In this document: positions 1-64,000 of the stretch, piece by piece
How positions within the stretch are numbered: position 1 is the stretch's first letter
Layout of the letters: every line of letters starts with the position of its first letter
Source of the DNA: Streptomyces sp. RPA4-2
Lineage (GTDB): Bacteria > Actinomycetota > Actinomycetes > Streptomycetales > Streptomycetaceae
NCBI RefSeq assembly: GCF_012273515.2
Contig: NZ_CP050975.2
Location: 8,928,001 to 8,992,000 of the forward strand
Direction of reading: 5' to 3'
DNA length: 64,000 nt
The notes under the pieces: model-generated
What the model was told of the DNA's origin: nothing
Seen by the model: the letters and a program-made list of their open reading frames with translations, nothing else
Databases searched by the model: none
Made by a program: the position numbers and the translations under genes

Positions 1-91
1 TAGGCGGAGACACCCAAGCCTGGGTGGTCGAGGTAGGCGGCTGCCTGGGACAGCGCCAACGGCAGGCATCCCAACTCCTCAGCCAGCGCCA

Positions 92-317
92 CGCCGTATC
101 AGGCGCTCGCGGAGCTCGCCGCCGAGTACGAGCTGCCCGGCTTGGGCGATGTCGCGTCGGCCGCGACACCTACCGTGACGTGTACCAGGACCGCCGCAAC
201 TACGTCTGGGACAACCGCTCCGACACCGCCACCCTCCGCAACGACCACGGCCGCTTCATCGACGACGCCTCCTGGGGCCGCCACCACGACGGCGGCCACC
301 ACGGCCGCCGCGCCTGA
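92..317 (+). pseudogene. Frameshifted remnant of an unidentified gene
   Basis: The piece is protein-like but changes frame. The first part (frame from about 92) reads TPYQALAELAAEYELPGLG. The second part, in another frame, reads RDTYRDVYQDRRNYVWDN and then a charged, His-rich tail ending in TGA at 315-317. Both parts have GC-rich third positions, which favours one gene carrying an indel near 150. No family was recognised. It could instead be two unrelated scraps. Confidence 0.35.
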
Positions 318-617
318 ACCCCCACCCACCGGTGACCACAACGCCGGACACCGAACCGGTCAACACCCCGCGGTGCACGGCGCCCCACGCGGCCGCCGCG
401 CACCGCCGACGTGTCACCGGTATCCGGTGAATGCGAGCGTGGTCCGCCCCGGCCGCTCCGCTGAGGCAGCCGGTGTCCTCGCCGGGAGGCTGTGCTTCTT
501 GAGTCGGCCGTGTTCCAGGGCTTCGTCGTAGTCGGCTGACATCCGTTTTGTGATCATGCGAGGCCGAGGAGCGCGAGAGGGCGGCGGGCGTCACGCGCGT
601 TTGTGGCGGAGAGCGGC
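318..617. other. Intergenic stretch, no supported gene
   Basis: Open frames exist on both strands, but none has consistent codon usage, a ribosome site or a recognisable motif. The only structure seen is the hairpin at its right end. Confidence 0.5.
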
Positions 618-638
618 GGCGATGTTCCTGACATCGCC
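618..638 (-). terminator. Hairpin downstream of the monooxygenase gene
   Basis: A perfect 8-bp stem (GGCGATGT / ACATCGCC) with a 5-nt loop lies about 23 nt past the stop of the leftward monooxygenase gene. It has no T-run, as is common for actinomycete terminators. The role is inferred from position and symmetry. Confidence 0.45.
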
Positions 639-660
639 TCACTCAACGACGACCACCGCT

Positions 661-1917
661 CTACCCTGGTCCACCTCCGGGGTCGCCCGCGAGGCCGCCC
701 CGACCCCCTGATGCCGCGGGCGGCGGGTAGTCCTCGACGGTCATGGAGTTGTAGAGGCGTGCGCTCTTGGTGGTGAGGCGGACGAGGGCGCGGCTGGGGC
801 CCGCGGGCAGCGCGGAGATCAGGCGGGCGCCCTGGGCCAGTCCCAGCACGCCGAGGCGTGAGGTGGGGATCAGGGTCTTCGCCGCGCTCAGCGCGGCCGC
901 GCGGCTGCCGCGCACGTGCTCCACCATCGCGCGCTCGTAGGCGGGGAAGGCGCGCTCGTGGTTGCCGCCTGCCCGTGCCAGCTCTCCGGCGAGGACGTAC
1001 GCGCCGACGACGGCCAGGCTGGTGCTGCCGCCGACGGCTGGGCCGGGGCAGTAGCCCGCGTCGCCGACGAGCGTCACCCTCCCTTGCGACCAGGTGTCCA
1101 TGCGGAGCTGGGTGATTGAGTCGAAGTAGAACGCCGGGGTGCGGTCGAGCTCGTCCAGCCAGCGGTCCACCTGGGGGTGCATGCTGGCGAACGCACTGCG
1201 CAGCAGCTCCTTCTGCAGGGGTACGTCGTGGTGGTGGTAGTCGAGTTCGCGCTCGCTCCGGAACAGGAACAACGCCCGCGCGTCGCCGAGGTGCCGCGCG
1301 CCGTACATGCCAGCAGTGCGGCCGACGCCGACGTGGATGAGGAGCTCGCGGTCGAGGTCGGAGATGTTCGGCAGGGTCAGCACCCCGAGGTAGGCCCCGA
1401 TGAAGGCGTTGCAGCGGGACTCGTCATCGAAGACGAGGCGGCGCACGTTGGAGTGCAGCCCGTCCGCGCCGACGACCAGGTCGAAGCGGCGCGGCGCGGC
1501 GTTTTCGAACCGCACCTCGCCGTCGGGTGAGATCGCGGTGATCGAGTCGCCGAAGATGTACTCGACGTCGTCGTGTGCGGCGTCGTAGTAGATCTCGCTC
1601 AGGTCGTCACGCATGATCTCGGCGTGCCGGTCGGAGGTGGCGCTGAAGATCTTGGAGAGGTCCGCCCGGACGGGACGTCGTGAGCCCTCCCGGTGGACGG
1701 TCATCCGGTTGGTGCCGGTGGCCCGCTCCTCGACGCGCGAGAGTACGCCCATCTTCTCCGAGATGTTCATCGCGGGCCGAAACAGGTCGACCGCGTGGCC
1801 GCCGGTCTTGCGCAGAGCCGGCGCGCGTTCGACGACGGTGACGGAGAATCCGTGTCTGGTGAGCCAGTAGGCCAGCACCGGACCGGCGACGCTGGCGCCG
1901 GAGACAAGAATCCGCAT
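661..1917 (-). CDS. FAD-dependent monooxygenase (PHBH fold)
   Basis: A 418-residue flavoprotein that probably hydroxylates or epoxidises a small organic substrate using NAD(P)H and oxygen. The N-terminus carries the Rossmann FAD-binding element VSGASVAGPVLAYWL (residues about 5-19) followed by VVER. A DG-type motif (VVGADGLHSNVRR) lies near residue 155, and the second FAD motif GDAGYCPGPAVGG near 285. These are the three landmarks of the family. The ATG at 1915-1917 is chosen because AAGGAGGGG sits 4-12 nt upstream; an earlier in-frame ATG overlaps the end of the previous gene. It follows the alpha/beta hydrolase with an 18-nt gap, so the two are probably one transcript. The C-terminal 15 residues are Gly/Pro-rich and may be unstructured. 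The substrate cannot be read from sequence. Confidence 0.85.
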   Translation of the reverse strand: MRILVSGASVAGPVLAYWLTRHGFSVTVVERAPALRKTGGHAVDLFRPAMNISEKMGVLSRVEERATGTNRMTVHREGSRRPVRADLSKIFSATSDRHAEIMRDDLSEIYYDAAHDDVEYIFGDSITAISPDGEVRFENAAPRRFDLVVGADGLHSNVRRLVFDDESRCNAFIGAYLGVLTLPNISDLDRELLIHVGVGRTAGMYGARHLGDARALFLFRSERELDYHHHDVPLQKELLRSAFASMHPQVDRWLDELDRTPAFYFDSITQLRMDTWSQGRVTLVGDAGYCPGPAVGGSTSLAVVGAYVLAGELARAGGNHERAFPAYERAMVEHVRGSRAAALSAAKTLIPTSRLGVLGLAQGARLISALPAGPSRALVRLTTKSARLYNSMTVEDYPPPAASGGRGGLAGDPGGGPG

Positions 1918-1935
1918 GGCACCCCTCCTTGTCAT

Positions 1936-2793
1936 TCAGTCCACCCGTACGGCGTGGATCGCGGTGAAGGCCAGCAGGGGGGTGGCAGTCCGTGGCGGAT
2001 CCTCGAGCAGGGGCGAGTGCCCGAGACCGGGCAGCAGCTCGACCGTCGAGCCCGGAACGGCGCGGTAATCGGAGGCGGATGAGGAGCGCCATCTACGGTC
2101 GTCCTCGCCGAAGACCACCAGTAGCGGCTTACCCAGGACCGTCAGCCGATCCGGCAGCGCCCTCTGCTCCAGGTAGGAGCGGGTGGCCCGGGTCGTCGCG
2201 GTGAAGGTGTGGGAGGTCATACCGCGCACATCGTCCAGGAGCTCTTCTGGGATCTGGTAGCCCGCGCGGCTGAAACCCGTGCTTGCGAACCGCCGGAGCT
2301 GCTCGTCGGTCGGCGGCCACTGCGACGGGCCGGTTGCGGCGGAATCCGGTGCGATCAAGGCGTCCAGGCTGGGTCCGGTGTTGACGAGCGCGAGCGCGGG
2401 CACCAGGTCGGGCCGCTGTTCGGCCAGGGAGGTGGCGACCACGCCGCCGCTGGAATGACCGACGACCACGGCGTGCTCGACGCCGAGCCGGTCCAGTGCC
2501 ACGCCGGCCCGGCGTGCCTGGGCCGGGAGTGCGTAGCTGCGGTCGGCCGGTTTGGCCGACCGGCCGTGCCCGAGCAGGTCGATCCGGATGACGCGGTGAG
2601 ATCCGGTCAGCATCGGAACCAGCGGGTCCCACGAGCGGGTCGAGGATGCGGACCCATGGATGAGCAGGAGTGCGGGGGCGTCGCGGGGGCCGTCCTGGCA
2701 CACGTAGATGTCGTCGCCGTCCAGCGACAGGGTTGAACTCTCGGTGGCCGCGGCGCCGCCATTCCCGTACGAACCTCCGTCAGAAACAGTCAT
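1936..2793 (-). CDS. Alpha/beta hydrolase
   Basis: A 285-residue alpha/beta-hydrolase-fold protein. The oxyanion region LLLIHGSASSTRSWDPL is near residue 45. The nucleophile elbow GHSSGG is near 115, the acid candidate FGEDD near 230 and the catalytic His in LPGLGHSPLLEDP near 258. No signal peptide is visible, so it is probably cytoplasmic. It is the first gene of a leftward pair with the FAD monooxygenase and is divergent from an AraC-type regulator. That arrangement fits a small regulated catabolic or detoxification unit in which one enzyme oxidises and the other hydrolyses. Ester or lactone hydrolysis is likely, but haloperoxidase-type activity cannot be excluded. Confidence 0.85.
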   Translation of the reverse strand: MTVSDGGSYGNGGAAATESSTLSLDGDDIYVCQDGPRDAPALLLIHGSASSTRSWDPLVPMLTGSHRVIRIDLLGHGRSAKPADRSYALPAQARRAGVALDRLGVEHAVVVGHSSGGVVATSLAEQRPDLVPALALVNTGPSLDALIAPDSAATGPSQWPPTDEQLRRFASTGFSRAGYQIPEELLDDVRGMTSHTFTATTRATRSYLEQRALPDRLTVLGKPLLVVFGEDDRRWRSSSASDYRAVPGSTVELLPGLGHSPLLEDPPRTATPLLAFTAIHAVRVD

Positions 2794-2870
2794 GAGCCCA
2801 CTGTCTCCGCCGGTACGAGCCGGTGGATTGGACGAATGTTCCCCTTAGCCGGCTCACATATCATGGGAGG

Positions 2871-3776
2871 ATGCGGACCTTCATGCACGGTGCGGCTGTG
2901 TGGGACGTCGCTTGCCCGCAGCGCCCCAGCAGGGTGGCCGGTCTCACCATGGCCGGGTTCCGGGTACGTGCCCTGGACGCCCTCCGGATGGTCCCGCACC
3001 CGGCCGTGACGCTGCTCCTGGAGTTCGGCGCCGGCTCGCCCGTCCTTGACTGTGCCGCCGGGCGGCAGCAGCGGGGAAGCGTCGTGGCCGGGCCCGGGCT
3101 CGGGTCCGGAGGCGCGGTCCGGGCGTGGGGAGAGAACGTCGAGTGCGTGCAGGTGCGCCTGTCCCCGGTGATCGCACGCGCGGTTCTGGGTGCCTCCCCC
3201 GCCGACCTCGACGGCGCCGTCGTGTCCCTGGGTGACCTCTGGGGCCGGGAGGCCTCACGGATCCGCGAGCAACTGGGCGATGTCTCCTCGTGGGAGGATC
3301 GCTTCGCGCTGACGGACGCGCTGCTCGCCCGCCGGCATGAGGCGGGGCCGCCGGTAGACCCGGAGGTGGCCTGGGCCTGGCACCGGATCATCGGCAGCCG
3401 TGGCCTTGCCCGGGTCGACGAACTCGCGGCCGAGGTCGGATGGAGCCGTAAGCGCCTGTGGTCCCGGTTCCGGTCGCAACTCGGCCTGCCGCCCAAGCGC
3501 GCCGTGAAGCTGGTCCGCTTCGATCACGCCGCCCACCGCCTGGTCGCGGGTGAAGGCGCGGCCCACGTCGCGGCTGACTGCGGCTACGCCGACCAGTCCC
3601 ACCTGCATCGTGACGTCATGGCGTTCACCGGGGCAACCCCCGCGACCGTGGGCGGCGAGCTGTTTCTCGCCGTGGACGACCTCGCATGGCCCAGCCGCGG
3701 AACAACCGCCATGCCTCACGTCTCCAGGGAGCTCCGGCTCGGTCGTCGGCCGAAGGTGAGACGGCTACCGCTGTGA
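2871..3776 (+). CDS. AraC-family transcriptional regulator
   Basis: About 300 residues. The C-terminal third holds the two helix-turn-helix motifs of the AraC family: VDELAAEVGWSRKRLWSRF and, after a linker, HVAADCGYADQSHLHRDV followed by FTGATPATV. The N-terminal domain is a sensing module with no specific ligand signature. It is transcribed away from the hydrolase-monooxygenase pair and probably controls it. The start is uncertain. An upstream GTG at 2823, ATG at 2871 and ATG at 2883 are all in frame. GGGAGG at 2865-2870 touches the 2871 ATG and is 12 nt from the 2883 ATG. The last 30 residues are Arg-rich and extend beyond the usual family end. Confidence 0.8.
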   Translation: MRTFMHGAAVWDVACPQRPSRVAGLTMAGFRVRALDALRMVPHPAVTLLLEFGAGSPVLDCAAGRQQRGSVVAGPGLGSGGAVRAWGENVECVQVRLSPVIARAVLGASPADLDGAVVSLGDLWGREASRIREQLGDVSSWEDRFALTDALLARRHEAGPPVDPEVAWAWHRIIGSRGLARVDELAAEVGWSRKRLWSRFRSQLGLPPKRAVKLVRFDHAAHRLVAGEGAAHVAADCGYADQSHLHRDVMAFTGATPATVGGELFLAVDDLAWPSRGTTAMPHVSRELRLGRRPKVRRLPL

Positions 3777-3972
3777 CCGTCGCCGCCGCCGGGCTCCTGC
3801 AGTTGTGCGCCGGTGAAGCACGCTGGCTACGTGCTGGGCGACGACGTCGACGCCGGCTGGGCGCACCTCTGTACAACGAGTCGACGTCGCAGAAGACGAA
3901 AGCGCCATCAGCTCAACACGCTGAACCTGACAGAGAATTCTGTTGAAAGACACCCGCGGAAGTTCTCCTCAA

Positions 3973-4153
3973 CTAGGGCGTGTTGCGAAAGTCCCGCCTG
4001 CCTCGCGACGCCTGGCACGCACTCTCGCCGCACCGGGCGAAAACCCGAGTACGTCCAGTACGCGGGCTTCCGCCCGGCCCACCGAGAGCACGCACCGGAC
4101 GCCGCGAGGCCCGCCCTCCGGGCGGACGACGGGACTTTCGCAACACGCCCTAG
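3973..4153. mobile_element. MITE of IS5 type with CTAG target duplication
   Basis: A 173-bp element (3977-4149) has perfect 20-bp terminal inverted repeats beginning GGCGTGTTGCGAAAG. It is flanked on both sides by CTAG (3973-3976 and 4150-4153), the target preference of the IS5 group. Beyond the perfect ends, most of the element is an imperfect palindrome, so its transcript would fold into a long hairpin. It encodes no transposase. It abuts the end of a leftward gene remnant, whose TAG stop lies in the right-hand CTAG. Mobility would depend on a transposase supplied elsewhere. Confidence 0.85.
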
Positions 4154-4440
4154 GGGCGGATGTTGATGGGGATGTCGATGAGCGGCTGGAGGGTTTCGAG
4201 GCGTGCCGGGTATGTACGGACGACTTGGTCGTAAAGGTTCGCGACGGAAGGCGTCTTGAGGGTGATGACCAGGGCGTAGGCGACCTCTGGCCTGGCCTCT
4301 GGTGCGAGGTCGTCCAGGCGGAAGGCGTGTCGGACGTCGAAGGCCGGCCTCTTGAGACGATCTGCCTTGAAGGTGGCCGTCTTGTGCCTTACGGATTTCG
4401 GAGCGGCGGCTGGTGGGGGACCTGTCCAAACGGCGCGATT
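4150..4440 (-). pseudogene. Gene remnant truncated by the MITE
   Basis: A leftward frame with good codon bias reads PEVAYALVITLKTPSVANLY, then RTYPARLETLQPL and IPINIRP. It stops at a TAG formed by the MITE target duplication (4150-4152). The protein therefore probably lost its natural C-terminus to the insertion. The open frame continues to 4869, but the upstream part looks like shadow sequence. No family was recognised. Confidence 0.5.
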
Positions 4441-4574
4441 CCCTGCGAGCAGCAGGTGCTGGTCGAACCGCAAGCCCGGGCCCGGGAAGCAGGCCCCGAG
4501 GCGGGCACGACGTGAACTCCAGACGACGCCCCAGGTGAGCTGAGGGAGCGCGCTTCCGCGTCTACGACGGGAAG

Positions 4575-4802
4575 ATGCCGATCGTGGCGACCACGCTGGA
4601 CCTGCGGCGCGAGCATGGCCCGGCCGGGGCCGCGTTCTGGCGCTTCGGCCGCAAGGACCGACAGAATCTCTGGGAAGCGATCGGCAACCCCCGCCGGGAC
4701 GCCGCCCGCGCCCACCGCGCCCAAGACGCGCGGCGCCGCCAAGCACGGGAAGCCGCCGAACGCGAGGCTCAGCGCCCAGGGTGCGGGGACTGCGGCACTT
4801 GA
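4575..4802 (+). pseudogene. 3' end of an unidentified gene
   Basis: This 75-residue frame has strongly coding third positions. The bias extends upstream of the ATG (RFRVYDGK before MPIVATTLDLRREH), so the true N-terminus is probably missing. An in-frame stop lies just before that stretch. The C-terminal half is a charged Arg/Ala helix (RAHRAQDARRRQAREAAERE) ending in CGDC. The function is unknown. Confidence 0.45.
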
Positions 4803-5901
4803 GTTCACCGGCGACCGGTGAAAGGCCAGCATCGCGGTCGACCGGGGCCGCGGGGACAGGCACCCGCACCTGTGCGACGACCCCAAGGCCCGGGCGCTGA
4901 CTGGCACGGCCCCAGGAGACCCAACGGCACGTCAGCTCCGGCGCGGACGCTTAACAAGCCTCAGCCGGCCGTACAAAGCAGCAGCCGTGACCAGAGTGCT
5001 CTCCTGGACGGTACCGGGCTGCCGCTGAGTAGCTCTCGCGTCGCGCCTCCTCCTGCAAGCCTGAGCTCCCGCCCTTCCCCAGCCGCGACCGGCGGCTCCA
5101 TCACGTCCAGCCGTCCGTGGCGCGGTGAAGCCCGCGGCCTACCCGAGGCAGGGCCTCCGCGCTCGCTGCCCGCGATAGACCTGCCACCGCTATCCCAGTT
5201 GGCAGCAGTACGTCGGCGGGTGAGAGCCCGAGACCGGGCGGGGCTCGGGCCCTCACGGAAATCGCGTGCCTACCCGTGGGGTGGTGCGGCCGCGATGTCG
5301 TGTCAACGATCGGTACGGGCCAGAGACACGGACTACCGCTGCGCCTGGTACCACCGACGACGCTCGGACCGCTAACTCACCATCGCTCTGCCTCGACGCC
5401 GTCGCGGCCGCCCCTTGTAGGCCCAAGCGTCGGGTGCCGCGCCTTGGGGGACTGTGCAAAAAATGCGTTCGCGCTGCGCCGCGAGGTCGATGCCAGCGTT
5501 CCCCTCGGGCACTGGCTGTCCTTGTACGTGTCTTGTGGGAGGTGTGCGCCTGAAGTGCCGCCTGCGCGGCAATTGCGCAGCTAGGCTGGGTCACTTGGAG
5601 CGCTGAGAGCCCGGAGCCAGAGAACAGCCCGGGCCCTCGCCCCCGCCCACGGGCTGTGGGGGACCCGTGTGCGGTGCCCGTTCAACGACAGCCGTTGCGG
5701 GCAGACACGCCGCGCCCTCTCCCCTCTGGGCGGCCGGAGATCGGCGCTCCCGACCCGGCCGACAGCCCCGCCAAGAAAGAAGGAGGAGCGGTGTGCGGCG
5801 CCAGACTCTGCCGTCCCCGACGGTCCGGCAGCCAGATCTCTCGAGCTCGCCGGGACGGTCGGGCGCCGATCAGGGGCCTCCGGTAGGCAGCCATACAGCG
5901 A
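4803..5901. other. About 1.1 kb without a supported gene
   Basis: Frames on both strands are Arg/Pro-rich shadows with no steady codon bias and no family motif. GC-rich inverted repeats occur near 5224-5252 (GAGCCCGAG / CTCGGGC type). Nothing else was found. Confidence 0.5.
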
Positions 5902-5932
5902 AGCCCGCCGGGAACTGTGGGCCCGGCGGGCT
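5902..5932. terminator. Strong GC hairpin, probable terminator
   Basis: A perfect 11-bp stem (AGCCCGCCGGG / CCCGGCGGGCT) with a 9-nt loop, extendable through flanking CAGC/GCTG-like bases. It lies about 130 nt beyond the stop of the leftward PA14/fibronectin gene and could end that transcript. Confidence 0.6.
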
Positions 5933-6060
5933 CTGCTGTGGCCGACGCGACAAGGGTGGTCGCCATCGCTGACTGGCCGGGTGGGCGGCGATCTCCGAAG
6001 CGATCATGCGTGGCTCGGATGCAGAGGGAGTCTCTGTTCGAGCCTGTCCGTCGGGTCAGG

Positions 6061-7791
6061 TCACGCCGCGGGTGCGGTGACGGCCCAGTCGCCGGCGGGC
6101 AGAGTTTCGGTGCCGTCAGATTTCACGCCTGTCACCCAGTAGTAGCTGGTCGTGCCACGCCGGGCGCCGGTGTCGAAGTACTCGAAGGCTCCGGCGGGGG
6201 CCTCGTGGATCTTCTCGTAGGCGGCGGTGGCTGGGTTCCACCGGTAGATGCGGAAGCCCAGCGCGGGTGCGGACGAGCCTTCCTCGCCCGCACCGAGCCC
6301 GGACCACGTCAGACGGTTTCCTTCGGCGCCCTCTGCGGCGGAAGCCTCCAGGTGCAGGGGCGAGCCGTCGGGCGTTGCGACGCTCGGCGTCATGTCGAAC
6401 TCGGTCGCGGTCACGATCTGTGCCTCGCCGGTCCACTGGAAGGCGGAGTTCCCGGCATCGTCGACGGCGTCGACGATGAAGCAGCTCTCTTCGCCGTCGG
6501 GGACGGTGGTGTACGCGTACGAGGTGGTGTCGGCCGACACGTAGTAGCCCGGGTAGAGGGAGCACACCTTCTCGTCGTCGTCTCCCCAGAGTTCGCCGCG
6601 GCGGACCACGTAGCTCGCCAGATCCGGGGTGGGGTTCGCGTCCCAGCTCACCGCGAAACCGTATTCGGTCGGGACGACGGTGACTCCGGTGACGGCGGAA
6701 GGCGGGGTGAGGTCCCTGCGTGTGCCGCTGACGGCGGCGGACCGCGCTGACTCGTTGCCCGCCGTGTCGAGGGCGGTCACGCGGTAGGAGTAGCTCACGT
6801 CCTCGGCGGCCGAGGTGTCCGTGTACGACACCTGGCCGGTACCGCCGACCAGGGTGTACGTCCCCTGGGCGGTCGCCGCCCGGTAGACCCGGTACGCCGC
6901 CGCCCCCTCGACCGCGCTCCAGCTGACCCGCAGACCGTTGGACTCGGCGGCCGAGCTCAATCCGGTGGGGACGGCGGGTGCGGTGCGGTCGGCGCTCACC
7001 ACAGCCTGGTCGGCGGAGCCCGCGGAGACGTTGCCCGCCCTGTCGTGGGCGCGGACCTCGTAGTAGTACACCTCGCCGCTGGCCGGCGGGGTGTCGGTGT
7101 ACGAGGTGGAGGTGGTGGTGGCCAGAGGAGTGCTGCCGAAGGCCGCGCCCTTGAGGCGGCGATAGACGCGGTAGCCGGCGAGGTCCATCTCGTTGTTCTT
7201 CGCCCAGCCGAGCTTCGCCTTGCCCGTGGTCTTGTCGTACGAAGCCGACGCGCCCGCCGGTGTGAGCGGCTTTACCTTGTCGGCGGTCGCCGAAGTGGTG
7301 GGTGCGTAGCCGAACTTGATGTTCGCCGAGCCCGTCCAGTTGACGTAGTCCACGCGCAGGGTGTGCCGGCCCGCCGGGATCGTGACGTTGACGGTCTTCT
7401 TCGTCGTCGTCGAGCCGTTCTTCCACAGGTCGACCTTGCGGGAGCTGTCGACGTAGACGCGGATGCCGTCCTGGACGGCGACCGAGAGGGTGAAGGGGCC
7501 GCCGGAGCCGAAGTCGCGGGTGACACTCCAGCGGACCGCGAAGTTGTTCGTCGGCAGGCCGGAGGCGGGGGCCTTGGCGCCCCAGTTCTCGTCGACCGTG
7601 CTGTCGCAGTCGGTCCGCTTCGGAGTTCCCGAGAAGGTGGTGTTCGCGTAGAACTGCCGTTTGTACACCGGCGACGTGCAGGTCGTCGCGGCGGACGCGG
7701 GGACGGCGGTGACGGTGAGCAGACCGCCGGCGGTGGCGAGCACGACGGCGGTTGCGGACGCCGTGGACGTGCATCGTCGAGTTGAGTTCAT
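6061..7791 (-). CDS. Secreted PA14-like / fibronectin type III protein
   Basis: A 576-residue exported protein. The N-terminus is a Sec signal (positive MNSTRR, hydrophobic core, cleavage near VPASAA, about residue 35). A PA14-like beta module follows (about 40-180). It contains FYANTTFSGTPKRTDCDS, the WSVTRDFGSGGPFTLSV segment and a DGIRVYVDSS strand typical of PA14 carbohydrate-binding folds. Four fibronectin type III-like units follow (about 195-290, 290-380, 385-480 and 490-576), each with the GYRVYR or SYVVRR strand signature. No catalytic domain is visible, so it is probably an adhesin or polysaccharide-binding protein. The ATG at 7791 is preferred over one 57 nt upstream because it directly precedes the signal sequence. 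Confidence 0.8.
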   Translation of the reverse strand: MNSTRRCTSTASATAVVLATAGGLLTVTAVPASAATTCTSPVYKRQFYANTTFSGTPKRTDCDSTVDENWGAKAPASGLPTNNFAVRWSVTRDFGSGGPFTLSVAVQDGIRVYVDSSRKVDLWKNGSTTTKKTVNVTIPAGRHTLRVDYVNWTGSANIKFGYAPTTSATADKVKPLTPAGASASYDKTTGKAKLGWAKNNEMDLAGYRVYRRLKGAAFGSTPLATTTSTSYTDTPPASGEVYYYEVRAHDRAGNVSAGSADQAVVSADRTAPAVPTGLSSAAESNGLRVSWSAVEGAAAYRVYRAATAQGTYTLVGGTGQVSYTDTSAAEDVSYSYRVTALDTAGNESARSAAVSGTRRDLTPPSAVTGVTVVPTEYGFAVSWDANPTPDLASYVVRRGELWGDDDEKVCSLYPGYYVSADTTSYAYTTVPDGEESCFIVDAVDDAGNSAFQWTGEAQIVTATEFDMTPSVATPDGSPLHLEASAAEGAEGNRLTWSGLGAGEEGSSAPALGFRIYRWNPATAAYEKIHEAPAGAFEYFDTGARRGTTSYYWVTGVKSDGTETLPAGDWAVTAPAA

Positions 7792-7830
7792 TCGGCCCTC
7801 TGGTCTTGATCGGGACGGGAGTTCCGGCCC

Positions 7831-8058
7831 GTGATGATCAGGACTCACGAGGAGTGGGGTTGGTTGTACGGATCTTTACCCGAGCATGGGCTGCGCTTGG
7901 ATGACGAGTCCGCAATAAGAGTTGTCAACGCTTTCATAGCGACTTCGGCTCGGTCCGCAGAACGCCCCTCTCGACCACGCGTCGCAGAGTTGGCCGACCT
8001 CGCAGCCGACATCGACCGACAGCTGAGTATCGAGAGGCACATGATGCGTTCGTGGTGA
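7831..8058 (+). CDS. Small hypothetical protein
   Basis: A 75-residue frame, divergent from the PA14 gene, with regular protein-like composition (LRLDDESAIRVVNAFIAT, then PRVAELADLAADIDRQLSI). There is no signal or membrane segment; it is predicted mostly helical. GTG at 7831 and ATG at 7834 are alternative starts, and no clear ribosome site precedes either. The family is unknown and it may be a remnant. Confidence 0.4.
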   Translation: MMIRTHEEWGWLYGSLPEHGLRLDDESAIRVVNAFIATSARSAERPSRPRVAELADLAADIDRQLSIERHMMRSW

Positions 8059-8192
8059 CAGAAAGCCGAGTGGGCTCGGATCCACAGGGGGCAGCCACTG
8101 CGCTACGGCCGCGTCCGCGGGTGGTCGGCGGGAAACAAATTCACTTCCGTGAACACACAACACGACGATATGCACTTATTGTTACTTTTCAT

Positions 8193-8741
8193 GTGTTGAC
8201 GCTCGCCGCGGTGATTCTCTTGCTGGTAGGCGGGGCGGTGGAAGGGACTGCGGTCGTGAGTGGTGGGCAGAGTGGACGACCCCGGTTGCTGATGGCCGCG
8301 GAGACGGCGGCGCCGGTGGAGGCGGTCGACGTGATTGCGGAGGACCTGCGGCGGCGTTTCGAGGCCACGAAGGTGTCCCCGCAGGGCCGCCGGAACACCG
8401 TTGTCGACGAGGGGCTCCTCAACGAGCTGGAGCGGCTCCGGCGAAGCGGTGAGCTTCCCGTTCTCAGGCTACGCATTCAACAAGTCCCACACCGCCGGCG
8501 ACGGACTCGTCTTGGCCTCGTCGTACTGGTTCAGCCGCAGCCGCGTATGGATGCCGTCGTGGAACTTCTGCCACTCGGCGGCCAGCCGCGCCACGGGCGG
8601 TCGGCGGTGACCGGCCCGGCTTGTCTTCGAGTCGGCCGCCGGCAGCGTCCCGGACTGCGGACGTCAGCACCAACGCGGTCCCGCGGGTGCAGGCCGGCGA
8701 CGGCACCTTCAGCCTGGACGTGCCGGCGGCCGGCGCGCTGA
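8193..8741 (+). CDS. Doubtful ORF with one hydrophobic segment
   Basis: Third positions are GC-rich from 8193 to about 8475. The frame starts with a possible signal or membrane anchor (VLTLAAVILLLVGGAVEG), followed by VDVIAEDLRRRFEATKV. The second half runs antisense to a better-supported secreted-protein gene and is probably not translated as such. It may be a truncated gene whose true 3' end was lost at the junction near 8450. The function is unknown. Confidence 0.25.
   Translation: MLTLAAVILLLVGGAVEGTAVVSGGQSGRPRLLMAAETAAPVEAVDVIAEDLRRRFEATKVSPQGRRNTVVDEGLLNELERLRRSGELPVLRLRIQQVPHRRRRTRLGLVVLVQPQPRMDAVVELLPLGGQPRHGRSAVTGPACLRVGRRQRPGLRTSAPTRSRGCRPATAPSAWTCRRPAR
8449..8511 (+). pseudogene. 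DnaE-like scrap
   Basis: One forward frame reads FSGYAFNKSHTAG and then DGLV. This resembles the conserved F-x-x-Y-x-F-N-K-S-H-x-A-G-Y-G-x-V block of bacterial DNA polymerase III alpha subunits. Similarity stops on both sides, so if real it is a very short recombined fragment. The identification rests on memory of the family motif. Confidence 0.35.
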
Positions 8742-8796
8742 AGATGAGTCCGGTGAGAGCGACCGTGACGGCCGCGGCGGCAAGACGTGCGCGCAA
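8469..8796 (-). pseudogene. Frameshifted small secreted protein
   Basis: The start is a TTG preceded by AGGGAG about 6-9 nt upstream. It is followed by a clear signal peptide (RARLAAAAVTVALTGLIFSA, then PAAG). The mature part begins TSRLKVPSPACTRGTALVL. The frame then becomes poor, while the next frame reads ARLAAEWQKFHDGIHTRL and RLNQYDEAKTSPSPAVWDLL up to TAG at 8469-8471. The interval is 328 nt, one over a multiple of three, so a single-base indel would join both halves. It could be a sequencing error. The family is unknown. Confidence 0.55.
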
Positions 8797-8992
8797 AGCA
8801 ATCTCCCTTGAAATGGCTCGAGTTGCGCAGTGATTTTTGTAGTGGTTTGCGTCTAATACCGGTGAAACGGGAAAATCCATGTCGAGCCGCTGCGCTGGGC
8901 GTGACATCCCGGCCTCGGAATTCGGTCGGCGAATCGCAGTGTTGGGTACGTGGCCGGCCGGGAGCACTTCGGTTCGGAGACTGGCGTCTCGG

Positions 8993-9211
8993 TCAGGGGC
9001 TGAAGCGTTGGCGCATGTCGAGGTAGCAGCGCAGTCGTACGCCGGGCTGTCCGAGGTCCCGGGTCGCGCGTTCCACCGAGGTAGCTGCCCACATTCCGGT
9101 CAGGGTCGCCTGGAAGGCGAAGGCGGTCTGGTCGTCGGCGGCTGCCACGTCGACCACGACCAGACCGGGCTCCGATACGTGTACTTCGTTGATCGCTTCC
9201 ACACCCGGCAC
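8993..9211 (-). CDS. DUF6207 family protein
   Basis: A 72-residue protein starting at GTG. The core VEAINEVHVSEPGLVVVDV and AADDQTAFAFQATL are followed by GQPGVRLRCYLD, which matches what I remember of DUF6207, a small streptomycete family of unknown role. There is no signal or membrane segment. It stands alone, antisense to the upstream region of the nuclease-like gene. Confidence 0.65.
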   Translation of the reverse strand: MPGVEAINEVHVSEPGLVVVDVAAADDQTAFAFQATLTGMWAATSVERATRDLGQPGVRLRCYLDMRQRFSP

Positions 9212-9459
9212 GACGCACGGCCGCAGGCAGAGGGTTCTCCCGCCCGCGGCAGCTCACCCGATCGGCCCGGTCATGTTCCGCGATGGCGCCGAGAGCAGTG
9301 AGTCCGCGCCGTCTCGGAGTTCGGTCTCTTCCCGAACGCCCCATTGCAGGGGGCTCGTTGAGGACATGTTGTATGGCTTTGATCACTCTTGGGCGCACAG
9401 GACACCACAAGAGCACGGGTTGTTACTTTGGCCGCGACCGTGATCATCAGAGGGCATTT

Positions 9460-10236
9460 GTGAAATCTGTCAGATGGGCTCTGTCTGCCGTTGTCAGCAT
9501 GCTTGCCGTGCTGCTTTCACCGGCGACGGCCGTCAGTGCCAGTGAGCCGGATCCGTCCGACATCCGGTACACGGCGACCTACGCGCCGCTGGAAGATTCG
9601 GGCCCTGTCCCGCACGGCGCTCGGCCGCAGCATCTTTTGCTGGCAGTGCCGCAGGTCCGAGGCCACCTCGCGGTCAACTACCACGATGTGACCCACAATG
9701 AGTGCGTCACGCACGGCAACAGCGCTGGCAAGCCCGAGTGGGTCAAGAACCACTTCGCCCTGTGCCGCCGCGGCACCGTCCAGGTCGTCGCTGTCGACGT
9801 GGAGACCGGCACTCCTGTCGGCACCCTCACCTACGTCGAGACGATCATCGGGTACGCCTTCCAGGGCGAGCTGTCCGTCCTGTTCGAGTAGTACATCGAG
9901 AAGATCAACACCACCGGCACCATCAAAGACACGACTACGTTCTTGATCAACTGGTGGAACCAGTCGAGTGCCACAGGCGCCGTTCTGCACAAGGGGCAGA
10001 AGCACGGGGGCTTCACGCAGGTCTCGGGTGGCTTCCGCGGCGAGGTCGGCGCGGCGCAGGAGGACGCCAGCATCAAGGGTTGGAAGAGGGAGAGCAGGGA
10101 GCTGCTGCCCTTCGACGAAGGCGCGGCCTCCGGTACCGGCCGCGACAAGGTCCACACGTACGACTTCGTCCCGGCCACCTTTTTCATCGCCAAGGGCAAC
10201 AAGAACGTCCAGACGCAGGCGGGCCGCTCAGCTCGT
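9460..10236 (+). pseudogene. N-terminal half of a NucA/NucB-type secreted nuclease gene
   Basis: GTG at 9460 is preceded by AGAGGG at suitable spacing. A signal peptide follows (VKSVRWALSAVVSMLAVLL, cleavage near VSASEP). The mature part contains THNECVTHGNSAGKPEWVKN, HFALCRRGTVQVVAVD and PVGTLTYVETIIGYAFQGE. These resemble the N-terminal region of streptomycete proteins that end in a NucA/NucB deoxyribonuclease domain. An in-frame TAG at 9889-9891 interrupts it, and the same frame then continues (YIEKINTTGTIKDTTTFLIN) to about 10230. The expected C-terminal domain is not downstream; it lies on the opposite strand at 10244-10640, as if that half had been inverted. Almost certainly non-functional. 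Confidence 0.65.
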
Positions 10237-10243
10237 GCGGGAG

Positions 10244-10640
10244 TTACTTCACCTTCACGTAGAAGGCGTCACCGTCGAGGATGCGGTCGTCGTTGTACCA
10301 GGTGGCGAGCCGTGATCCCGCCTTCTGGTTGTCCGTGCTGTCCAGGGCCCGGGCCGAGTAGTTGCCGTTCGCGTTCTTGGCCCCTTCCTTCGTGGTACTG
10401 AACGGGTATTCGTCGCAGTCCTTGCCGCCGGCGGAGTAGTTCGGCCACCTGGCCTGGCACGCCGCCCGCGCGGTGTCACGGTTTTGCCTGCGCAGCGTGG
10501 CGTCGTAGGAGATCCGGTGCAATGGCGTCGTGGTGGGGGCGCCGGGGATCTCCTTGCCCGTCTTGGCGGGGATCGTGGTCGCCGGATGATTCTGGGCGTC
10601 CCAGATGTGCTGAGCTGTCTCGTTGACCACGGGGTCACTT
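10244..10640 (-). pseudogene. NucA/NucB nuclease domain, inverted half-gene
   Basis: The leftward frame reads DPVVNETAQHIWDAQNHPAT, then TGKEIPG, PLHRISYD and the catalytic-domain signature KDCDEYPFSTTKEGA. NYSARALDSTDNQKAGSRL and DDRILDGDAFYVKVK follow, ending at TAA. This is the complete C-terminal NucA/NucB domain, but no start, ribosome site or signal peptide precedes it. Upstream it runs into transposase-derived DNA. It is convergent with the N-terminal half on the other strand. The simplest reading is that one gene was broken and its 3' half inverted. Confidence 0.75.
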
Positions 10641-10754
10641 CGCGCACAAAGTCGGTTCTGCGGCGAGGCCGGCGGGGCTGCCCAGGACGGGGAAGACGCC
10701 GCGGACGCGGGCTCACTCCCGGCCCTCCAGCAGGTGCAGTCCCGGCAAGGACAG

Positions 10755-11555
10755 CGCCGGGTGATGCGGCGTCCGACACCCTCCCGCAAAGAGTTCAGCC
10801 TGGCCAACCCCAAGGGCGGCCGACCGCCCAAGCACGGCAGCGAATTCGTCTTCGGCGATCCCAGAACCTGGGGCACCGGGCAGGCCGTGACGGCCACGGA
10901 CACGCGGCTTTATGGGAAGGCGACCGCGCAGGCGTGGGACCGGCTGCATCCGCGGCTGACCCGACGGGCGGTATGGCTCGGCCACGACGGGCCGCCGCCC
11001 GTCATCGAGGGCACCGTCATCCGCCTGGCCGTGGAGAAGCTGCCCAGCGGCAGGGTCAACAAGCCGGTATGGCTGTGGTGGTCGCGCACCGGCGCCACCG
11101 AAGCGGACGTCGACCGCTGCTGGCACTCCTTCCTCCGCCGCTTCGACATCGAGCACACCTTTCGCCTGTTCAAGCAGACACTCGGGTGGACCAAGCCCCG
11201 GCTTCGCAGCTCCGAGGCCGCCGACCGGTGGACGTGGCTGGTGATCGTCGCCTTCGCCCAGCCCCGCCTCGCCCGCCTGCTGGCCACCGACCTTCGTCGG
11301 CCCTGGGAGAAGCCGACCCCGCCAAACAAGCTCACGCCCGCCCGGGTCCGTAGAGGGTTCAGAAACCTGCGCACAAAGACCGGCTCCCCGGCTGGTGCAC
11401 CGAAACCTTCCCACCCGGGTCCGGGCCGGCCACCCGGATCGAAGAACCAGCGATCGGCACCCCGCCACGACGTCGGGCGGGTCCTCGCCACTGGTGAGGC
11501 ATACGCCCGGCCAGCCCACCACAAGATCGGCACCAAACCCCGCCGCGGCGCCTGA
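10755..11555 (+). pseudogene. 5'-truncated transposase (NF041680-like)
   Basis: Recognisable sequence begins near RVMRRPTPSRKEFSLANPKG and runs through RPPKHGSEFVFGDP, LYGKATAQAWDRLHPRLT, the EADVDRCWHSFLRRFDIEHT DDE-type region and KQTLGWTKPRLR. It ends at the Pro-rich GRPPGSKNQR tail. This is the C-terminal 60 percent of a widespread streptomycete transposase; the N-terminal part (about 200 residues) is missing. Sequence before about 10745 is unrelated and holds the inverted nuclease half. The element cannot transpose by itself but may mark the breakpoint of the local rearrangement. Confidence 0.75.
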
Positions 11556-11622
11556 GCTTCCACCCGCGCGAACCTCCAGGAAGCCCACGAGGTTGGATAG
11601 CTCCGTGGTGCGACGAGAGCGC

Positions 11623-11916
11623 GTGACGAAGAAACGGCCTCCCTTCGGCATGCCGAGAAGCATCGTCCTGCTGGCGACGCCGGAAGGCTGGCGCCACAGT
11701 GTTCTCACCGAGGAAGGCGCGATGCTCTGCGGACGCCTTGCCGACGTGGCGGCCAACACCGACCCAGCCGAGGCACAGGCCGCCGTGGCTGCCATGGTGG
11801 TCGGACTCGCACACGACTTCCACGAAGTCGACGTCGATGTGACCTGGGATCCGCCCCGGGAACCCGGGTCCTGGACAGCTCAGGTTGCCGTTGCCACGAC
11901 TCCACCGAGCGCCTGA
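11623..11916 (+). CDS. Small hypothetical protein
   Basis: About 97 residues: RSIVLLATPEGWRHSVLTEE, GAMLCGRLADVAANTDPAEA, then VDVDVTWDPPREPGSWTAQV. It is soluble, with mixed alpha/beta composition and good codon bias. GTG at 11605, 11608 and 11623 and ATG at 11650 are in-frame starts with no strong ribosome site. It resembles small streptomycete proteins of unknown function. It lies just after the transposase remnant and may have lost its own promoter. Confidence 0.55.
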   Translation: MTKKRPPFGMPRSIVLLATPEGWRHSVLTEEGAMLCGRLADVAANTDPAEAQAAVAAMVVGLAHDFHEVDVDVTWDPPREPGSWTAQVAVATTPPSA

Positions 11917-12012
11917 AGTTAAACGACAAGGTGAGTACCTGTTCCATATCCCCGTGGTGCTCCTCTGACAGCGCGGTCCGGGTCCATGTAGCGTCAGTGC
12001 CAGGGGGATGAG

Positions 12013-12324
12013 ATGAACTTCGACGAGAACGAACTGCAGTCGGTTCGCGAGGAGCGCTTCGCCGCAGAAAGAGTTGAAAGAAGAGCGGCACGCAAGGCCG
12101 CGTCGCTCGACTCGCGGGGAGCCCACCTCGGCGCGGTCATCGTGACCGTCGCCCTGGTCCTCCTCAGCTGGTACGGCAAGCTGGCCGCTCTGGGCATCGT
12201 CAGCGGAGTTTTTCTGCTCTGGTTCGCCGCAGCCCTTGTATGGGCCTACGCCGACGGGGACGAGGGCCAGCATGCCCTCCAACGCGCGTACAACGTCACC
12301 TTCGGATGGGGCGACGGGTTCTGA
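12013..12324 (+). CDS. Small two-helix membrane protein
   Basis: A 103-residue protein. The N-terminus is a charged helix (ENELQSVREERFAAERVERR). Two adjacent transmembrane segments follow (about residues 38-57 and 60-80: GAVIVTVALVLLSWYG and GIVSGVFLLWFAAALVWAY), then a short soluble tail. CAGGGGGATGAG just upstream of the ATG gives a ribosome site. The function is unknown. It is monocistronic, and the charged end is probably cytoplasmic. Confidence 0.65.
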   Translation: MNFDENELQSVREERFAAERVERRAARKAASLDSRGAHLGAVIVTVALVLLSWYGKLAALGIVSGVFLLWFAAALVWAYADGDEGQHALQRAYNVTFGWGDGF

Positions 12325-12497
12325 ACATCAAGGCCAAGCCAGAGGGGGCGGTTTGACGAGCGAGGTCGACCCGTTGCGGAGCGGTCCGTAGTACGCCGAT
12401 GAGCTGACGACCGACGTTGTGTGGGAGATCAGTGACTTCCTGCTTCCTCGACTGGAGCGAGCGGCCAGTGCTCACTGATCAGACAGCGAGGAGGGCA

Positions 12498-12710
12498 TCA
12501 CGGCCTCGGCACTGAGCACTCAGCCACGGTCTTTTTGCTGGCGTTGACCCACGAGAAAGACCAGTTCGTGACGCCCTCGCCTGGCTGGCCAGCATCAATG
12601 AAGACCACCTTGGCCCCGTGCCGGGTCAGGTTCCAGCCCACGCTGGCGCCGATGATGCCCACTCCGATGACAGCCACACGGTTAGGCCGCTTCACGGATC
12701 CATGCTTCAC
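12498..12710 (-). pseudogene. 5' fragment of a DAO-type FAD oxidoreductase
   Basis: Residues 12-35 form a Rossmann FAD-binding motif (VAVIGVGIIGASVGWNLTRH), followed by VVFIDAGQPGEGVTNWSFSW. This is the usual N-terminus of D-amino-acid-oxidase-like enzymes (family length about 380-420). The frame stops after 70 residues, with no substrate domain downstream. The homology ends near 12540, so the rest was deleted. Confidence 0.6.
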
Positions 12711-13069
12711 GAACGCCCCCTTCCCAAATCATGGGCGAACCGCCATTTTTGACCGGCCCGCCACCGTCCGTTCGGCTTCAACACCACTCCACAGTCCCTT
12801 CCGCCCAGCGTTGGCGATACCCCGCGAGGCCCACGAAATGTGAAAAGGCACTTACCCGGCCGCCAGCGTCGTGCACGCTGGCCGTCGCCTCCGCAGCCGC
12901 GTCCGGGGGCCAGTTCACCTCTTCAGGGATTCGATGTGCGGCCCGCTGGTGCTGCGGCATGGTCGGTGTCGGCGTTCCGATCCGGGGCGCGTTCGTACGG
13001 CTGGAGGGTGGGCTATGGGGGATGGGGAGCGGGAAGCCTGGACGACGGACGAGTTCGGCCTCCCACACA

Positions 13070-13222
13070 GGAGCCGTCGGCGTGCTCCTGGCCGATGGCA
13101 CAGTCCCGCCTTCCGTCTACTTCGACATGAGTTCGGGTAGCGGTGGCCATCGCGTATTCCAATGGGACGTCTACGACGGCCACACCGGACAGACGCCGCG
13201 GGCGGCCGCGCTGCACGCCTAA
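13070..13222 (+). pseudogene. Fragment of an unidentified streptomycete gene
   Basis: The frame reads TGAVGVLLADGTVPPSVYFD, then GGHRVFQWDVYDGHTGQTPR and AAALHA before TAA. It has good codon bias but no N-terminal start, and the expected Cys-containing continuation is absent. Downstream, a different frame (about 13240-13380: RIDASRGDRSDAEALWLAGD) may be another scrap of the same gene. No function can be named. Confidence 0.4.
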
Positions 13223-13367
13223 AACACGCCCGCCCTCGACGTGCCGACCGCAGGTGAACGCGAACGCGGCACCCGCCGCGCCGCACCCCTGCGCATCGAC
13301 GCAAGCCGCGGCGACCGGAGCGACGCCGAGGCACTGTGGCTGGCCGGCGACCTGCGATTCCGGGCGG

Positions 13368-14030
13368 CTATGTCCCGAACTTTGTCCATTGCCCTTCGGA
13401 GATCACCTCGACGGCGCCGTCGACGACTTTGATGGCCGTCTGTTCGTCGATGGCATAGGCCGGGACGCCAATGTCAGCTGACCACCGCTGCGCATCAGCC
13501 AGCATGTTCTTCGGCCACGCGTCCAAGTGCGGGAAGATCGAGAAGTCGACGACTCCCAGGGTGCGGTCGTCCGGCGCCAGCGGCCACTCGACGAAGTACC
13601 CTCCGATCCTCGGCGTCATCACCATGCTTCCGGCACTCACCCCCACCCAAACCATGTCGGACAGCGAAGGCAGCAGATCGGCCAGCCCGGACTCCCGCAT
13701 CCAATGACACAGGTAGGTGGCGTCGCCGCCGTCGACCAGGAGCACGTCGGCCGCCCGGATCCAGGGGATCCATCGCTCCGGTCCAATGGTGGGCAGTGCG
13801 GTGAGCTCGATGACACCGAGCGATGCCCAGCCCAGGCCGGACATGTGCTGCCACGTGGGCTCGGCGGCTACGAAGCCCCGCACCGATGCCGGACCGCACA
13901 TCGGGTGCCCCCACTGTGCTGTCGGGATGCAAAGAGCGTGGCACTCGGAGACCGGTTTACCGAGAAGCTGCACGAGCGCCGAATGGATGCTGGGGTTCGT
14001 GACGCCACCTGACGTGAGCAAGAGCTTCAA
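13368..14030 (-). CDS. Peptidase E-like S51 family protein
   Basis: 220 residues, close to the family's usual length. The nucleophile region VWVGVSAGSMVMTPRIGGYF (about residues 128-147) carries the Ser of the S51 class-I-glutamine-amidotransferase fold. LLVDGGDATYLCHWM lies upstream, and FSIFPHLDAWPKN supplies a candidate catalytic His. AYAIDEQTAIKV near the C-terminus is also typical. S51 enzymes cut dipeptides with N-terminal Asp or act as cyanophycinases. No signal peptide is seen, so it is cytoplasmic. It is monocistronic, and its 3' end overlaps possible gene debris on the other strand. Confidence 0.8.
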   Translation of the reverse strand: MKLLLTSGGVTNPSIHSALVQLLGKPVSECHALCIPTAQWGHPMCGPASVRGFVAAEPTWQHMSGLGWASLGVIELTALPTIGPERWIPWIRAADVLLVDGGDATYLCHWMRESGLADLLPSLSDMVWVGVSAGSMVMTPRIGGYFVEWPLAPDDRTLGVVDFSIFPHLDAWPKNMLADAQRWSADIGVPAYAIDEQTAIKVVDGAVEVISEGQWTKFGT

Positions 14031-14393
14031 AGTGCCTCCAGATTCACGAGCGGGAGATGCATGCGTGTTGAAGACCCGGGAGAGTGCTCGAACTCATCGT
14101 CGTTGGGGCCACCTTCTACGAAGGCCCAACGAACAGCCGGCTTCGGCGCGTGTCATCCGCCACCCATTCCCCGGGCCGGAAGGCGGTGTCGGTGGCCGCG
14201 TGCACGCTGACCGCGACTGGCAGTTCGCTCGCTTGCCCAACGCGCCGCAGTACTGCCGGGGGACCCTCGCCGACGTCGTTCCGCACTTGGGAAGCGCCAC
14301 CTCGACGCCGGCCTGCGGGAAGCGTTTGTTCACCACTTCGGACGGCACCTGCCTTGGCGCTGTTCGATTGGCCGACAGGGCCTTGGAACTCCT
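14031..14393. other. Intergenic stretch with a possible gene scrap
   Basis: A forward frame (about 14210-14397: DWQFARLPNAPQYCRGTLAD, then VRLADRALELL) has moderate coding bias but no start or recognisable family. No promoter or hairpin stands out. Confidence 0.3.
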
Positions 14394-15349
14394 TTAGGGA
14401 CGGAAGGTGCGGCGGTAGGTGTCGGGTGGGACGCCGACGCTGCGGTGGAAGTGGCGGCGCAGGGTGGTGGCGGTGCCCATGCCGGTGGCCGCGGCGATGG
14501 TGTCCACGGTGGCGTCGGTGGTCTCCAGCAGTTCCTGGGCGTGGCGAATGCGCTGGGTGTGGAGCCATTGCAGTGGCGTGGTACCGGTGAGGTGCTTGAA
14601 GAGGCGGCCGAGGTGACGTGAGCTCATGCGGGCCTGGCGGGCCAGATCCTCCACGGTCAGCGGCTGGTCCAGCCGCTCCAGCGCCCAGGGGAGGAGCTCG
14701 CCCAGGGGGTGGTTGCCCGGGGCGGGGAGGGGGTGGCGATGAACTGGGCCTGGCCGCCGTCGCGGTGGGGTGGGATGACCAGGCGTCGGGCGATCTTGTT
14801 GGCGTTGGCCGAGCCGTGGTCGAGGCGGACCAGGTGCAGGCACAGGTCCATGGCGGCGGCTTTGCCCGCGGAGGTGAGGACGTCGCCGTTGTCGACGTAG
14901 AGGACGTCCGGATCGACCGTGGCCGCCGGGTGGCGCCGGGCTAGTTCCCGCGTGTGGGCCCAGTGTGTGGTGGCGCGCCTCCCGTCGAGCAGTCCTGCCG
15001 CGCCCAGGATGAAGGCGCCCGTGCACAGTGAGGCCACGCGGGCACCGGCCGCGTGGGCCGCACGCACCGCCTCGACCAACTCCGCGGGCGGGTCGCGGTC
15101 GGTGTCGGCCCAGCTGGGGACGATCACGGTGTCTGCGTGCGCGAGGTGGTCGAGTCCGTGGTCGGGGTCCAGGCGGAAGCGGTCGACGTGCACCGGCCCG
15201 CTCCCGCAGAGGGAGAAGTCGTACCAGGGATCCACAATGTGGGTCAGGTCGGTTCCGAAGACCTCGACGGCCACGGACAGTTCGTAATGGAGCATGCCGT
15301 CGGTGGCGGCCAGGGCAACAGTAGGCATGTCCGAAACTGTACGCGGCAT
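14394..15349 (-). pseudogene. GlxA-type AraC regulator with one frameshift
   Basis: The N-terminal part (start 15349 or, more likely, ATG at 15328) is a DJ-1/PfpI-like sensing domain. It contains VASLCTGAFILGAAGLLDGR and THWAHTRELA near residues 105-135, typical of GlxA-family regulators. The frame is lost after GGQAQFIAT near 14730. The next frame continues at once with NHPLGELLPWALERLDQPLT and carries both AraC helix-turn-helix motifs (VEDLARQARMSSRHLGRLFK and VDTIAAATGMG). It ends at TAA (14394-14396). One missing C in a C-rich run on the coding strand (near 14725-14735) explains the break. This could be a sequencing error. It is divergent from the saccharopine-dehydrogenase-like gene, its likely target. 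Confidence 0.8.
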
Positions 15350-15455
15350 GTCGTTTCCGACACTCGTGCGGGGCGCTGCCGGAGGGGCAGGATGTGGATG
15401 TCAGGCCGCAGCGGATCGACCTCGCAGCGGGCGTTCGAGTACGTGGGAGAGTCTC

Positions 15456-16499
15456 ATGGGGTCAGGTCAGCTGGTAACGGTGTTCGGCGCCTACGGTCAC
15501 ACCGGGCGGTTCGTGGTCGCGGAGCTGGCCGCGCGCGGGTTCGTTCCGGTGCTGTCCGGGCGCAACGCACAGACCTTGGAGGAGATGGCCCACGAACACG
15601 GGCTGGAGGCCCGGGTGGCGTCGGTCGAGGACCCGGCTTCGCTGGACCGGGCCCTGGCGGGCACGGCGGCGGTCATCAACTGCGCGGGCCCCTTCGCATC
15701 AACCACCGGCCCCGTCATCGAGGCCGCGCTGCGCGCGAAGATCCCCTACCTGGACGTGGCCGCCGAGCTCGAGGCCAACCTCGACACATTCGCCCACTAC
15801 CGCGAGCGGGCCCGGGACGCGGGAGCGGTGATCGTCCCGGCCATGGCCTTCTTCGGCGGCCTCGGCGACCTGCTGGCCACCGCGGCGATGGGCGACTGGA
15901 CCGAAGCCGACGAGGCACACATCGCCTACGCGCTCAGCAACTGGCACCCCACTGCCGGTACCCGGCTCTCAGGCGCGGTCTCCCGCGAGCGACGCGGCGA
16001 CCACCGCCTGCGCTACAGCGGCGGACAGTGGGAGCGCCGCACCGACGCCGCGCCCACCCTGGAGTGGACCTTCCCGGAACCGATGGGACCCCGGCTGGTG
16101 ATCGGGGAGTTCACGATGGCGGACTCCGTCACCGTCCCCCAGCACCTCTCCATCCCCGATGTGACCACCTACATGAGCGCCGAGGCGGCCCGAGACGTCG
16201 CTGCCCCTCACACGCCGGCCCCGACCGCCGCCGACGAGAGCGGGCGCTCGAACCAGACCTTCCTCGTCGACGTCGTCGTCCGCTCCGGCGGAACCGAGCG
16301 CCGGGCCACGGCCGGCGGCCAGGACATCTACGCCGTCACCGCGCCCCTCGTCGCCGTGGCCCTCGAGCGCGTCCTGACCGGCCGCACCAAGACCGTCGGC
16401 GTCGCCTCCGCCGGCGAGATCTTCGACGCCCCCGACTTCCTGCAGGCGCTCGACCCGCACATCACACTCGAGTTGCACCCGCAGAAGCAGAACGCCTGA
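15456..16499 (+). CDS. Saccharopine-dehydrogenase-like NAD(P) oxidoreductase
   Basis: 347 residues. The N-terminal Rossmann motif LVTVFGAYGHTGRFVVAELA (residues 5-24) is followed by VLSGRN and later NCAGPFASTTGPVIEAAL, as in saccharopine-dehydrogenase-like and trans-acting enoyl reductase proteins. DAGAVIVPAMAFFGGLGDLL marks the middle. No membrane segment is obvious. The ATG at 15456 has GGGAGA about 6 nt upstream. It is divergent from the GlxA-type regulator, a pairing I have seen in other streptomycetes. The exact substrate is unknown; lysine biosynthesis is unlikely in this setting. Confidence 0.75.
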   Translation: MGSGQLVTVFGAYGHTGRFVVAELAARGFVPVLSGRNAQTLEEMAHEHGLEARVASVEDPASLDRALAGTAAVINCAGPFASTTGPVIEAALRAKIPYLDVAAELEANLDTFAHYRERARDAGAVIVPAMAFFGGLGDLLATAAMGDWTEADEAHIAYALSNWHPTAGTRLSGAVSRERRGDHRLRYSGGQWERRTDAAPTLEWTFPEPMGPRLVIGEFTMADSVTVPQHLSIPDVTTYMSAEAARDVAAPHTPAPTAADESGRSNQTFLVDVVVRSGGTERRATAGGQDIYAVTAPLVAVALERVLTGRTKTVGVASAGEIFDAPDFLQALDPHITLELHPQKQNA

Positions 16500-16707
16500 C
16501 CCGAGCCATCCGCCCGGCCGTCGGCCGCGTGCCCTCAGCGAGCCGTGGCGACGCGAGCGTCCACGTTCGATTCCCTCACCTGTACGGGTGCCGCCCGAAG
16601 TACTGAGCAAACGCTGCCCGAACTCGGTTCTGGCACAGATCTTGGAAAGTCGTCGCGGAGAGCGGCGGCGGTGATCGATATCAGGGAACGTCACGAGCCC
16701 GGGTCCG

Positions 16708-16810
16708 TCAGCGTTCCCGCATTCTGGTCCACCACCAGCCGAAGATCGCCAACTCGATGTAGTTGGGCTCCGGCAGAGTACGGCGTTCGAATTCCTCATC
16801 GATGCGCGCG
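16708..16810 (-). pseudogene. Foreign scrap inside the ISL3 element
   Basis: Between the broken transposase end and the left terminal repeat, one leftward frame reads ARIDEEFERRTLPEPNYIEL and AIFGWWWTRMRER before TGA. It does not resemble the expected end of an ISL3 transposase and has no start. It is probably the tail of another gene captured during the internal deletion. The family is unknown. Confidence 0.4.
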
Positions 16811-16811
16811 A

Positions 16812-17807
16812 TCAGTCGGCCCACCTGAGCACGGTATTGAGGCCCCAGCCCAGGTGCCGGGCAATCGCCCGGCGTGAGTGGCCCTGGGCAAGAAGCTCGT
16901 GGACCAGGGCATGTGCTGCCTTCTTCCGATCGGCCCGCCGGCCGACGGGCTCCGTATCATCCTGCGGCGGACCGGAACCCAGGGTGGCCTCCGGCAGCAT
17001 GCTGCTGGGCGATGGGTTGCGCAGGCAGTCGCGGTGGGCGGCGACGCAGGTCTCCACGGCCCGGCAGAGGCCCAGCCACAGATGGAACCGGTCAGCAACC
17101 TGCAGAGCGTCGGGGGCGCCGCGGCGTGCACCGTCGGCGTAAGCGCTGGCCCGGTCTCGGCAGCTGATCTCCACGCCGGGATGGCGGATCAGCCAGGCGG
17201 TCAGCGGCCCGGCTTTACGCGTGGGAAGCACGTCGACCACGCGGTGGTCTTCGACGCTGGTCAAGACAGTGGAGTAGGTCTGGCCGCGACGGATCGCGAA
17301 GTCGTCCACGCCAAGCACCCGCGGAGTACTGAACCGTGGATCGGGCAATGCCATGACCCTGCGCAACAAGGTCATCCGTCCCGCTCCGAACCCGAGCTGG
17401 GCAGTTGGCCGAGCGCCGGCCCGCCCGGCCAGCGCAAGCCCCACTCGCTCCAGGGCGTGGTTGAGTCGAGTGGTGAACCGCACGTGCGGGGCGGCCAGTT
17501 GGGAGAACGGCTCGGCGATCGTCCGGCGCGGGCAGTCCACCGACCCGCAGATGAAGCGCCTTACAGTCAGCCGGATGACAAAGCCCTGCTCAGCGAGCGG
17601 AAGGTCCTTCAGCCTGCGCAGGTATCGGTCGTGGACTCGGTCCGAGAAGCGGCCGCAGTCCGGACATGCAGAGCCTGCCGCGCGGCCTCTCGCCGCCACC
17701 TCGACGGTGCCTAACGCGGCCGTCACCGCCTCGACATCCACATCGTCGATCCCGGCGAACACCAGTGAGTCCCAGAACGGCGCATCGGTCTGCATGACCA
17801 GCACCAT
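16812..17807 (-). pseudogene. ISL3-family transposase, C-terminally truncated
   Basis: About 330 residues. The N-terminal zinc-binding motif (ACPDCGRFSDRVHDRYLRRL, then FICGSVDCPRRT) and the start of the DDE catalytic region (LGVDDFAIRRGQTYSTVLT and CRDRASAYADG) are present, as in intact ISL3 proteins. The frame ends at RHLGWGLNTVLRWAD and TGA, whereas family members continue for about 150-200 more residues including the last catalytic Glu. It is therefore inactive. ATG at 17807 or 17795 (MQTDAPFWDSLVF) is the likely start. Confidence 0.8.
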
Positions 17808-17970
17808 TACTGTCCACGTCCGACCACAGCATCGACCCGCGGGGACCTGAGGGAGCGTCACTTGCGGCGGTCAGACGACAAGGCGTACGCGGTCTCACGG
17901 GAACCGTCCCCTCGCAATCGAACCTCGAGGTGACGCTCCGCGACAGCTCCCCAAGATCTGTGCCAGAACC

Positions 17971-18333
17971 GGCTATTGGACGCGTTGGGCGCACAGCGGC
18001 GACACGGTCTGCACGGGAGGTATGCAGACGGGCGAGATGTGCGGGTGGAAGGTGACTGGCACACAGGCGACCGTTCACTACACAACCGGAACCACGGCCG
18101 AGAACATGGTCATTGCCAAGAAGACGTCCGGCCCCTGCAGCAAGAAGGGCGACTCAGGCAGGCCGGTGTACACGGTCGACAGCAGCGGAAGGGCCTTCGC
18201 CAAGGGGATCGTCTCCGGTGGAGGAGGAGGCGGAGGAGACAGCAGCCGAGGATTCTTCGATCCCTGCCAGTTGATATTCACCGACATCGGGCTGGCCAAC
18301 AGTGCCCTCCCCGGGAAGGTTGCGTGGTACTGA
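17971..18333 (+). pseudogene. 3' fragment of a chymotrypsin-fold serine protease
   Basis: The frame is open from the very end of the ISL3 element: GYWTRWAHSGDTVCTGGMQT, then CGWKV, and the catalytic-Ser region CSKKGDSGRPVYTVDSSG, followed by a Gly-rich loop and ANSALPGKVAWY. The His and Asp parts of the triad and the secretion signal are missing, because they would lie where the IS now is. ATG 18022 could start an internal product, but this would be inactive. It is followed 1 nt later by a lipoprotein gene. Confidence 0.65.
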
Positions 18334-18334
18334 C

Positions 18335-18784
18335 ATGCTCCGATTTCTCCTCGTACCACTGCTTGCGGTGACTTTGACCGAATGTTCGCTATTCGGCCAG
18401 GACACACCGTGCACCAAGGCCGGTGGAGAATCACACGTCTCCGTTGTCTGGAAGCCCGCTGACTTCGGCAGCCAGGACGCAGCGAAGATCCGGTTGTGCG
18501 TCAACGGCAGGTGCAAGGAACGTACGACGGGCAGCCCCGACGACCCGTTCATGTCGCTGTCCGTGCAACTCTCCGACCACATCGGTGCATCCCGCCTGCC
18601 CGTGCAGCTCACCGTGTCGTCCACGAAAAACGGTGAAACGGTCGTCAAGGACAGTGTCCAGGCCAAGCTGAAGAAGCAATACCCCAACGGCAAGGGGTGC
18701 CCGCCCACAATTTGGACGGCGACGTTCCGTGCTCACGCCTCCAAAGGCCTCACCACGCCCAAAGGCATGAAGCTGCAGGGATAG
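18335..18784 (+). CDS. Putative lipoprotein
   Basis: 149 residues. The N-terminus is a lipoprotein signal with a hydrophobic core (MLRFLLVPLLAVTLTECS) and a Cys at residue 17 as lipidation site; the box LTEC is somewhat atypical. The mature protein is a beta-rich domain (SHVSVVWKPADFGSQDAAKI, LSVQLSDHIGASRLPVQLTV). Two Cys pairs are possible (CVNGRC). It starts 1 nt after the stop of the protease fragment, so it was probably co-transcribed with the intact protease. It is followed by a strong terminator hairpin. The family is not recognised. Confidence 0.65.
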   Translation: MLRFLLVPLLAVTLTECSLFGQDTPCTKAGGESHVSVVWKPADFGSQDAAKIRLCVNGRCKERTTGSPDDPFMSLSVQLSDHIGASRLPVQLTVSSTKNGETVVKDSVQAKLKKQYPNGKGCPPTIWTATFRAHASKGLTTPKGMKLQG

Positions 18785-18794
18785 GTCCGAACGC

Positions 18795-18825
18795 AAGCGT
18801 CCGCCCTACGCGAGGGCGGACGCTT
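18795..18825. terminator. Terminator hairpin after the lipoprotein gene
   Basis: A perfect 13-bp stem (AAGCGTCCGCCCT / AGGGCGGACGCTT) with a 5-nt loop starts 11 nt after the lipoprotein stop codon. A T-rich tail is lacking. Confidence 0.7.
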
Positions 18826-18838
18826 CGCGCTGTTCTCA

Positions 18839-19101
18839 ACGACGGCAAGACGGACGAGTTGTGGGCGCGCATCGAGCGGCTGCTGCCTGTCGTTACGCGT
18901 AATCCGCAGCGTCCGGGTCGTAAGCGTCCGGATAGCCGCGAGGTGCCGTGCGGGATACTGTTCGGGTTGTACACCGGTATTCGCTGGGAGCTTCTGTCCC
19001 AGGAGCTGGGCTTCGGCTCGGGGATGATCTGCTGGCGTCGGCTGCGGGACCGGAACGAGGCAGGGGTCGGACGGCGCCCGCAGCTGGGGGAGTCCGGATA
19101 A
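18839..19101 (+). pseudogene. N-terminal fragment of an IS5-family transposase
   Basis: The frame reads DELWARIERLLPVVTRNPQR, then PDSREVPCGILFGLYTGIRW, ELLSQELGFGSGMICWRRLR and DRNEAG. This is the DUF4096-type start of IS5-group transposases in streptomycetes. The catalytic domain is absent after GVGRRPQLGESG. No inverted repeats were identified. Confidence 0.7.
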
Positions 19102-19207
19102 TTTTCCTGCACCGGGAGGCATAGCGGGGGCCCGCGGCGCGCGTCACCCGGGGCACAGGGGGTGGCGGCGAGCGCCGTCGGAGAAGGCCCCCGGGGGACA
19201 GACGAAG

Positions 19208-19774
19208 GTGACGATGGATGCCGAAGCACAGGAGAATTTCCGGGAGTTCGTGGCGAACCGGTCGTCCGCGCTGCTGAGGACGGCCGTCCTGCTCAGCGGC
19301 GGGGACCGCCACGCCGCCGAGGACCTGCTGCAGAACGCCCTGATCAAGGCCGCCGGGCGCTGGCACCGCATCGACGAACCCGAGGCGTACGTACGGCAGA
19401 TCCTCTACCGGCAGCAGGTGAGCCGCTGGCGGCTGAAGTGGCCCCGGCGGGAGGTGAGCGTCGCCGAGCCGCCGGAAGGCACGCGCCACGGCACGGACTC
19501 CTCGGCCGGGGCCGACCTGCGCGTCGTGATGCGCGGCGCGCTGGCCCGGCTCACCGCACGCCAGCGCACCGTTCTCGTGCTGCGCTACTACGAGGATCTG
19601 CCCGAGGCGGACGTGTCCCGGCTCCTCGGCTGCTCCGTCGGGACGGTGCGGTCCACGACACACCGCTCGCTCGCCCGGCTGCGCGCCCTCGCCCCGGAAG
19701 TGGCCGCGCTCGGCCGGGGCGCCGACGAACAACCCCCGACCCGTGCCCTCTCGGCCCTGGAGGCGCGCCCGTGA
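19208..19774 (+). CDS. SigE-family ECF RNA polymerase sigma factor
   Basis: 188 residues. Region 2 has FREFVANRSSALLRTAVLLS and HAAEDLLQNALIKAAGRWHR (residues about 10-55). Region 4 has LTARQRTVLVLRYYEDLPEA and VSRLLGCSVGTVRSTTHRSL (about 115-158), the -35-binding helix-turn-helix. This is the SigE subfamily common in actinomycetes. Translation starts at GTG 19208 (an ATG two codons on is an alternative). It overlaps the next gene by 4 nt (GTGA), so the two are translationally coupled; the partner is probably its regulator. The C-terminal 20 residues are Pro/Ala-rich. Confidence 0.85.
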   Translation: MTMDAEAQENFREFVANRSSALLRTAVLLSGGDRHAAEDLLQNALIKAAGRWHRIDEPEAYVRQILYRQQVSRWRLKWPRREVSVAEPPEGTRHGTDSSAGADLRVVMRGALARLTARQRTVLVLRYYEDLPEADVSRLLGCSVGTVRSTTHRSLARLRALAPEVAALGRGADEQPPTRALSALEARP

Positions 19775-20973
19775 ACGTCGACGACCTCATCCGTGACTCC
19801 TTCCGCGAGCAGAACGCGCAGTCGGCTCCGCCGCCGGTGGACCTCGCCGACCGGGTACTGGCCGTCCGGCGACGCCGCCGGACCCGAACGATCGCGTCCG
19901 TCGCCGTGGCCACCGCCGCCGCGGTGGCCGTCGCCGTGGCGGTGCCGCGGCTGGACTCCGGCAAGAATGACGTGCGCCCGGCAAACGTCCTCGACCACGG
20001 CGACCTCATCGCCCACCCCGACCAGTCGCCACCGCGCGACATGATCGCGGCCGGGAGAGTCGTGCTGGCCGCATACTGCACCGCGACGAGCGTCAAACAG
20101 TCGGGCGGCCGGCACACCACCGTCCGTACCTACTGGCTTCTCAACCCACGGACGCACACGTACGAGAAGGCGACGAAGTGGTCCTTCGTCGCGATCGCCC
20201 CGGGCCTGCGGACCGCCGCTGTTCTGGAACGCGACCTGCCGACCTCACGGATCGGACTGCTCGACCTGCTCACCGGCAAGGTGGAACGCTGGATCCCGGT
20301 CGAACACACCGTCGGGGCCGTCGCGTTCTCGCCCGACGGCCGCACACTCCTCGCGACGACCTACAAGAAGAACCCCGACGTGCACGTCACCCTGTCCGGC
20401 AATCAGTCGAGCCGCTGGCCGAACTACCAGGAACCGGGCCGGACCGGCTTCTCCATCGTCGACGTCGCGTCCGGTACGGAGTCGTGGAGCAAGGTTCCGT
20501 CCGGTGACGGCACCGGCCTCAACGACCGCCAGGACTTCGGCTTCAGCCGTGACGGCAAGCTCGTCTACACGGGCCTCACCGCGGAACCCGGCCAGCAGTT
20601 CTACGACTTCCGGGGCCACCCGGCCCCAACGCCCGCGCTGGAGAAGCACCTGCGCTGGTACGTCGACGCGCGGCTGTCCCTCAACGGCCGACTCGCCGCG
20701 GGCGACGCCGGCGGCGGGACGGAGTACAGCTCCTCCGAGATCCTGAACCCCACCACCGGCAGTCGCACGACCACGGTGCGCGGACAGCAGCTGCTCGCCT
20801 GGATCGACAACGAGCGGCTGATCGCCTGGGACATCACGCCCGGCTCGAACGAGTTCCGCAACCGGCTCGTGGTCGTCGCCCTGGGCAGCGACAAAGAGGT
20901 GCCGCTGAGCGGCTTCCGCGGAGGTGACGACCGCGCCGCCGGACGGTGGACGCCCGTCTTCGCCGCGCGCTGA
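19771..20973 (+). CDS. Membrane-anchored beta-propeller protein coupled to the sigma factor
   Basis: 400 residues starting at GTG 19771, with TGGAGG 7 nt upstream. The first 45 residues are cytoplasmic (VDDLIRDSFREQ), followed by an Arg stretch and one transmembrane segment (TIASVAVATAAAVAVAVAV). The rest is extracytoplasmic and beta-propeller-like, with HTVGAVAFSPDGRTLLAT and related strands. Sequence before the membrane may bind the sigma factor, as in other SigE-partner proteins where gene order is sigma then single-pass membrane protein. No zinc-anti-sigma HxxxCxxC motif is present, so an anti-sigma role is inference. Confidence 0.75.
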   Translation: MNVDDLIRDSFREQNAQSAPPPVDLADRVLAVRRRRRTRTIASVAVATAAAVAVAVAVPRLDSGKNDVRPANVLDHGDLIAHPDQSPPRDMIAAGRVVLAAYCTATSVKQSGGRHTTVRTYWLLNPRTHTYEKATKWSFVAIAPGLRTAAVLERDLPTSRIGLLDLLTGKVERWIPVEHTVGAVAFSPDGRTLLATTYKKNPDVHVTLSGNQSSRWPNYQEPGRTGFSIVDVASGTESWSKVPSGDGTGLNDRQDFGFSRDGKLVYTGLTAEPGQQFYDFRGHPAPTPALEKHLRWYVDARLSLNGRLAAGDAGGGTEYSSSEILNPTTGSRTTTVRGQQLLAWIDNERLIAWDITPGSNEFRNRLVVVALGSDKEVPLSGFRGGDDRAAGRWTPVFAAR

Positions 20974-21131
20974 TCAGCCGGCCACCAGTTCCTCGTACGA
21001 CGCCATCTGCCCGTCGGCCGCCTCCCGCCCGGCGGACTGCCGGGGCGCGCCGACCGGGCCTGCGCACAGGCTCGGGTTCATCCGGTGCCGCTGAATCGAG
21101 AGGAGAGACCCGCGCTCCGAGGGCCGCGCTG

Positions 21132-21629
21132 TCAGCTGCCGATGACAGCACGGTCGGCTCGTCCCACCCGCACGCCGCAGACCGGGCTGATCCAGTTCGA
21201 CCAGGGTGACGTCCAGGGTTTCCTGGCTGCCCCACCGGGCCGAGAGCGACCACCCTGTCCTCGGATGCCTGGCCCGGGCCGCCGTGAGGAGTCCGGCGAC
21301 CGTAGCGCCGGCGCTCCGGGGGAGGGTGGTGGTGCGGCCGATGTACTGCAGGGGCTCCTGGTCGTCGTATCTGCCGGGCAGCAGGGTGCGGGGCACGGTG
21401 GGGGGCCGGCGATGGCTTCGGTGGTCTCGTGGACCGTGTACTTCAACCAGCCCTGAACCGCGGGCCGGTAGGGATCTCCCAGCCTCTTGAAGAAGACGAC
21501 GCCCACGACTCCCGCCGACGTCCGGGTGAGCAAGCGGACGCCCTTCACGGCGTAGACGGCGGTCATGAGAGCGAGGCCGGCGAGGGTGAGCCAGAACCAG
21601 GATTCCGCCACCAGGGAACCTAGTGGCAC
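21132..21629 (-). CDS. Small membrane protein, C-terminus doubtful
   Basis: The first 75 residues look genuine: VAESWFWLTLAGLALMTAVY is one transmembrane segment, followed by GVRLLTRTSAGVVGVVFFKR and a soluble part ending VHETTEAIAG. The GTG start (21629) overlaps the previous small gene's stop by 10 nt. From about 21400 on, the frame is Pro/Ser-rich shadow over a DNA-ligase remnant in another frame. The true C-terminus was probably lost by recombination. The function is unknown. Confidence 0.4.
   Translation of the reverse strand: MPLGSLVAESWFWLTLAGLALMTAVYAVKGVRLLTRTSAGVVGVVFFKRLGDPYRPAVQGWLKYTVHETTEAIAGPPPCPAPCCPADTTTRSPCSTSAAPPPSPGAPALRSPDSSRRPGPGIRGQGGRSRPGGAARKPWTSPWSNWISPVCGVRVGRADRAVIGS
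21168..21396 (-). pseudogene. C-terminal fragment of an ATP-dependent DNA ligase
   Basis: The leftward frame reads TLLPGRYDDQEPLQYIGRTT, LPRSAGATVAGLLTAARARH and PRTGWSLSARWGSQETLDVT before LVELDQPGL. This matches the remembered C-terminal OB-fold block of actinomycete LigC-type ATP-dependent ligases (GRYD, GRTTTL, HPWTGWSFSAGWG, NVTLV). The nucleotidyltransferase domain with its KxDG lysine is missing. It is a remnant in a region of other truncated genes. Confidence 0.65.
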
Positions 21630-21796
21630 GCCGCTGAAAGCAGCAGGCTACCGACGGTCTCCCACAGGTCGAGGCGTGCCTTGGAGCGCACCGCGGAGTC
21701 GAGTCCGCGCCGTCGGCGGATGATGGGGACGAGGTCTGCGGCCTGAAAGACGGCCAGGCCGAGAAAGATCCAGTCGAACCAGTCGGGTATGTCCAC
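21620..21796 (-). CDS. 58-residue membrane protein
   Basis: The gene starts at GTG 21796 and ends at TAG 21620-21622. The product begins DIPDWFDWIFLGLAVFQAAD (one membrane-associated helix), then VPIIRRRRGLDSAV and WETVGSLLLSAACH. The downstream gene begins inside its last codons, suggesting translational coupling. Codon bias is good. The function is unknown. Confidence 0.5.
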   Translation of the reverse strand: MDIPDWFDWIFLGLAVFQAADLVPIIRRRRGLDSAVRSKARLDLWETVGSLLLSAACH

Positions 21797-22052
21797 GGCG
21801 GTCGTTCTGGTGATGCGGGCTACTCACGACAGGACCCTGCGCTCAGAGATTCGGCACGACGACCGCACATACACGATCAGAACGCGCATCCGACGGCTGC
21901 GCCACCGCTGCGCGCCACGCCCCCGCCTCCCGGCGAGCCAGTTGGTCCGTTCAGAAAGGGCCGACAGCGGCGGCGGGTCTCTCCTGCCGGCTTTCCGTCG
22001 TCGGCCCCGCCTCGACCTCGTGTGCCTCAGCCGGTGAACGCCCTCTAGTCTC

Positions 22053-22661
22053 GTGGCCATGGGAGGACGGCAGATCCAGGCGGAGAAGCGGGGACCGGGG
22101 CGGCCACGCGAGGAGCGGGTCACCCGGGTGGTGCTCGACGCGGTGCTCTACCTGGTCACGGAGCAGGGTATGGACGCGGTCACGATGGACGCGGTGGCGG
22201 CCCGGGCCGAGGTGAGCAAACCGGCCATCTACCGGCGCTGGCCGACCAAGCAGGATCTGATCCTCGCCGCCGCGGAGAGCCGGGTCGGCCCGGTTTCCGT
22301 CGCCGACCTTGGGGATTTCCGTGCCGAACTGCACGCTCTGCTGACGGCGCGTCTGGAGGTCTACCGCCTGCCCGGCACGGACCGTCTGCTGGCCGAGCTC
22401 ATGAGTGCGGCGGCCAAGGCAGGGACCGCTCGGAGCGCGTACGCGACGTACAGCGAGCGGGTGACGGCGCAGACGCGCGTCATTCTGCAGCGCGGAATCG
22501 AGCGGGGGGATGTGCGGGCCGACGTCGATGTCGCGGCCGCGTCGACCCTGGTGGCGGCGCCACTGGTGTTCCGCCTGCTGGGCGAACAGGAGCCGCTCGA
22601 CGGACGTTTCGTCGACGAGGTGGTCGACCTGGTCGCACGCGCCGTGGCGGCGCGGCCCTGA
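22053..22661 (+). CDS. TetR-family transcriptional regulator
   Basis: About 200 residues. The N-terminal DNA-binding domain begins after a GPGRPREERV tail. The helix-turn-helix MDAVAARAEVSKPAIYRRWP (about residues 45-65) is followed by TKQDLILAAAES, typical of TetR. The C-terminal ligand domain is TetR_C-like. GTG at 22053 is two codons before an ATG. It lies in the same direction, 150 bp upstream of the dioxygenase-MFS-aldehyde dehydrogenase genes, and is the likely repressor of that cluster. Confidence 0.85.
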   Translation: MAMGGRQIQAEKRGPGRPREERVTRVVLDAVLYLVTEQGMDAVTMDAVAARAEVSKPAIYRRWPTKQDLILAAAESRVGPVSVADLGDFRAELHALLTARLEVYRLPGTDRLLAELMSAAAKAGTARSAYATYSERVTAQTRVILQRGIERGDVRADVDVAAASTLVAAPLVFRLLGEQEPLDGRFVDEVVDLVARAVAARP

Positions 22662-22810
22662 CGGCGGCGCGGGCCCGCCCGGCGCGGCCCTGACAGCGAC
22701 ACCGGCCCGCCCGGATCCGTGAAATTCGTTGCTCCGTGCCCTTGCGGCCCCATACCCGAATATCGATACTGCCAGTAACGAAATCAGCCATCCCCATCGT
22801 GGAGGACTGC

Positions 22811-23737
22811 ATGGCCGGCACCGGCGTCGCGACGCCCCACCCTGTTCTCGACAAGCCACTGATCCGGTTCGGCAAGCGCATCCTGGAGCGCACCGCACCT
22901 GGCACGGATCCGGGCGAGTACCGGATCCTGGGCATTCACCCGCTCACCCCGCACATCGGCGCCGAGATCACGGGCGTGGACCTCTCCCAGCCGATCGGCG
23001 CGGACCTGGCCGACGAACTCCGCCAGGCGCTGCTGGAGTGGAAGGTGATCTTCTTCCGCGACCAGCGGGACTTCGGCCCGGAGGACCACGCCGCGATCGC
23101 CGGGCTCTGGGGCGAGCCGGAGGCCAACCCCTTCTTCCCCACGGGCGACCGAGCCGGCGTCTCCCGGTTGGCCAAGGACGCCATGGCCGTGGGCACCGAG
23201 AACATCTGGCACAGCGACCACTCGTTCATGGCGGCCCCGGCCCTTGGTTCGGTACTGCGCGCCGTCGAGATCCCGGCCTCCGGCGGGGACACCCTGTGGG
23301 CCGACATGGGCGCCGCCTACGACAACCTCCCCGACGCGACGAAGCAGCGGATCGAGGGCCTCACGGCCGAACACGACTGGGTGCCCACCTGGGGCGCGAC
23401 GATGGCTCAGGACCAGATCGCCGCGCTGCGGCAGACCATGCCGGCAGTCGAGCACCCCGTGGTGGTCCGGCATCCGGTGACCGGGCGCCGGCTGCTGTAC
23501 GTCAACGAACCGTTCGCCACGCGCATCGTCGGACTGGACGAGGAAGAGGGCCGCGAGCTGCTCCACGAACTCGTGCTGCAGGCCCGGATCCCCGAGTACC
23601 AGGTGCGCTTCCGCTGGCAGCCGGACTCCGTCGCGATCTGGGACAACATCGCGGTCCAGCACTACGCGATCAACGACTACTACCCGCAACGCCGCGTCAT
23701 GGAACGCATCGCGATCGCCGGGGTCCCGCTCTCCTGA
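22811..23737 (+). CDS. TauD/TfdA-family Fe(II)/2-oxoglutarate dioxygenase
   Basis: 308 residues. The iron ligands are visible: the HxD pair in WHSDHSF (about residues 133-139) and the distal His in VQHYAINDYY (about 281). The Arg in RRVMERIAIAG (about 295) should hold 2-oxoglutarate. GAEITGVDLSQPIGADLADE near the N-terminus is a family hallmark. The reaction is hydroxylation next to a heteroatom, usually releasing sulfite, a phenol or an amine plus an aldehyde. The ATG has GGAGG 5 nt upstream. The downstream MFS and aldehyde dehydrogenase fit a path in which the released aldehyde is oxidised. The substrate is not deducible. Confidence 0.85.
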   Translation: MAGTGVATPHPVLDKPLIRFGKRILERTAPGTDPGEYRILGIHPLTPHIGAEITGVDLSQPIGADLADELRQALLEWKVIFFRDQRDFGPEDHAAIAGLWGEPEANPFFPTGDRAGVSRLAKDAMAVGTENIWHSDHSFMAAPALGSVLRAVEIPASGGDTLWADMGAAYDNLPDATKQRIEGLTAEHDWVPTWGATMAQDQIAALRQTMPAVEHPVVVRHPVTGRRLLYVNEPFATRIVGLDEEEGRELLHELVLQARIPEYQVRFRWQPDSVAIWDNIAVQHYAINDYYPQRRVMERIAIAGVPLS

Positions 23738-23821
23738 ACACCGCCCGGACCCGAACCCGGGTCCGGGCCGCTCTCCGCCCCTCGCCCCGCCCCCCTTTCG
23801 CCCGTCTCCCGCGGAGCCCTT

Positions 23822-25180
23822 GTGACCGACACCGACGTCGTACCCGCTGTGCCCGCTCACCGTCCGAGGGCCGTGAGGAGCCCCCGACACCGCGCATGGG
23901 TCGTCACCGCGCTGCTGGTCGTCTTCATGATGATCAATTTCGCCGACAAGTCCGTGCTCGGCCTCGCGGCCGATCCGATCCGCAAGGACCTCGGCCTGTC
24001 CTCGTCCGCCTTCGGACTCGCCAGCAGCGCCTTCTTCCTGCTGTTCTCGATCTGCGGCGCCGCGGTGGGACTGCTCGCGGACCGCGTGCGGCCCAAGTGG
24101 CTGCTGCTCGCGATGGCCGCTTTGTGGTCCGTCGCCCAGGCTCCTCTGGCCATGGGCGGAGGGCTCGCCGTGCTCATCACCTCACGTGTTCTCCTCGGTG
24201 CCGCCGAGGGGCCCGCCTTCCCCGTCGCTCAGCAGACCACCCTGTCCTGGTTCCCCAACCACCGACGCAACCTGCCCGGCGCTCTGATCGTGCTGGGGAT
24301 CACCTTGGGAGTCCTGATCGCCGCTCCCGTACTGACGTGGGTGATCCACGACCACGGCTGGCGCTCGGCCGTCACCGTGGTGGCGCTCGCCGGAACGGTG
24401 TGGGCGCTGCTGTGGATCCCCCTCGGCGGAGAGGGACCGTACGCCGCCGCGTCGGACGATGACTCCCCGGCCACGGCCGACTCCGGTGAGGCAACGGGGA
24501 CGGCAACGGTCAAGGGGGCCGGAACCAGGATGGGCCCGGCCGCGCACAGGACGCCGTACCGCCGGATCCTCGCGACCCGTACCTGGATCGGTGCCACGAT
24601 CGCCTATTTCGGCACCTATTGGGTCATCGCCTTCGGCCTGGTCTGGCTTCCCTCCTACCTCCACGACGGACTCGGCTATTCCTCGGCCGCGTCCGCCCGG
24701 CTGTTGATGCTGGTCTGGGGTCTGAGTGGCGTCGTGGTGCTCGGACAGGCAGGCGTGGCCGGATGGCTGCTGCGCAGTGGCATCACGAGCCGACGGGCCC
24801 GCGGCGGGCTCGGCGGCATCCTTCTGCTCATAGGCGCCGCGGCGTGCCTGGCCCTGCCGTCGGCTCCAGCCGGTGCGGCGACGGTCGCGCTCCTGGTCAT
24901 CGGTTTCGGGCTCACCGGAGCGATGGGCAGCATCGCCGTCACCACCGTCGCGGAACTGGCCCCGGCCCACCGCCGCGGCGGGGCCCTGGGCCTCATGAAC
25001 GCCGTGGTGACCACCGCCGGCCTCATTGCCCCGACACTGATCGGGAGCCTTGTGGACACCCAGGGAGCAGCGGGCTACCAGCACGCTGTCCTGATCACCG
25101 GTGCACTGCTCCTGATCGGCGGAACCGCCGCCATCACGCTCATCGACCCATCTCGCGACGCGCGCCTGCTGTCCGCGTGA
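23822..25180 (+). CDS. MFS transporter
   Basis: 452 residues with about 12 hydrophobic segments. The first (WVVTALLVVFMMINFADKSV) has the charged D-K pair typical of the anion:cation symporter and ACS-like MFS subgroups. The loop motif GLLADRVRPKW lies between helices 2 and 3. A central hydrophilic loop (about residues 212-240, rich in D/S/T/A) separates the two halves. The start is GTG 23822 (VTDTDVVPAVP). It lies 84 nt after the dioxygenase gene and is probably co-transcribed. It likely imports the dioxygenase substrate, an organic acid or sulfonate-like compound. Confidence 0.85.
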   Translation: MTDTDVVPAVPAHRPRAVRSPRHRAWVVTALLVVFMMINFADKSVLGLAADPIRKDLGLSSSAFGLASSAFFLLFSICGAAVGLLADRVRPKWLLLAMAALWSVAQAPLAMGGGLAVLITSRVLLGAAEGPAFPVAQQTTLSWFPNHRRNLPGALIVLGITLGVLIAAPVLTWVIHDHGWRSAVTVVALAGTVWALLWIPLGGEGPYAAASDDDSPATADSGEATGTATVKGAGTRMGPAAHRTPYRRILATRTWIGATIAYFGTYWVIAFGLVWLPSYLHDGLGYSSAASARLLMLVWGLSGVVVLGQAGVAGWLLRSGITSRRARGGLGGILLLIGAAACLALPSAPAGAATVALLVIGFGLTGAMGSIAVTTVAELAPAHRRGGALGLMNAVVTTAGLIAPTLIGSLVDTQGAAGYQHAVLITGALLLIGGTAAITLIDPSRDARLLSA

Positions 25181-25264
25181 CGACGCGGCATCCAAGGTGC
25201 CCCGGGCGAAGTGCGCCCCGGCGCACTGCCCCGCCCACCCTCACCCAATTCTGCGAGGAATGAC

Positions 25265-26971
25265 GTGAATTCCAGTGACCTCAGCACCTCCTCCCTCGAT
25301 CGGGCCGTCAAGGAGTTGCGCGAAAACGCCGGGTCCTGGTCGGCCACCCCGCTCACCAGACGCATCGCCCTGCTGGAACGGCTGCTGCCCCGCGTGGCGT
25401 CCGGCGCCGCAGAACTGGCCGCGGTCGGCGCTCTCGCCAAGGGGTACGCCCCCGACTCCCCGTGGACCGCCGAGGACTGGAGCGGAGGACCGTGGGCCCT
25501 GGCGCAGAACGCCGCAGCCTATCTCCACGTACTGCGACGCATCGCCCGTGGCGAGGGCCCCGTCGACCCCAGTGCCGTGCGCGAGGAGGACGGCCGCACC
25601 AAGGTCGGCGTCTTCCCCGCCACCGGCTGGGACCGGCTGCTGCTCAACGGCTTCACGGCCCAGGTGTGGATGAGCCCCGGTACCACCGCCGAGCAGGTAC
25701 GCGACCGCGCCGCGGGCGAGTACCGGGGCCGGCCTGGACGCCCCGCCGTGGCCCTGGTGCTCGGCGCCGGAAATGTCGCCGCCATCACCGCGCTCGACGT
25801 CCTGCACAAGCTCTACGTCGAGGGCCAGGTCGTCATCGCCAAACTGAACCCGGTCAACGCCTATCTGCGCCCCCACTTCGAGCGCATCTTCACCGATTTC
25901 GTCGCACGCGGCTGGGTCCGGTTCGTCGACGGCGGCGCGGCCGAAGGCGGTTACCTCACCCGCCACGAGGGCATCGACGCCATCCACGTCACCGGCAGCG
26001 ACCGAACCCACGACGCCATCGTCTGGGGCACCGACGAGGCCGCAGAACGGCGCCGACGCGCCGACCAGCCCCTGGTCACCAAGCCCTTCAGCAGTGAACT
26101 GGGCGGTGTCAGCCCGTGCATCGTGGCGCCCGGGCCGTGGAGCGACGCCGACTTCCGCTTCCAGGCCGAGCACATCGTCACCAGCAAGATGAACAACTCC
26201 GGCCACAATTGCATCGCCAGCCAGGTCCTGGTCGTGCCGCGTGACTGGGACAGCACCGAGCGGCTCCTGGACGAGATCCGGCGGGTACTGCGCGAGCTGC
26301 CTGCACGTGCCGACTACTACCCCGGCACCGACCGCCGCCTGGCCGCCGTTCTCGCCGCCCACCCACAGGCGGAGACCCACGGCGACGGCTCCCGGCTCTT
26401 GGTCCCCGACATCACCGAGCACGACGACGTCCTGATCACCGAGGAGGTCTTCGGAAGCGCCCTGGGCGTCGTACGACTGCCCGGCGCGACCACGGCCGAA
26501 TTCCTGCGGCACGCCGTCGACTTCTCCAACAACACCCTCCCCGGAACCCTCGGCGCCACCCTGATCGTCCACCCCAGGACCGAGAAGACCGACGGGCCGA
26601 CGGTGCAGACGGCCATCGCCGGCCTGCGCTACGGCACCCTGGGCGTCAACTGCTGGTCCGGGGTGGGCTTCCTGCTCGGCTTCACCCCCTGGGGCGCCTT
26701 CCCCGGCCACACCCGCCAGGACATCGGCAGCGGCACCGGGTTCGTGCACAACGCGTTCATGCTCGAGAACATCGAAAAGACCGTACTGCGTGCCCCCTTC
26801 ACACCCGCTCCACGCGGTCTGCTCACGGGCGATCCCTCGCTGTCCCCGCGTCCGCCGTACTTCGTCACCAACCGCACCGCACTGACCACCGTCGAACGAG
26901 TCACACGCTTCACCGCCGCACCGAGCGTGTGGAAAGTGCCCGGCATCCTCGCCTCCGCGCTGCGCGGCTGA
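25265..26971 (+). CDS. Aldehyde dehydrogenase family protein
   Basis: 568 residues, longer than the usual 480-500. The GTG start at 25265 has GAGGAA about 5 nt upstream. The NAD-binding region includes PAVALVLGAGNVAAITALDV and HVTGSDRTHD. The general-base Glu lies in FSSELGGVSPCIVAPG (about residue 278) and the catalytic Cys in NNSGHNCIASQVLVVP (about residue 315). It is the third gene of the dioxygenase-MFS-dehydrogenase operon and should oxidise the aldehyde released by the dioxygenase. The long N-terminus and the TPWGAFPGHT region place it in a divergent actinobacterial ALDH group. Confidence 0.85.
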   Translation: MNSSDLSTSSLDRAVKELRENAGSWSATPLTRRIALLERLLPRVASGAAELAAVGALAKGYAPDSPWTAEDWSGGPWALAQNAAAYLHVLRRIARGEGPVDPSAVREEDGRTKVGVFPATGWDRLLLNGFTAQVWMSPGTTAEQVRDRAAGEYRGRPGRPAVALVLGAGNVAAITALDVLHKLYVEGQVVIAKLNPVNAYLRPHFERIFTDFVARGWVRFVDGGAAEGGYLTRHEGIDAIHVTGSDRTHDAIVWGTDEAAERRRRADQPLVTKPFSSELGGVSPCIVAPGPWSDADFRFQAEHIVTSKMNNSGHNCIASQVLVVPRDWDSTERLLDEIRRVLRELPARADYYPGTDRRLAAVLAAHPQAETHGDGSRLLVPDITEHDDVLITEEVFGSALGVVRLPGATTAEFLRHAVDFSNNTLPGTLGATLIVHPRTEKTDGPTVQTAIAGLRYGTLGVNCWSGVGFLLGFTPWGAFPGHTRQDIGSGTGFVHNAFMLENIEKTVLRAPFTPAPRGLLTGDPSLSPRPPYFVTNRTALTTVERVTRFTAAPSVWKVPGILASALRG

Positions 26972-27127
26972 CCGCGTCCCGCCCCGCCCCACACACCTTA
27001 CGGAATCCTCCACCCTCACCGTATGGCCGGGCGAGGGCAGAGGCTGCCCGCGTTGCTGGCCGCCGTACACGGCAGCGCGATGACGGGCCCGCGGGTGCGG
27101 AAGGTCTGCTGGAACCAGTCGAACGGG

Positions 27128-27529
27128 TCAGCAGTCCCACTTGGACGAATGAGGGCTGTAGTTGTTCGCGAGATGGACAAACTCGCCCTTCGAGACGCAG
27201 CCGCCAATGGCGCTGACGTAGCCGACCTCCCGGTACATCGTCACTCCCGCCCCCGAGGTGCCGTTGTTGTAGACGGCGTAGGTGAACTTACCGTCCGCCA
27301 CCCATGAGCAGTTGAACCAGGAGGGAACCGGGTCCTTCCACTTGCACATCTGCGAGTAGGAATTGTCCTGAACGTGCCAGGCGCAGAAGTAGTGGCTGGG
27401 GCATTCGGTTTTGTCGATGGGGAAGGCAGCCGGCGCTGCCGACGCCGGAACTGCGGTCGAGGCGGTCATTGCCCCGACGGCGACGACGGCCGTTGCGGTA
27501 AACCGTGCCAGGCGTGAGCGGATCAGCAT
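27128..27529 (-). CDS. Secreted I36-like peptidase inhibitor family protein
   Basis: 133 residues. The signal peptide is clear (RSRLARFTATAVVAVGAMTA, cleavage near VPASAAP). The mature domain has six Cys (ECPSHYFCAWHV, CKWKDPVPSWFNCSW, GGCVSKGEF, KWDC) and a crystallin-like beta pattern with YNNGTSGAGVTMYR. This fits the peptidase inhibitor I36 / beta-gamma crystallin group frequent in streptomycetes. AGAGGAG stands before the ATG. It would act outside the cell. The exact protease target is unknown. Confidence 0.75.
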   Translation of the reverse strand: MLIRSRLARFTATAVVAVGAMTASTAVPASAAPAAFPIDKTECPSHYFCAWHVQDNSYSQMCKWKDPVPSWFNCSWVADGKFTYAVYNNGTSGAGVTMYREVGYVSAIGGCVSKGEFVHLANNYSPHSSKWDC

Positions 27530-27666
27530 CTCTCTCCTCTGGTCAGATCTGTTCGGTGCCTCAGGCGGACCCGAAAAATGGGATCACCTTGCGTGAGGTG
27601 TCGGGTGACACCCTTTGTCAGCCGGCCGAAAGTGTGGAGGCGCGCTGACCAGCGTCAGGGCCGTCG

Positions 27667-27834
27667 CGCGTCGCCAAGGTCGACGCCCTGCGCGAGGGCC
27701 AAGCGCCACCGGGCCGGCTGGACGTCGGGGACTTCCTGCGGAAGCCTCCCGACGGGTTCTTGACGGGATTGCACCGTGATCAGGTAGCGCTGCTCTTGGG
27801 GTTCGTCATCCGAGGTCGTGCATGGGGCGGCTAG
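27667..27834 (+). pseudogene. Possible 3' gene remnant
   Basis: A short forward frame with good third-position bias reads RVAKVDALREGQAPPGRLDV, then LRKPPDGFLTGLHRDQVALL and VIRGRAWGG before TAG. No start is visible and the family is unknown. It lies between two secreted-protein genes of opposite direction. Confidence 0.3.
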
Positions 27835-27972
27835 TTGCACTGGGAACAGTCCGGCACGTACGCACGTGTGTCGTGAATCCGCCCCGCTGGGCGCGCCGCC
27901 CCTGTCGGGACTCAGGGCAGGGAAATCATTCCAGCGTGACGTGCTTGCGGTAGACGCTGTTGTGCATTTCCT

Positions 27973-28884
27973 TCACTCTGGGCCGGTGGAGGTACTTCTA
28001 TTTGGCGTTCCTAATGCCTTCCGCTTCAACATCTGGTAGCGCCGAAGGTCGGCTCGGGTCGAGTCGTTGAGCGCGGATTTTTCCGCGTACCGTTGGGCTT
28101 CGTACACCGCTTCGTGAAGCCGTGCCCTGCGCTCGCAGACGTAATCGTCGGATGCGATGCGCAACTCTTCACCGCCGAGGCTGCGTAGTGCTCTGTCGCT
28201 GCCGTCGGTCGACTCTACGTCGCGGGCAAGCTCTTTTCTCGGTGCCTGCAGATCGTCGTACACGTAGCCTGACTTCCGCATGCATGAGGACCATTTGGCC
28301 AGCGCGCTGACATATCGGCCGTCTTTTTCGGCCTGGTCCATCACAGCCGCCTGCAAACCTTCCAGTTCATTCTCAAGCCGGTTCCAGCCCGGCCCGTAGG
28401 CCGCTTCGCGGCCCTGGTAAGCGCACCCGTCGGGCCGGTAGGTCAGAACCACTCCGGTCGAAAGAGTGAATTTCTCTACGTGCGTGCCTTCCAGCGCCTT
28501 TGTCCAGCCAGTGGAGTGGTGAGCGGCCGGCGGAGCATGGTTGCCCGTCCCGCCGATAATCTCGCCCACTACGCCGTAACCGTCCTGGCGTGCCTGCTCC
28601 TTGCGTAGCAGACCGTACGGATTGGTGGTCACCGCACGCTCGCTCACCGTTGTTCGCTCCGGCTCGTACCTGAATCCGCGGCGTGCCATGCAACCAGCGA
28701 CGGCGGACTCCTCTTGCTCCCGCAAACGAGCGGTGTCCGCCACGGAGGTGACGAGGGCGGCGGACAGCGGTCGCGGGTCGAACGGGACTTGCCCTCGGTC
28801 GCCGCTACCCGAGAACGAACAGCCAGTCGTGAACGCCGCGGCGGTGACGACGATCTCCGCGAGCCGTGCCGGGGCTCGCCTCAT
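27973..28884 (-). CDS. Putative lipoprotein, function unknown
   Basis: 303 residues from ATG 28884, which overlaps the upstream stop by 4 nt (ATGA), so the gene is translationally coupled to the I36-like gene. The signal ends in a lipobox (VVTAAAFTTGC, Cys near residue 22). The mature protein is helical and charged. It has repeated Cys-containing elements (AVAGCMARRGFRYEPE and KWSSCMRKSGYVYDDL) of the type seen in streptomycete surface lipoproteins where C-M-x-x-x-G-Y/F motifs recur. A longer in-frame start (28932) lies inside the upstream gene and is less likely. It is probably anchored on the outer face of the membrane. Confidence 0.7.
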   Translation of the reverse strand: MRRAPARLAEIVVTAAAFTTGCSFSGSGDRGQVPFDPRPLSAALVTSVADTARLREQEESAVAGCMARRGFRYEPERTTVSERAVTTNPYGLLRKEQARQDGYGVVGEIIGGTGNHAPPAAHHSTGWTKALEGTHVEKFTLSTGVVLTYRPDGCAYQGREAAYGPGWNRLENELEGLQAAVMDQAEKDGRYVSALAKWSSCMRKSGYVYDDLQAPRKELARDVESTDGSDRALRSLGGEELRIASDDYVCERRARLHEAVYEAQRYAEKSALNDSTRADLRRYQMLKRKALGTPNRSTSTGPE

Positions 28885-29294
28885 ACGCACCAGTTGTCTG
28901 AGTAGACGTGGTGGTACAAAGCCGTTCCCCATTCCGGGTTGTTGGCCACGTCGTTAAGCGAGTACATGCCCGTGCCGCGGGCCAATGTCCAGTAGTGGCC
29001 CGTGTAGTTGCGCTCGCTGTAGACCCGTACATTGCAGGAGGTACCGGCGTTCCACAGAGACTCGGCCCCACGGAACTGGGAGAAGCCGGTGAGGTCCGTG
29101 TTGTCCCCGTAGATCGCGCCGCGTGACCCGGATTCGTACGTCGAGGTGTAGGAACACAGCGCCCCGGAGGGGCAATCTGCGGCTTCGGCGGTGTCTGCCA
29201 CCGCCAGCGCGGTCAGGACGAGTGCTGCGGCGCCCAGGAAGGAACCGATGGCGAGCTTCCTGGGCATAGGCCTCGCCCTTTGTGCGTTTCCCAT
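28881..29294 (-). CDS. Secreted I36-like peptidase inhibitor family protein
   Basis: 137 residues. GAAGGA precedes the ATG at 29294. The signal sequence is LAIGSFLGAAALVLTALAVA, with cleavage near TAEAADC. The mature domain has Cys pairs (CPSGALC, SCNVRVYSE, NWCV) and strands SRGAIYGDNTDLTGFSQFRG and NYTGHYWTLARGTGMYSLND. These are characteristic of I36 inhibitors and related beta-gamma crystallin folds. The coupled downstream gene is a lipoprotein, so the two may act together at the cell surface. Confidence 0.8.
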   Translation of the reverse strand: MGNAQRARPMPRKLAIGSFLGAAALVLTALAVADTAEAADCPSGALCSYTSTYESGSRGAIYGDNTDLTGFSQFRGAESLWNAGTSCNVRVYSERNYTGHYWTLARGTGMYSLNDVANNPEWGTALYHHVYSDNWCV

Positions 29295-29416
29295 GAGACA
29301 TCCTTCCGTCGATCGGTCCGCTGTCGCTCTCTGCGCCCAGCAGCCCGTCGTACGGGCCGTTGTAGCCGCAGACGTTGTTGTGAGCCCAGCGCTGCTCCCC
29401 CCGGCCTGTTCGGCAC

Positions 29417-29614
29417 TCAGGCCGAGGGTGACCACGGCGAGGGCGACAGCGGCATTGGAGCTCGTTCCCTGCCTCCAGGCCTGCTTGGAGGCAAGGAAGC
29501 GACGCTCGCACCCGCTGCTCCACGCGTGTTCGCGCCGGCCGCGCCTGCGCCTGACGTCGCGGCTGCCGGCGCCGTGGTGAGCACACCAGACGTGACAGCG
29601 ACGAGCTTCGTCAT
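29417..29614 (-). pseudogene. Possible decayed secreted-protein gene
   Basis: An ATG (29614) with GGGAGAAGGG upstream starts a short exported-looking frame (TKLVAVTSGVLTTAPAAATS). The rest of the frame is low-complexity. Another frame on the same strand further on reads NNVCGYNGPYDGLLGAESDS, which looks more like a mature domain. A frameshifted small secreted protein would explain this. Confidence 0.3.
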
Positions 29615-29822
29615 CGGTGACCCTTCTCCCTGGTTCAGATCCTGTTCCGGATCCTGCTGGCGTCCGGCCGTCCGACAGACCGAGGTGAGTCGGCGGAGCG
29701 AAGACCGCAGTAGGCTGCTGCCCTTGTTTGTACTGCTGTTTTGTTGTCCGGAATCGGGAGTTGGATGCCGGACAACAAGCTCCGGACAATGAGCCGGATC
29801 TGTTGATCTCGGGGAGGTATGG

Positions 29823-32800
29823 GTGCCGCGAGCCGAGCGTCCGTTGGCGGACGACGATGGCCTGCTGACCGCCTTTGCGGCAGACCTGCGGCGATTACGG
29901 GCCGAGGCGGGAAGTCCGCCCTACCGTGAGTTGGCCCGTCGGGCGCACTACTCGTCCACGACCCTCGCGGACGCCGCCGCGGGGCGCAGACTCCCGAGCC
30001 TGGCTGTCGCCCTCGCTTACGTACGGGCCTGTGACGGTGATCCGGCCGAGTGGGAGACGCGGTGGCGGTCGACCGCCGCGGAATTGGCGGCCGAGGCACC
30101 GGCCGAGGCGCTCGATTCCCTGGACGACGAACGCCGGAGCCCCTACGCGGGGCTCGCGGCGTTTCAGCCGCAAGACGCCGAACGGTTCTTCGGACGCGAA
30201 CGCCTGACCGACGATCTGGTCACCCGCGTCCGTGACCATCGCTTCCTCGCGGTGTTCGGAGCCTCCGGCTCGGGCAAGTCGTCCCTGTTGCGGGCCGGCC
30301 TGCTGCCCAGGGCCGATGCCATCACAACAGGGAAAGGCGAATGGCGCACAGTACTGCTCGTCCCGGGCCCCCATCCGCTGGAGGAGTGCGCCGCACGACT
30401 GGCCGCGTTGAGCGGCGGATCAGCCACCGCCCTGTCCGAGGAGCTACAGGAAAAGCCCCGCGCCCTGCACATGACCGTTCTGCAGATCCTCGCCGACCGG
30501 CCCGAGGACAGCGAACTCCTATTGATCGTCGACCAGTTCGAGGAGACCTTCACCCTCTGCACCAGCACACGGGAACGGGCCGCATTCATCGAGGCACTGA
30601 CCACCGCAGCCCAGGCTGCCAACAGCCGCACCCGCGTCGTGATCGGCGTCCGGGCCGACTTCTACGCCCGCTGCTCCGAACACCCGGAGCTTGTCGAGGC
30701 GCTGCGCGACACGCAGTTGCTCGTCGGCCCGATGACCACCGACGAACTGCGCCGGGCCATCAGCCAACCCGCCGTACAGGCCGATTGCACGGTCGAAACC
30801 CCGCTGCTGGCCCGCGTTGTCGCCGATGCCACCGGCCAGCCCAACGCCCTGCCGCTGGTCTCGCACGCCTTGCGCGAGACCTGGCGGCGCCGACGCGGCA
30901 ACACCCTCACCCTGGCCGGTTACGAAGCCGCCGGCGGCATCCGACATGCTCTCGCGCAGACAGCCGAAACCGTCTTCGCCAGCCTGACGTTTTCCCAACA
31001 GCACCTGGCCCGCGCCGTCTTCCTGCGGCTCGTCGCCCTCGGCGAGGGGGCTGACGACACCAAACGACGCGTGGCGCGCGCCGAATTGGACGCCCTCGTT
31101 CACCCCGGCACCCAGGCCGTTCTGGACGCGCTGGCCCAGGCCCGCCTCGTCACACTGGACACCGGCACCGTCGAGATCACCCACGAGGCTCTGCTCCAAG
31201 CGTGGCCGCGGCTGGCCGGCTGGCTGAACGAGGACCGGGCAGGACTGCTCACCCACCAGCGGTTGGCGGAAGCCGCAACCACCTGGGAGCGCGAGCACAA
31301 GGATCCGGGCCTGCTCCACCGCGGCGGTCAGCTGGCCACAGCTGCCGAATGGGCCGAACGTCACCGCGGCGACCTCCTTCTCAGCGAACGAGTCCAGGAC
31401 TTCCTGACGGCGTCCCTCCGGCAGCAACGCCGGGCCGGTCACCTGCGCCGAGCAGCAGTCGCCGTACTGGCCGTCCTGGCGGTCCTGGCCTCAACGGCCG
31501 CCGTCGTCGCGTTCCAGCAGCGCGGCGCCGCACGGGCGGAGCGTGATGTCGCCATATCCCGCGAGATCACGGCCCGGTCCGAGCAGGTGGAGAGCAACGA
31601 CAGCTCGCTGGCCGCACGTCTCAGCCTGGCCGCCTACCGGCTGCGGCCCTCACCCGAGCTCTACACCAGGCTCCTCAGCACCGAGAACACGCCCCTCGCG
31701 ACCACGTTGACCGGCCACACCGAGACCGTTTTCGCCGTGGCGTACAGTCCTGACCGGCGCACCCTGGCCACCGCGGGTACCGACGGCACCGTGCACCTGT
31801 GGGACGTCAGCGACTCCGCCCGCCCCAGAGCACTCGGCAAACCCCTCAGGGACCACATCGGCTGGGTGTACTGGTTGGCCTTCAGCCCCGACGGCCGCAC
31901 TCTGGCGGCCGCGGGCCGCGACCGGGCGGTACGGTTGTGGAACGTCACCAATCCCGCTCATCCCGCAGTGTGGGGCCCGCCCTTGAGGGGGCACACCAGT
32001 TACGTGTTCTCCGTGTCGTTCAGCGCCGACGGCCGGATCCTCGCCACCGCGAGCTACGACCACACGCTACGGCTGTGGAACGTGTCCGACCCCGCGCACG
32101 CCACGCCCATCGGTCACGCCGTGACCGGACATGTAGGGGCGGTCGCCTCGGCAACGTTCAGCCCTAGAGGGCGCGTGCTCGCCAGCGCCGGCCACGACCA
32201 CACCATCCACCTTTGGGACATCGCGGACCCGGCCGAGCCCAAGCCTCTCGGCTCTCCGATGAGGGGCCACAAGGACACGGTCTACGCGGTCGCCTTCAGC
32301 CCTGACGGCCGCACGCTCGCCAGTGTCAGCAATGACCACACCGTACGCCTTTGGGACGTGTCCCGCCCCACGCACGCCACCCCACTGGGCCCTGCGCTGA
32401 CCGGCCACACCGACTCCGTGTACGCCGTGGCGTTCAGCCCCGACGGAAAGACCCTCGCCACCGCCGGAGCCGACCACACCATACGGCTGTGGAACGTCAC
32501 CGACCCCCAGCATCCATCGGCCCTCGGCGAACCGCTGACCGGTCACACCGACTACGTCTACTGGCTGGCCTTCAGCCCGGACGGCCGTACGCTCGCCAGT
32601 GCCTCCCGTGATCACACGGTACGACTGTGGCATCTTCCCGGTACTCGTCTGGCTACCCCAGGTCCCCTCGACGCCGTCGCCTTCAGCCCCTGTGGTCATC
32701 TTCTGGCCACCGGGGGCAGCGACCAGGGCACGAAGCTCTGGGATGTCACCGATCCCGCGCTTCCCAGAGCACTGGCTGCGCTGGCGGGCACTGAAGGCAC

Positions 32801-33674
32801 CGTCTCCAGCGTGGACTTCAGCCCGAACGGCCGCGTGCTGGCCACGTCCGGAGCCGACGGCGCCGTGCGCCTGTGGGACGTCGCCGACCCCCGTCGAGCC
32901 AGGCGCCTGCGGGTGATGGGCGGGCACAAGGGCCCGGTCATGCGCGTGGTGTTCAGCCCGAACGGCCGCGTGCTGGCCACCGCGAGCGCCGACCACACCA
33001 TACGGCTGTGGAACGTCACCGATCCGGGGCGTGCTCGTGCTCTGGGCGTCCTGCAGGGCCACACCGACAGCGTCGAGGCGCTGGCGTTCAGCCCGGACGG
33101 ACACGTTCTGGCCAGCGCGGGCTCCGATGACACGCTACGTCTGTGGAACACGTCGAATCCGGCACAGCCCCGGCTGTTCCGGCCGGCCGTACAGACCGAC
33201 AGCGGCGGCATTCGCGCCGCAGCCTTCAGCCCGGACGGGCATACCCTCGCCACTGCGAGCGCCGACCACACCGTACGGCTGTGGAACGTCACCGACCCTG
33301 CCCACTTCGCACGGGCGGGCCAGCCGCTCACCGGCCATTCCAGCTTCGTCGACGCCCTCACCTTCAGCCCGGACGGACGTGTCCTGGCCACCGGTGGCGA
33401 CGACCGGACCGTGCGCCTGTGGGACGTATCTCATCCGGAACATGCCACCGCCATCGGCTCGGCCCTGACCGGTCACGGCGGACCCGTCAACGACACGGCG
33501 TTCAGCCCAGACGGGCGTGTCCTGGCAACCGTCGCCGACGACCGCACCCTTCAGCTGACGCGCGTCAGCGTCGGGGTAGCCGTCCAACGGATCTGCGTCA
33601 CCACCCACAGCGCCCTTACACCGCAGCAATGGCAGCAATACCTGCCCGATCTGCCGTTCCGGTCCCTGTGCTGA
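29823..33674 (+). CDS. HTH-STAND NTPase with 14 WD40 repeats
   Basis: 1283 residues. The GTG start has GGGGAGG about 5 nt upstream. An XRE-like helix-turn-helix comes first (YRELARRAHYSSTTLADAAA, residues about 37-56). A STAND/nSTAND1 NTPase follows: FFGRERLTDDLV near 120, Walker A FGASGSGKSSLL near 147 and Walker B LLLIVDQFEETF near 237. One transmembrane segment (AVAVLAVLAVLASTAAVVAF) lies near 545-565. Fourteen WD40 units follow (about 630-1245), each with FSPDGRxLAT and HTxRLWNV elements, enough for two seven-bladed propellers. Such proteins act as signal-responsive switches, and some STAND proteins are antiviral. It is monocistronic; the role here is inference. Confidence 0.85.
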   Translation: MPRAERPLADDDGLLTAFAADLRRLRAEAGSPPYRELARRAHYSSTTLADAAAGRRLPSLAVALAYVRACDGDPAEWETRWRSTAAELAAEAPAEALDSLDDERRSPYAGLAAFQPQDAERFFGRERLTDDLVTRVRDHRFLAVFGASGSGKSSLLRAGLLPRADAITTGKGEWRTVLLVPGPHPLEECAARLAALSGGSATALSEELQEKPRALHMTVLQILADRPEDSELLLIVDQFEETFTLCTSTRERAAFIEALTTAAQAANSRTRVVIGVRADFYARCSEHPELVEALRDTQLLVGPMTTDELRRAISQPAVQADCTVETPLLARVVADATGQPNALPLVSHALRETWRRRRGNTLTLAGYEAAGGIRHALAQTAETVFASLTFSQQHLARAVFLRLVALGEGADDTKRRVARAELDALVHPGTQAVLDALAQARLVTLDTGTVEITHEALLQAWPRLAGWLNEDRAGLLTHQRLAEAATTWEREHKDPGLLHRGGQLATAAEWAERHRGDLLLSERVQDFLTASLRQQRRAGHLRRAAVAVLAVLAVLASTAAVVAFQQRGAARAERDVAISREITARSEQVESNDSSLAARLSLAAYRLRPSPELYTRLLSTENTPLATTLTGHTETVFAVAYSPDRRTLATAGTDGTVHLWDVSDSARPRALGKPLRDHIGWVYWLAFSPDGRTLAAAGRDRAVRLWNVTNPAHPAVWGPPLRGHTSYVFSVSFSADGRILATASYDHTLRLWNVSDPAHATPIGHAVTGHVGAVASATFSPRGRVLASAGHDHTIHLWDIADPAEPKPLGSPMRGHKDTVYAVAFSPDGRTLASVSNDHTVRLWDVSRPTHATPLGPALTGHTDSVYAVAFSPDGKTLATAGADHTIRLWNVTDPQHPSALGEPLTGHTDYVYWLAFSPDGRTLASASRDHTVRLWHLPGTRLATPGPLDAVAFSPCGHLLATGGSDQGTKLWDVTDPALPRALAALAGTEGTVSSVDFSPNGRVLATSGADGAVRLWDVADPRRARRLRVMGGHKGPVMRVVFSPNGRVLATASADHTIRLWNVTDPGRARALGVLQGHTDSVEALAFSPDGHVLASAGSDDTLRLWNTSNPAQPRLFRPAVQTDSGGIRAAAFSPDGHTLATASADHTVRLWNVTDPAHFARAGQPLTGHSSFVDALTFSPDGRVLATGGDDRTVRLWDVSHPEHATAIGSALTGHGGPVNDTAFSPDGRVLATVADDRTLQLTRVSVGVAVQRICVTTHSALTPQQWQQYLPDLPFRSLC

Positions 33675-33723
33675 TGCGCCCCGACCCGCCGCTGAGGCGG
33701 GCGTAGCCGCCCGCCGGCCCCCG

Positions 33724-33830
33724 CGCCGTGGCTGCTCGATGACCCCGCACTCGCCAGCACCTACAACACGGCCTACGAACGCGTGTACCCCGGCGCGCTG
33801 CCGAACTGGGCATCCCCGCAACCGCTCTGA
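33724..33830 (+). pseudogene. C-terminal scrap of an unidentified gene
   Basis: The forward frame reads PWLLDDPALASTYNTAYERV and YPGALPNWASPQPL before TGA at 33828-33830, with coding-like third positions and no start. It lies between the STAND gene and the VOC gene. Family unknown. Confidence 0.35.
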
Positions 33831-33898
33831 CCGGACGAAAGCCTGGGAGCAGTGACGAGAGCGCCCCGAAACGCCGTTTCCGCTGCTGCCCCGCGCCC

Positions 33899-34483
33899 AT
33901 GCCGCACCTGGGGGAGCGCCGGACAAGGACCGCAGGAGCGTTGCATCACGTTGAGATCTGGGTGCCCGACCTCGACCGCGCACTCGCCTCGCTCGGCTGG
34001 CTGCTGGCGACGCTGGGCTACACCATCTCCCAGAGTTGGGCCGCTGGCCGCAGCTGGCTGCTCGGGCCGACCTACCTCGTCCTCGAACAGTCTCCGGCCC
34101 TCACCGCCGACCGGCACGACCGCCATCGCCCCGGTCTGAACCACCTCGCGTTCCACGTCGAGGACGCCGCTGCTGTCGAGAAGGTGGCCGTCGAGGCCGC
34201 CCAGCATGGCTGGCGCCTGATGTTCCCCGAACTGCACCCGCACGCCGGCGGCGGACAGCACTACGCCGCCTACCTGGAGAACGACGACGGCTTCGAGGTC
34301 GAACTCGTTGCGATCAGCCCACCCGAAACTGATCCACAGGTATTGACGATTACTCAAGGGCCCGAAATGGATCAGATTCGTGCGTTCAGCCAGCATGCAG
34401 TAGCTCGAGCGTGCAACATCCGCGGCAGGCAGGGCCACCGCTGGTCGGCACGGTGGCTGCCGCACTCACCCTCGTACCGCTGA
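33899..34483 (+). CDS. VOC-superfamily protein with altered C-terminus
   Basis: Residues about 14-143 form a vicinal-oxygen-chelate (glyoxalase/bleomycin-resistance) domain: GALHHVEIWVPDLDRALASL, then PGLNHLAFHVEDAAAVEKVA and GGQHYAAYLENDDGFEVELV. The H, H and E metal-ligand candidates are all visible. The natural protein should end soon after VELVAI. Instead the frame runs 50 residues further through a 30-bp motif shared with 52811-52840 and into unrelated sequence. An insertion scar has probably replaced its stop codon. The substrate is unknown. Confidence 0.65.
   Translation: MPHLGERRTRTAGALHHVEIWVPDLDRALASLGWLLATLGYTISQSWAAGRSWLLGPTYLVLEQSPALTADRHDRHRPGLNHLAFHVEDAAAVEKVAVEAAQHGWRLMFPELHPHAGGGQHYAAYLENDDGFEVELVAISPPETDPQVLTITQGPEMDQIRAFSQHAVARACNIRGRQGHRWSARWLPHSPSYR
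34331..34360. repeat. 30-bp motif, copy 1 (probable IS-end scar)
   Basis: It begins GATCCACAGGTATTGACG and ends ACTCAAGGG. It matches 24 of 30 positions with 52811-52840, with identical first 8 and last 8 bases. It sits exactly where VOC similarity stops. It is interpreted as a leftover transposon end; the family was not determined. Confidence 0.45.
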
Positions 34484-34496
34484 CGGCACTCGGGCT

Positions 34497-34690
34497 ATCG
34501 TGGTCGGCCAGGAGCCGTCCCGGATGCGCGCCAAACTGGTCCGCTTCTCGCCGGGCGCCCGCACCGACTGGCACTCCCACGCCCTGGCCCAGACCCTGCA
34601 CATTGTTTCCGGCATCGCCCTGAATGGCACCCGGGACGGCACCGTCTTCGAGGTCCACCCCGGGGAGAGACCATGGCCGCATCCGCCCAC
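34497..34690 (+). pseudogene. Cupin-domain remnant
   Basis: The frame reads GQEPSRMRAKLVRFSPGART, DWHSHALAQTLHIVSGIAL and RDGTVFEVHPGE. This is the first half of a small cupin with HxH metal ligands (WHSHALAQT). The second cupin motif is absent and the frame becomes shadow after 34690. No start codon is secure. Confidence 0.5.
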
Positions 34691-35168
34691 GTCAGGGGGA
34701 GACGGAAGCACCTCCAGCACGCACCACGGGATTTACCACGCCGCCGGCGCGCACCGAAGGTGCGTTCGATCGCTGACCTGCGGTTTCGGCCAGTGGCGTG
34801 GTGGGCGAAACGTCGTGCCACCACCTTCGCCGGGACGGCGCACGGCAGTTTCGACGCTCACGTGACGCTCGTTCTGATGGCGTGTCAGGTGGCTTTCGGG
34901 TTGCAGAGTGCGGGGCAGCGGTGTGGGCTGACGCTCGTGCCTCGGTGGTCCGCCCTGGACGAACGGCAGCGCGCTTCTCAAACGGCTCGCGGCATCCCAA
35001 GGCCATGGCGTTGAAGCGCTCTGCTCCGGAGCCCACTCCCAAAGTGATGCACCCCCCGGACAGGTGTCGTCAAGGGGCATGAGCTCCTTGGTGAACGGTA
35101 CGGGTGACGGAAGTGGGGAGACGTGGCATGTGGGCTGAGCCGGCGGGTTCACGGGTCTGTCGTACGTG
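34691..35168. other. About 480 bp without a supported gene
   Basis: Open frames on both strands are Arg-rich and lack steady codon bias, ribosome sites or motifs. No convincing promoter or hairpin was found. Confidence 0.45.
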
Positions 35169-36410
35169 TCACCTCCCGGTCTGCCACACGGAGGTGAGCG
35201 CCGCGACCGGGTCGGGGTCGACCGGCGCTGCCGGCCACCAGTCGCCGTCGTCATCCTGGAGGTAGGGGTACCAGCGGGTGTCGGGGCCCAGGCGCAGTTG
35301 GATGCCGTGGTCGGTGAGGGTGAGGCGGTTGCGCCAGGCCCTGAGGGCGACCGGGGTGGTGGTCATTTCGGTGAGGGCCTCGGTCAGGGCGGTGCGGGCG
35401 CCTGTCATCGCTGCCGGGTCGGGGGTGCGGGGCTGTTCGGCGACGGTGATGCCGATCGGGCCGCCATACCGCCAGGCGCGGGTGAGGCGGGCGAACGCGG
35501 TCGGTTTGGCACCGGTGTTCTGGATGAGGTGGTGGAACCAGTCGGGTCCGCAGTTGCTCGCGGCGATCCGCGCCGCGTCCTCGTGCTGGGACAGGTGCAG
35601 GCTGGTGGTGTCGCCGGTGAGCAGCTGGGCGGCGCGTGTGGCGGTATCCGCCATGAGGCGTTCGAGGTCCGCAGTGGACAGCCCGGTGCCGGGCGGCGGG
35701 GCGGCGGGCAGTGCGGCGGTGTGGGGGGCCGGTTCGGGGAGGTCGGGAAGAGGCGGAGTGTGTTCGGCCAGGGCGGCCCAGGCCGCGTAGGCGCTTACGG
35801 CCGGGAGCCCCGCTCGGGCCGGTGGTGTGGAGGGCGCCTGGGCGGCCGTACGGCGGGCGCGCAGCTGGGCCAGGACCTCCTCCCGTACGCGGCCGCGCAG
35901 GGCGAACACCACGAAGGGGTCGGCGTCGATGGTGGCGGCGATGGCGTAGCAGAGCGCGGCGGCGTGTTTGCAGGGGTAGCCCCAGTCGGGGCAGGAGCAT
36001 TCGGGGTCGAGTTCGGTGGGCTGCGGGAGCAGGGGGACACCTGCCTGGCCCGCGTCGTCGACGAGTTCGGCGGGCATCTCGCCGTCGAGGAGCGCCGCGA
36101 GGTGCCCGGCTCGGGCCGCGATGGCGTCGAGGAGGGTGTCCCACTGGGCGTCGGTGAGGACGGGCAGGTGGACGGCGGAGCGGTAGGGGCGGGGCCTGCT
36201 GCCCTGGACGGCGGCTTTGACCTGGCCGGGGGCGACGGTGACGGAACCGACCATGCCCTGGCGGGCGTAGGTACGTCCGCGGGACAGGCGCCCCGAGTCC
36301 AGGGTGGAGTCCTCCAGGGCCGTCACCCATGCCTGGCCCCACCAGGTCGCGGCGAAGGCACGCTTGCCGCGGGTGGGTACGCGGCGCGGGCCGGGGGTCG
36401 AGGGGCTCAT
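35169..36410 (-). CDS. SWIM zinc-finger protein
   Basis: 413 residues. The SWIM motif (CxC...CxH) is ECSCPDWGYPCKHAAALCYA at about residues 138-157. FAATWWGQAWVTALED and GRTYARQGMVGSVTVAPGQV at the N-terminus match SWIM proteins that accompany SNF2 helicases. The C-terminus reads RWYPYLQDDDGDWWPAAP. The start ATG (36410) overlaps the helicase stop by 4 nt (ATGA), so the pair is translationally coupled. SWIM domains bind DNA or proteins; here it probably works in complex with the helicase. The cellular role is unknown. Confidence 0.85.
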   Translation of the reverse strand: MSPSTPGPRRVPTRGKRAFAATWWGQAWVTALEDSTLDSGRLSRGRTYARQGMVGSVTVAPGQVKAAVQGSRPRPYRSAVHLPVLTDAQWDTLLDAIAARAGHLAALLDGEMPAELVDDAGQAGVPLLPQPTELDPECSCPDWGYPCKHAAALCYAIAATIDADPFVVFALRGRVREEVLAQLRARRTAAQAPSTPPARAGLPAVSAYAAWAALAEHTPPLPDLPEPAPHTAALPAAPPPGTGLSTADLERLMADTATRAAQLLTGDTTSLHLSQHEDAARIAASNCGPDWFHHLIQNTGAKPTAFARLTRAWRYGGPIGITVAEQPRTPDPAAMTGARTALTEALTEMTTTPVALRAWRNRLTLTDHGIQLRLGPDTRWYPYLQDDDGDWWPAAPVDPDPVAALTSVWQTGR

Positions 36411-39277
36411 GACTGCCTCCCCAGGGCGACCAGTTCGGCGAGGTCGTCGTGGGACAGTTCGGTCAGAGCGGCCTCGCCGGAGCCGACGACGGCGTCGGCG
36501 AGCGCGCGCTTGGATTCGAGAAGCCTCGCCACCTTGTCCTCCACGGTCCCCTCCGCGAGGAGTTTGTGGACCTGGACGGGCCCGTCCTGGCCGATGCGGT
36601 AGGCACGGTCGGTGGCCTGGTCCTCGACGGCCGGGTTCCACCAGCGGTCATAGTGCACGACATGGGTGGCGCGGGTGAGGTTGAGGCCGGTGCCCGCGGC
36701 CTTCAGGGAGAGCAGGAACACCGGTACTTCACCGCGCTGGAAGCGTTCCACCATCTCCTCGCGCGCGGTGACGGACGTGCCGCCGTGCAGGAAGAGGGTG
36801 GGGACGCCTCGTTCTGTGAGGTGCTTCTCCAGCAGGGTCGCCATCTGCTTGTACTGGGTGAAGACGAGCACCGACTCGCCTTCGGCGGTGATGGTGTCGA
36901 CCAGTTCGTCCAGAAGCGCCAGTTTGCCGGAGCGGCCGTGCAGGGGTGTGGACTGGCGCAGGTACTGGGCGGGGTGGTTGCAGATCTGCTTGAGCGCGGT
37001 GAGGAGCTTCAGAATCAGGCCGCGGCGGGCGATGCCCTCGGCTTCGGCGATCTTCGCCATGGTTTCGCGGACCACCGCCTCGTACAGGCTTGCCTGCTCG
37101 GCGGTCAGCGGCACGACGCGGTCGGTCTCCGTCTTGGCGGGCAGTTCGGGCGCGATGCCTGGGTCGGACTTTTTGCGGCGCAGCAGGAACGGGCGGACCA
37201 GACGGGACAGCCGTTCGGCGGCCTGCGGGTCTTCGCCCGACTCGATCGCGCGGGCGTGGCGGTCTCGGAAGGCGGAGAGGGGGCCGAGGAGTCCGGGGGT
37301 GGTCCAGTCGAGGAGCGCCCACAGTTCGGAGAGGTTGTTCTCCACGGGGGTGCCGGTCAGGGCGACGCGGGCGCGGGCGGGCAGGGCGCGCAGCTCGCGG
37401 GCGGTGACGGCGTAGGGGTTCTTGACGTGCTGGGCCTCGTCGGCGGCGACCAGTGACCAGACGTTCTCGGCGAGGGCTTCGCGGTCGCGGCGCAGTACTC
37501 CGTAGGTGACCAGGACGATCTCGTCGTCGGCCAGGTCTTCGAGGTGGCGGTCACCGCCGTGGTAGCGGCGCACGGGGGTGGACGGCGCGAACCGGGCGGC
37601 CTCGCGCTGCCAGTTGCCGAGCAGGGAGGTGGGGCAGACGACGAGCATGGGGCCAGCGGTGGCCGGTTCGGTCTGGCGGTGCAGGTGCAGAGCGAGCAGG
37701 GTGATGGTCTTGCCCAGGCCCATGTCGTCGGCGAGACAGCCGCCGAGACCGAGCTCACACATCTCGGCCAGCCAGGTCAGGCCCCGCTTCTGGTAGTCGC
37801 GCAGAGTGGCCTTCAGAGCGGCGGGCTGCGGGGCGGGGGTGCGGGATTCGGGGTCGCGGATACGAGTGACGAGGTCGCCGAGCGCTCCCACCGCCGCGCA
37901 GCGAAGAGTCTCCCCGTCCTGCTCCATCTCGCCGATCAGCGCGGCGCCCAGTGCCTCCATGGGAGTGAGCGGTTCCATCCGGCGGCGCCGGGCGCGGGCC
38001 ACCAGCTTCGGGTCGGCGACCACCCACTGGTCGCGCAGACGGACGAGGGGGCGGCGCGTCTCGGCGAGGGCGTCCATCTCGGCCTCGGTGATCGGCTCGC
38101 CGCCGAGCGAGAGCTGCCAGCGGAAGTCGAGGAGGGTGTCGGCGTCGAGCATGCCGCCGGCGCTGGAGCCGGGCGCGGTGCGTTGCCCGATCTCCGCGGT
38201 CGCGGTGAGTGCCTTGACCAACTCGCGCGGCCAGTGCACGTCGATACCGGCGGCGCGCAGCGTGTCGGTGGCGTCGCCCAGCAGGTCGAACGCCTCGTCG
38301 TCGGTCAGCCGCACCTGGTCCGGAGCGGCGTCCTTCAGCAGCCGGTCGAGCGGTGGCCAGACGTGGGCGCCGCGGCGCAGTGCGAGCAGCGTCTCGGTTT
38401 CGGCGCGCGGGCCGAGCAGGCGCTCGGTCGCGGCCGGCTCGCTCCACAGCTGTGCGGCCTCCACGACGAGCGCCGGATCCGCAGCGGTGTGCAGCTGGAG
38501 GACAGCCCGGAACTGCCTGCGGCGTCCATCGGGTACGTCGACCCGCAGAGAGATCCTGACGTCGGCGGTGAACGCGGCGGCGGTCTCCTCGGCCCACTCG
38601 TGCAGGGCGGGCACGGCACGCGTCTCGCGCCAGGCGTACGGCAGGGCTCCCATGGCGAGCGGAGCGGCAGGAGTGCGGACCAGGTCGTCGGCGACCGCGT
38701 CGCAGAACCGGCGTACCAGTGCACCCGGTTCAGTGATCCGCAGCGGGGCGGGACCCGATTCCGGCAGGCAGTGGCCGTGGGGCGGGAAGGCGGCGGCGAG
38801 GGCGTCCAGCGTCCGACGCTGGGCGGCGGTGAAAGGGCCCGCCTGCCAGGTGTCGTAGCCGGCGGGGGTGAGGGCCGGGTGGAGACGGCCGTCGGCGAGC
38901 AGCCGGAGCGCGAAGCGGGCGGCGGCCTGCCAGGCGTCGGCGGACGGATGCGGCGGCTGTGCCCCGGACAGCGCGGCCACAGCGAGGGCGACAGGCAACG
39001 CGTAACCCTCCACCTTGCGCCGTCCGACCGAGCGGCCGTGCGGCAGTACGAGCTCCGCCGCCTCGGTCTCGATGCCCGCGGGTGCCATGCTCTCGGCGGC
39101 TGACCCGGCGGGCTGCCAGAGCAGCAATCGGCCGAGGCGGGCAGGCTCGCCGGGCAGGAACACCGCCGCCCAGCCGTCGTTGAGCAGACTCCGCGCCCAG
39201 GCAGCCGATTCCGGTGCGGCCAATGGCGGCACGCTCCTCATGCCCGTGCCCTGCTCCCGTACGAAGACTCGTGCCAC
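36407..39277 (-). CDS. SNF2-family DNA helicase/translocase
   Basis: 956 residues. The first 450 are a substrate or accessory region. The ATPase core starts near LRDYQKRGLTWLAEMCELGL. Walker A is LADDMGLGKT (about 519), motif II DEAQHVKNP (about 611), motif III ALTGTPVENN, and motif VI DQATDRAYRIGQ (about 882). HGGTSVTAREEMVERFQRG and LSLKAAGTGLNL mark the second RecA lobe. It moves on double-stranded DNA using ATP and lacks the motifs of a true unwinding helicase. It is coupled to the SWIM gene, and the pRiA4b-domain gene precedes it by 70 nt. Confidence 0.9.
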   Translation of the reverse strand: MARVFVREQGTGMRSVPPLAAPESAAWARSLLNDGWAAVFLPGEPARLGRLLLWQPAGSAAESMAPAGIETEAAELVLPHGRSVGRRKVEGYALPVALAVAALSGAQPPHPSADAWQAAARFALRLLADGRLHPALTPAGYDTWQAGPFTAAQRRTLDALAAAFPPHGHCLPESGPAPLRITEPGALVRRFCDAVADDLVRTPAAPLAMGALPYAWRETRAVPALHEWAEETAAAFTADVRISLRVDVPDGRRRQFRAVLQLHTAADPALVVEAAQLWSEPAATERLLGPRAETETLLALRRGAHVWPPLDRLLKDAAPDQVRLTDDEAFDLLGDATDTLRAAGIDVHWPRELVKALTATAEIGQRTAPGSSAGGMLDADTLLDFRWQLSLGGEPITEAEMDALAETRRPLVRLRDQWVVADPKLVARARRRRMEPLTPMEALGAALIGEMEQDGETLRCAAVGALGDLVTRIRDPESRTPAPQPAALKATLRDYQKRGLTWLAEMCELGLGGCLADDMGLGKTITLLALHLHRQTEPATAGPMLVVCPTSLLGNWQREAARFAPSTPVRRYHGGDRHLEDLADDEIVLVTYGVLRRDREALAENVWSLVAADEAQHVKNPYAVTARELRALPARARVALTGTPVENNLSELWALLDWTTPGLLGPLSAFRDRHARAIESGEDPQAAERLSRLVRPFLLRRKKSDPGIAPELPAKTETDRVVPLTAEQASLYEAVVRETMAKIAEAEGIARRGLILKLLTALKQICNHPAQYLRQSTPLHGRSGKLALLDELVDTITAEGESVLVFTQYKQMATLLEKHLTERGVPTLFLHGGTSVTAREEMVERFQRGEVPVFLLSLKAAGTGLNLTRATHVVHYDRWWNPAVEDQATDRAYRIGQDGPVQVHKLLAEGTVEDKVARLLESKRALADAVVGSGEAALTELSHDDLAELVALGRQS

Positions 39278-39347
39278 TCTTGCGCCTCACCGTCATCCAG
39301 GCGGTCTTCACCGCGCCTTCGTCCACCAGTGGGTTCCGACCCTGCTG

Positions 39348-41588
39348 TCACCGGCGGGAGTGGGCCTTGTTGGCCGCGGTACGCATGCGTTTGGCCAGCC
39401 GCCTGTCGACGCCGCGCAGGCCCTCACCCAGTTCGGCGAGTACGTGGGCGGTGGCCGGGTGCTCCACTCGCCACAGGTCGTCCACCCGCTGTTCGAGCGC
39501 CTCCGGCGCCGTGTTCCAGTTCTCCAGGAAGCCCCGGACCAGCTCCTCGGTCTCCCCCGCACCGGCGAGGACCGACAGCCCGTCGATGAGTAGCCACAGT
39601 CCGGCCTCCTCGGCTCGCGCCGGGCTGCTGGGTGCTTCTGCCCCAAGGCGCGCGCCGAGGGTCGCGGCGGCCACCTGTCGGCACCCCTCGACGTCGGAGT
39701 CCGCTGCCTTGCGCAGCACGCGCAGTGCCCGGGGCTCGTCGAGATCGGCCAGCACCGGTTGGGCCACGGCGCGCTTCGCCGCCGCCTCGTGGCCGGCTCC
39801 CGCGCATGCGTCGAGCAGCCCTACCGCGGCATCGGCCGCCGAGCGGTGTTCCAGCCACCCTTCGACTTCCCGGCGCATCTCCTCGGGGGAGTAGCCCAGG
39901 AGTCCCTGGAGCAGAGAGCCGGCGTCCGCTTCGGCGTACTCACCGAGCAGGGGGGCGGGCACACCGCACTCCATCAGGTAGGCGCGGAGTCCGTAGCGGC
40001 CGAGTGGGGTGAGCCGCATGCGGTGCCCCCGCCTGTCCTCCCACGACCGGTCCGACGCCGCCGACGAGGTTCCCGAACCGCCGCCCAGTTCCTGCCCGCC
40101 CATGGCGTTCAGGAGTGTGCGCAGAGATTCCGCCGAATCGTCGCCGTCACCGGGCTCGCACTCCACCGCGCCCAGCAGGGCGAGCCCTTCCCCGAGCTCC
40201 TGGAAGGACGCCGCGAACAGCGCCTGGAAGAGATCGAACGCCGGCCCGTTCTCGCCCGCCTCGCGGGCCTGCGCACGCAGCTCGTCGACATCCACCCAGG
40301 CGTCGTCCGGGGCGTCGTACAGCAGACCGACCAGTCCGTCGGCGATCTGGGCGGTCAGCTCGCCCAGCTCACCGTGCCACCCGTCCAACACCCCCGTCTC
40401 ACCGACCTCCTCCAGCAGATCGTCCATCGTGGCGGCCCAGAACGCCAGAAGCCCCTCACCGGCGAAGTCGGTTGCCGCGCCACCCCACGCGCGGCCCCCG
40501 CTGATCGTGATCATTTCGCCGTCCACGGCGAGCCACCACGGATCGTCGAGAACGGCCACGTCCTTGGCACTGCGCACCGACTTCAACGCGCGAGCGCGCG
40601 CGACGGCATCCGCATACGGCGAGTCGTCGTCGGCCAGCTTCCACAGCTGGAGCTCCTCGACGGCCTCACGGGCGAGCGCGGGCCGCAGCACCCGGCCGGC
40701 GGTGACCTGCCGTCCCTCGTGGCACCAGGCGGCGAGCCGCAGCGCCGCGTCGAAGAGCGGAACACCTCGCACGGCAGCGACAAGGTCCTCCTGCGGAGCC
40801 AGGGTCACCGGGCGCAGCACCGGCACATCCTCGGCCGGTCCGTCGACTCCGGCATCGACCGGATCGCCCACCCCGCACTGCCCGCAGGTACACAAGGCCA
40901 CGTCCTCGGCGGCCAGCCGACGGACACCGCCGCGCCCGGCCCGATCACCGGCTGGCGGCTTCGCTTTGCCGGACACCGTGTCCGGCGTCAACTGGGCCAG
41001 GCGCGCGGTGATCCCGTCCCGGTCGAAGGCCGCCGGGTCGTAACCGGCCGCCCGCAGCTCGGCGACCAGCTCACCGTACGGGCCATCCCCGGCTCCGTCC
41101 GGGGTGTCGAGGAACTCCAGTACCTCGGCCAGCCCCGACACGCCGCCGATGTCCTCGGCCGGTACATCGGCGCGGCGCCCGCCGACGCAGCGCACCGTCC
41201 GCTCCGCGCGGACCGGGCGCGGCAGTGTCTTCTCCAGCGTGATCCCGTGCTCCCAGTCGTCGCCGAAGTCGTAGACGTAGCGCAGCCGTGCTCCCTCCTC
41301 GGCCAGCACGTCGCCGAGCGCGGTGGCGTCCTCGTCGCCGACCCCGCGGCCGAAGCCGAGATCGATGTCGGTGAGCCTGGCCGCATTGCCGTACCCCCGG
41401 CCGGACCCGTCGGTGAAGAGATGCAGGTGGCCACCGTGCCATCCGAAGGCGACCTGGATGGCGTCGTGCAGCGTCCCGAGCGAGGTGTCGGACGGCAGCA
41501 CGAGGCGCCGCCACAGGGGCGGTCTCGTGCCGTGCAGCACGATCTTCAGCTGGAGATCGGACGGGGCCGTCTTCCCGTCTGGCCGCAT
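39348..41588 (-). CDS. pRiA4b ORF-3-domain protein with long C-terminal region
   Basis: 746 residues. The N-terminal 190 residues are a plasmid pRiA4b ORF-3-like domain: QLKIVLHGTRPPLWRRLVLP, TLHDAIQVAFGWHGGHLHLF, RYVYDFGDDWEHGITLEKTL, and RCVGGRRADVPAEDIGGVSG. A Cys-containing spacer (CTCGQCG) follows. About 450 residues of helical sequence then have no recognised family (LGRYGLRAYLMECGVPAPLL, HRSAADAAVGLLDACAGAGH, HEAT-like in composition). The start ATG is at 41588. It is in the same direction as the SNF2/SWIM pair, 70 nt upstream, so the three could form one unit. Its molecular role is unknown. Confidence 0.75.
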   Translation of the reverse strand: MRPDGKTAPSDLQLKIVLHGTRPPLWRRLVLPSDTSLGTLHDAIQVAFGWHGGHLHLFTDGSGRGYGNAARLTDIDLGFGRGVGDEDATALGDVLAEEGARLRYVYDFGDDWEHGITLEKTLPRPVRAERTVRCVGGRRADVPAEDIGGVSGLAEVLEFLDTPDGAGDGPYGELVAELRAAGYDPAAFDRDGITARLAQLTPDTVSGKAKPPAGDRAGRGGVRRLAAEDVALCTCGQCGVGDPVDAGVDGPAEDVPVLRPVTLAPQEDLVAAVRGVPLFDAALRLAAWCHEGRQVTAGRVLRPALAREAVEELQLWKLADDDSPYADAVARARALKSVRSAKDVAVLDDPWWLAVDGEMITISGGRAWGGAATDFAGEGLLAFWAATMDDLLEEVGETGVLDGWHGELGELTAQIADGLVGLLYDAPDDAWVDVDELRAQAREAGENGPAFDLFQALFAASFQELGEGLALLGAVECEPGDGDDSAESLRTLLNAMGGQELGGGSGTSSAASDRSWEDRRGHRMRLTPLGRYGLRAYLMECGVPAPLLGEYAEADAGSLLQGLLGYSPEEMRREVEGWLEHRSAADAAVGLLDACAGAGHEAAAKRAVAQPVLADLDEPRALRVLRKAADSDVEGCRQVAAATLGARLGAEAPSSPARAEEAGLWLLIDGLSVLAGAGETEELVRGFLENWNTAPEALEQRVDDLWRVEHPATAHVLAELGEGLRGVDRRLAKRMRTAANKAHSRR

Positions 41589-42044
41589 CTGTTACTCCCA
41601 CCGCACCGGGGCTGTTCGACGGGCCCCATCATGGCGCTGTTCGTGTGCCCGGCTCAAACCCGGTCGCGGCGGCCACCGTCCTTGTGTACACACGGTGTCG
41701 ACACCGGGCGGCCGGGGAAGCGGTGGGGGTCATGACGTGCGAGCCGACGTCCGGAGCCAGCAAGGTGAGCCCGTGCTGGGGTGAGCGGGTCGTGGCAGCT
41801 TGTTCCACCCCGATCAAAAGGGATGGACTCCAAGCCGGCGTGCGGGACGAACGGAGCCGACTTGAGGAGGAAGTCCGACGGCTGAGCGATGAGAGGCGGC
41901 TCGGCACGACTCGGTCCAGTCAGCAAGCGCAGGCTGGGCACGTAGCCGACGCGGGTCCTGCCGGAGGCGCCTTCGCCCAGCAGGTTCCAGTGCATGGTGC
42001 GTTCCGAACCGCCGAATGGGTTCGCGGCGCTTTGCGCGGCACTT
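41589..42044. other. About 450 bp without a supported gene
   Basis: A forward frame has a charged helix (RSRLEEEVRRLSDERRL) and a leftward frame has mixed composition, but neither has a start with a ribosome site or a recognised family. This stretch probably holds the promoter of the pRiA4b-domain gene at its left end. Confidence 0.4.
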
Positions 42045-42180
42045 TCAGTGCCCCCCGCGCTTGAAGAACTGTGTCGCGGCCGCGAGGCGGGTGGCCCACT
42101 TCTCCGCCTGGCTGGTGCGCGGCTTCGGCTTCTCGCCTTCGTCGGCGGGCTCGATCCCAAGGACCTGCTCGCACGTCCAC
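42045..42180 (-). pseudogene. C-terminal remnant of an unidentified protein
   Basis: The leftward frame reads WTCEQVLGIEPADEGEKPKP, RTSQAEKWATRLAAATQFFK and RGGH before TGA at 42045-42047. It has good codon bias, but no start lies in frame with a ribosome site. Similarity upstream of 42190 is lost. Family unknown. Confidence 0.4.
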
Positions 42181-42234
42181 TGCTGCACGCCCTTCCTCCC
42201 CGCCGGTCGTCTCCTGCGGGGCACGGGGCAGCGC

Positions 42235-43434
42235 CTATCGGCCGGCCCGAGTGTGGGTGTGGCGGCCGTCGTAGTGGGGGCCGTGCCAGTCGAGGCACAG
42301 CACGGTGGCGTCGTCGGCCAGGCGGCCGTCGAAGGCGTCGGTGACCGCCGTTGCCAGGACGCGCACGACCTCGCGGGGATGTTCGGAGGCGGTGTTACGG
42401 ATCAGGCTCGGCAGGTCGACGGACTCGGCCTGTCGCTCCTGCATGCCGTCGGTGTAGAGCAGGAGGCGGTCGCCAGGGCGCAGGTCGAGGTCCTGTACGT
42501 GGTAGCGGGTGCCTCGGGGCGCGCCGAAGAGCACATCGACGTCCAGACGCACCTCGCTCACCACGCTGTCGCGCAGGAGCAGCGGCCAGGGGTGTCCGGC
42601 ATTGACGAGCTGTGCGCCGGTTCCGTCCAGGGCGACGCGCAGGAGCTGGCCGGTGGCGAGGGCGTGGTGGCCGTGGTCGAGGAGAGCCTGATGGATCCGG
42701 CGGGCCTGTTCGGCCAGGTCGGCGCCGTCGCGGCGGGCGCCGCGCGAAGCGTTGACCAGGAGGGTGGCCATGAGGGCGGCGTTGACGTCGTGGCCCATGG
42801 CGTCGGTGATGGACAGGTGCAGGATGTCGTGGTCGAGGGTGTAGTCGTAGGTGTCCCCGGCGGCGGATTCGGCGGGCACGAGGGACGCGGCGAGCGCGAA
42901 TTGTGCGGCTTCGCAGGAAGGCGCGTCGGGCAGGAGCTGTCGCTGGATCTCGGCGGCCAGGCTGAGCGGGGTGGCGCGCTGCCCCAAGCGGAAGAGGTCG
43001 GTGAAGCGGCGGTCGGTGACGATGATGTACGCCAGCGCGTGTGCGGCCTCGCGGACCTCTTCCAGGATCTCCCGGCTGACCTGGGGCAGGGACAACTCCA
43101 GGACGCCGATGGTGTCTCCGCGGTGGGTCACCGGGGCGAGCACCCGCTGCCCGTGCCTGGCATCAGGGGCCTGCACCAGCTCCTGGGCAAGCAGCACTCG
43201 GTCGTAGGCGCTGCCGGCCAGCTGGATCCGACTGGCGTGGCGGCCGAACTGCGAGGCGCTCCCCTCGTCCAGCCGCACCATCTGTCGGCCGGCGACATCG
43301 ACGAACAGGAACGACACCGCCCGCGCGCCGAACCGGTCGCGCAGATTGCGCGCCACCACTGCCAGAGACGCCCCCGGCGCCGCGTCCTCCGCTGCGGCGA
43401 GCAGCCCAGTCAGCCCGAACGGGGCACCCGGCAT
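42235..43434 (-). CDS. SpoIIE-like PPM-family serine phosphatase
   Basis: 399 residues; ATG 43434 has GGAGG 5 nt upstream. The N-terminal half is a GAF-like sensing region ([40 protein letters not shown]). The C-terminal half is a SpoIIE/RsbU-type phosphatase. It contains [56 protein letters not shown] with metal-binding Asp, [13 protein letters not shown] and [27 protein letters not shown] near the end gives the last metal Asp. Such enzymes dephosphorylate anti-anti-sigma proteins in actinomycete stress signalling. The partner is not in this window. Confidence 0.85.
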
Positions 43435-43682
43435 CGTTGCCTCCAAGCGTTCTCCTGACTGCGGGCACCGCCCGCACCCAATCTCTCACCGGTTCCACCT
43501 TGCCCCCCGGCAGGACAGCAGGCACGCTCAGTTCTTCGCATACAAGACCACCCGCCTGCCTGCTCGGCGAAACGGCGGGATCGAGCACCGGGCAGGGCCG
43601 TGTGGTGCCGAGGTGGTCGGGGGATGGGTCCGCCCGGCTGCTGAGTGGTGGACAGCGGCCGGGCGGTTGGGCGGTGTACGGG

Positions 43683-44060
43683 TCAGGCGCGGGCGCCTGC
43701 GGGCAGGTCACCGATCTTGTTCACAACGGCGCGGGAGAGGACTGCGCTGGTGCCGGTGAGCATGCCGGCCTTGCCCATCGCGGTGTCCTTGACGAGGTAG
43801 CCGCGCTCGCCGAGGAACAGGTGGGTGTTGCGGTCGAAGATGTACTCGGTGAGTTCGCCGTTGGAGACGTGGGCGACGGCTTCGCCGTGCCGGCCGGCCG
43901 CGTCGACGGAGTCCTTGACGAGGACGACGCCGGGGATCTTCGCGGCGGCCCGCCAGATCGCGGAGGCCACGTCTGCGGGGACGATCGACTCGGACACGGT
44001 GTCGCCGACCCAGTTGAACGCGGCCGCGTCCTTGCCGGGGGCCTGGCCGCGGGTGGCGGA
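43683..44060 (-). pseudogene. 5'-truncated anti-sigma-accessory-like protein (CU044_5270 type)
   Basis: The frame reads GKDAAAFNWVGDTVSESIVP, ADVASAIWRAAAKIPGVVLV and GRHGEAVAHVSNGELTEYIF before ending GDLPAGARA. It resembles the C-terminal domain of CU044_5270-like membrane proteins that are encoded beside sigma factors. The N-terminal membrane part is absent. Upstream sequence is unrelated and leads into the desaturase operon. Confidence 0.5.
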
Positions 44061-44164
44061 GCCGTGATCGCGGATCTGTGCGCGACAAGCCGAGACTGTT
44101 TGGAGAGCTGCCCGGGTGGGGCTGCGCCGGTACGGCCGAGAGATCTGAAACCAATACCCGGGGA

Positions 44165-45283
44165 TCAGGCGGCGACGAGCTCCTGCTCGCGGTCCGGCGT
44201 TTTGACCTTGGGCTTCTTGTTCGGCAGCGAGAGCCGGAAGACCTTGCGCCACGCGGAGAACACCTGCTTGGGCAGCGGGCCGGTGACGTACTCCAGCTCG
44301 TACTTCTCGAACAGCGCGCGCACCTTCACCGCGACCTCGGCGTACCGGTTGCTCGGCAGGTCCGGGAACAGGTGGTGCTCGATCTGGTGCGACAGGTTCC
44401 CGGTCATGAAGTGCATGGCCTTGCTGCCGCTGATGTTCGCCGAGCCCATCATCTGGCGCAGGTACCACTGGCCGCGCGTCTCGCCCTTGATCGACCGGCG
44501 CTCGAAGACCTGCACGCCCTCGGGGAAGTGCCCGCACATGATCACCGAGTGGGACCAGATGTTGCGGACCAGGTTCGCGGTGAACGTGGCGGCGAGCGTG
44601 GTGAGGAACGACGGGCCCGACAGCAGCGGGTGGATCACGTAGTCCTTGAGTACCTGCTTGCGGATCTTGCGGCCCACGGCCTTGGCCCGCGCGCGGAACT
44701 CCGGGTTCTTGCGGCGGCGCTTGTGCAGGTTCTTGCCGAGCTCCAGGTCGTACGCTGCGATGCCGTACTCGAAGAAGCAGGCGTTGATGAAGTTCCACAG
44801 CGGCTGGCCGAGGTGGAACGGGTGCCACTTCTGGTCCTCGTCGACGCGCATGATGCCGTAGCCGAGGTCGTTGTCCTTGCCGATCACGTTGGTGTACGTG
44901 TGGTGCAGCTCGTTGTGTGAGTGCTTCCATTGCTCGGACGGCGAGACGTGATCCCACTCCCAGGTGGTGGAGTGAATCTTCGGGTCCCGCATCCAGTCCC
45001 ACTGGCCGTGCAGGACGTTGTGGCCGATCTCCATGTTGTCCATGATCTTCGCCACGGACAGCCCGGCGGTGCCGAGCAGCCACGCGGGCGGGAAGATCGA
45101 GAACAGCAGCACGCCCCTGCTGACCAGCTCGAGCTTGCGCTGCGCCGAGATGACCTTACGGATGTAGGCGGCGTCTTTCTCGCCGCGGCCGGCGATCACC
45201 TCGTCGCGGATCGCGTCCAGCTCGCGGCCTAGCTCCTCGATCTGCTCCGCGGTCAGGTGGGCGGTGGGGTCGATGGCGGTCAA
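44165..45283 (-). CDS. Fatty acyl desaturase (DesA3-like)
   Basis: 372 residues. The three His clusters that bind the di-iron centre are HNVLHGQWDW (about residue 88), HNELHHTYTN (about 117) and HQIEHHLFPD (about 297). Hydrophobic segments (VSRGVLLFSIFPPAWLLGTA, LLSGPSFLTTLAATFTANLV) place it in the membrane. It introduces a double bond in acyl chains, taking electrons from the downstream-named reductase partner. It lies 7 nt after the ferredoxin-reductase gene, as in the Rv3229c/Rv3230c pair of mycobacteria. It should adjust membrane fluidity. Confidence 0.9.
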   Translation of the reverse strand: MTAIDPTAHLTAEQIEELGRELDAIRDEVIAGRGEKDAAYIRKVISAQRKLELVSRGVLLFSIFPPAWLLGTAGLSVAKIMDNMEIGHNVLHGQWDWMRDPKIHSTTWEWDHVSPSEQWKHSHNELHHTYTNVIGKDNDLGYGIMRVDEDQKWHPFHLGQPLWNFINACFFEYGIAAYDLELGKNLHKRRRKNPEFRARAKAVGRKIRKQVLKDYVIHPLLSGPSFLTTLAATFTANLVRNIWSHSVIMCGHFPEGVQVFERRSIKGETRGQWYLRQMMGSANISGSKAMHFMTGNLSHQIEHHLFPDLPSNRYAEVAVKVRALFEKYELEYVTGPLPKQVFSAWRKVFRLSLPNKKPKVKTPDREQELVAA

Positions 45284-45290
45284 GGTGCTC

Positions 45291-46352
45291 CTACCGTTCG
45301 ATGTCGCAGGGGCCCGCCGCGGCGGACACGCAGGTCTGGATGAGGACGCCCGGCTCAGCCTCGGTGATCTCGCCGGTGCGCAGGTCGCGGACGGCGCCCG
45401 CCTTGAGCGGCGTGATGCAGCCGAAGCAGATGCCCATGCGGCACCCGGAGGGCATGAGCACGCCGGCCTCCTCGCCGATGTCCAGCAACGGCGTGGCGCC
45501 GTCCGCGTCGACGGTCTTGCCGGTGGCGCTGAACGTGACCTCGCCGCCGCCGCCGTCGCCGGCGACGACGATGCTGGGGCGGAAGCGTTCGGTGTGCAGG
45601 CGCTCTTGGACGCCGTGCTCGGTCCAGTGCTCTTCGGCGGCGTCGAGCAGGCCCGCGGGCCCGCAAGCCCAGGTCTCGCGCGCGGCCCAGTCGGGCACGA
45701 GTTCGTCGAGACGGGCGATGTCGAGCATGCCGTCCGTGTCGGTGTGCACCTCGGTGAGCCGCAGCTTCTTGTCCGCGACCAGGTCGTGCAGTTCGTTGCG
45801 GAAGATCACGTCTTGCGGCTGTGGCGCGCAGTGGACCATGACGACGTCGTCGAACTCGATGTCGCGCAGCATGCCCATCACGGGCGTGATGCCGCTGCCG
45901 GCCGTCAGGTAGAGCACCTTGACGGGCTTGGCCTGCGGCAGCACGAAGTCACCGGTCGGCTGGTCGAGCTGGATCAGCGTGCCCGGATTTGCCCTGCGGA
46001 CCAGGTGGTTGCTGACCTTGCCGCCCGGGATCGCCTTCACGGTGATCGTGACGCGGCCGTCCTGGCGGCTTGTCGGCGAGGTGATGGAGTAGGCACGCCA
46101 CAGGCGCACCCCGTCGACGTCGACCCCGATCCGCACGTACTGACCGGCCGTGTGGCCGCGCCAGCCCCGTCCCGGCCTGATCACGACAGTCGCGGCGTCA
46201 CCCGTCTCGGGGTGCACGGCCTCGATGCGCCCACGCAGGTCAGCGCCCGCACGCAGTGGGCTGACCAGGTCGAGGTAGTCCGACGGCAGCAGCGGCGTCG
46301 TGACCATCTCCAGCAGTTTCCACGCCCTGCTGCGGAGGGCTGCACTCGTCAT
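45291..46352 (-). CDS. Ferredoxin-type oxidoreductase, desaturase partner
   Basis: 353 residues. The FAD-binding part has WRAYSITSPTSRQDGRVTIT and HTAGQYVRIGVDVDGVRL (about 75-110). The NAD(P)-binding part has KVLYLTAGSGITPVMGMLRD and WACGPAGLLDAAEEHW. The C-terminal 2Fe-2S domain carries the Cys cluster in PSGCRMGICFGCITPL and the last Cys in LIQTCVSAAAG (C-x4-C-x2-C...C). It resembles mycobacterial Rv3230c, which feeds electrons to DesA3. It precedes the desaturase in one transcript. Confidence 0.9.
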   Translation of the reverse strand: MTSAALRSRAWKLLEMVTTPLLPSDYLDLVSPLRAGADLRGRIEAVHPETGDAATVVIRPGRGWRGHTAGQYVRIGVDVDGVRLWRAYSITSPTSRQDGRVTITVKAIPGGKVSNHLVRRANPGTLIQLDQPTGDFVLPQAKPVKVLYLTAGSGITPVMGMLRDIEFDDVVMVHCAPQPQDVIFRNELHDLVADKKLRLTEVHTDTDGMLDIARLDELVPDWAARETWACGPAGLLDAAEEHWTEHGVQERLHTERFRPSIVVAGDGGGGEVTFSATGKTVDADGATPLLDIGEEAGVLMPSGCRMGICFGCITPLKAGAVRDLRTGEITEAEPGVLIQTCVSAAAGPCDIER

Positions 46353-46418
46353 GACTCCAGCTTGCTGCGCCTCAAGGCGTAAAGTCCTGACCGCAGGACG
46401 TAAATCTGGTCGGCTGAA

Positions 46419-46435
46419 TTGTTCGCAGGGAACAA
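46419..46435. promoter_or_regulatory. Operator-like inverted repeat before the PucR gene
   Basis: A perfect palindrome TTGTTC-GCAGG-GAACAA ends 3 nt before the GTG start of the PucR gene. It lies in the divergent gap with the desaturase operon. It is probably bound by the PucR protein or another repressor, but this was not tested. Confidence 0.5.
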
Positions 46436-46438
46436 AAC

Positions 46439-47578
46439 GTGAGCCATGCAATCCGGAAGGCCAGCGAACTGGCCCTGGACGAGACGACGGTCACCGCACT
46501 TCGGGCCGTGCTGAAGACCACCGCCGACGAGGTCGTCCAGGCGATCATCGACGAGGTCCCTTCCTACGCCAACGCCCTTTCGGGCCACATGGGCGTCACC
46601 ATCCGCCGAGCCGTCCGCACCGCCCTGGGGCACTACCTGGACCTCGCGAGCGGGAACGCCACAGGCGGCGACGCCGGTGACGCAGCCTACGAGTTGGGCC
46701 GCGGCGAGGTGCGCGACGGCCGTTCGATGGACGCCCTACTCAGCGCCTACCGCGTCGGCGCCCGCGTGGCCTGGCGATACCTGGCAGCGGGTGCCGTACC
46801 CGCAGGTCTGCCCGCCGCCGAGGTCGCCAAGTTCGCCGAGCTGACCTTCGCCTACATCGACGAGCTCTCCGCCGCGAGCGCCGCGGGCCACGCCGACGAA
46901 CTGGCCGCCCGGGGCAGGGCCCACGAGCGCCACATGGAACACCTGGCCCGCGACCTCCTCGCCGGCGCGAGCCCGGACGTGCTGCGGGCCTCTGTTCAAC
47001 GGGCCGGGTGGCAGCCTCCGGTTTCGCTGACCGCGGTCCTGCTGCCCGCCGCCCAGGCCCGGCCTGCCTACCGCGCACTCGACCCGAGCACCCTCGTCCT
47101 CGACGATCTGCCGGATGCCACCGGTGTGCTGCTCGTCCCCGATGCCGACCGATCACATCTCCTGCGGCAGCTGACCGGCCGCACCGCCGTGGTCGGCCCG
47201 GCCCGGCCATGGACTCGTGCGTCCGCCTCGTACGCACGAGCCGTACGCGCGCGCTCCCTCTCCTCTGATATTCGCGACACCGAGGACCACCTGCCTGAGC
47301 TGGTGCTGAGCGCCGACGTGGACGCGTTCGCAGACCTGCGTGCCCGAGCCCTCGCGCCGTTGCGGACCTTGCCTGTCGCGACCGCACGGCGGCTGGAGGA
47401 GACGTTGCGGGCGTGGCTGCTGCACCAGGGCAGGCGGGACGAGGTGGCGGCGGCGTTGTTCGTCCATCCCCAGACCGTCCGGTACCGGATGTCGCAGCTG
47501 CGGGAGCTGTTTCCGGATCTCGCATCGCCACACCGGGTCCTTGAACTGACGCTGGCGGTCGGTCTTCGGGTCAGCTGA
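46439..47578 (+). CDS. PucR-type helix-turn-helix regulator
   Basis: 379 residues starting at GTG 46439. The first two thirds are a sensing region (GVTIRRAVRTALGHYLDLAS, MDALLSAYRVGARVAWRYLA). The C-terminal helix-turn-helix is TARRLEETLRAWLLHQGRRD, VAAALFVHPQTVRYRMSQLR and ELFPDLASPHRVLEL, the PucR signature. The start codon directly follows an operator-like palindrome with no room for a ribosome site, so the message may be leaderless. It is divergent from the reductase-desaturase pair and is its likely regulator. Confidence 0.85.
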   Translation: MSHAIRKASELALDETTVTALRAVLKTTADEVVQAIIDEVPSYANALSGHMGVTIRRAVRTALGHYLDLASGNATGGDAGDAAYELGRGEVRDGRSMDALLSAYRVGARVAWRYLAAGAVPAGLPAAEVAKFAELTFAYIDELSAASAAGHADELAARGRAHERHMEHLARDLLAGASPDVLRASVQRAGWQPPVSLTAVLLPAAQARPAYRALDPSTLVLDDLPDATGVLLVPDADRSHLLRQLTGRTAVVGPARPWTRASASYARAVRARSLSSDIRDTEDHLPELVLSADVDAFADLRARALAPLRTLPVATARRLEETLRAWLLHQGRRDEVAAALFVHPQTVRYRMSQLRELFPDLASPHRVLELTLAVGLRVS

Positions 47579-47908
47579 CGCGTACTTCGACCGTCAACGA
47601 CCGCGTCCGCGAGCGGTCCAGGAATCGTGCCTCGTTCTCGGTGCCATCAGCTGGCTCATGCGGCCCGGGGAAGAGCGGTATGAGCCAGCTGAGACCGGGG
47701 GTTGATGTGAAGACCGGGCAAGGCCTCGGGAAGCCCGTCGGGGGCGCTGTCTCTGAGCCTCGATCCACCGCGTGAATTCTGATCTTCGATTTCGGGTGGG
47801 GTTCTGGTGTTGATTCCGGGTTTGGGCAGCACGTTTTGCCGGGTGGCCGTCCCGGTGGCGGGTTCTCCGAAGGTTTTCCTGGTCGTGGGCGGGCGTCGGG
47901 CAGCTGGG
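47579..47908. other. Intergenic stretch, no supported gene
   Basis: Between the PucR gene and the IS1380 remnant no frame has good bias or a recognised family. It is slightly less GC-rich around 47780-47820. Confidence 0.4.
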
Positions 47909-48240
47909 TCAGGTCCTCAGGCGCTGTCCGGTGGTAGTCCACAGACCGGTGAAGTCCGCTTCCCAGCGCCAGCGTTGAAGGAGGTGCAGGGTGATCGTCC
48001 GCGCCCTGGTGGCGATCCGGGCCGGGACGTGGATGAGGTGGCGGCGGATGGTGCCGGTCCGCGCTTTGGCATGGAAGGTGGAGGCGAGGTGACCTGCGGC
48101 CCGGGTGAGGTTGTAGGCGGTGGCGGCCAGGGTCAGCCAGGCGGCGTTCGCGGTGAACTTCCCCGAGGGCAGGTGACCGAGGGCGGAGTCCTCCAGGTCG
48201 GCGAAGACGCCGGTCTCGGCGTCACCAAGTCGCATTCGCG
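47909..48240 (-). mobile_element. IS1380-family transposase, 3' remnant
   Basis: The leftward frame reads RLGDAETGVFADLEDSALGH, LPSGKFTANAAWLTLAATAY, NLTRAAGHLASTFHAKARTG and RHLIHVPARIATRARTITLH, then LQRWRWEADFTGLW. This is the C-terminal end of IS1380-type transposases. The catalytic N-terminal part is missing. It is joined to an IS3 scrap of opposite direction near 48235. Confidence 0.7.
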
Positions 48241-48598
48241 GCCGAAGACGTCGAACGACAACCCGTACAGCGAGAGCCAGTACAAGACCCTGAAATACCG
48301 GCACGACTTTCCCGAGCGTTTCGGATCCCTCGAGGACGCCCGGGCGTAGGGCACCCAGTTCTTCACCTGGTACAACGAGGAGCATCGGCACTCCGGGATC
48401 GGCCTGCACACGCCCTACGACGTGCACTTCGGTCTCGCCGAGCAGCTCCGCGAGATGCGTGCCGACGTCCTCCAGGCGGTCTACGCGAAGCACCCCGAAC
48501 GCTTCGTCCGCAAGCCACCGGAGCCCCCGAAGGTCCCCGCAGCGGCCTGGATCAACCAGCCGGCACCAGACGGCCCACTGCTCCCAGCACAGCGTTAG
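48238..48598 (+). mobile_element. IS3-family transposase (OrfB), C-terminal remnant
   Basis: The forward frame reads KTSNDNPYSESQYKTLKYRH and DFPERFGSLEDARA, then a TAG at 48346-48348 where a Trp or similar codon is expected. It continues in the same frame with GTQFFTWYNEEHRHSGIGLH and AKHPERFVRKPPEPPKVPAA. This is the rve-domain end of IS3 OrfB. It is truncated at the IS1380 junction and carries a nonsense change. Confidence 0.7.
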
Positions 48599-48649
48599 AA
48601 CGATCTACCTGCCTTGATCGCTTTGACAGGTTCCGCATGGCTTTACTGG

Positions 48650-48809
48650 TCTGGTCGCCCGCAACAGCGCACGCCTTGCCCTGGCCACTGATCTCCCCGC
48701 CTCGGTACTGGCCGACCTCACTGGCACAAGCGTCAGCAACGCCACCCGCTGGACTGCCCTAGCTAAACGGGACGGGGCTGACTACATCGTCTGTCGTAAA
48801 GAGAGCTGA
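48650..48809 (+). pseudogene. C-terminal remnant of an integrase-like protein
   Basis: The forward frame reads RNSARLALATDLPASVLADL, TGTSVSNATRWTALAKRDGA and DYIVCRKES. It resembles the end of streptomycete site-specific-recombinase-like proteins (LADLLG...AVRW..A..DWADY). It has no start and lacks the catalytic part. Confidence 0.4.
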
Positions 48810-49220
48810 CAGGGCCGGCCGACATGGAGAGACTCAGTGCCCCGATCTCCCGAGGATGTCCGTTCCCGCGAGCACGCAGGCTGGTAGGTAACTGAGCAGA
48901 GCAGGGGCGCGCCCATTGTGGCTATCATCATCCAAAAACCCCAGAATCTGTGCATCGCCTTGGGGACGCGGGAGCGTGGGGTGATTCCAAGCGCAGTGCG
49001 GGCGTGACGGGTAATTTTCGCGGTCGTCAAACCGTTCGTGCCGGGGCGCGAATCTGGCGACTGGAGGGCCCGGCGGAGGGCCGGATTAATTGCGCGCTCA
49101 TTGTTGACTGTGAGCCGGATCCCATGCCGGTCGTGGAGGTGGAACTCGTCGAGGTAGCCGCCGGTTCGCTGGATCGTTTCGAAGCGGCGCACGCTGACGA
49201 GGCCATCGAGATCCAGCGTG
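48810..49220 (-). pseudogene. Possible 5' gene fragment
   Basis: A leftward GTG (49192) begins a frame with strong codon bias for about 45 codons: RRFETIQRTGGYLDEFHLHD, RHGIRLTVNNERAINPALRR. Bias is then lost, and the remainder to 48810 looks like shadow. Family unknown. Confidence 0.25.
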
Positions 49221-49385
49221 CGTACACCGAGCCGCTTCCAGTTCGTCGACGATCATCGTGGCGCCTTCGGCGTCAAGCGGCAATGCCGGATACTCACGGT
49301 CTCGCGGTCCGGCTTCTACCGGTGGCTGGCCGGCGCGGACGCGCGGGCCGACCGGGCCCAGGCGGACGTCGAGCTCGCCGAGCAC
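49221..49385 (+). mobile_element. IS3-family OrfB, N-terminal remnant
   Basis: The frame reads RFQFVDDHRGAFGVKRQCRI and LTVSRSGFYRWLAGADARAD, the usual start of an IS3 OrfB. It passes in frame into IS110-type sequence near 49385, a chimeric junction of two elements. Confidence 0.65.
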
Positions 49386-50240
49386 ATCGCGGTGCTGGCC
49401 CGAGCCCAGCAGGACGCCACCTGGAACCACCAGCAGATCTCCAACCAGCTCCGCTCCCTGCTGCGCGAGTACTACCCCGCCGCCCTTGACGCCTTCGGAG
49501 CCTGGCAGAACGGCCTCTGCCGCCCCGAAGCCCGCGAACTCCTCAAGCTCGCCCCCACCCCGGCCCGCGCCGCCCGCCTGACCCGCAGCCAGATCGCCGC
49601 CGCCCTCAGACGCGGCTTACCGCAGCCGCAAGCTTGACACCGAGACCGACCGCCTGCGCGAGGTCTTCCGCGCCGAGTACGCCCACCAGCCGCAGCTGGT
49701 CGAGGACGCTCTCGGCAAGCAGATGCTCGCCCTTCTGCACCAACTCGACGCCACCTGCCAGGCTGCCGAGGAACTCGCCCAGGCCGTCGAAGAGCTCTTC
49801 CCCCGGCACCCCGACGCGGAGATCCTGCTGTCCTTCCCGGGCCTGGGAATCCAGCTGGCCGCCCGCGTCCTGGCCGAGGTCGGCGACGACCATAACCGCT
49901 TCGCCGACGCCGACGCCCGCGGCCTCAAGGCCTACGCCGGAGGTGCGCCAGTCACTCGCGCCTCCGGCAAGATGAGCCACATCGGCCGGCGCATCGTCAA
50001 GAACGACCGCCTCAACCACGCCGGCTACCTCTGGGCGTTCTCCGCCTCACCGCCTCACCCGGAGCCGGCGCCCACTACCGCGCCCGGCGTAAACACGGAG
50101 ACTGGCACGCCGCTGCCCAACGCTATCTCTTCAACCGACTGCTCGGACAGCTCCACCACTGTCTCCAGCAGCACGAACGGTTCGACGAGCACATTCCTTT
50201 CCCAGCAGCCGCCATGCAGGCAGAGGCGACTGCCGCGTGA
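49386..50240 (+). mobile_element. IS110-family transposase, 5'-truncated with two frameshifts
   Basis: The first part reads VLARAQQDATWNHQQISNQL and LREYYPAALDAF. After an indel near 49615 it continues KLDTETDRLREVFRAEYAHQ, LSFPGLGIQLAARVLAEVGD, GLKAYAGGAPVTRASGK and IVKNDRLNHAGYLWAF. After another indel near 50044 it reads GAHYRARRKHGDWHAAAQRY and ERFDEHIPFPAAAMQAE before TGA at 50238. The transposase_20 domain is present; the N-terminal DEDD catalytic part is absent. Confidence 0.8.
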
Positions 50241-50290
50241 ACCGGCAGGACGCCTTGCTCCTGCCGGCCACAGCGGTTGATCATTCGAGG

Positions 50291-50593
50291 ATGAGACCAG
50301 AAGTTCAGGCGTTCGTAGCCGACGGCCCCCTCCCCGACTGGGACGCCGACGGGGAGGAGATCGACCGGCGATCCGACCAGCTCGACGCCATCGCCAAGCC
50401 CGTCACTGGCGAGGAGGCCCAAGCGCTGGTCGCCTGCTTCGGCCCGGACGACTGCTACGGCGTCGCCTGGGCACTTCTGCACCTCATCGAGACAGGCCCG
50501 AATCCGGTCCTGACCACCGAACCCGCCCCCGACGCCAACGAGTGGCACCACACCCTCTGGGCCCGCATCGTCAACAGCGGACTCGCCCTCTGA
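50291..50593 (+). CDS. Small hypothetical protein
   Basis: 100 residues: PEVQAFVADGPLPDWDADGE, EEIDRRSDQLDAIAKPVTGE, then FGPDDCYGVAWALLHLIETG. It is acidic, soluble and has good codon bias, like small streptomycete proteins of unknown function. GAGG abuts the ATG, so the ribosome site is weak. It may have been separated from its promoter by the IS110 element. Confidence 0.6.
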   Translation: MRPEVQAFVADGPLPDWDADGEEIDRRSDQLDAIAKPVTGEEAQALVACFGPDDCYGVAWALLHLIETGPNPVLTTEPAPDANEWHHTLWARIVNSGLAL

Positions 50594-50769
50594 ACTTGAC
50601 ACGCAAACCCTGTGGGATGTCTGCCGTGGTCGGGCCTATGGTCGGGCTCCGGCGCTACCTGATCGATGTAGGGGATCGGCCGCCCGGTCTCCGAGGGCTT
50701 GAGAGGGCCGGTGTGCCCGACCCGCGTACAGAAGGGGATGGAGCTATTGTCAAGACCTGTGGGTGGAGC

Positions 50770-51420
50770 TCAATTCGGATCGCCAGCGCGCATGGCTAGC
50801 TTCAGCCGTGTGAATGCCGTCGGAGTCGGCCGCCGTGCCAGGGCGTTCTTGATCTGCTGAGCGATCTCCCCAGAGGTGCTCTTACTCGTGTCGCACTCGA
50901 TGGCATAGGTGCCGTGCGCGTGGACCTGCTCGAACTGCCGCGCGGCAAGGCCGGGCGTCCGGTCGCCGCGGACCCGTTCCCGGCGTTGCAGTTCCGGCAA
51001 CGGGCAGTGAACGCCGACGAGGACGACGTTCTCGGCAGTGAACAGGTCGAGGCAGTCGAGGAGGCGCCAACGCTGGCTCAGCACGTGGTCAACCACGACC
51101 TGATTGCCGGCCGCGGCCATCCCGGCGATGGCGCGGTGGAAGCCCATGGCGGTTCGGTCGATCTCGGCCTGCAGACGTTCGTCGGGAATGTCCCGATCAG
51201 ACCGCATCGCATGGAAGGCGTCCACCGGCATGTGAAAGAACGATTCATCCAGGATCTGGAGAAGCTCCCGGGCGATGCTCGATTTGCCAGAACTCGATGT
51301 TCCGTTCAGGAAGATGATCAATCCGCCCGGCGGCTGGCCAGGCACTTCAAGACCGCCGGGCACGCTGGTGTGAGCATTGGACAGGACTGCCTCGTTCTGA
51401 TCTGAATCGTTGTGCGACAT
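50770..51420 (-). CDS. Chloramphenicol phosphotransferase-like kinase
   Basis: 216 residues. The P-loop is LIIFLNGTSSSGKSSIAREL (about residues 34-53). FFHMPVDAFHAMRSD follows, with the Asp of the acceptor-activating site, and later VVVDHVLSQRWRLLDC and GVHCPLPELQRRERVRGDR with the lid Arg residues. This is the CPT family, which phosphorylates chloramphenicol or similar hydroxyl groups. A resistance role is possible but unproven. It is in the same direction as the IS256 gene that ends 43 nt before its start, so its promoter may be altered. Confidence 0.8.
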   Translation of the reverse strand: MSHNDSDQNEAVLSNAHTSVPGGLEVPGQPPGGLIIFLNGTSSSGKSSIARELLQILDESFFHMPVDAFHAMRSDRDIPDERLQAEIDRTAMGFHRAIAGMAAAGNQVVVDHVLSQRWRLLDCLDLFTAENVVLVGVHCPLPELQRRERVRGDRTPGLAARQFEQVHAHGTYAIECDTSKSTSGEIAQQIKNALARRPTPTAFTRLKLAMRAGDPN

Positions 51421-51463
51421 GGACAGATGATCTCGGAGGCAGCGGCAGGATCGCCACCAGGAT

Positions 51464-52705
51464 TCATGCCGCTCCGGCCTCCTCCCGCTCGACCAGGACG
51501 CCGTTCTTGAATCGAGCTCCAGCCCGGACCAGGGGCACCAGGTGGGCGCCGGTGATCGCCCGCCAGCGGGCCTGGGCGGACTCGACGAGCTTGAACACCA
51601 TCGTCAGGGCCGCAGCCGGGCTACCGGCACCGCGGGTGCCCTTCGTGCGGAGCTTGACCGTGGAGAACGTCGACTCAACAGGGTTCGTGGTGCGCAGGTG
51701 GATCCAGTGCTCCGCCGGGAAATCGTAGACGGCGAGCAATTCCTCGGCGTCGTCGGTGATCTTCGCGACGGCCTTGGGCCACTTGGCGCCGTAGGTCTTC
51801 ACGAACACCTCGATCGCCTTCTCGGCATGGGCCCTGTCCTCCGCGTTGCAGATCTCCTGCATCGCCTTCGTCGCGCCCGGCTGTGCCGACTTCGGCAGGC
51901 AGTTCGTGACATTTCGGGCCTTGTGAACCCAGTACCTTTGCTGCCGTGCGGCCGGGAACACCTCCACCAGCGCCTTCCACAAGCCCATCGCACCGTCACC
52001 GACGACCAGCTCGGGATCGCGCATGCTGCGTCGGCGGCAGTCGCGCAGCAGGTCGGCCCACGACTCGGTCGATTCGGGCAGCCCCTCCGCGAGCGCGATC
52101 AGCTCTTTCGTGCCGTCGACGCGGACGCCGAGCAGGACCAGGACGCAGGAGTGCGCCTGCCCGAGGCGGACCTTCGGGTGCACTCCGTCGGCCCACACGT
52201 AGACGAAATCCCGGTCGGACAGGTCTCGATCCTGGAAGGCGGCATGGTCCTCGCCCCACTGCTTCGTCAGCCGGGTCACGGTGGCCGGTGACAGCCCGGC
52301 GGCCGAGCCGAGGAACTGCTCCAGCGCGGGCGCGAAGTCCCCGGACGACAGTCCGTGCAGGTAGAGCAGCGGCAGCACCTCGCTGACTTTGGGCGACTTG
52401 CGGCACCACGGCGTCAGGATCTTCGAGGAGAACCGCTTGCGCTCGCCGGTGGACGCGTCGATGCGGCGGTCGTTCACCCGGGGCGCGGTGACCTCGATGG
52501 CCCCGGCTGCCGTGGCCACGGTCCGTGGCCGATGGCGACCGTTGCGGACCACCAGACGATGCCCCCGCTCATCGGTCTCAGCCGTCAACTCGGCTATGTA
52601 CTGGTTGACTTCCGCCTCCAGCGCGGCGGCGAGCATCCGCCGGGCGCCCTCGCGCACGATCTCGTCGATCAGGGAGCCGGACTGCGTGGAGCCCTCGCCG
52701 TTCAC
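51464..52705 (-). mobile_element. IS256-family transposase, apparently intact
   Basis: 413 residues. Mutator-type features are complete: RRMLAAALEAEVNQYIAELT at the N-terminus, catalytic Asp in FVYVWADGVHPKVRL, second Asp in LVVGDGAMGLWKAL and the Glu in RTTNPVESTFSTVKLRT. The protein has the full family length and no break, so it is probably active. The imperfect ends near 51425-51450 and 52750-52775 could not be aligned well enough to name inverted repeats or a target duplication. Confidence 0.85.
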
Positions 52706-53116
52706 TACAGCACTGGGCGTGCCTTTCCGACCCGCGCTGCAACGCGGGCCTAACTCGGAGATCTAAGGATCATTCGGGAAGGTACGCCCTCCGCGTCCCC
52801 TCCCGGAACCGATCCACAAGTCCTGAGCATTGCTCAAGGGGATGCCGGGCTCGACGCATGCCGCGTACAGCGGGTAGCACCGCCACTTCGCGGCGCCGTT
52901 GTCGCGGTGACATCAGCAGCGCTGCTGCGTGCGACGGCACGGCTCTTGCGGTCTCGAACATGGTGGATCCATCGGCCGTATCGGTGCCGGTCGCCGCCCC
53001 GGTGCGCAGGCAGTGCGGGACTGAAGGGCCCCGCGGGGCGCTCGTGCCTTGAGTGCAGCCTGTGGTCTCCGCGCGCGGCACGTGCCCTGCCATTGCCTGC
53101 AGTTCCATCGCCGGGA
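52706..53116. other. Intergenic stretch with an IS-end-like motif
   Basis: No supported gene. It contains the right border of the IS256 unit near 52770 and the second copy of a 30-bp motif. Frames on both strands are shadow-like. Confidence 0.4.
52811..52840. repeat. 30-bp motif, copy 2 (probable IS-end scar)
   Basis: It starts GATCCACAAGTCCTGAGC and ends GCTCAAGGG. It is a 24/30 match to 34331-34360. It lies about 40 bp beyond the IS256 region. It is interpreted as a solo transposon end. Confidence 0.4.
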
Positions 53117-53144
53117 TTGACTTCCAAGCTAATGCTGATAGCTT
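53117..53144 (+). promoter_or_regulatory. Promoter with palindromic operator for the hydrolase-TetR operon
   Basis: A -35-like TTGACT (53117-53122) and a -10-like TAGCTT (53139-53144) are 16 nt apart. A palindrome AAGCTA-(7 nt)-TAGCTT (53126-53131 and 53139-53144) overlaps the -10. TAATGC is also repeated at 53130 and 53150. This is a likely site for repression by the TetR protein two genes downstream. Confidence 0.5.
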
Positions 53145-53193
53145 TTAGGTAATGCAGTTAGCCGCCGGGCTAGCGGACCATATGGAGGTAGTT

Positions 53194-54027
53194 GTGACCG
53201 AGTTCCTGAACGTCGACGGCGGGACCATCGCGTACGAGGTGAGCGGGACCGCCGGGCCGCTGGTGGTGGTCGCCCACGGCATGGGCGACAGCCGCGAGGC
53301 CTACCGGTTCTTCACCCCCGCCCTCGTGGAGGCTGGGTATCGAGTCGCCGCGGTGGACCTGCGCGGCCACGGCGAGTCCAGCGTCGGCTGGGCGTCCTAC
53401 ACGCGCACCGACCTCGCGGGGGACCTGATCGCCCTGGTGAAGCACCTCGGCGGGCCGGCGATACTCGTCGGCCACTCCATCGCCGGCGGCGCGGTCACCA
53501 TCGCCGCGGCCAAGGCCCCGGACCTCGTCACCGCGCTGGTCGAACTCGCGCCCTTCACCCGCAAGCAGCAGATCCGGCTCGGCGACTTTCGGGTGGCCGG
53601 CTACCGCCGCGGCGCTACCCATCTCATGGGCACCACCATCCTCGGCAGTACCCGGCAATGGGCCAAGTACCTTGACGCCGCCTACCCCGGCCCCAAGCCC
53701 GCGGACTGGGACACGCGCATGGGGCAGATCACCGCGATGCTGGAGGAGCCCGGCCGGATGAAGGTCCTGCAGGCGATGGGCAAGATCTCCCCCGCCGACG
53801 CCGGTGAGCAGCTGGGCAACGTCACCTGCCCGGTGCTCGTCGTGCAGGGCACCCTCGACCCCGACTGGGCCTCACCGCAGGCCGAGGGCGAGGCGATCGT
53901 CGCCGACCTGCGGACCGGTCTGGGCCGGCTGGAGATGATCGAGGGGGCCGGTCACTACCCGCACGTCCAGTTCCCTCAGCAGACCCTCACCGCGGTCCTG
54001 GCCTTCCTGGCAGGCGTCCGTGCCTAG
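53194..54027 (+). CDS. Alpha/beta hydrolase
   Basis: 277 residues. The GTG at 53194 is chosen because GGAGG lies 5 nt upstream; an ATG 42 nt earlier has no ribosome site. The oxyanion region is VVVAHGMGDSREAYRFF, the nucleophile elbow VGHSIAGGAVTIA (about residue 94), the acid VVQGTLDPDWA (about 227) and the His GAGHYPHVQFP (about 253). There is no signal peptide. The next gene, a TetR regulator, starts inside its last codons, so both are one regulated unit. Ester or lactone hydrolysis is probable. Confidence 0.85.
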   Translation: MTEFLNVDGGTIAYEVSGTAGPLVVVAHGMGDSREAYRFFTPALVEAGYRVAAVDLRGHGESSVGWASYTRTDLAGDLIALVKHLGGPAILVGHSIAGGAVTIAAAKAPDLVTALVELAPFTRKQQIRLGDFRVAGYRRGATHLMGTTILGSTRQWAKYLDAAYPGPKPADWDTRMGQITAMLEEPGRMKVLQAMGKISPADAGEQLGNVTCPVLVVQGTLDPDWASPQAEGEAIVADLRTGLGRLEMIEGAGHYPHVQFPQQTLTAVLAFLAGVRA

Positions 54028-54631
54028 GGCAGGCCTGGACGCGGCCTCGATCGTCGTCGCCGCCGCCGACCTCGCCGACGAGATCGGCTTCAGCGAGCTG
54101 ACCATGGGCCGGCTGGCCGAGCGGGTCGGTGTGCGAGCCCCGTCGCTCTACAAGCACATCTCCAGCCAGGACGACCTCCACCGGCGCATCGCGGCGCTCG
54201 CCTTCGACGAGGCCGCCGACGCGATCGGCACCGCCGTCCAGGGCCGCGCCGGCCGCGACGCCCTGGCCGCCGCGGCCGGCGCACTCCGCGACTTCGTGCT
54301 CACCCACCCCGGCCGCTACGCGGCCACCCTCGGCCTCACGCCGACCGGTCCCGACGACCCGATCATGCTCGCCTCCCGACGGGGGATCGGTCCCTTCGAA
54401 GCGGTACTGCGGGGATACGACATCGACCCACAGGAGATGACCCACGCGCTGCGGGCGGTGCGCAGCGTCTTCCACGGCTTCGCCAGCCTGCAGGCATCCG
54501 GCGGATTCCAGTGGTCAGCCGACCTCGGCGAGAGCTTCGACTATCTCATCGACCTCGTCGATCGTGGCCTTCGCGCCACCACGGTCACAGATCCCACCGC
54601 CGTCACAGACCCCACCGATCACCACCGGTAG
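54020..54631 (+). CDS. TetR-family regulator
   Basis: 203 residues starting at GTG 54020, overlapping the hydrolase stop by 8 nt. The helix-turn-helix is MGRLAERVGVRAPSLYKHIS (about 36-55), followed by QDDLHRRIAALAF. The C-terminal part (VLRGYDIDPQEMTHALRAVR, SVFHGFASLQASGGFQW) matches the TetR_C WHG-type domain. A short repeat VTDPT occurs at the end. It probably represses its own operon through the palindrome at 53126. Confidence 0.85.
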   Translation: MPRAGLDAASIVVAAADLADEIGFSELTMGRLAERVGVRAPSLYKHISSQDDLHRRIAALAFDEAADAIGTAVQGRAGRDALAAAAGALRDFVLTHPGRYAATLGLTPTGPDDPIMLASRRGIGPFEAVLRGYDIDPQEMTHALRAVRSVFHGFASLQASGGFQWSADLGESFDYLIDLVDRGLRATTVTDPTAVTDPTDHHR

Positions 54632-55015
54632 ACCACACCCTCGCCCGCCGCCGTCAGCCGCTCCTCCCGACACCGTCAGAAGTGGGACCACGGAGGACGG
54701 CCACACTCCGTGCGCCGGAACGTTCACCACGTCATCGGCCCGTACGAACCAGTACCCCACGACAGCCTGAGAGCCGGCCGCGAGCACCAACTGCCGTACC
54801 AGCAACTTGTCCTGACCCGCGCCCGGCAGCGCGATGCCGAAGAGCAGGCACGCGGCAAGGACACGCACGCCCCAGGATGGGCTGGAGTCGAAGGCCAGAT
54901 GGTGGACCGTGCTTGCAACCGCCGTACCCAGCAAGGAGAACAGCGCTGCCCGGACAGCCGCAACTGGCACCACACGCGGCACCACGCCGCGGCGGCACAG
55001 ACGGGACGCATCCAC
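54632..55015 (-). CDS. Integral membrane protein, probably 3'-truncated
   Basis: The leftward frame has good bias and three or four hydrophobic segments: VVPVAAVRAALFSLLGTAVA, WGVRVLAACLLFGIALPGAG, LLVRQLVLAAGSQAVVGYWF. The open frame goes on to 54515 antisense to the TetR gene, where it becomes Gly-rich shadow, so the real C-terminus is probably missing. It resembles small streptomycete membrane proteins of unknown function. The start is uncertain (ATG 55015 or a later GTG). Confidence 0.45.
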
Positions 55016-55435
55016 CGAACCCCCTATGACCCACCCATCATGGGGCGAGGTTGCGCCCGTGTCACTATCGCGTCCGGCGCCAACCGCGTGCTGTCACAGG
55101 GCCGTTACCCCTTCTCGGTCCGTCGTTCATGAGCGCGGACGCACCCAGGCCGACGGTGCCCGGGGTATCGGCCTCGCAGAAGGCACACGAACTGCCGGCA
55201 TGCGTTCTCCCGGCTCACCGGCCCGGGATCCGTCGCGTAGAGCGGCCGTTCGGGACCTCATCCACCCGTCGCCGCAGATGGCAGGGGCGGCGATGGCCGT
55301 AATCTCCCGCCGTCCCTCCTGGCAGGCGGTCACCAGCCCGGCTACGAGGAGGGCGACTTGCCCGGCCGCTTGCGGAGCGACATCCAGACCCTCTGCCGCT
55401 GACCTCCCGGCGGCCGACCCGGGCGCCAGGGTCGA
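55016..55435. other. About 420 bp with one short gene scrap
   Basis: A forward frame at about 55310-55408 reads LAGGHQPGYEEGDLPGRLRS and DIQTLCR before TGA, with coding-like bias, and may be the end of a lost gene. Nothing else is recognised. Confidence 0.35.
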
Positions 55436-55822
55436 CTACACCGTTCCCGTCGCTGCGGCGGCGGGTTCGGGGGTGTCTCGCAGGCCGAAGCGGAGGTGCT
55501 CTACGTGGAAGAGGGCCTGGTCGAGGAGTTCGGCGACGTGGTGGTCGTAGAGGGCGTAGACGATCGAGCGGCCGTTGCGTTCGCCGGTGACCAGGCCGAG
55601 GTTGCGCAGCAGGCGCAATTGGTGGGAGCAGGCGGAGGCTTCCATGTCGACGGCTTCGGCGAGGTCGCCGACCGCGCAGGGGCCTTCCTGGAGCCGGGCG
55701 AGGATCCGCAGCCGGGAGGGGGTGGCCAGGGCCTGGAGGGTCGCCGCGACATCGGTCGCGCCCACGGCGTCGAGTCGCTCGCGGGTGGTGGCGGTGTTCT
55801 TGGCATCGGCTCCGTGACCCAT
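55436..55822 (-). CDS. ArsR/SmtB-family metal-sensing repressor
   Basis: 128 residues. The winged helix is LATPSRLRILARLQEGPCAV, DLAEAVDMEASACSHQLRLL, GLVTGERNGRSIVYALY. The helix alpha-5 pattern DHHVAELLDQALFHVEHL (D-x-H ... H-x-x-E/H) matches the metal site of SmtB-like Zn/Co/Ni sensors. A Cys in the recognition helix (SACSH) is also present. It is divergent from the P-type ATPase gene, with an inverted-repeat operator between them. Metal binding should release the repressor and switch on efflux. Confidence 0.85.
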   Translation of the reverse strand: MGHGADAKNTATTRERLDAVGATDVAATLQALATPSRLRILARLQEGPCAVGDLAEAVDMEASACSHQLRLLRNLGLVTGERNGRSIVYALYDHHVAELLDQALFHVEHLRFGLRDTPEPAAAATGTV

Positions 55823-55837
55823 GACGCCATCATACTG

Positions 55838-55865
55838 GTGACACATGAAGACCTGTTCATATGAT
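55838..55865 (+). promoter_or_regulatory. ArsR-type operator/promoter of the metal ATPase
   Basis: A -35-like GTGACA (55838-55843) and a -10-like TATGAT (55860-55865) are 16 nt apart. Within the spacer a palindrome ATGAA-GACCTG-TTCAT (55845-55860) resembles SmtB/ArsR operators. Binding would block the promoter. Confidence 0.6.
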
Positions 55866-55916
55866 CCTGTACGGTGGATGTGTTGCTGTCCTCCGCCCGT
55901 GAAGGGTCGTTTTGTC

Positions 55917-58313
55917 ATGCCTTCCGCTCTCATCCAGCGCCCCGAACGGACGCCGTCGGCTGCTCCGGCGGCGGTGCCGCGCCGCGGTACGCGCGTATTG
56001 GCGCTGGCCGAGGCGCGGTGGGCCGGGGCTGCGCTGGGGCTGTTCCTGATCGCGCTGCCGCTCCAGCTGACCGGCGCCCCGCCCTGGGCCTGGGGGCCCT
56101 TGTACGCGGCGGCCTATGTCACGGGCGGCTGGGAGCCGGCCTGTGCCGGCCTGCAGGCGTTGCGGGAGAAGACCCTGGATGTGGATCTGCTGATGATCGT
56201 GGCCGCGCTCGGTGCGGCGGCGATCGGGCAGGTGATGGACGGTGCCCTGCTGATCGTCATTTTCGCGACCTCCGGCGCGCTGGAGGCGCTGGCCACCGCT
56301 CGTACCCAGGACGCGGTCCGCGGCCTGCTCGACCTCGCCCCCACCACCGCCACCCGTCTGGCCGACGACGGGAGCGAGGAGACAGTGGCCACCGAGGACC
56401 TCGCTGTCGGCGACACCGTCCTGATCCGTCCCGGCGAGCGGGTCGGGGCCGATGGCCGCATCCTTCAGGGGGCCAGCGAGGTCGACCAGGCCACCATCAC
56501 CGGCGAGCCCCTGCCGGTGACGAAGGAGGCCGGGGACGAGGTCTTCGCCGGCACACTCAACGGCACCGGGGCGCTGCGGGTGAAGGTGGAGCGGGATGCC
56601 TCCGACTCGGTGATCGCCCGGATTGTGGCGATGGTCGAGGAAGCCTCACAAACCAAGGCGCCGACCCAGCTGTTCATCGAGAAGGTCGAGCAGCGTTACA
56701 GCCTGGGCATGGTCGTCGCGACCCTGGCGGTCTTCCTGGTGCCGCTGGGCTTCGGCGCGGATCTCACCGGTTCGCTGCTGCGGGCCATGACCTTCATGAT
56801 CGTCGCCTCGCCGTGCGCGGTGGTGCTGGCCACCATGCCGCCGCTGCTCTCCGCGATCGCGAACGCGGGCCGCCACGGCGTGTTGGTCAAGTCCGCCGTC
56901 GTGATGGAGCGCCTCGGTCAGATCGACGTGGTCGCCCTGGACAAGACCGGCACCCTGACCGAGGGCACTCCGAGGGTGACCGACGTCCGGCCGCTGGCCG
57001 GCTCCGGCCTGGACGAGGACGCCCTGCTGACGTTGGCGGCGGGGGCGGAGCATCCCAGCGAGCACCCGCTGGCCCGCGCCGTCGTCGAAGCGGCACGCAC
57101 CCGCGGCCTGGTGATCCCGGCCATGCGGGACTTCACTTCGGTCCCCGGGAGCGGAGTTGCCGCCACCATCGACGGCCACGCGATCGCGGTCGGAGCCCCC
57201 GCACGCCTCCTGGAGGGCACCGACGCGGCTGCCGTCGAAGCCGCGGCGATCGCCGAAAGCATGGAGTGCGAGGGTCGCACGGCCGTTCTCGTCCAGCGTG
57301 ACGGCGTAGCCGTGGGCGTCCTGGGCATCGCCGACCGGCTGCGCCCCGCCGCCGCCGCTACCGTTGCCACCCTGGCTGCGCTGACCGGCAGCACGCCGAT
57401 GCTGCTGACCGGCGACAACCCGCGCGCCGCTGCTCTGCTGGCCAATGAGGTCGGCATCAGCGACGTCCGCGCCGGACTGCTGCCCCAGGACAAGGCCACC
57501 GCCGTCCAGGAGCAGGAGAAGGCCGGGCGCAGGGTGCTGGTGGTCGGAGACGGCGTCAACGACGCCCCCGCGCTGGCCGCTGCTCATACCGGCATCGCGA
57601 TGGGGCGGGCCGGATCCGATCTGGCCCTGGAGACGGCCGACGCGGTGATCGTCCGCGACGAACTCGCCACCGTTCCCACCGTCGTGGGCCTATCGAGGGC
57701 CGCCCGACGCCTGGTGGTGCAGAACCTGGTGATCGCGGCGGTGTTCATCTCGGGTCTGGTCATCTGGGACCTGGCTGGGCACTTGCCGCTGCCCCTCGGC
57801 GTCCTGGGCCACGAGGGATCGACCGTGATCGTCGGTCTCAACGGGCTGCGGCTGCTGCGGGACACCGCATGGAACCGGGCCGCGGCACCCCGCCGGGGGC
57901 GACCGGTGAGCCGCCGCAGCAAGAAGGCCGCCCCCGCCTCGGGGGCGGTACGGCCCACGGTCACCGTCTGCCGTGGCTGCTGCTGTGGAACCGCCGCCAA
58001 GGTCCCGCGCTTGGACCACGAAGCGCAACTCATCGACTTGCGCACCCTGCTGGCCGGAGTGGCGATGGTGCGGCGTACCGACTGCCTGGACGCCTGTGAG
58101 CGCGCCAACGTCATCGTCATCCAGCCCTCCGCCGAAGGCCGCCAGGCCGGCGGGCGGCCCGTCTGGCTCGGCCAGGTCAACGACTCCGGCGCCGCCGCCG
58201 ACATCACCGCCTGGGTCAAGGACGGCGGCCCCGGTCTTGCCGAGCCGCCCGACATCCTCGACCTCTACACCTTCACCCCCTCGCGCCGCGTCCGGCACGA
58301 ACTCGAAGACTGA
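55917..58313 (+). CDS. P1B-type heavy-metal ATPase fused to a 2Fe-2S ferredoxin-like domain
   Basis: 798 residues from ATG 55917 (GAAGGG about 10 nt upstream). There is no N-terminal HMA domain. The actuator TGEPLPVTKEAGDE is near 194, the membrane metal site SPC in MIVASPCAVVLA near 298, and the phosphorylated Asp in DKTGTLTEG near 342. GDGVNDAPAL is near 544 and HEGSTVIVGLNGLR near 631. SPC plus HEGxxxxxxNxxR is the P1B-4 (Co/Ni/Fe) pattern. After a basic linker, residues from about 680 hold VCRGCCCGTA and TDCLDACERANVIV, a thioredoxin-like 2Fe-2S domain normally encoded separately. The frame is continuous with no stop between them. Confidence 0.85.
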   Translation: MPSALIQRPERTPSAAPAAVPRRGTRVLALAEARWAGAALGLFLIALPLQLTGAPPWAWGPLYAAAYVTGGWEPACAGLQALREKTLDVDLLMIVAALGAAAIGQVMDGALLIVIFATSGALEALATARTQDAVRGLLDLAPTTATRLADDGSEETVATEDLAVGDTVLIRPGERVGADGRILQGASEVDQATITGEPLPVTKEAGDEVFAGTLNGTGALRVKVERDASDSVIARIVAMVEEASQTKAPTQLFIEKVEQRYSLGMVVATLAVFLVPLGFGADLTGSLLRAMTFMIVASPCAVVLATMPPLLSAIANAGRHGVLVKSAVVMERLGQIDVVALDKTGTLTEGTPRVTDVRPLAGSGLDEDALLTLAAGAEHPSEHPLARAVVEAARTRGLVIPAMRDFTSVPGSGVAATIDGHAIAVGAPARLLEGTDAAAVEAAAIAESMECEGRTAVLVQRDGVAVGVLGIADRLRPAAAATVATLAALTGSTPMLLTGDNPRAAALLANEVGISDVRAGLLPQDKATAVQEQEKAGRRVLVVGDGVNDAPALAAAHTGIAMGRAGSDLALETADAVIVRDELATVPTVVGLSRAARRLVVQNLVIAAVFISGLVIWDLAGHLPLPLGVLGHEGSTVIVGLNGLRLLRDTAWNRAAAPRRGRPVSRRSKKAAPASGAVRPTVTVCRGCCCGTAAKVPRLDHEAQLIDLRTLLAGVAMVRRTDCLDACERANVIVIQPSAEGRQAGGRPVWLGQVNDSGAAADITAWVKDGGPGLAEPPDILDLYTFTPSRRVRHELED

Positions 58314-58396
58314 CCACCCCGCGACCGCCGGCACGTTCGGGGCCTTTGCCGGACCCAGGTCACGACCGCCCCGACTGGGCGATACCGGGGCGGACA

Positions 58397-58935
58397 TGCT
58401 CCCTTTCACCGCTGCCCCGCATACCGTGCCCGGCGCCGCAGCGCGCGCCGGTGTTTTCATGGTGCTCAGCAGTGTGATTGCGGCCGGGCTGCGACATCAC
58501 CCACCTGTGGGCGGTCGCCGCCGCGCTGGGCTGGCGGGCCGCCGACCCGATCGTCGGCCTGCTCATCACTGCCGCGATCCTCATGGTGCTGCGCGATGCC
58601 GCCCGCGAGGTCTACCGCCGCCTGATGGACTCCGTCGACCCCGCCCTGGTCGACACCGCCGAAGATGCGCTGCACGCGGTGGACGGCGTCCGCGGCGTCG
58701 GGCAGGTCCGGATGCGGTGGATCGGCCACACCCTGCGCGCCGAGGCCGACATCGTCGTCGACCCCGACCTCACCGTGGTCCAGGCCCACGCCCTGGCCGT
58801 CGCAGCCGAGCACGCCCTGATCCACGCCGTACCGCGGCTGACCGCCGCCGCCGTGCACCCGACCACACCACCCACGGCGGTGACCCGCACGCCGCCCTGG
58901 CCCACCACGCGGGAGGATGCCGGAAGGGAAGGCGA
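58397..58935 (+). pseudogene. Cation diffusion facilitator, N-terminally deleted
   Basis: The end reads ALGWRAADPIVGLLITAAIL, REVYRRLMDSVDPALVDTAE and RMRWIGHTLRAEADIVVDPD, the last transmembrane helix and the cytoplasmic domain of a CDF metal exporter. The first 150 bp (from ATG 58397, FTAAPHTVPGAAARAG) are in a different frame and most membrane helices are absent. It lies in the metal-resistance island but can hardly transport. Confidence 0.6.
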
Positions 58936-59044
58936 CGGTGGCCGCGACGGCTTGATGCACCGGGCGTCGGGTACCGGGCCGGGGTATGGTCGAGGCAATG
59001 TAGCGACGCTTCGGCCGGGTTCGATGACGTGGGGAAGGCAAGCA

Positions 59045-59476
59045 GTGATAGCAGGCAGCGGACAGGCGCGCAGGCGGGGGATCGCCCGGCTCCTGGCGCT
59101 GTGCGCGGTCCTGCTCGGCCTGTTCCTCATGCACGGCGCACCGGCCACCGCCGCAGAGGGCTGCCACGGTGCGATGTCCGCGCCCGCCGGGATGCACGAA
59201 GACCCCGCCGCGTTGCAGTCCGTGACGGCGCCCATGGCACATCCCGGCGGGCAGCAGGCGTCAGGATCGGCGGCGATGAGCGGGTCGACGTGTGTCTCGA
59301 CGCCCGCCCGCGACGAAGCCCCACTGACGGCACCCGGTCTGCTGGCCGTCGTCGCGGTCCTCGCGGCCCTGTTCCTGGCGGGCCGCCCCCTGGCCCCGGG
59401 TCGTACGGGGCGCAGGGGCCTACCGCCACCAGGCGGGCGAAGTCTGCTGCTCCAGGTGTGTATCGCGCGGACCTGA
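59045..59476 (+). CDS. DUF6153 family protein
   Basis: 143 residues from GTG 59045, with GGGGAAGG 6 nt upstream. A signal or membrane segment comes first (IARLLALCAVLLGLFLMHGA), then a His/Met/Cys-containing segment (EGCHGAMSAPAGMHEDPA, SGSTCVSTPAR) and a second hydrophobic segment (GLLAVVAVLAALFLAG). This pattern fits DUF6153, a streptomycete family commonly found with copper or other metal genes. It is probably envelope-located and metal-responsive. Confidence 0.65.
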   Translation: MIAGSGQARRRGIARLLALCAVLLGLFLMHGAPATAAEGCHGAMSAPAGMHEDPAALQSVTAPMAHPGGQQASGSAAMSGSTCVSTPARDEAPLTAPGLLAVVAVLAALFLAGRPLAPGRTGRRGLPPPGGRSLLLQVCIART

Positions 59477-59577
59477 CAGGACCCCGCCGGAACCCCGATC
59501 GCCGGGGCCCGGCACGTGTCCTGCTCACCTCCGCGCGCCCGCCCGGCGTGGTGCGCCCACCCGGAAAGACCACCACC

Positions 59578-60507
59578 ATGTTCGCTTCCACCCGTCCCGC
59601 TGTGCGCCGTCGTGCCCTCGCGGTGGCCGGTACCGCAGCCGCTCTCGCGCTGGCGCTGACTGCCTGCGGCTCCTCCAACGACGGTTCCTCCTCGATGCCG
59701 GGCATGGACCACGGCGCCAAGTCGTCCGCGTCCGCTTCGGCGAAGGCGACGCCCTCCATGGGTGACATGCCCGGCATGGACCACATGGCTGACGGCAACG
59801 GCCTGTCCGACAACAAGGACGGATACCGCCTCACCAGCAAGGACACGACCCTGGCGGCCGGAAAGCAGGCCGCCTACCGGTTCACGGTGAACGGCCCGGA
59901 CGGAAAGCCCGCCACCGACTTCGCGGTCGACCAGACCAAGCGGATGCACTTCTACGCCATCCGCTCCGACCTGACCGGCTTCCAGCACATCCACCCGATC
60001 ATGGCCGCCGACGGCACGTGGACGGCCGACCTGGACACGCTCGCGCCCGGCGCGTGGCGCATGTTCGCCTCCTTCACTCCCGACAGCGGAGCAGGCAAGG
60101 GCACAGCGTTCGTTCTGTCCCGCACCGTCTCCGTGCTGGGCCCGGAGACGAAGACGCCGCTTCCGGCCGCCGCCAAGACCGCCGAGGTCGACGGCTACAC
60201 GGTCACCGTCAAGGGCGAGCCGATGGCAGGGATGGCGCGTCCGATGACGGTCACCGTCACCAAGGACGGCAAGCCCGTCACCGATCTCCAGCCTTACCTC
60301 GACACCTATGCGCACCTGACGGCCTTCCACGAGGGCGACACGGCGTTCGCGCACCTGCACCCGACCACCAAGGTCAACGGCGACCTCGGCGGACCGGAAC
60401 TGTCCTTCAACGCGGAGCTTCCGACCTCGGGGAACTGGCGGCTGTTCCTGCAGTTCCAGACCGGCGGCAAGCTCCACACCGCAGCCTTGACCCTCAACGT
60501 CGGCTGA
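59578..60507 (+). CDS. Met/His-rich metal-binding lipoprotein
   Basis: 309 residues. The lipobox is LALTACGSS (Cys near residue 28). A stretch with repeated MPGMDH motifs follows (SSMPGMDHGAK, MGDMPGMDHMADGN), likely copper-binding. Two beta-domains come next (AYRFTVNGPDGKPATDF, MHFYAIRSDLTGFQHIHP; then TVTVTKDGKPVTDLQPYLDT, FAHLHPTTKVNG). The HIHP and HLHP motifs are typical of streptomycete secreted metal-binding proteins. No clear ribosome site precedes the ATG. It is followed by a strong terminator. It probably binds or scavenges metal outside the membrane. Confidence 0.75.
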   Translation: MFASTRPAVRRRALAVAGTAAALALALTACGSSNDGSSSMPGMDHGAKSSASASAKATPSMGDMPGMDHMADGNGLSDNKDGYRLTSKDTTLAAGKQAAYRFTVNGPDGKPATDFAVDQTKRMHFYAIRSDLTGFQHIHPIMAADGTWTADLDTLAPGAWRMFASFTPDSGAGKGTAFVLSRTVSVLGPETKTPLPAAAKTAEVDGYTVTVKGEPMAGMARPMTVTVTKDGKPVTDLQPYLDTYAHLTAFHEGDTAFAHLHPTTKVNGDLGGPELSFNAELPTSGNWRLFLQFQTGGKLHTAALTLNVG

Positions 60508-60512
60508 ACCCC

Positions 60513-60543
60513 GCGGGGCGCCACCCACCGGGTGGCGCCCCGC
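60513..60543 (+). terminator. Strong terminator after the metal-resistance island
   Basis: A perfect 14-bp stem (GCGGGGCGCCACCC / GGGTGGCGCCCCGC) with a 3-nt loop begins 5 nt after the lipoprotein stop. It lacks a T-run. Confidence 0.8.
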
Positions 60544-60715
60544 CCCACCTCGAGGACCTCAATCCGAAGACCCTCCTGGCCAAGAACCAGCCGCAGGGTG
60601 TCGGACAGCATCCTGGGGAGCTTGTCGGGCCCGGCACGGGATGGCCGGGCCCTGGGTCTGAGACGGCGCTTCTCCGTGCGCGCGCCAGGGGAGGTCCCGC
60701 GCCGGGGCTTGCCAG

Positions 60716-61108
60716 GTGGCGCGCGCGGGTGCCCCGGCAAGCAGGACCGGGACGAACGCAACGCCACGGTGCTGGGCGGCCAGGGCCTCGACGCGGACCA
60801 CCTGCCCCCCGGCCTCACCCTCGGGGACGAACAACGCAGCCCGGAAAGAACAGGAAGCCCGGGAGCGGAAGAATGGATCGGCTGCCGCCGGGGACTGGTC
60901 CCAGCGGCACATTCCCGCGCAGCCCGACCCCGCGCTCCCGCCGTCCCCGCCCTGCGAGAGCTGCGGTGGCCTACTCGAGAGGCTTGGCGGTGAGGACCCT
61001 TCTGCCCCGCCGCCGGACGGCCGTACCTGCGAGGCCTGCCGCATCACCGAAGCGGCGCGGCCGCCCACCGGGCTGTTCAAAGCCCTCTTCGGCCGCCAGG
61101 ACACCTAA
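60716..61108 (+). CDS. Doubtful protein with zinc-ribbon-like end
   Basis: The last 90 residues look real: ARKEQEARERKNGSAAAGDW, then PPCESCGGLLERLGGEDPSA and GRTCEACRITEAARPPTG, with two CxxC pairs that could bind zinc, ending LFKALFGRQDT. The upstream part of the frame (before about 60830) looks like shadow, so the N-terminus is missing or shorter. Family unknown; it may be the tail of a plasmid-type protein. Confidence 0.4.
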   Translation: MARAGAPASRTGTNATPRCWAARASTRTTCPPASPSGTNNAARKEQEARERKNGSAAAGDWSQRHIPAQPDPALPPSPPCESCGGLLERLGGEDPSAPPPDGRTCEACRITEAARPPTGLFKALFGRQDT

Positions 61109-61411
61109 CCCCGCGACGAGCTCCCAACACCGCTGTGACGGCCGACGGGACAAGCAGCAACGGTCCGTGCACGACGGCGACCAGGACCGCCAGAGTGGAG
61201 GCACCGGCGGCGGCCGTGGCGTGCAGGGCTTGGGCGTGGAGTTCACCGACGTCGAGCCCAGAGCCCGTCGGGTTCCGCCTGTGGTGAGCCGGGCCCCGGG
61301 GTCGGCCCGGGGCCCGGCTCACGCGCCGCTCGGCAGGGGGACGAATCTGGCGCTGCTGTTCCAACGCGGTGATCGGCCGTCGCGTCACGGCCAGCGGGGA
61401 TAAGCCTGGAC

Positions 61412-61945
61412 ATGAAGGTCCCCTTCCCACCCGACTCGCTCCTGTGCACGGCGGGCGGGTTGCTTGGTGTGTGCGTGGCAGCGCTGGGGGCGGGTGCCGG
61501 TTTCCTGCTGGATGCGTGGTGGGGTGTGGGTGCCGGGCTCATCGTGGGCGTGTGCGTGTTCCTTCTGATCGTGAGGACCGCGTTCTTGCTGTGCAGCCTG
61601 CACATGCGGGAGACGCTGGGCAGCCTCACGAAGGGTGATGCGGAGGGGGAGGCCGCCGCGCTCATGGTCCTGCACGCGGTCGCCCTGTACGAGGGGGCGG
61701 TGTTCCCGCTGCGGCCCGGCGGGGTGAAGCCGGCCGAGCGCGAGCTCAGGCGCTTCGTCGAGTACCGGTTCGCAGCCCGTGAGGGGCTGCCGCAACTGGT
61801 GCGGGTGGCAGCAGCCGAGGCGCTGGGAGCCATCGAGCAGGGCCACGACCCGAAGCAGGCGCAGGCGGCGGTCTGGACCCTGAACGAAGCGGTCCGTGAC
61901 TGCCGCCCCGACTTCATCCACCTCAACAACGACCAGCCCTCCTGA
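61412..61945 (+). CDS. Membrane protein of unknown function
   Basis: 177 residues. Two transmembrane segments lie near residues 10-32 and 36-60 (CTAGGLLGVCVAALGAGAGF and GVGAGLIVGVCVFLLIVRTA), then an alpha-helical cytoplasmic domain (EGEAAALMVLHAVALYEGAV, ERELRRFVEYRFAAREGLPQ, EALGAIEQGHDPKQAQAAVW). Codon bias is good. No ribosome site is obvious. Family not recognised. Confidence 0.6.
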   Translation: MKVPFPPDSLLCTAGGLLGVCVAALGAGAGFLLDAWWGVGAGLIVGVCVFLLIVRTAFLLCSLHMRETLGSLTKGDAEGEAAALMVLHAVALYEGAVFPLRPGGVKPAERELRRFVEYRFAAREGLPQLVRVAAAEALGAIEQGHDPKQAQAAVWTLNEAVRDCRPDFIHLNNDQPS

Positions 61946-62132
61946 AGCCGGCTGTCACACCGATGCCCTGTTCAACGCGGCACGGCCTCATGGCCGGTGC
62001 CATGATGCTGGCGGGTGCCCCTCCGCCCGCACAGCACAGGGCGCCCCCGCCGTGCGCGGCATTCTGCCCCCTCCGCCGCGCACGGCCTCCCCGCCCCACA
62101 ATCCCGGTGTCCCCAGTCCCAGTTGAGCCCAA

Positions 62133-62228
62133 GGGCTGCGAGGTATCGACCAGGTTCCCGGCGGTCACCTGGTTGCGCTGTCGCGCCCGGTCGAGCTGGT
62201 CGACCGGTTGATCGAGTACGTGCCCTGA
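62133..62228 (+). pseudogene. 3' end of an alpha/beta hydrolase gene
   Basis: The forward frame reads GLRGIDQVPGGHLVALSRPV and ELVDRLIEYVP before TGA at 62226-62228. PGGHLVALSRPVEL is the catalytic-His segment near the end of alpha/beta hydrolases. The rest of the gene is absent. Confidence 0.5.
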
Positions 62229-62619
62229 ACGGCAGCGGGACATCCGCCTCTGCGTACCACCCTCGCGCTGTGGCTGGGAAAAGAGAATGGACGGGAAGGG
62301 GAGGAGTGCGGGAGCGCCTCGGGGGATCGGGCGCCGGCTGGTCTGATTACGCGACGGTAGCGGTCTCCGTGCTCGCTGCCCGCGGCAGGCTTGCCGCGGG
62401 GGCAGGAAGAGAAGGAGACGGAGCGGGGCTGTGTCAGTTCCCAAGGGGTCGTTTTTGAGGTGACTTCGGGAACCGTTTCGAGGCTGTTGGCAAGATCAAT
62501 GTCAGTGGGCTTTGATGTCACCTTCGGTCTCGTGCCTCAGGGCTTCGTGTGCCCTTTCCCGGCGCGTTCTGACCTGTTGGGCCTCTGTGGCGTACGTTGA
62601 TCCGAACGGGAGGGGATGC
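62229..62619. other. About 390 bp without a supported gene
   Basis: Mixed-frame, GC-rich sequence with no recognisable family. The stretch around 62430-62520 is less GC-rich and may hold the promoter of the next gene. Confidence 0.4.
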
Positions 62620-62901
62620 ATGACAACGTGGGGACTGATCGTCGAGACGACTGTGGGCGCGGGAGAGGGCAAGCACTCCGAGGCCCACGTGCTGACGTAT
62701 GTGAATGGAACGCGCGACGAGGCGCTGGTGGAGCTGGAGATGCGTGCCAGGCGCTATAGGCCAGATCATCCTCTGAGTCCCAAGCGCCGCAGGTTGTTCC
62801 GGGACGGCGACGGCTTCCTCCTGGTCATCGACGGCGCCCGGCAGTCCTATGGATCCCGGTTCACGGTCGCGGAGTTGCTGGAGGACGTTACCGTTCGATA
62901 G
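62620..62901 (+). CDS. Small conserved hypothetical protein
   Basis: 93 residues; GGGAGGGG lies just upstream of the ATG at 62620. The sequence TTWGLIVETTVGAGEGKHSE, RDEALVELEMRARRYRPDHP and LFRDGDGFLLVIDGARQSYG resembles a small family often seen in streptomycetes, function unknown. It is soluble, and single-gene transcription is likely. Confidence 0.65.
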   Translation: MTTWGLIVETTVGAGEGKHSEAHVLTYVNGTRDEALVELEMRARRYRPDHPLSPKRRRLFRDGDGFLLVIDGARQSYGSRFTVAELLEDVTVR

Positions 62902-63349
62902 CTGCGTCGAGGTCCGGCGCGCGGGGATTCGAACGCCTACACAAACACTGAGCCCGGCCGCCCGGCCCCCGGCTGCCCAATCCGCGTACGACACCCCCGG
63001 CCACCTTGCTGGGGGCTACGAACCTGAGTGCTTCGGCAGACAGCGCGGCACCGGCGCCCACAGCCCGCTTCCTTGGCCTGGGCAGGAGCCTGGCCTGGTG
63101 CCGTTCATGCCACAACGGACCTACTTCGGCGACGAGTTCAGCGACCAAATCGGCCGAAGGACCTGTGATCCTCCGGTCGTTGATGATTGCTGCACGAGAT
63201 ACGTTCCCCACCACACGACCATGATCAACGATCGAAAACCCGATGCCTCACCGCCTACCGTGCGCGAGCTCGTAAGGCGCCCCTCAACGGCTTCCGTCCG
63301 GGTGGAGGGAAACGGCTGTTCAGGCCGTGTGCGCGGGCTTGGTGTGGGG
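62902..63349. other. About 450 bp without a supported gene
   Basis: No frame has good bias. A T-loop-like GGGGATTCGAACG at about 62923 is noted but no tRNA folds around it. Confidence 0.4.
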
Positions 63350-64000
63350 TCAGACATCCCCTTCAGCACTCTCGTTCCCGCCCCTCGCTGGTAATGGCGG
63401 TCGGGGCGGGAACGAAACCTCTCCGGGGAATTCGGGGCGCCTGCGGGTGTAGCTGCGCGTCGGCGGCGGCCTGCCTCCGCGCTTCGGGCGGGCGGTGCCC
63501 GCCGGATCGGACCGCTTTCCCTCGCAGGCTGGCGGGACCGGCCCGCCGTCGCGTTGCTGCTCGTCGGACGAACCGACACGTAGGTGATGGCAGCTCGTTG
63601 TGCGGGTTCCGAAGGGTTCTTGTGCGGTGTGGGCGTGCGGCGTCGAGGAGCAGTCTCCGGCATACCTGCCAAGCAGGGCCACGGTCTCCCGTAGCTGCGC
63701 GCACGCCCACTCATACTGCTCGGTGTTGGTGTGTGCCCGGAAGTTCGTCTCGATGATCTGGATCAGAGCGAGGTGAAGGTTGTACAGCCGCCGGCGGGTC
63801 CGCTCGGCGGCGGTGAACGGCCGGTGGCCGTAGCCGCGAGTGAAAGCCGTGGCGTTCCCGTAAGCGCTCGATTCACTTCCTGCGAAGCCGAACTCCATCA
63901 GCGGATCACCGTAGAACGCCCGCTCGTGGTCGATGATCGCCACTATCCGACCGTCGCGCACCATGCAGTTGCCGGGCCACAGGTCCCACTCGACGAACCG
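63350..64000 (-). CDS. Aminoglycoside phosphotransferase-like protein (partial)
   Basis: The gene enters from the right edge; its start is outside the window. The visible part has the catalytic loop RFVEWDLWPGNCMV (Asp and Asn of the kinase-like brackets) and the metal motif IVAIIDHERAFYGDPLMEFG. Then come NATAFTRGYGHRPFTAAERT and LYNLHLALIQIIETNF, as in APH/choline-kinase-like proteins. The usual end should lie near LLGRYAG; the last 75 residues are low-complexity and run over a 13-bp hairpin, so the natural stop may have been lost. The antibiotic or sugar substrate is unknown. Confidence 0.7.
   Translation of the reverse strand, partial: RFVEWDLWPGNCMVRDGRIVAIIDHERAFYGDPLMEFGFAGSESSAYGNATAFTRGYGHRPFTAAERTRRRLYNLHLALIQIIETNFRAHTNTEQYEWACAQLRETVALLGRYAGDCSSTPHAHTAQEPFGTRTTSCHHLRVGSSDEQQRDGGPVPPACEGKRSDPAGTARPKRGGRPPPTRSYTRRRPEFPGEVSFPPRPPLPARGGNESAEGDV
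63372..63415. terminator. Long-stem hairpin inside the APH-like frame
   Basis: A perfect 13-bp stem (TCGTTCCCGCCCC / GGGGCGGGAACGA) with an 18-nt loop lies at the end of the leftward frame. It looks like a terminator for that gene or an IS-related palindrome, and its place inside the coding frame argues that the original stop codon was upstream. Confidence 0.4.

Follow-up and report, generated by a model that had tools for sequence, protein, structure and literature searches.

The window analysed here, a stretch of 64,000 nucleotides from Streptomyces sp. RPA4-2, occupies positions 8.93–8.99 Mb within a single-contig genome of 9.86 Mb that is 100% complete, about 0.9 Mb from one contig end. 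On its forward strand, positions 9460–10212 carry, in place, the 5' part of a gene encoding a NucA/NucB-domain protein, as recognised by protein and DNA matches to relatives. The frame opens with a GTG codon at 9460 and its N-terminus resembles a signal peptide as judged by eye. It is interrupted by an in-frame TAG stop codon at 9889–9891, where all ten relatives have a glutamine at the aligned position, and in alignment with the relatives it remains recognisable past this stop up to 10212, where the homology to intact relatives ends after 251 codons of the gene. The sequence-only reading of this locus had described a signal peptide and the N-terminal region of a secreted nuclease extending to about 10230; the region is present and its N-terminus looks signal-like, but the homology falls short of that boundary, and the stop codon had gone unmentioned. 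Pfam searches with the two pieces of this half returned no family above the cut-off (the first piece gave no match, the second a single one below threshold with an E value of 0.14), and we identify the half as the N-terminal region of a nuclease because full-length relatives match it. At the DNA level, positions 9365–10212 are 79.7% identical to the plasmid pRLB1-9.2. Across 150 genomes of the genus, the second part of the forward half (117 residues) found a match at E ≤ 0.001 in its own genome only.

The 3' part of the gene, comprising the NucA/NucB catalytic domain and a TAA stop codon, lies inverted on the opposite strand at 10244–10639. The stop codon is read at 10246–10244, the homology to the gene ends at 10639, and the last 131 codons plus the stop are kept. 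This half scores 48.3 bits against PF14040, above the family cut-off of 23.8 (E = 1.5e-12, profile positions 21–99 of 100), and no signal peptide was seen in its frame, which bears out the earlier description of a NucA/NucB domain without start or signal running from about 10640 to 10244. NCBIfam returned no family for the reverse half or for its relatives P0003 and P0006, and the DNA of 10245–10627 matches the opposite strand of pRLB1-9.2 at 80%. The Asp-Glu pair and the metal-binding Asn of the catalytic half align with those of Bacillus NucB (PDB 5OMT, 110 aa), in a weak match (E = 0.056) outside of which the His equivalent falls; the active site of BlNucB includes Asp93, Glu94 and Asn117 (PMC5758888). 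Unlike in the Bacillus protein, the domain here forms the C-terminal end of a longer protein and is inverted.

In order to place the two halves with respect to each other, they were compared with a common set of relatives. The forward half, with an X at the position of the stop, found 14 proteins at E ≤ 0.001, 11 of which carry PF14040 (P0010, P0011 and P0015 do not); in a separate comparison with these 14, the forward half matched all and the reverse half 13, missing the 146-residue P0015. By identity, both halves are closest to P0006 from S. mirabilis (341 aa), on which residues 77–251 of the forward half cover positions 1–175 at 93% and the reverse half positions 211–341 at 96%, both gapless and collinear, with E values of 7e-113 and 2e-94 in the database of 14 proteins. 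Because both pieces fall on one protein at 93% and 96%, this match is not due to chance. Likewise, the halves match P0002 and P0003 (419 aa) at 75–80%, with forward residues 1–251 covering 1–253 of P0002 (75%) and the reverse half 288–419 (80%), and throughout P0002–P0005 (418–420 aa) the forward half lies within residues 1–254 and the reverse half within 287–420. The best bit score falls on P0002 for the forward half and on P0006 for the reverse half, a difference that arises because the P0006 entry starts internally, so that the N-terminus is absent from it. In a first set of 29 distant loci the two halves again correspond to different ends of shared proteins, one to the N-terminal and the other to the C-terminal part; the best loci differ (L010 for the forward half, with weak scores, and L011 for the reverse half). 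In P0006, in WP_164331307.1 of pRLB1-9.2 and in P0003 of Streptomyces sp. NPDC003710, the same protein extends over both halves and is annotated as one, whereas in the window the gene is broken in two, with one part reversed, 105 bp missing and a stop codon in its frame. Comparison at the sequence level thus confirms two parts of one NucA/NucB-domain gene with the 3' part reversed. This supports the initial proposal of a gene split by inversion of its 3' half, for which a collinear full-length match had been suggested as a check; the halves, searched apart and unjoined, do fall collinearly on the same full-length proteins, P0002–P0005.

Not counting the stop, 15 of the 305 residues aligned with P0006 are substituted in the window. 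Five of these, all in the forward half, replace a residue common to P0006 and at least eight of nine other relatives, and in another two columns P0006 is the outlier, the window sharing the residue of most relatives. To assess the substitutions at the codon level, we counted base changes at codon positions 1:2:3, which amount to 25:15:37 in the forward and 8:8:25 in the reverse half of the window, to 12:9:25 and 5:5:13 in pRLB1-9.2, and to 23:15:21 and 7:9:15 in the genome G255, whose nuclease relative has an uninterrupted frame. Third positions thus account for 37/77 (forward) and 25/41 (reverse) of the window-specific changes, compared with 21/59 and 15/31 in the open G255 copy. By this test the broken copy does not stand out from the intact ones, and the result speaks neither for nor against decay; the locus is classed as a pseudogene because of its lesions, and the substitution pattern does not bear on that status. 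The small number of differences from P0006, together with the single stop codon, suggests that the gene was lost recently.

The rearrangement is not a clean flip. Neither half covers residues 176–210 of P0006, which correspond to 35 codons (105 bp), and a search of the organism's own genome at E up to 10 did not find them either. Between the halves lie 31 bp (10213–10243) that could not be placed by comparison with the targets or with the genome itself. Allowing up to 3 mismatches, we found them nowhere else in the genome, so that a captured insert is not demonstrated. When the stretch, taken as 32 bp, was compared in both orientations with six targets, it scored clearly above its shuffles with none of them (for the best target, the minus strand against the 3' flank in pRLB1-9.2, 31 of 300 shuffles were equally good), and the flanks of two intact genes, which at the DNA level are no more than 78–80% identical, offered nothing that convincingly matched the 31 bp. 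Since on the minus strand they come directly after the reversed stop codon, they may be the gene's own 3' flank, moved along with the flip. The breakpoints were placed approximately, against DNA references of this same 78–80% identity, the nearest relative P0006 being compared as protein, and aligning the junction with MAFFT gave no further information. At the ends of the inversion, no inverted repeat exceeded chance expectation: the best score was 14 compared with a mean of 14.4 for 1000 random pairs of the same spacing, 650 of which reach 14. A scan of 10150–10820 yielded 28 short imperfect inverted pairs with scores at chance level, one of them 17 nt long and 76% identical with arms at 10226–10242 and 10599–10615. 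Of the earlier picture of a plain inversion, the reversal therefore stands, but 105 bp are lost, 31 bp at the junction are unplaced and a stop codon is present. With the TAG at 9889, the 3' part reversed and 35 codons gone, no single continuous frame with a secretion signal exists.

The sequence at the far breakpoint, between the end of the nuclease gene and a transposase fragment, is a shard of another gene (10640–10757, minus strand), phosphotransferase-like by eye, whose right boundary lies between 10712 and 10757. It is clear over 10642–10712, with 80–87% identity over 60–76 nt in seven loci fetched from among the DNA-search matches listed; Pfam gave no phosphotransferase match for two representative relatives, one of which matched DUF6417. 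It is followed on the plus strand by the C-terminal fragment of an NF041680-family transposase (10758–11552, model positions 202–436 of 439), in agreement with the sequence-only reading, which had noted a truncated transposase about 100 bp further on. The fragment scores 286.9 bits against a cut-off of 440 and lacks approximately the first 214 of 494 residues; its similarity begins at 10758 in DNA (85–87% to two plasmid copies) and at 10731 in protein. After the fragment comes an apparently whole hypothetical gene (11605–11936, gene 11605–11913), and the same order is found on an S. anulatus plasmid with an NF041680 transposase.

The transposase had been put forward as a possible cause, and an insertion-sequence event flipping the 3' half would fit a fragment that begins some 90–120 bp from the breakpoint, as well as the genome G370, where a 447-aa frame, transposase-like by eye, lies in the DNA that interrupts a relative of the nuclease gene. 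We nevertheless consider it improbable. The transposase here is itself a fragment without its 5' part, a shard of another gene separates it from the breakpoint, so that contact between the two is unsupported, and a search of the genome gave no second copy for recombination, the other match reaching only 72% over 150 nt.

An error of assembly or polishing, with the true chromosome uninverted, is quite improbable as well. Small local inversions can arise in assembly; however, the genome is complete and in one contig, no repeat that might mislead an assembler was found at the ends, and a flip together with a loss of 105 bp, unplaced sequence, a stop codon and further shards is an unlikely set of features for an assembler to produce.

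It would similarly be conceivable that pieces of two paralogues, acquired separately, came to lie tail to tail by chance, an alternative that the initial reading had itself raised. NucA/NucB genes are common in the genus, with several in some genomes (a match in 59 of 150 genomes, and, when the reverse half was the query, in 123 of 392), and by bit score the best proteins of the two halves differ. By identity, however, both halves are closest to P0006, which they cover in complementary fashion without overlap, and P0006 searched against the genome at E up to 10 finds only the two halves and one match with an E value of 0.66, that is, no other copy. Because the pieces do not overlap, share their closest protein and have no further genomic copy beside them, we regard an origin from two paralogues as very unlikely.

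A reversible within-gene inversion switching the nuclease on and off, of the kind reportedly described as within-gene invertons by Chanin et al. in 2024, would likewise place part of a gene in inverted orientation and would agree with a catalytic half that is open and flipped in place, but it is hardly credible here, because no repeat in inverted orientation exceeds chance at its ends and, after flipping back, the 105 bp would still be absent and the TAG at 9889 still in place, so that the full frame would not be restored.

The surroundings of the nuclease locus are broken as well. A gene for a PP2C-family phosphatase is present as three scattered shards: its 5' flank and first 21 codons at 8105–8378 (plus strand, 87–90% to four plasmid copies), an inverted internal piece of the same gene at 8623–8748 (minus strand, clear over residues 334–354 and weak over 305–354, with 8623–8695 at 88–93% to the four plasmid copies), and a displaced 3' piece at 4899–5086 (plus strand) that holds residues 366–391 and the 3' flank according to DNA and protein similarity. 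Some 2 bp separate this last shard from the end of a cut gene of the replication-relaxation family (4534–4896, plus strand), which is matched in two frames and stops about 120 bp short of where its relative ends. On the four plasmids (L086, L128, L129 and L130) each PP2C copy is open over all 391 residues, and on pRLB1-9.2 an intact nuclease gene and the PP2C gene lie about 2 kb apart. A DUF6207-like gene at 9193–9005 looks whole. Since the PP2C and replication-relaxation genes nearby are also cut, displaced and partly reversed, the inversion in the nuclease gene is, on the sequence comparisons, one of several breaks in a region holding pieces of plasmid-type genes. Part of the window is plasmid-like and undisturbed, as a 3.1-kb block at 675–3803 (FAD monooxygenase, alpha/beta hydrolase and helix-turn-helix genes) is collinear at 91% with a plasmid of Streptomyces sp. 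NBC_01462. Far downstream, 42244–43359 (minus strand) carries a second PP2C-like stretch of 375 residues in one frame, 56% identical to the relative of the broken gene.

Taken together, the locus is very probably a pseudogene of a secreted NucA/NucB-type nuclease in which the reversed 3' piece was rejoined by end-joining repair of double-strand breaks. Two or more such breaks would have cut the nuclease gene and its 3' neighbour; the freed piece, consisting of the gene end and perhaps the 31 bp of 3' flank, would have been rejoined backwards by non-homologous end joining after trimming of its ends, and other ends, including the shard of the neighbouring gene and the transposase fragment, would have been joined alongside. 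For Ku, the genome contains one match (156.8 bits). In a study on S. ambofaciens, end joining of induced breaks is described with five inserts of 30 bp to 18.8 kb, those at the central site measuring 30, 42 and 83 bp and the 30-bp insert matching the 5' end of a transposase gene, while breaks in the chromosome arms led to large rearrangements (PMC5869714). Those scars are like the one described here in having a deletion at the break, and may also correspond to it in their short inserted sequences; they differ in that those were induced, with the short inserts at the central site, whereas the present one is natural, lies in an arm and includes a reversed piece, which, like the word 'inversion', has no occurrence in the text available (PMC5869714). 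Literature searches on intragenic inversion gave no bacterial case by title, and none was found for pseudogenes in combination with illegitimate recombination. As a tentative extension that we think rather unlikely, a plasmid-derived segment containing the nuclease, PP2C and replication-relaxation genes may have shattered in a single burst, with this flip as one of the joins, its fragments being put together again on the chromosome arm at random in both order and orientation. If true, it would be the bacterial equivalent of chromothripsis, with a record kept to the single base; among the matches listed in a search for Streptomyces with chromothripsis, none has the term in its title or abstract.

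To see how widely the nuclease subfamily occurs, we analysed the distribution of its relatives. In 392 genomes of the genus (reverse half as query, and P0006 at E ≤ 1e-30), matches of at least 70% identity occur, among the matches listed, in four genomes: that of RPA4-2 itself, G255, G243 and G370. In the 12 kb fetched from G243 only the last 76 residues of the relative are present (L117, 6216–6443; 78%), with a TGA in frame, and in G370 the gene (L118, 6274–8222) is interrupted by the DNA with the 447-aa frame, about 1.46 kb in length, near both ends of which there is a 17/18 inverted match. Within 100 relatives of G255, only G255 itself matches at E ≤ 1e-50. Among the 24 loci that a scan of contigs with P0006 gave, L062 is the best match of full length, at 39%, and L073 (Streptomyces sp. 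NBC_01549) a partial one at 70%; viral contigs contributed one distant locus at 34%. A protein search of plasmids at E ≤ 1e-20 gave 21 records, with pRLB1-9.2 at 83.6% and the other 20 below 60%. With 9300–11000 as DNA query, 132 of 296 relatives matched; among the matches listed, these are mostly to the transposase or gene-shard parts, and those to the nuclease domain reach about 67–75% over longer stretches.

No functional nuclease product would be expected from the locus, because the forward product ends at codon 143 without a catalytic domain and the catalytic half has neither a signal peptide nor an evident start. It looks more like a dead gene than a new system, and it is ordinary in kind, the gene family and the kind of event both having been described before. 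A gene split by inversion is nonetheless easily annotated as two unrelated genes, and at this locus the catalytic half is enough by itself to be scored as a NucA/NucB domain. For Streptomyces, the locus offers a naturally formed and still legible example of the scars expected from laboratory break-repair experiments; several joins fall within about 7 kb, and comparison with relatives could put them in order. For the nuclease subfamily, the damaged copies in three of the four genomes, a small number and among the matches listed, suggest that it may often be lost.
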